Assembly: GCA_015490255.1 (NCBI GenBank)
Contig: WFYF01000134.1
Coordinates: 1-10,047 of the forward strand
DNA from: Caldifarciminota bacterium
Lineage (GTDB): Bacteria; Hydrothermota; Hydrothermia; S141-80
Direction of reading: 5' to 3'
Length of the DNA: 10,047 bases
Within the stretch, counting starts at the first letter, position 1; every line of letters begins with the position of its first letter. This document shows, piece by piece, positions 1-10,047 of this stretch. A model generated the notes under the pieces. It did not search any database, had not been told where the DNA came from, and worked only from the letters and a program-made list of their open reading frames with translations. Both the position numbers and the translations under genes were made by a program.

Positions 1-224
1 ATCCGGCGGCGGAGTCTCCGGACCTCCGCTTCAGCGTCGTTTTCCTTCGCAGGGGTTGCCGGTGGATGCACGCTGTATTGATCAATCCACCGCTTGATGG
101 TCATGGTGCCTCCGATGCCGTATTTCCGCCGGAGAGAGGACAGGGAAGCCCCCTCCTCATATTCCCGGACCACCCGGAGTTTGAAGGCTTCCGTGTACCG
201 TTTCCTCTTGCCTTTTCCAGACAT
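1..224 (-). CDS. IS3-type transposase OrfA, partial (C-terminus beyond left edge)
   Basis: The minus strand from an ATG at 224 reads open to the window edge (74 codons). The product is a basic N-terminus followed by a helix-turn-helix of the IS3/HTH_Tnp_1 kind: YTEAFKLRVVREYEEG (residues 10-25), then LRRKYGIGG and a T-x-K-R-W segment (residues 43-47). A charged stretch, EAEVRRLRRR, follows at the edge, where IS3 OrfA proteins start their leucine zipper. A GGAGGA Shine-Dalgarno (plus-strand 231-236) lies 7 nt before the start. OrfA binds the element ends and is normally extended by a -1 frameshift into OrfB, the DDE integrase. That part would lie left of the window, so whether the element is intact cannot be judged. 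It is unrelated to the nos genes and diverges from them. Confidence 0.75.
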   Translation of the reverse strand, partial: MSGKGKRKRYTEAFKLRVVREYEEGASLSSLRRKYGIGGTMTIKRWIDQYSVHPPATPAKENDAEAEVRRLRRR

Positions 225-289
225 TTCCACTCCTCCCCCGACTCCCCTATGATACACCCTCGAATGTAAACGTTTTTCCGGACGGGTCA
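1..289 (-). mobile_element. Insertion sequence end, IS3-like, partial
   Basis: The OrfA-like gene implies an insertion sequence entering from the left. Reading the minus strand upstream of OrfA, a candidate terminus starts 5'-TGACCCGTCCGG at plus 289. It begins with TG and is GC-rich, as many IS3-family ends are. The partner inverted repeat and the target duplication are outside the window, so this boundary is a guess. A short inverted repeat (CGGAC 279-283, GTCCG 294-298) straddles it. Confidence 0.35.
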
Positions 290-329
290 AAATGTCCGAA
301 GTCTCTCCCGATTTTCAGATTGTGGTGCC

Positions 330-358
330 TTGACAGTTGGACGGGCGGGCCTTAATAT
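330..358 (+). promoter_or_regulatory. Sigma-70-type promoter, upstream copy
   Basis: A perfect TTGACA (330-335) is followed after 17 nt by TAATAT (353-358), which matches four of six -10 consensus positions. Transcription would start near 365, about 230 nt before the first codon of the regulator gene. This leaves a long leader containing the 477-502 palindrome. An ATAT-GG-ATAT inverted repeat (357-366) overlaps the -10 box and expected start, a plausible but unproven operator. Confidence 0.5.
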
Positions 359-476
359 ATGGATATGAAGGTCTTTTTATCATAAATTCGCATCATCCGC
401 AGGAAAATTCAGTGCGAAGTTTGCACGCTGGGTGAGGCACACAGAAATCGTTGCGTCTCCGCCAGGGGCAGTCTCT

Positions 477-502
477 GCAGGGGTCCCGGACGGGACCCCT
501 GC
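477..502 (+). other. Perfect 26-nt palindrome (strong hairpin)
   Basis: GCAGGGGTCCCG (477-488) and CGGGACCCCTGC (491-502) are exact reverse complements around a GA centre. In RNA this makes a very stable GC-rich hairpin; in DNA it could be a dyad operator. No proper T-run follows (GTCTATTTGC), so it is at best a weak intrinsic terminator for transcripts from the 330-358 promoter. An alternative small stem, GCAG (468-471) with CTGC (475-478), would compete with its left arm. Confidence 0.6.
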
Positions 503-528
503 GTCTATTTGCAAAGGGTTGTCTGAGG

Positions 529-557
529 TTGCGGTTCCCTGCGAGAAGGCGTATAAT
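529..557 (+). promoter_or_regulatory. Sigma-70-type promoter of the regulator-cytochrome genes
   Basis: A perfect -10 box TATAAT (552-557) lies 17 nt after TTGCGG (529-534), whose first three bases match the -35 consensus. Transcription would start near 564, leaving a leader of about 32 nt before the ATG at 596. The position suits the whole nos cluster. The -10 region is followed by an AT-rich AATATT stretch where an Rrf2 protein could bind, but no convincing dyad is seen. Confidence 0.55.
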
Positions 558-595
558 AATATTCGGACCCAAAAATCCTGAATTGAGATGCGGCC

Positions 596-1045
596 ATGAT
601 GCTTTCAAAGGAAACAGGTTATGTGGTGAGGCTCCTGGTCTATCTCCGGGAGCAGGATGCGCCGGTCCCGGTGAGGGAGGTGGCGCGGGTTCTGGGCATC
701 CCCCCGTCCTTTCTTGCCAAGCTGGTGCAGCGGGCAGCCCGTCGCGGCTGGGTGATCACCCGCAAAGGGCCCGGTGGCGGCATGATGCTCGGGGTGAACC
801 CTTCCGAACTCCGCCTGATGGAGATCGTGGAAACCCTTGAAGGGAGGGTCCTGGAGCAGTGCGTGCTCGGGCTGCCTGAATGCGGAGGGGAAAACCCCTG
901 TCCCCTCCACGATCAGTGGATGCCGGTGCGGGATGCCATGCTCGGGCTGTTTTCCCGCACCACGGTGAGCGACCTCAAGGGGGAGACTCTTCCCGGGATG
1001 AAGGAAAAGGATCAAACCTCTCACAAGAAGGAGGATTCACCATGA
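596..1045 (+). CDS. Rrf2-family transcriptional regulator with Fe-S cysteines (NsrR/IscR-like)
   Basis: The 149-residue protein has the Rrf2 winged helix: a helix-turn-helix around residues 25-50 (VREVARVLGIPPSFLAKLVQ) and the wing motif RKGPGGG (56-62). Three cysteines, C89, C96 and C102, sit where NsrR and IscR bind their [Fe-S] cluster, with spacing C-x6-C-x5-C; the C-terminal tail is charged. Family members sense NO, oxidative stress or cluster status and bind promoter DNA. Heading a nos cluster, an NO- or redox-responsive repressor or activator role is the likely reading. Two start codons are adjacent (596 and 599); no strong Shine-Dalgarno precedes them. The stop overlaps the cytochrome start by 4 nt (ATGA, 1042-1045), so the two genes are co-transcribed and the regulator may control itself. 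Its exact subfamily cannot be settled from sequence alone. Confidence 0.85.
   Translation: MMLSKETGYVVRLLVYLREQDAPVPVREVARVLGIPPSFLAKLVQRAARRGWVITRKGPGGGMMLGVNPSELRLMEIVETLEGRVLEQCVLGLPECGGENPCPLHDQWMPVRDAMLGLFSRTTVSDLKGETLPGMKEKDQTSHKKEDSP
1028..1034 (+). promoter_or_regulatory. Ribosome binding site of the first cytochrome
   Basis: AAGGAGG, 7 nt before ATG 1042, fixes the cytochrome start there. The same frame is open upstream to 880, but that part only shadows the regulator gene. Confidence 0.8.
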
Positions 1046-1476
1046 AGGGATGGATGACCATGGCGGTGGGCATTGCCCTGGCCGTTCCGGCGGCGCTGGG
1101 GGCGCAGGGAATCAATCCGGATGAGTTCTATCCGGGGAAAGGCGTGGGGCCCGTGGACACGGTGGTCCTTGCAGACACCCTGGATCCGGAGCTTGTGAAG
1201 AAAGGGGAGGAGATCTTCAAGCTCAAATGCACGGCCTGCCACCAGCTGGATCAGCGGGTGGTGGGACCGCCGCTTCGGGGGATCACCAAGCGTCGTCGTC
1301 CCGAGTGGATCATGAACATGATCCTGAACCCGACGGAGATGGTCCAGAAGGACGATTTGGCCAAAACCCTTCTCGGGATGTATTACGTTCCCATGACCAA
1401 CCAGAACGTCACCGAAGAGGACGCCCGGGCCCTTCTGGAGTATTTCCGGCAGGTGGACGCGGAAGAAAAGAAATGA
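1042..1476 (+). CDS. Secreted monohaem c-type cytochrome, probable NosZ electron donor
   Basis: The 144-residue protein starts with a Sec signal (MKGWMTMAVGIALAVPAALGAQG, cleavage probably after residue 20-22). It carries one haem c motif, C63-T-A-C66-H67, in a class I cytochrome fold with the expected VGPPLRGI loop (74-81). The likely distal ligand is M118 in YVPMTNQN, and a C-terminal helix follows (EEDARALLEYF). It would act in the periplasm, either soluble or held by an uncleaved signal. Small cytochromes next to clade II nosZ (NosC1/NosC2-type genes) are taken to pass electrons to the CuA site. The start at 1042 is chosen for its AAGGAGG and signal peptide. The gene overlaps the regulator by 4 nt and is separated from nosZ by a 204-nt leader. 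Partner assignment is inferred from position. Confidence 0.85.
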   Translation: MKGWMTMAVGIALAVPAALGAQGINPDEFYPGKGVGPVDTVVLADTLDPELVKKGEEIFKLKCTACHQLDQRVVGPPLRGITKRRRPEWIMNMILNPTEMVQKDDLAKTLLGMYYVPMTNQNVTEEDARALLEYFRQVDAEEKK

Positions 1477-1680
1477 CCCCTCCCATGCAACGACACACGC
1501 CGATGGGAATGGTCTTTGCCTCCAAAAAGGATAAAAGGGCCCTTATTTCAAAACTGGAACAGGGGTGCCGGTCGGTCGTCCCATCTTTGAGACAGGGGGC
1601 GGATGGGAAGATGGGAGATTGTGGCAACGCTTTTGCACCTTTGGCGGCAGGCACCACAGGCTGAACAAGGAGGTTGCAGG
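1477..1680 (+). promoter_or_regulatory. nosZ leader with inverted repeats
   Basis: This 204-nt gap has no gene. TCCCATCTT (1579-1587) is exactly complementary to AAGATGGGA (1608-1616) across a 20-nt loop. A weaker pair, TCCCAT (1481-1486) and ATGGGA (1503-1508), lies right after the cytochrome stop, and AAGGGCCCTT (1535-1544) is palindromic. No clear -35/-10 pair is visible, so nosZ may be read from the upstream promoter with a structured leader. Confidence 0.4.
1667..1673 (+). promoter_or_regulatory. Ribosome binding site of nosZ
   Basis: AAGGAGG, 7 nt before ATG 1681, decides the start. An in-frame ATG at 1603 would add 26 residues before the signal sequence and has no comparable site. Confidence 0.85.
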
Positions 1681-3636
1681 ATGCGTGGATGGTCCTGGAA
1701 ATGGGGTATGCTGGTGGCGGTGGCCGCCCTCACCATGGTGGGGGCCACCAAGGTCCGGAAGCTCGCCCGGGATGCGGCGAAGAAGGTCTATGTGGCCCCC
1801 GGTGAGCACGACGAGTTCTATGCCTTCATGTCCGGGGGGTTCAACGGTCAGATCGGGGTCCACGGGCTGCCGTCCGGGCGACTGCTGAAGATCGTGCCGG
1901 TCTTTTCGGTGAACCCCGAGAACGGATACGGGTATTCCGAGGAGACCAAGCCCATGCTCATGACGTCCCAGGGGTTCGTGCCCTGGGATGACACTCACCA
2001 TCCGGAGCTTTCCCAGACCAACGGGGTTCCGGACGGACGCTGGCTTTTCATCAACGCCAACAACACGCCCCGCATCGCCCGGATTGACCTGGCCACCTTC
2101 CACACCGTGGACATCATTGAGATTCCCAACTCCGGTGGAAACCACCCCTCTCCCTTCATCACCCAGAACTCCGAATACGTGGTGGCCGGAACCCGCTTCT
2201 CCGTGCCCATCCCCCAGAAAGACATGCCCATCTCCAAATACAAGGGGAACTTCAAGGGCACCCTCACCTTCGTGAAGGTGGATCCCCAGACCGGCATGAT
2301 GGACATCGGCTTCCAGATCCTGGTGCCCGGCTTTGACTATGACCTGGCCCACTGCGGAAAGGGTCCGTCCCATGGCTGGTGCTTCTTCACCTCCTACAAC
2401 TCCGAGGAGGCCTATTCCCTCCTGGAGCGCCATGCTTCCCAGAAAGACAAGGACTATATCGCTGCGGTGAACTGGAAGCGGGCGGAGGCCTGCCTGAAGG
2501 AGGGCAAGGGCGAGAAGATGCGGGTGACCTATTACCACAACTACTGGGATGAAGAGAAGCAGATGGCGATTTCCGAAAAGAAGACCTCCGTCACCATCCT
2601 CCGTCCGGAGAAGTGTGAGGGCATGATCTATTACATCCCCACGCCCAAATCCCCCCACGGCGTGGACGTGGATCCCTCCGGCGAATACATCATCCCCGGC
2701 GGAAAACTCTCGGCCACCATCTCGGTGTTCTCCTTCAGCAAGATGATCAACGCCATCAAGAACAAGCAGTTTGCGGGTGAGGAATACGGCATTCCGGTGC
2801 TGAAATACGAGGCGGTGCTCCACAAAGAGGTGCCCAACCTCTGCCTTGGGCCGCTCCACAACGAGTTTGACACCCGGGGCAACGTCTACACCTCCTGCTT
2901 CATTTCCTCCGAAGTGGTGAAGTGGCGCTATGAGGACGGCAAGATTCTGGACCGGATCCCCGTGTATTACTCTATCGGCCACCTGATGATTCCCGGCGGC
3001 GACTCCCGCAAACCCTGGGACAAATATCTGGTTGCCCTCAACAAGATCACCAAAGACCGGTATCTCCCCACCGGACCGGAACTGGCCCAGTCCGCCCAGC
3101 TCATTGACATCACCGGCGACAAGATGGAGATGCTCCTGGACTTCCCCACCATGGGTGAGCCTCACTACGCCCAGGGGATCAAGGCGGATCTCGTGACCCA
3201 GCGTCAGGTGAAGATCTATCCGCTGGAGAAAAACCACCACCCCTATGCGGTCAAGTCCCAGGATGCTGTGAAGGTGGTGCGCAAGGGTCGCCGGGTGGAC
3301 GTCTATATGACCGCCATCCGGACCCACTTCGCGCCGGACAACATTGAAGGCATCCGGGTGGGCGACACGGTGTATTTCCATGTGACCAACCTGGAGCAGG
3401 ACTGGGATATCCCCCACGGATTCGCGGTGTACGGTGCCCAGAACGCCAACATCCTGATCATGCCCGGTCAGACCCTCACCCTGAAGTGGGTGCCCAAGGC
3501 TCCCGGTGTCTATCCCTTCTATTGCACAGACTTCTGCTCGGCCCTCCACCAGGAGATGCAGGGTTACGTCCGGGTGTCCCCGCGCAACGCGAAGACGAAG
3601 CTCTACTGGTACTGGGCCGGTCAGGAACAGAAATAA
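1681..3636 (+). CDS. nosZ: Nitrous oxide reductase, clade II, Sec-type
   Basis: The 651-residue protein reduces N2O to N2 in the periplasm. Seven histidines match the CuZ ligands: H106 and H107 (DDTHHPE), H155 (GGNHPSP), H326 (SPHGVDVD), H393 (GPLHNEFD), H434 (IGHLMIP) and H495 (GEPHYAQ). The C-terminal cupredoxin domain has the CuA set H579 (IPHGFAV), C615, C619, H623 and M626 in CTDFCSALHQEM. D617 sits where clade I has Trp; only the backbone carbonyl binds copper there. The N-terminus (MRGWSWKWGMLVAVAALTMV) is a Sec-type hydrophobic segment without twin arginines and without a clear cleavage site, so membrane anchoring is possible. Absence of a Tat signal, the DDTHHPE motif and the CTDFC motif together indicate clade II. 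There is no C-terminal haem domain as in Wolinella NosZ. A strong terminator follows directly. Confidence 0.97.
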   Translation: MRGWSWKWGMLVAVAALTMVGATKVRKLARDAAKKVYVAPGEHDEFYAFMSGGFNGQIGVHGLPSGRLLKIVPVFSVNPENGYGYSEETKPMLMTSQGFVPWDDTHHPELSQTNGVPDGRWLFINANNTPRIARIDLATFHTVDIIEIPNSGGNHPSPFITQNSEYVVAGTRFSVPIPQKDMPISKYKGNFKGTLTFVKVDPQTGMMDIGFQILVPGFDYDLAHCGKGPSHGWCFFTSYNSEEAYSLLERHASQKDKDYIAAVNWKRAEACLKEGKGEKMRVTYYHNYWDEEKQMAISEKKTSVTILRPEKCEGMIYYIPTPKSPHGVDVDPSGEYIIPGGKLSATISVFSFSKMINAIKNKQFAGEEYGIPVLKYEAVLHKEVPNLCLGPLHNEFDTRGNVYTSCFISSEVVKWRYEDGKILDRIPVYYSIGHLMIPGGDSRKPWDKYLVALNKITKDRYLPTGPELAQSAQLIDITGDKMEMLLDFPTMGEPHYAQGIKADLVTQRQVKIYPLEKNHHPYAVKSQDAVKVVRKGRRVDVYMTAIRTHFAPDNIEGIRVGDTVYFHVTNLEQDWDIPHGFAVYGAQNANILIMPGQTLTLKWVPKAPGVYPFYCTDFCSALHQEMQGYVRVSPRNAKTKLYWYWAGQEQK

Positions 3637-3659
3637 ACACGGTCTTTGGCACAACACGG

Positions 3660-3694
3660 AAGAGGGGGGAGGGTGGGCCTCCCCCCTCTTTTTT
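3660..3694 (+). terminator. Strong intrinsic terminator behind nosZ
   Basis: AAGAGGGGGGAGG (3660-3672) pairs perfectly over 13 bp with CCTCCCCCCTCTT (3678-3690) around a GTGGG loop, followed by an unbroken T-run (3689-3694). It lies 24 nt after the nosZ stop and only 20 nt before the next ATG, with no room for a promoter in between. It probably lowers, rather than abolishes, expression of the downstream maturation genes relative to nosZ. Confidence 0.85.
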
Positions 3695-3701
3695 CCCAAA
3701 A

Positions 3702-3708
3702 AAGGAGG
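3702..3708 (+). promoter_or_regulatory. Ribosome binding site of the NosB-like gene
   Basis: AAGGAGG, 6 nt before ATG 3715, sits 7 nt after the terminator T-run. It fixes the start and rules out an upstream in-frame ATG at 3646, which lies in the terminator region. Confidence 0.8.
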
Positions 3709-3714
3709 TGCACC

Positions 3715-4278
3715 ATGAAATGGGTCAGGATCCTGATGGTTGTGGCGGCCATAGGGGTGGCGTCGGCCTACGTGTTCCCCCTGTGGACCTATAAGTTGGA
3801 CGCCCCCCAGTATCCTGAAGGTCTGGTGATGTACATCAAGGCCAACCGGGTTGCAGGGGACGTGGACAAGATAGACATCGTGAACCACTACATCGGCATG
3901 AAGCCCATTGAGAGCACGCAGTTCCTGGAGTTCAAAGTCTTCCCCATCGCCTTTGCCGTGTTCATCCTCTGGGCGCTCCTTGCAGCGTGGAGTGGCGCCT
4001 TCAAGCTCGTGGCCTCGTGGGTGCTGACCTATACCCTTTTCGCGCTGGTTTCCCTTGTGGATTTCTATAAATGGCTCTATCATTATGGGCATGATCTGGA
4101 TCCCTCTGCGGCCATCCGGATTGAGCCCTTCACACCGCCGCTTATTGGTCCGAAGGAACTACTGAACTTCTATGTGGAAGCCTGGCCGCATGCGGGAGGT
4201 CTGGGCCTGATCGTGGCGGCCGCCGCGGGGTGGCTGGCCCTGATCCTCCTGTGGCGGGCACGCAGGCAGGAGGCATGA
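3715..4278 (+). CDS. nosB: NosB-like integral membrane protein of clade II nos clusters
   Basis: The 187-residue protein has four predicted membrane segments: residues about 5-24, 74-94, 97-117 and 160-180. The first two are separated by a roughly 50-residue non-membrane loop, and the last is followed by a positively charged tail (RARRQEA). The loop carries NHYIGMKPIE (57-66), with His and Met that could bind a metal or haem; HYGH (123-126) follows the third segment. I recognise it by position and type: clade II nosZ is typically followed by a membrane protein called NosB, whose function is unknown. The sequence resembles, as I recall, uncharacterised nos-linked proteins with the same NHYIGM motif. 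Homology to Wolinella NosB itself was not tested, so the symbol is tentative. It sits 1 nt from nosL and is probably translated with it. Confidence 0.65.
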   Translation: MKWVRILMVVAAIGVASAYVFPLWTYKLDAPQYPEGLVMYIKANRVAGDVDKIDIVNHYIGMKPIESTQFLEFKVFPIAFAVFILWALLAAWSGAFKLVASWVLTYTLFALVSLVDFYKWLYHYGHDLDPSAAIRIEPFTPPLIGPKELLNFYVEAWPHAGGLGLIVAAAAGWLALILLWRARRQEA

Positions 4279-4279
4279 C

Positions 4280-4792
4280 ATGCGATGGGGATGGACCCTG
4301 CTGGGGATGCTCACGCTGGTGTTTCTGGGGTGCTCGGACAAACCGGAGGCTATCGCCTATGGGCGGGACAATTGCGCGTTCTGCAAAATGACCATCACGG
4401 ATCCCCGGTTTGCCGCCGAGATCGTCACGAAAAAGGGACGGATCTACAAGTTTGACGCCATTGAATGCATGATCGCCGCCACCCTGGATGGCACCGTGGA
4501 CCCGGCCGAGGTGAAGCGCTTCTGGGTGAAGGACTTTGAAACGCAGGAATGGGTGGATGCCGAGAAGGCCTTTTTCCTCCAGAGTCCGAAAATGCGCAGC
4601 CCCATGGGCGTGAACCTCGCCGCCTTTGCCTCGCGGGAGAACATGGAAGCCTTCAAGATGAAATACGACGGGCTGGAACTCACCTTTGAGGACCTGCCCA
4701 ACGTGATTCGCCAGAGCGGCCTGATGGAACGCGTGCGGCGGATGTCCGGACATATGGACATGAAAATGCACGGCGCGCCGGCCACTCCCTGA
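4280..4792 (+). CDS. nosL: NosL copper-binding lipoprotein, CuZ maturation chaperone
   Basis: The 170-residue protein has a lipoprotein signal ending in a lipobox (VFLGC, lipidated C18). It then has the NosL signature NCAFCKM (residues 31-37), in which C32, C35 and M37 form the CxxCxM Cu(I) site of the family. Further family features are the KGRIYKFDAIECM segment (52-64) and the FFLQSPKMRSPMGVNLAAF region (98-116). NosL is a membrane-tethered periplasmic Cu(I) chaperone that works with NosDFY to build the CuZ centre. The C-terminus ends in an unusual Met/His-rich tail (M155, H158, M159, M161, M163, H164), which may bind extra copper. The start at 4280 has a CAGGAGG 6 nt upstream and lies 1 nt after the NosB-like stop. 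Confidence 0.92.
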   Translation: MRWGWTLLGMLTLVFLGCSDKPEAIAYGRDNCAFCKMTITDPRFAAEIVTKKGRIYKFDAIECMIAATLDGTVDPAEVKRFWVKDFETQEWVDAEKAFFLQSPKMRSPMGVNLAAFASRENMEAFKMKYDGLELTFEDLPNVIRQSGLMERVRRMSGHMDMKMHGAPATP

Positions 4793-4798
4793 AGAACC

Positions 4799-6115
4799 AT
4801 GAATGCCCTTCTGCTTGTGCTGATGATGGTCGTCCCTCCGGAACAGGAGGTGGTGGAAATTGATCTGCTTCAAACGCCTTCCGCACCCGCCGCCCTCACC
4901 GTGTGTCCCACCTGCGAGATCTCGTCGCTGCGGGAAGCCCTGGAGCGGGCCCCGGTGGGGGCGACGGTGTATGTTCTTGGTGGGGTCTATCGGGAGAGCA
5001 CCCTGGTGGTGCGCAAATCTCTCACCCTGATCGGGGAGGACAACCCGGTCCTGGACGGGGAAGGAAAATACGAAATCCTGGTGGTGGACAGCGTGAACGG
5101 ATTTCGGATTGAGGGTTTCACCTTCCGGGGGTCGGGGATCAGCTTTATGGAGGATCAGGCGGCCCTCCGGATCCGGAACAGCAAAAACTGCATCATTCAG
5201 AACAACACGTTTCTGGATAACTTTTTTGCCATATATCTGGAATCCGCCAATACGTGTGTGGTTCGGAACAACACGATTCGGGGACCGGGCCGGACGGAGA
5301 ACTTTTCCGGCAATGCCATCCATGTCTGGAGCAGTTACAACATCCTCATTGAGGGGAACCATCTTTCCCGTCACCGGGACGGCATTTACCTGGAGTTCGT
5401 CCGGGACAGCAAGATCCTGAACAACATCAGCGAGGATCACGTGCGCTATGGCATGCATTTCATGTTCTCCGACGACAACGAGTTTCGGGGGAACGTGTTC
5501 CGGCGATGCGGGGCCGGGGTTGCGGTGATGTATTCCCGGAGGACCCGGCTGTCGGAAAACCGGTTTGAAGACAACTGGGGGGGTGCTTCTTATGGCCTTC
5601 TGCTCAAAGAGATTTACGATTCGGATGTGGAGCAGAACGTTTTCCGGCGAAACACCGTTGCCCTGTATGTGGAGGGTTCGGATCGCATGCTTGTGCGGGG
5701 CAACGTGTTTGAAAAAAACGGATGGGCGCTGCGGGTGCTGGGAAATTCCATGGGCATGAGCTTCATGTATAACAACGTCCTGGACAACACCTTTGAGGCT
5801 TCCACCAACGCTTCCCGGAACTACAACGCCTATCTTTACAACTTCTGGTCGGCCTATGTGGGCTATGATCTCAACCGGGACGGATATGGGGACGTGCCCC
5901 ACCGTCCCATGACCCTCTTCACCCAGCTGGTGGAGCAATATCCGGCGGCGGCGATTCTGCTCCACAGCCCGCTGGAATATCTGCTGCAATACGCCGAGCG
6001 GCTTCTTCCGGTGCTTTTGCCCTCGGCGATTGAAGATGATCGTCCGCTCATGGGGAGGATCGTATGGTCCAAGTCCGAAACGTCACCAAGCGATACGACA
6101 GCGTTGAAGCCCTGA
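4799..6115 (+). CDS. nosD: NosD periplasmic beta-helix protein for CuZ maturation
   Basis: The 438-residue protein has a short hydrophobic N-terminus (MNALLLVLMMVVPP) that should export it. From about residue 65 to 340 there is a run of NosD/CASH right-handed parallel beta-helix repeats with recurring N-N/G-N-x-[FIL] turns (QNNTFLDN, RNNTIRG, EGNHLSRH, LNNISED, RGNVFRR, RGNVFEKNG). The diagnostic NosD C-terminal block follows: NYNAYLYNFWSAYVGYDLNRDG and DVPHRP (341-370). NosD binds the NosFY ABC transporter outside the cytoplasmic membrane and receives copper from NosL to assemble CuZ. The gene starts 6 nt after nosL with only a weak GAAG ribosome site, suggesting translational coupling. Its last 52 nt overlap nosF in another frame. 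Confidence 0.93.
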   Translation: MNALLLVLMMVVPPEQEVVEIDLLQTPSAPAALTVCPTCEISSLREALERAPVGATVYVLGGVYRESTLVVRKSLTLIGEDNPVLDGEGKYEILVVDSVNGFRIEGFTFRGSGISFMEDQAALRIRNSKNCIIQNNTFLDNFFAIYLESANTCVVRNNTIRGPGRTENFSGNAIHVWSSYNILIEGNHLSRHRDGIYLEFVRDSKILNNISEDHVRYGMHFMFSDDNEFRGNVFRRCGAGVAVMYSRRTRLSENRFEDNWGGASYGLLLKEIYDSDVEQNVFRRNTVALYVEGSDRMLVRGNVFEKNGWALRVLGNSMGMSFMYNNVLDNTFEASTNASRNYNAYLYNFWSAYVGYDLNRDGYGDVPHRPMTLFTQLVEQYPAAAILLHSPLEYLLQYAERLLPVLLPSAIEDDRPLMGRIVWSKSETSPSDTTALKP

Positions 6116-6780
6116 AAGGGGTTTCGGTCCGGTTCCCCCGGGGGGTCACCGCCCTGGTGGGCCCCAACGCTTCCGGGAAAACCACGCTGCTCAAGTGCAT
6201 TCTGGGGCTGGTGCTGCCTCAGGAGGGGGAGATTCGGGTGATGGGAGAGCCCGTCACCGGACATCCGGAAATCCGCCGGCATATCGGCTATATGCCCCAG
6301 ATGGTCCAGTTTCCCGAGAGCCTCACGGTGGAGGAAATCCTGGACTGGGTTCAGGATATCCGTGGACAGCGTGTGAAGGTGGAACCCTGGATCCAGTGGC
6401 TCCAGCTGGAGGCCTTTCTGGACAAGCCCTTCGGGACGCTTTCGGGAGGAACCCGGCAGAAGGTGGGCATGGTGGTGGCTCTGATGTTTGACCCCCCCAT
6501 TCTCATCCTGGACGAACCCACGGCGGGTTTGGATCCCCTGAGCAACGCCCTCTTCAAGGAACGAATTCAGGAAGAGAAGGCCAGGGGGAAAACCATTGTT
6601 CTGACGTCCCATATCATCAGCGAGCTGGAAACTCTTGCAGACCGGGTGGTGTTCCTGCTTGAGGGACGGGTGGTGTTTGAAGGGTCCCGGGACGATCTGC
6701 TGGATCACACGGGAGAGACCTCTATGGAGCGTGCGGTGGCCCGGCTGATGGCCGGAGCAAACGGAGGGAACGGGGAATGA
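6064..6780 (+). CDS. nosF: NosF ABC transporter ATPase
   Basis: The 238-residue cytoplasmic ATPase shows every ABC motif: Walker A GPNASGKT (33-40), Q-loop Q79 (YMPQM), signature LSGGT (126-130), Walker B ILILDEP (146-152, with D150 and E151), the GLD D-loop (155-157), and switch H183 (LTSHI). The catalytic set is complete. It powers the NosFY transporter, which with NosD is needed to supply and assemble the copper-sulfide CuZ centre. The start at 6064 has GGGGAGG 5 nt upstream and lies inside the end of nosD (52-nt overlap); the stop overlaps the nosY start (ATGA, 6777-6780). The order D-F-Y is the usual one. Confidence 0.95.
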   Translation: MVQVRNVTKRYDSVEALKGVSVRFPRGVTALVGPNASGKTTLLKCILGLVLPQEGEIRVMGEPVTGHPEIRRHIGYMPQMVQFPESLTVEEILDWVQDIRGQRVKVEPWIQWLQLEAFLDKPFGTLSGGTRQKVGMVVALMFDPPILILDEPTAGLDPLSNALFKERIQEEKARGKTIVLTSHIISELETLADRVVFLLEGRVVFEGSRDDLLDHTGETSMERAVARLMAGANGGNGE

Positions 6781-7562
6781 CCTGGAAAATCATGCGGTGG
6801 GTGGCCCGGGACGTGCTCCGGAGCTCCTGGATCTTTTTCTATACCGCCTTCTTCCTCGCGCTGTCCATCGCCTTCTTCACCTTCTTTGAGGAACCCTCCC
6901 GGATCCTGCTTTCCCTTCTGAACCTGGTGCTCATGGTGGTCCCCCTGGTGAGCTTGATCTTCTCCCTCACGTATCTCTTCAACAACCGGAATTTCATCCT
7001 CCTCACCCTCACCCAGCCGGTGGCACGCCGATCGGTGTTCTGGGGATACTGGGGCGGGATCGGCGGACCCCTCGCTCTGAGCCTGCTCGTGGGCATGGGT
7101 CTGCCCATGGTGTTTTATCTGGCCGGCCATGTATCCTATGCGCCCCTGGGAGCCCTCATGGTGGCCGGGGGAATCCTGCTGAGCCAGATCTTCCTCGGGA
7201 TTGCCCTGTGGCTGGCCTTCGCCTTTGAGGACCGTCTCAAGGCCCTGGCGGTGGGGCTTCTGGTGTGGATGGCCCTGACCTTTTTCTATGACGGCCTCAT
7301 TCTCACGGTGATCATCCTGGCCTCGGCGTATCCGGTGGAGAAAATCGCGGTGGGACTTTCCTTTCTCAACCCGCTGGATCTGGTGCGCCTGCTGGTGCTG
7401 ATGCAGATGGACGTGGCGGCGCTCATGGGGTTCACCGCCGCGGTGTTCAAAAAGTTCCTGGGTTCGGCGTGGGGAACGGTGACCGCGGTGCTGGCGCTTA
7501 TGGTGTGGGTGGTCTTCCCCACCTTCCAGGCTGCGGTCCGGTTCCAGCGGAAGGATTTTTGA
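6777..7562 (+). CDS. nosY: NosY ABC transporter permease
   Basis: The 261-residue membrane protein has about six hydrophobic spans: residues 17-37, 45-68, 95-117, 122-149, 156-183 and 231-249. NosY-type motifs are the LTLTQPVARRSVFWGYW turn (76-92) after the second span and NPLDLVRLLVLMQMD (198-212), the segment that in NosY faces the ATPase and periplasmic partner. It pairs with NosF and NosD in CuZ maturation. It begins on the ATGA shared with nosF, with a GGAGGG 8 nt upstream, and is followed after 1 nt by the cytochrome lipoprotein gene, so all are one transcript. Confidence 0.93.
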   Translation: MTWKIMRWVARDVLRSSWIFFYTAFFLALSIAFFTFFEEPSRILLSLLNLVLMVVPLVSLIFSLTYLFNNRNFILLTLTQPVARRSVFWGYWGGIGGPLALSLLVGMGLPMVFYLAGHVSYAPLGALMVAGGILLSQIFLGIALWLAFAFEDRLKALAVGLLVWMALTFFYDGLILTVIILASAYPVEKIAVGLSFLNPLDLVRLLVLMQMDVAALMGFTAAVFKKFLGSAWGTVTAVLALMVWVVFPTFQAAVRFQRKDF

Positions 7563-7563
7563 C

Positions 7564-7965
7564 ATGGGCAGGGGTGTCGTTTTTCTCGCCCTGGCTTTTC
7601 TTGCGGGGTGCACGTCCCGTGAACCCCAGAAACCGCCTCCCCAGGAGGTGAAGCGGCTCTTTCGCACCATGGGGTGCACCAACTGTCACGACATCCGAAA
7701 CACCATCGGAGGGCCTTCTTTTGAAGCCATCGCCGCGCGCTATCCCGCCCACCCGGACACGATCCGGGCCCTGGTGAAACGGGTGAAGAAGGGGGTACGG
7801 GGCCGGTGGAAGGATGTCCCTCTGGAAGAGTGTCCGGACAAAACGGGGGAGGGGTTCAAAGATTACGAAATTCGCTGGATGATAGAGTGGATTCTGAGCC
7901 GGCAATGGCAGCCTTCCGGTCAGAAGAGTTCCCCCGGTCAAACGCACAAGGAGGAAAAACCATGA
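7564..7965 (+). CDS. Cytochrome c lipoprotein of the nos cluster, lacking the usual axial Met
   Basis: The 133-residue protein has a lipoprotein signal (VFLALAFLAGC, lipidated C16), a proline-rich linker (21-27), and one haem c site, C38-T-N-C41-H42, in a small class I cytochrome domain ending in a helix (YEIRWMIEWILSRQ, 101-114). It would be tethered to a periplasmic membrane face and could relay electrons to NosZ, like the second nos cytochrome of other clade II clusters. Oddly, the loop that in c551/c552-type proteins reads VPMPP is here VPLEECPD (85-92): Leu replaces the distal haem ligand, while C90 and H63 are nearby alternatives. Only M36 and M106 remain besides M1, both poorly placed. 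A Pro/Lys-rich tail follows. The start is 1 nt after nosY (AAGGA site at 7551-7555); the stop overlaps the receptor gene by 4 nt. Confidence 0.85.
   Translation: MGRGVVFLALAFLAGCTSREPQKPPPQEVKRLFRTMGCTNCHDIRNTIGGPSFEAIAARYPAHPDTIRALVKRVKKGVRGRWKDVPLEECPDKTGEGFKDYEIRWMIEWILSRQWQPSGQKSSPGQTHKEEKP
7948..7954 (+). promoter_or_regulatory. Ribosome binding site of the copper receptor gene
   Basis: AAGGAGG inside the end of the cytochrome gene, 7 nt before ATG 7962. It decides that start over an in-frame ATG at 7806, which would place 52 residues with no signal before it. Confidence 0.8.
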
Positions 7966-9860
7966 AGGCGCTGGCGGTGTGGATGGTGTTCGCCCAGGCC
8001 GGGCAGGCACCGCCACCGACACTGGAAGATTCTCTCAAAGCCGGCATTCTGACCATTCTGCCCACCATTGAGGTAACCGCGAAAGCCTCCCGGTGGACCT
8101 ATGATCTCCCCCCGGTTCGGGATGCGGTGCCCCGGGTCCTGGAGGCCAGCGGGGTGGATCTTGTGCGCCGGGGCCCGACCTTTGCCTCGGACCTCTTCGT
8201 GGACGGTTTTCGCCGTGGGGACATTGCCATGACCCTGGACGGTCAACATGTCCACAACGCCTGTCCCAACCGGATGGACGTCCCTGTGGTCAGGATCAAC
8301 CCGCTGGAGGTGGAAAAAGCCCGGCTGGTCCTCTCTTCATCTGATATCGCCGCAGGCCTGGGAGGTATGCTGGCTGTGGAGCGCCGTGTCCCCGGGGCTG
8401 GTTTTCTCTCCCGGGGATATTTCCAGGCGTTTGGCATGGCCGAAACGGGCCTGGACATGGGAGCGGCTTTGGAGGCACGCCACCAGGGCATCTACACCCG
8501 CTATACCCGGGCCAGGCCCTATGTGGACGCCGCAGGGAGAAGTGTCCAGGACCTGTACGGATACCGGCCTGAAGCCACTTCAGGTTATGAGATCGCTGAA
8601 GCCAGCTTCCGGGGAATGTGGCCGGAAAAAGCGCTGGCCTATGGACTGGGAGTGGCTTCCTACCGGGACGTGCTCTTCCCCTATCTCCTCATGGATGAAC
8701 GGGATAACCTGGGCTGGGAGGCGTTTCTGGAAGCGCGAGGACATCGCCTTTATGCCAGCGGGTTCCGGCATCTCATGGACAACGGCCTGCGAACCGTCTC
8801 CGACAGAATGTTCATGGAAACGGATGCCCGGACCTGGGTGGCCGGGCTCACGGACCGGAAAACCTATGACATCTCCGTCCGCCGGTGGATTGCGGATAAT
8901 ACGGTGCGGATGAGCATGAACAACATGCCCATGACCACCGAGCAGCGGATGCTGGACATCCTGCAGATTCGGGGAACCGTGGGCCGTGCGTTTCGCTGGA
9001 AAGGTCTCCAGTTTCAGGGCCGTGCGGGCCTGGCGTATGTGGAGCGGGCGGACAACCGCCGGGATCTCCTGGATCTTGTGACCCCGGAGGCCCGGATCTC
9101 CCGGGTTTTCCCCCTCCTGGCCCTCAACACCACCGCCCGCTGGAGGGATGTGCGGTTCTTCCTGGAGGGGGCCACCGAGGCTCCGGAGCCGGAAGCGCTG
9201 TATATAGAACTCAAACGGGGGAAGATGAACAACCGGCAGCAGCCTTACTGGGTGGGGAACCCTGACCTGCGTCCCGCTTTCAAGGGGGCGTTCCGGGCTC
9301 AGATCCCTGTGCAGATTGCTCCGTTCGCCCTTTCCCTGGAGACCCACGCCTCCTATGTGGTGAACTATGTGGAGCCAGGCCGGACGGCGGCCGACAGCAT
9401 CCCCATCCAGACCTACCGGAACGTGGACGCCTTCATGACCGGGTTCCGGCTCCTGGGACAGTTCCGGTTCCTTCATCTGGAAAGCCATTACACCTGGGCG
9501 GAAAACCTCACGGACCGGAGGCCCCTTTCGGAAATTCCACCCCTTCACCTGCGGGTGGAGGCCCGTCCTCGCTGGGAGATGGGATCCTGGGCCCTGACGC
9601 CCCGACTGGCCGTGGTGTATGAGGCCCGCCAGGATCGCGTGAACCCGGAACTGAACGAAACACCCACCCCGGCATGGTATCGGGTGGATGCCGGGATCAC
9701 GGCCGTGTGGAAAGCCCTGCGTCTGGAGGTGGGGGTGGAAAATCTGACCAACGAACTGTATTACCGGCACCTTTCCTATCTGCGCAACCCCTTCGCCGCG
9801 GGGGTGAAGGTGTGGGAGCCGGGGCGGCGGATCTCCGTGACGGTATGGTCCGACCTCTGA
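7962..9860 (+). CDS. nosA: TonB-dependent outer-membrane copper receptor, OprC/NosA-like
   Basis: The 632-residue protein has a short signal (MKALAVWMVFAQAGQA), a TonB-box-like LPTIEVTAK (33-41), a plug domain (about 45-150, with IAMTLDGQHVHNACPNRMD) and an outer-membrane beta-barrel to the end, including the late-barrel segment EVGVENLTNELYYRHLSYLRNPF. C101 and M105 (CxxxM) and H270 and M272 (HLMDN) reproduce, in the right order, the CxxxM and HxM copper ligands known for OprC of Pseudomonas aeruginosa. M-rich stretches (MFMETDARTW at 283-292, and M317/M319/M322/M324) add possible sites. It would import copper for NosZ, as proposed for NosA of P. stutzeri. It is shorter than OprC (about 720). 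The start overlaps the cytochrome stop (ATGA), so it is the last gene of the operon. Functional assignment rests on the motifs and context. Confidence 0.85.
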   Translation: MKALAVWMVFAQAGQAPPPTLEDSLKAGILTILPTIEVTAKASRWTYDLPPVRDAVPRVLEASGVDLVRRGPTFASDLFVDGFRRGDIAMTLDGQHVHNACPNRMDVPVVRINPLEVEKARLVLSSSDIAAGLGGMLAVERRVPGAGFLSRGYFQAFGMAETGLDMGAALEARHQGIYTRYTRARPYVDAAGRSVQDLYGYRPEATSGYEIAEASFRGMWPEKALAYGLGVASYRDVLFPYLLMDERDNLGWEAFLEARGHRLYASGFRHLMDNGLRTVSDRMFMETDARTWVAGLTDRKTYDISVRRWIADNTVRMSMNNMPMTTEQRMLDILQIRGTVGRAFRWKGLQFQGRAGLAYVERADNRRDLLDLVTPEARISRVFPLLALNTTARWRDVRFFLEGATEAPEPEALYIELKRGKMNNRQQPYWVGNPDLRPAFKGAFRAQIPVQIAPFALSLETHASYVVNYVEPGRTAADSIPIQTYRNVDAFMTGFRLLGQFRFLHLESHYTWAENLTDRRPLSEIPPLHLRVEARPRWEMGSWALTPRLAVVYEARQDRVNPELNETPTPAWYRVDAGITAVWKALRLEVGVENLTNELYYRHLSYLRNPFAAGVKVWEPGRRISVTVWSDL

Positions 9861-9869
9861 AGGTCGGAC
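9848..9869 (+). repeat. Perfect inverted repeat around the receptor stop codon
   Basis: GTCCGACCT (9848-9856) and AGGTCGGAC (9861-9869) are exact reverse complements. The 4-nt loop CTGA contains the TGA stop. No T-run follows; it may stabilise the 3' end or act with the terminator 18 nt further on. Confidence 0.6.
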
Positions 9870-9886
9870 ACGGACGACAGGACATC

Positions 9887-9913
9887 ACGGGGGCGGCAAC
9901 GCCCCCGTTTTTT
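9887..9913 (+). terminator. Intrinsic terminator of the nos cluster
   Basis: ACGGGGGC (9887-9894) pairs with GCCCCCGT (9901-9908) around a GGCAAC loop, with six T residues (9908-9913). It lies 26 nt after the receptor stop and closes the plus-strand operon. On the minus strand the hairpin falls just behind the converging gene's stop, but there it lacks a T-run. Confidence 0.85.
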
Positions 9914-10047
9914 ATCGGATGCGCACGATTTTGAGCGCACGAGATGCCCGATTCCCCCGGACAAACATCACGCCCCGGCCGGAAAACGCGAGAAACACAC
10001 CTTCCCGGCAGGGTTTTCGGGCAAGAATCCTCCCGGCTGCGTCCAGG
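9912..10047 (-). CDS. Partial protein with T9SS/Por-type C-terminal sorting tail
   Basis: The minus strand is open from the right edge to a TAA at 9914-9912, giving the last 44 residues of a protein whose start lies outside the window. They begin LDAAGRILAR and end with GRGVMFVRGNRASR and LKIVRIR. This pattern (GR near the start, GVxFVR, then a basic stretch and K-I-V-R at the very end) resembles the type A C-terminal domain that sends proteins through the type IX secretion system of the FCB group. If so, the full protein is secreted or attached to the cell surface. It converges on the nos operon and is not part of it. The fragment is short, so the call is tentative. Confidence 0.5.
   Translation of the reverse strand, partial: LDAAGRILARKPCREGVFLAFSGRGVMFVRGNRASRALKIVRIR

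Follow-up and report, generated by a model that had tools for sequence, protein, structure and literature searches.

The known enzymatic sink for the greenhouse gas N2O is its reductase NosZ, an enzyme that needs much copper, with six coppers per subunit in CuA and CuZ. The closest described systems to the receptor considered here are OprC of Pseudomonas aeruginosa (PDB 6fok and others), whose copper ligands are C143, M147, H323 and M325 (accessible part of PMC8610252), and NosA of P. stutzeri. Reports on the part of nosA in copper supply to NosZ conflict, and a nosA knockout is reported to have left both the activity and the copper content of NosZ unchanged (accessible part of PMC8610252); a review, in its accessible portion, allows that NosA might serve in general copper import (PMC7558416). 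Here we analyse a window (that is, the whole stretch of 10,047 nucleotides studied, from contig WFYF01000134.1 of assembly GCA_015490255.1, Caldifarciminota bacterium) in which the gene for a compact OprC-type receptor follows a clade II nos cluster. We think it likely that this gene encodes an outer-membrane TonB-dependent copper receptor that works like OprC/NosA and is made with NosZ and its maturation proteins in order to fill NosZ.

The genes of the window run in the order Rrf2, cytochrome c, clade II NosZ, NosB-like, NosL, NosD, NosF, NosY, cytochrome c and receptor (Table 1). With NosZ above the TIGR04246 cut-off and NosD, NosL, NosF and NosY beside it (NosF and NosY being assigned from ABC families and gene place alone), this is a clade II (Sec) nos operon, as the first-pass annotation of this DNA had read it; against TIGR04244, the same NosZ reaches 368 bits, under the cut-off of 625. 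The annotation had also suspected a non-proteobacterial genome, in agreement with a second locus bearing the same cluster (L001, titled candidate division WOR-3, NCBI phylum Caldifarciminota), and the 4-nt overlap that it had described between receptor gene and nos cluster is exact, with the receptor ATG at 7962-7964 lying over the cytochrome c stop TGA at 7963-7965. Because of this ATGA overlap, the terminator-like hairpin 3' of the receptor stop codon (nine pairs, GC-rich, followed by a T run) and the finding of no sigma-70-like promoter in 7400-10047 (0 against 0.3, in a scan that covers sigma-70-like sites alone), the receptor is probably the final gene of a co-transcribed nos operon. Terminator-like sites in the same region number three against 2.2 in shuffles, a count that by itself is no evidence.

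Table 1 Coordinates of the features of the window and, with locus prefix, of genes beside receptors elsewhere
Feature	Position	Strand	Basis or remark
Rrf2 family regulator	596..1045	+	stop (1045) overlaps cytochrome c start (1042)
Cytochrome c	1042..1476	+	PF00034
Clade II NosZ (Sec type)	1681..3636	+	TIGR04246, 945 bits, cut-off 625
Membrane protein in nos cluster, presumably NosB-like	3715..4278	+	without Pfam match
NosL copper chaperone	4280..4792	+	PF05573
NosD	4799..6115	+	TIGR04247, 397 bits, cut-off 300
NosF-like ABC ATPase	6064..6780	+	PF00005
NosY-like ABC permease	6777..7562	+	PF12679
Mono-heme cytochrome c with lipoprotein-like signal, which we take to be NosC2-like (NosC)	7564..7965	+	ORF reading and Pfam
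ATGA shared by receptor start and cytochrome c stop	7962..7965	+	sequence
Compact OprC-type TonB-dependent receptor, 632 aa	7962..9860	+	OprC sole PDB hit for the sequence searched singly; best NCBIfam family TIGR01778, below cut-off
CxxxM pair C101/M105 in ACPNRMD (plug by homology)	8262..8276	+	aligned with OprC C143/M147; codons start at 8262 and 8274
M244	8691..8693	+	via L073 corresponds to OprC M286 (Ag2 site, methionine track)
HxM pair H270/M272 in RHLMDN	8769..8777	+	aligned with OprC H323/M325; codons start at 8769 and 8775, the latter ending at 8777
M283 and M285	8808..8816	+	aligned with OprC methionine-track M341, M343
Terminator-like hairpin and T run directly after receptor	9887..9913	+	-20.6 kcal/mol, z -3.95
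NosL-like gene beside receptor	L116:12820-13287
YtkA-domain genes beside receptor	L120:7579-8364, L126:6071-6934, L118:1871-2650
Upstream ORF examples	L008:9366-9743, L017:9340-9729, L024:9347-9727, L113:12220-12597, L116:10103-10468

Two further features of the window may be recorded. The Rrf2 regulator carries C-x6-C-x5-C, which we take to be as in iron-sulfur Rrf2 proteins such as NsrR, and Rrf2-like genes also lie near nosZ in four other loci (L108, L117, L120 and L126). The contig edge holds the start of a transposase-like ORF (window 3-290, minus strand), presumably of the IS3 OrfA kind.

Searched as a single sequence against all PDB sequences, the receptor matched six distinct chains with E no higher than 0.1, every one of them OprC (best E 3.3e-8), and a profile of 120 homologues likewise placed OprC at the top (8.5e-30), followed by PhuR with a match in the barrel only (1.8e-7). 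The best NCBIfam family is TIGR01778 (TonB-copper), at 58.3 bits against a curated cut-off of 472. On the basis of this score against an equivalog cut-off, the protein is by site a compact OprC-type variant and not a TIGR01778 member; among nine other receptors scanned, only that of L073 passes (497 bits), to which the window receptor is 23% identical (alignment A3). The ZnuD family NF038289 is not among the four NCBIfam families that the protein matches at E 0.001. Against PF00593 the receptor scores 25.6 bits, the gathering score being 27, and it is absent from the PF00593 matches of its own genome; a precomputed table lists PF00593 for the protein. As first noticed from the sequence, the N-terminus is short (100 residues before the Cys versus 142) and the whole protein smaller than OprC (632 aa versus a 723-residue chain). 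Partners for TonB-dependent transport are present in the genome, with four matches to ExbD and one to TonB_C.

In the family-profile alignment, ACPNRMD and HLMDN fall on the same OprC motifs, and C101, M105, H270 and M272 are in register with C143, M147, H323 and M325 (OprC residue numbers being counted along the printed alignment), which bears out the earlier assignment of NACPNRMD and RHLMDN to the CxxxM and HxM pairs of OprC. The receptor, whose sole cysteine is C101, carries both pairs by which OprC-type copper receptors are recognized by site, although at the level of single segments the alignment is weak (E 0.18 for the HxM domain, profile against PDB; 0.37 for CxxxM, single sequence against PDB). 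Given its homology to OprC, which is the nearest characterized relative in place of the siderophore receptor that the first-pass annotation had named as the adverse outcome, an OprC-type copper site in the window receptor is supported.

Conservation points the same way. A protein search that scored 7999 candidates gave at least 352 matches, and the four ligands are invariant in 120 of 120 homologues among the matches listed (120 of 352), part of the CxxxM conservation being built in by a search that gathers proteins with short exact words in common. A pattern scan of genome contigs found all four residues at aligned places in 78 of 80 loci, with CxxxM partly preselected, as ACPNRMD was one of the two patterns, and HxM in neither pattern; the remaining two loci (L031 and L057) are cut at contig ends before the plug and keep HxM. 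Eight of 43 loci tried were missed by the motif expression (L050, L053, L054, L055, L062, L063, L069 and L079) and, once aligned, all eight have the four residues. Both pairs also occur in 13 of 13 receptors found by HMM search in the window's phylum, that of G034 lying in two parts on separate contigs, each with one of the pairs. In alignment A3, which consists of 35 diverse receptors, most rows were chosen by the two motifs and ligand invariance is no test, the informative positions there being M244 and M285. As a control, CxxxMD is absent from eight of eight lower-scoring TonB receptors checked (243-274 bits, from the 197-genome class described below), and the window genome's two further PF00593 receptors, one of them read without its start, showed neither CxxxM nor HxM. 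A chance motif was rejected on the invariance among the listed homologues, the 78 loci and the eight controls.

For the methionine track of OprC, the picture is mixed: M244 aligns in A3 with a Met of L073 that falls on OprC M286, M283 and M285 match M341 and M343, and M339 and M348 are unmatched. Met is found at M244 in 120/120 rows of A1 (the listed homologues) and 35/35 of A3, at M285 in 120/120 and 25/35, and at M283 in 63/120 and 16/35. We suggest that copper at the outer face would pass along a short relay of M244, M283 and M285, be gripped by C101 and M105 from the plug and by H270 and M272 from the barrel, and then enter the periplasm once TonB pulls on the plug. The convergence of the four ligands on one copper is a prediction from homology to OprC, as are probably the details of fold and site geometry. 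With the receptor made from the nos operon together with NosZ and the NosL, NosD, NosF and NosY maturation proteins, periplasmic copper supply would rise when NosZ must be filled.

The distribution of the two genes in the window's phylum agrees with such a role. Among 147 genomes searched, the receptor was found in 13 by HMM search (G062, with a barrel-end match alone at E 3e-15, being left out) and NosZ in 13, two of them as fragments below the cut-off (G038 and G039), with G011, G036 and G117 left out of the count, as their sole TIGR04246 match spans about the last 100 positions. Twelve genomes have both, that is, 12 of 13 receptor genomes and 12 of 13 NosZ genomes, leaving one receptor without NosZ (G036, 57% complete) and one NosZ without receptor (G033). 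The receptor adjoins nos only in the window's own family (the window and G044); in 10 of the 12 genomes with both, the genes lie on different contigs. Because G033 (L112) has the nos order of the window and a similar last cytochrome c (75 bits) with no receptor match, the receptor gene may be an addition to a nos cluster that already existed.

The main rival is general copper import on behalf of every periplasmic cuproenzyme, heme-copper oxidases foremost, with the receptor gene placed in the nos operon only through shared low-oxygen expression. In its favour, PF00115 is matched in 12 of the phylum's 13 receptor genomes; among the 12 that have receptor and NosZ, G041 (85% complete) alone is without such a match. 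The window genome itself has two PF00115 matches, one with a Sco-like gene beside it; we take these to be of cbb3-type and A-type look, the Sco-like gene standing beside the A-type one, and the single matches of G044 and G054 presumably represent cbb3-type oxidases, judging from motifs. Against it, six of the 18 phylum genomes with PF00115 are without the receptor, compared with one of 13 NosZ genomes, counts that are not independent of phylogeny.

Beyond the phylum, 27 of 50 receptor genomes searched (for 50 of the 80 loci) have NosZ at E 1e-20, 23 of them above the cut-off, and the 23 of 50 without NosZ rule it out as the sole client of the whole receptor family and add to the case for a general importer, as does the accessible text of the review that calls NosA possibly general (PMC7558416). 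A nos cluster surrounds the receptor in two of the 80 named loci of the genome-contig scan, many of which are short: L001, with the gene order of the window, and L017, with the receptor between NosF and NosY. These loci were searched by tblastn at E 1e-4 with the window nos proteins, NosF matches being shown from 120 bits upwards, a search that diverged nos genes may escape.

A second class was sampled with 197 genomes around G163 (genome of L024, titled Candidatus Kapaibacterium). There, the A3 profile gave 36 matches of at least 350 bits, to which are added G208, read as two pieces in a single frame, and two matches of lower score, one in G375 (300 bits) and an additional one in G250 (284 bits). 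Every one of these receptors carries both pairs at the right spacing. Receptors of the OprC type occur in 37 of the 197 genomes, and NosZ accompanies them in 27 of the 37 versus 49 of the 160 others (Fisher 3.4e-6, uncorrected for ancestry). In 14 of the 27 co-occurring genomes, the receptor is within 15 kb of nosZ, at distances of 1.9-7.4 kb, where random placement expects 0.25, a figure that likewise ignores shared ancestry. Compact receptors taken alone are found in 12 genomes, six with NosZ and two linked, hardly above the class rate of 76/197. In G241, the receptor adjoins a NosY-like fragment at a contig end. A gammaproteobacterial sample of 229 genomes around G193 (genome of L073, titled Gammaproteobacteria) has a TIGR04244 match in 40, a receptor match in 57 and both in 15, with the ligand pairs confirmed in 12 of the 15; in none of the 15 was the receptor within 15 kb of nosZ (tables compared by eye; three receptor contigs are under 10 kb). 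As five to six first-look candidates were scored per genome, the counts of these whole-genome receptor searches are lower bounds.

In a quick tree of 95 receptors, supported by SH-aLRT only and with odd letter make-up in 42 rows, the linkage label (18 rows) needs seven changes, gains or losses. The nos-linked rows stand in five separate places: the window with L001; L017 with L113 and L114; L115, L116, L121-L125 and L127; L149; and L117, L118, L120 and L126. An SH-aLRT of 100 supports both the 37-row clade to which the window receptor belongs and a 16-row clade that includes the 14 gammaproteobacterial receptors. This recurrence, itself not independent of phylogeny, speaks against a general importer and suggests a genetic coupling of copper import to N2O breakdown in several lineages. 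Of the relatives beside clade II nosZ that the first-pass annotation had suggested looking for across phyla, linked receptors did turn up in several lineages, but only in two of the 80 scanned loci within a nos cluster; its broader idea, that copper import is tied to N2O reduction, is supported by operon position, co-occurrence with NosZ and linkage elsewhere. NosZ and oxidases are only partly separable as clients. We consider general supply that also feeds oxidases rather unlikely and prefer delivery mainly to NosZ. Because the receptor is tied to nosZ by position in them, several non-proteobacterial lineages offer natural test cases for whether receptors of the OprC/NosA kind feed NosZ. Among the open-licence papers listed, none describes a TonB receptor placed within clade II nos genes, which is no proof of absence, nor do the accessible parts of PMC7477175, PMC5219744 and PMC7558416.

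The neighbours of linked receptors hint at how copper might travel further. In the second class, the receptor of L120 and L126 lies in the interval from NosL to NosD, preceded by a YtkA-domain gene; such a gene also adjoins the receptor of L118, where the contig stops behind the receptor. In L116, L121, L122 and L124, the receptor comes after NosY and is itself followed by a NosL-like gene (Pfam covering L116 alone). Such NosL-like and YtkA neighbours show what a copper route from the outer membrane to NosZ could look like. In L113 (8938-11009) and L114 (8919-11045), NosF and the receptor are separated by a DUF1858/DUF2249 gene and by one for a membrane protein with weak likeness to COX1, a reading based on Pfam for L113 and on like position and size for L114. 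Tandem NosZ-like genes occur in G148, the genome of L008 (C37 40942-45047; 468 and 666 bits with TIGR04246).

Upstream of 36 of 108 receptors (duplicates removed, more than 450 bases upstream) stands an ORF that combines C-x(6-10)-C-x(1-3)-C with a PP among its final 16 residues, mostly 120-136 residues long and in most cases with a hydrophobic start; the pattern matches two of 510 other ORFs of like size, one of which (L032) itself precedes a receptor. Pfam, run on 25 upstream proteins (20 of the Cys-cluster/PP kind), matched two cytochromes c and gave one weak HNH hit (E 0.0057), and none of the 25 matched DUF2946. Before five receptors (L079, L177, L179, L181 and L188), the upstream ORF ends in RAPP, the C-terminal motif of CruR (accessible part of PMC9426467), of whose kind CutF is a second upstream ORF (accessible part of PMC9973294). 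By sequence, these ORFs look like a candidate family of copper-sensing upstream ORFs of the CruR/CutF type, and they speak for copper control of the receptors. None of the Cys-cluster/PP kind was found before the window receptor, whose start couples to the cytochrome c gene. In L007, a locus named as Chlorobiota that has no nos cluster, the compact receptor is preceded by an ORF (9303-9734) bearing a single CxxCH. We are evenly divided on a wider reading, in which OprC-type import would be a recruited module of clade II N2O respiration, with receptors from five places in the tree entering different nos positions, several with a second NosL-like or YtkA gene, and in part of the Bacteroidota-type genomes under undescribed CruR/CutF-like, non-DUF2946 ORFs.

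Two other readings concern the ligand. Import of a copper complex (a chalkophore or small copper chelate, as for CrtA or MbnT) instead of naked ions has a precedent in CrtA of Bordetella, a copper receptor that takes chelated copper (accessible part of PMC12914433), and is improbable here: CrtA falls in a sequence cluster apart from OprC (same source), and all four residues that hold the metal directly in OprC, a binder of ionic copper, are retained in the window protein (accessible part of PMC8610252). A merely fortuitous motif in a receptor for iron, heme or another siderophore, for which the barrel match to PhuR and weak NCBIfam matches to siderophore and hemin receptor families might be cited, is hardly credible and was rejected on scores and invariant ligands, as these matches are weaker than that to the copper family and confined to the barrel end; CxxxMD is missing from the eight control receptors checked, and neither pair was seen in the two other PF00593 receptors of the genome.

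We return to a copper receptor that would serve NosZ and compare it with known systems. From the zinc receptor ZnuD we take it to differ in metal ligands. Both are metal-ion TonB receptors, and the metal site of ZnuD lies near that of OprC (accessible part of PMC8610252). With CrtA (BfrG) of Bordetella and Pseudomonas, it would share TonB-dependent copper import tied to a copper-using respiratory enzyme, but CrtA takes chelated Cu(II) for heme-copper oxidases, has another binding site and belongs to another sequence cluster (accessible part of PMC12914433). OprC and NosA are closer, with TonB-receptor homology across plug and barrel and four copper ligands in common, in ACPNRMD and HxMDN; three methionine-track positions of OprC are kept, but not M339 and M348, and copper supply for NosZ had already been proposed for NosA (accessible parts of PMC8610252 and PMC7558416). 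What sets the window receptor apart from OprC and NosA is its smaller size, shorter N-terminus and score far below the TIGR01778 cut-off, its place in a clade of its own away from the gammaproteobacterial receptors, and the position of its gene, within the clade II nos operon of a non-proteobacterium.
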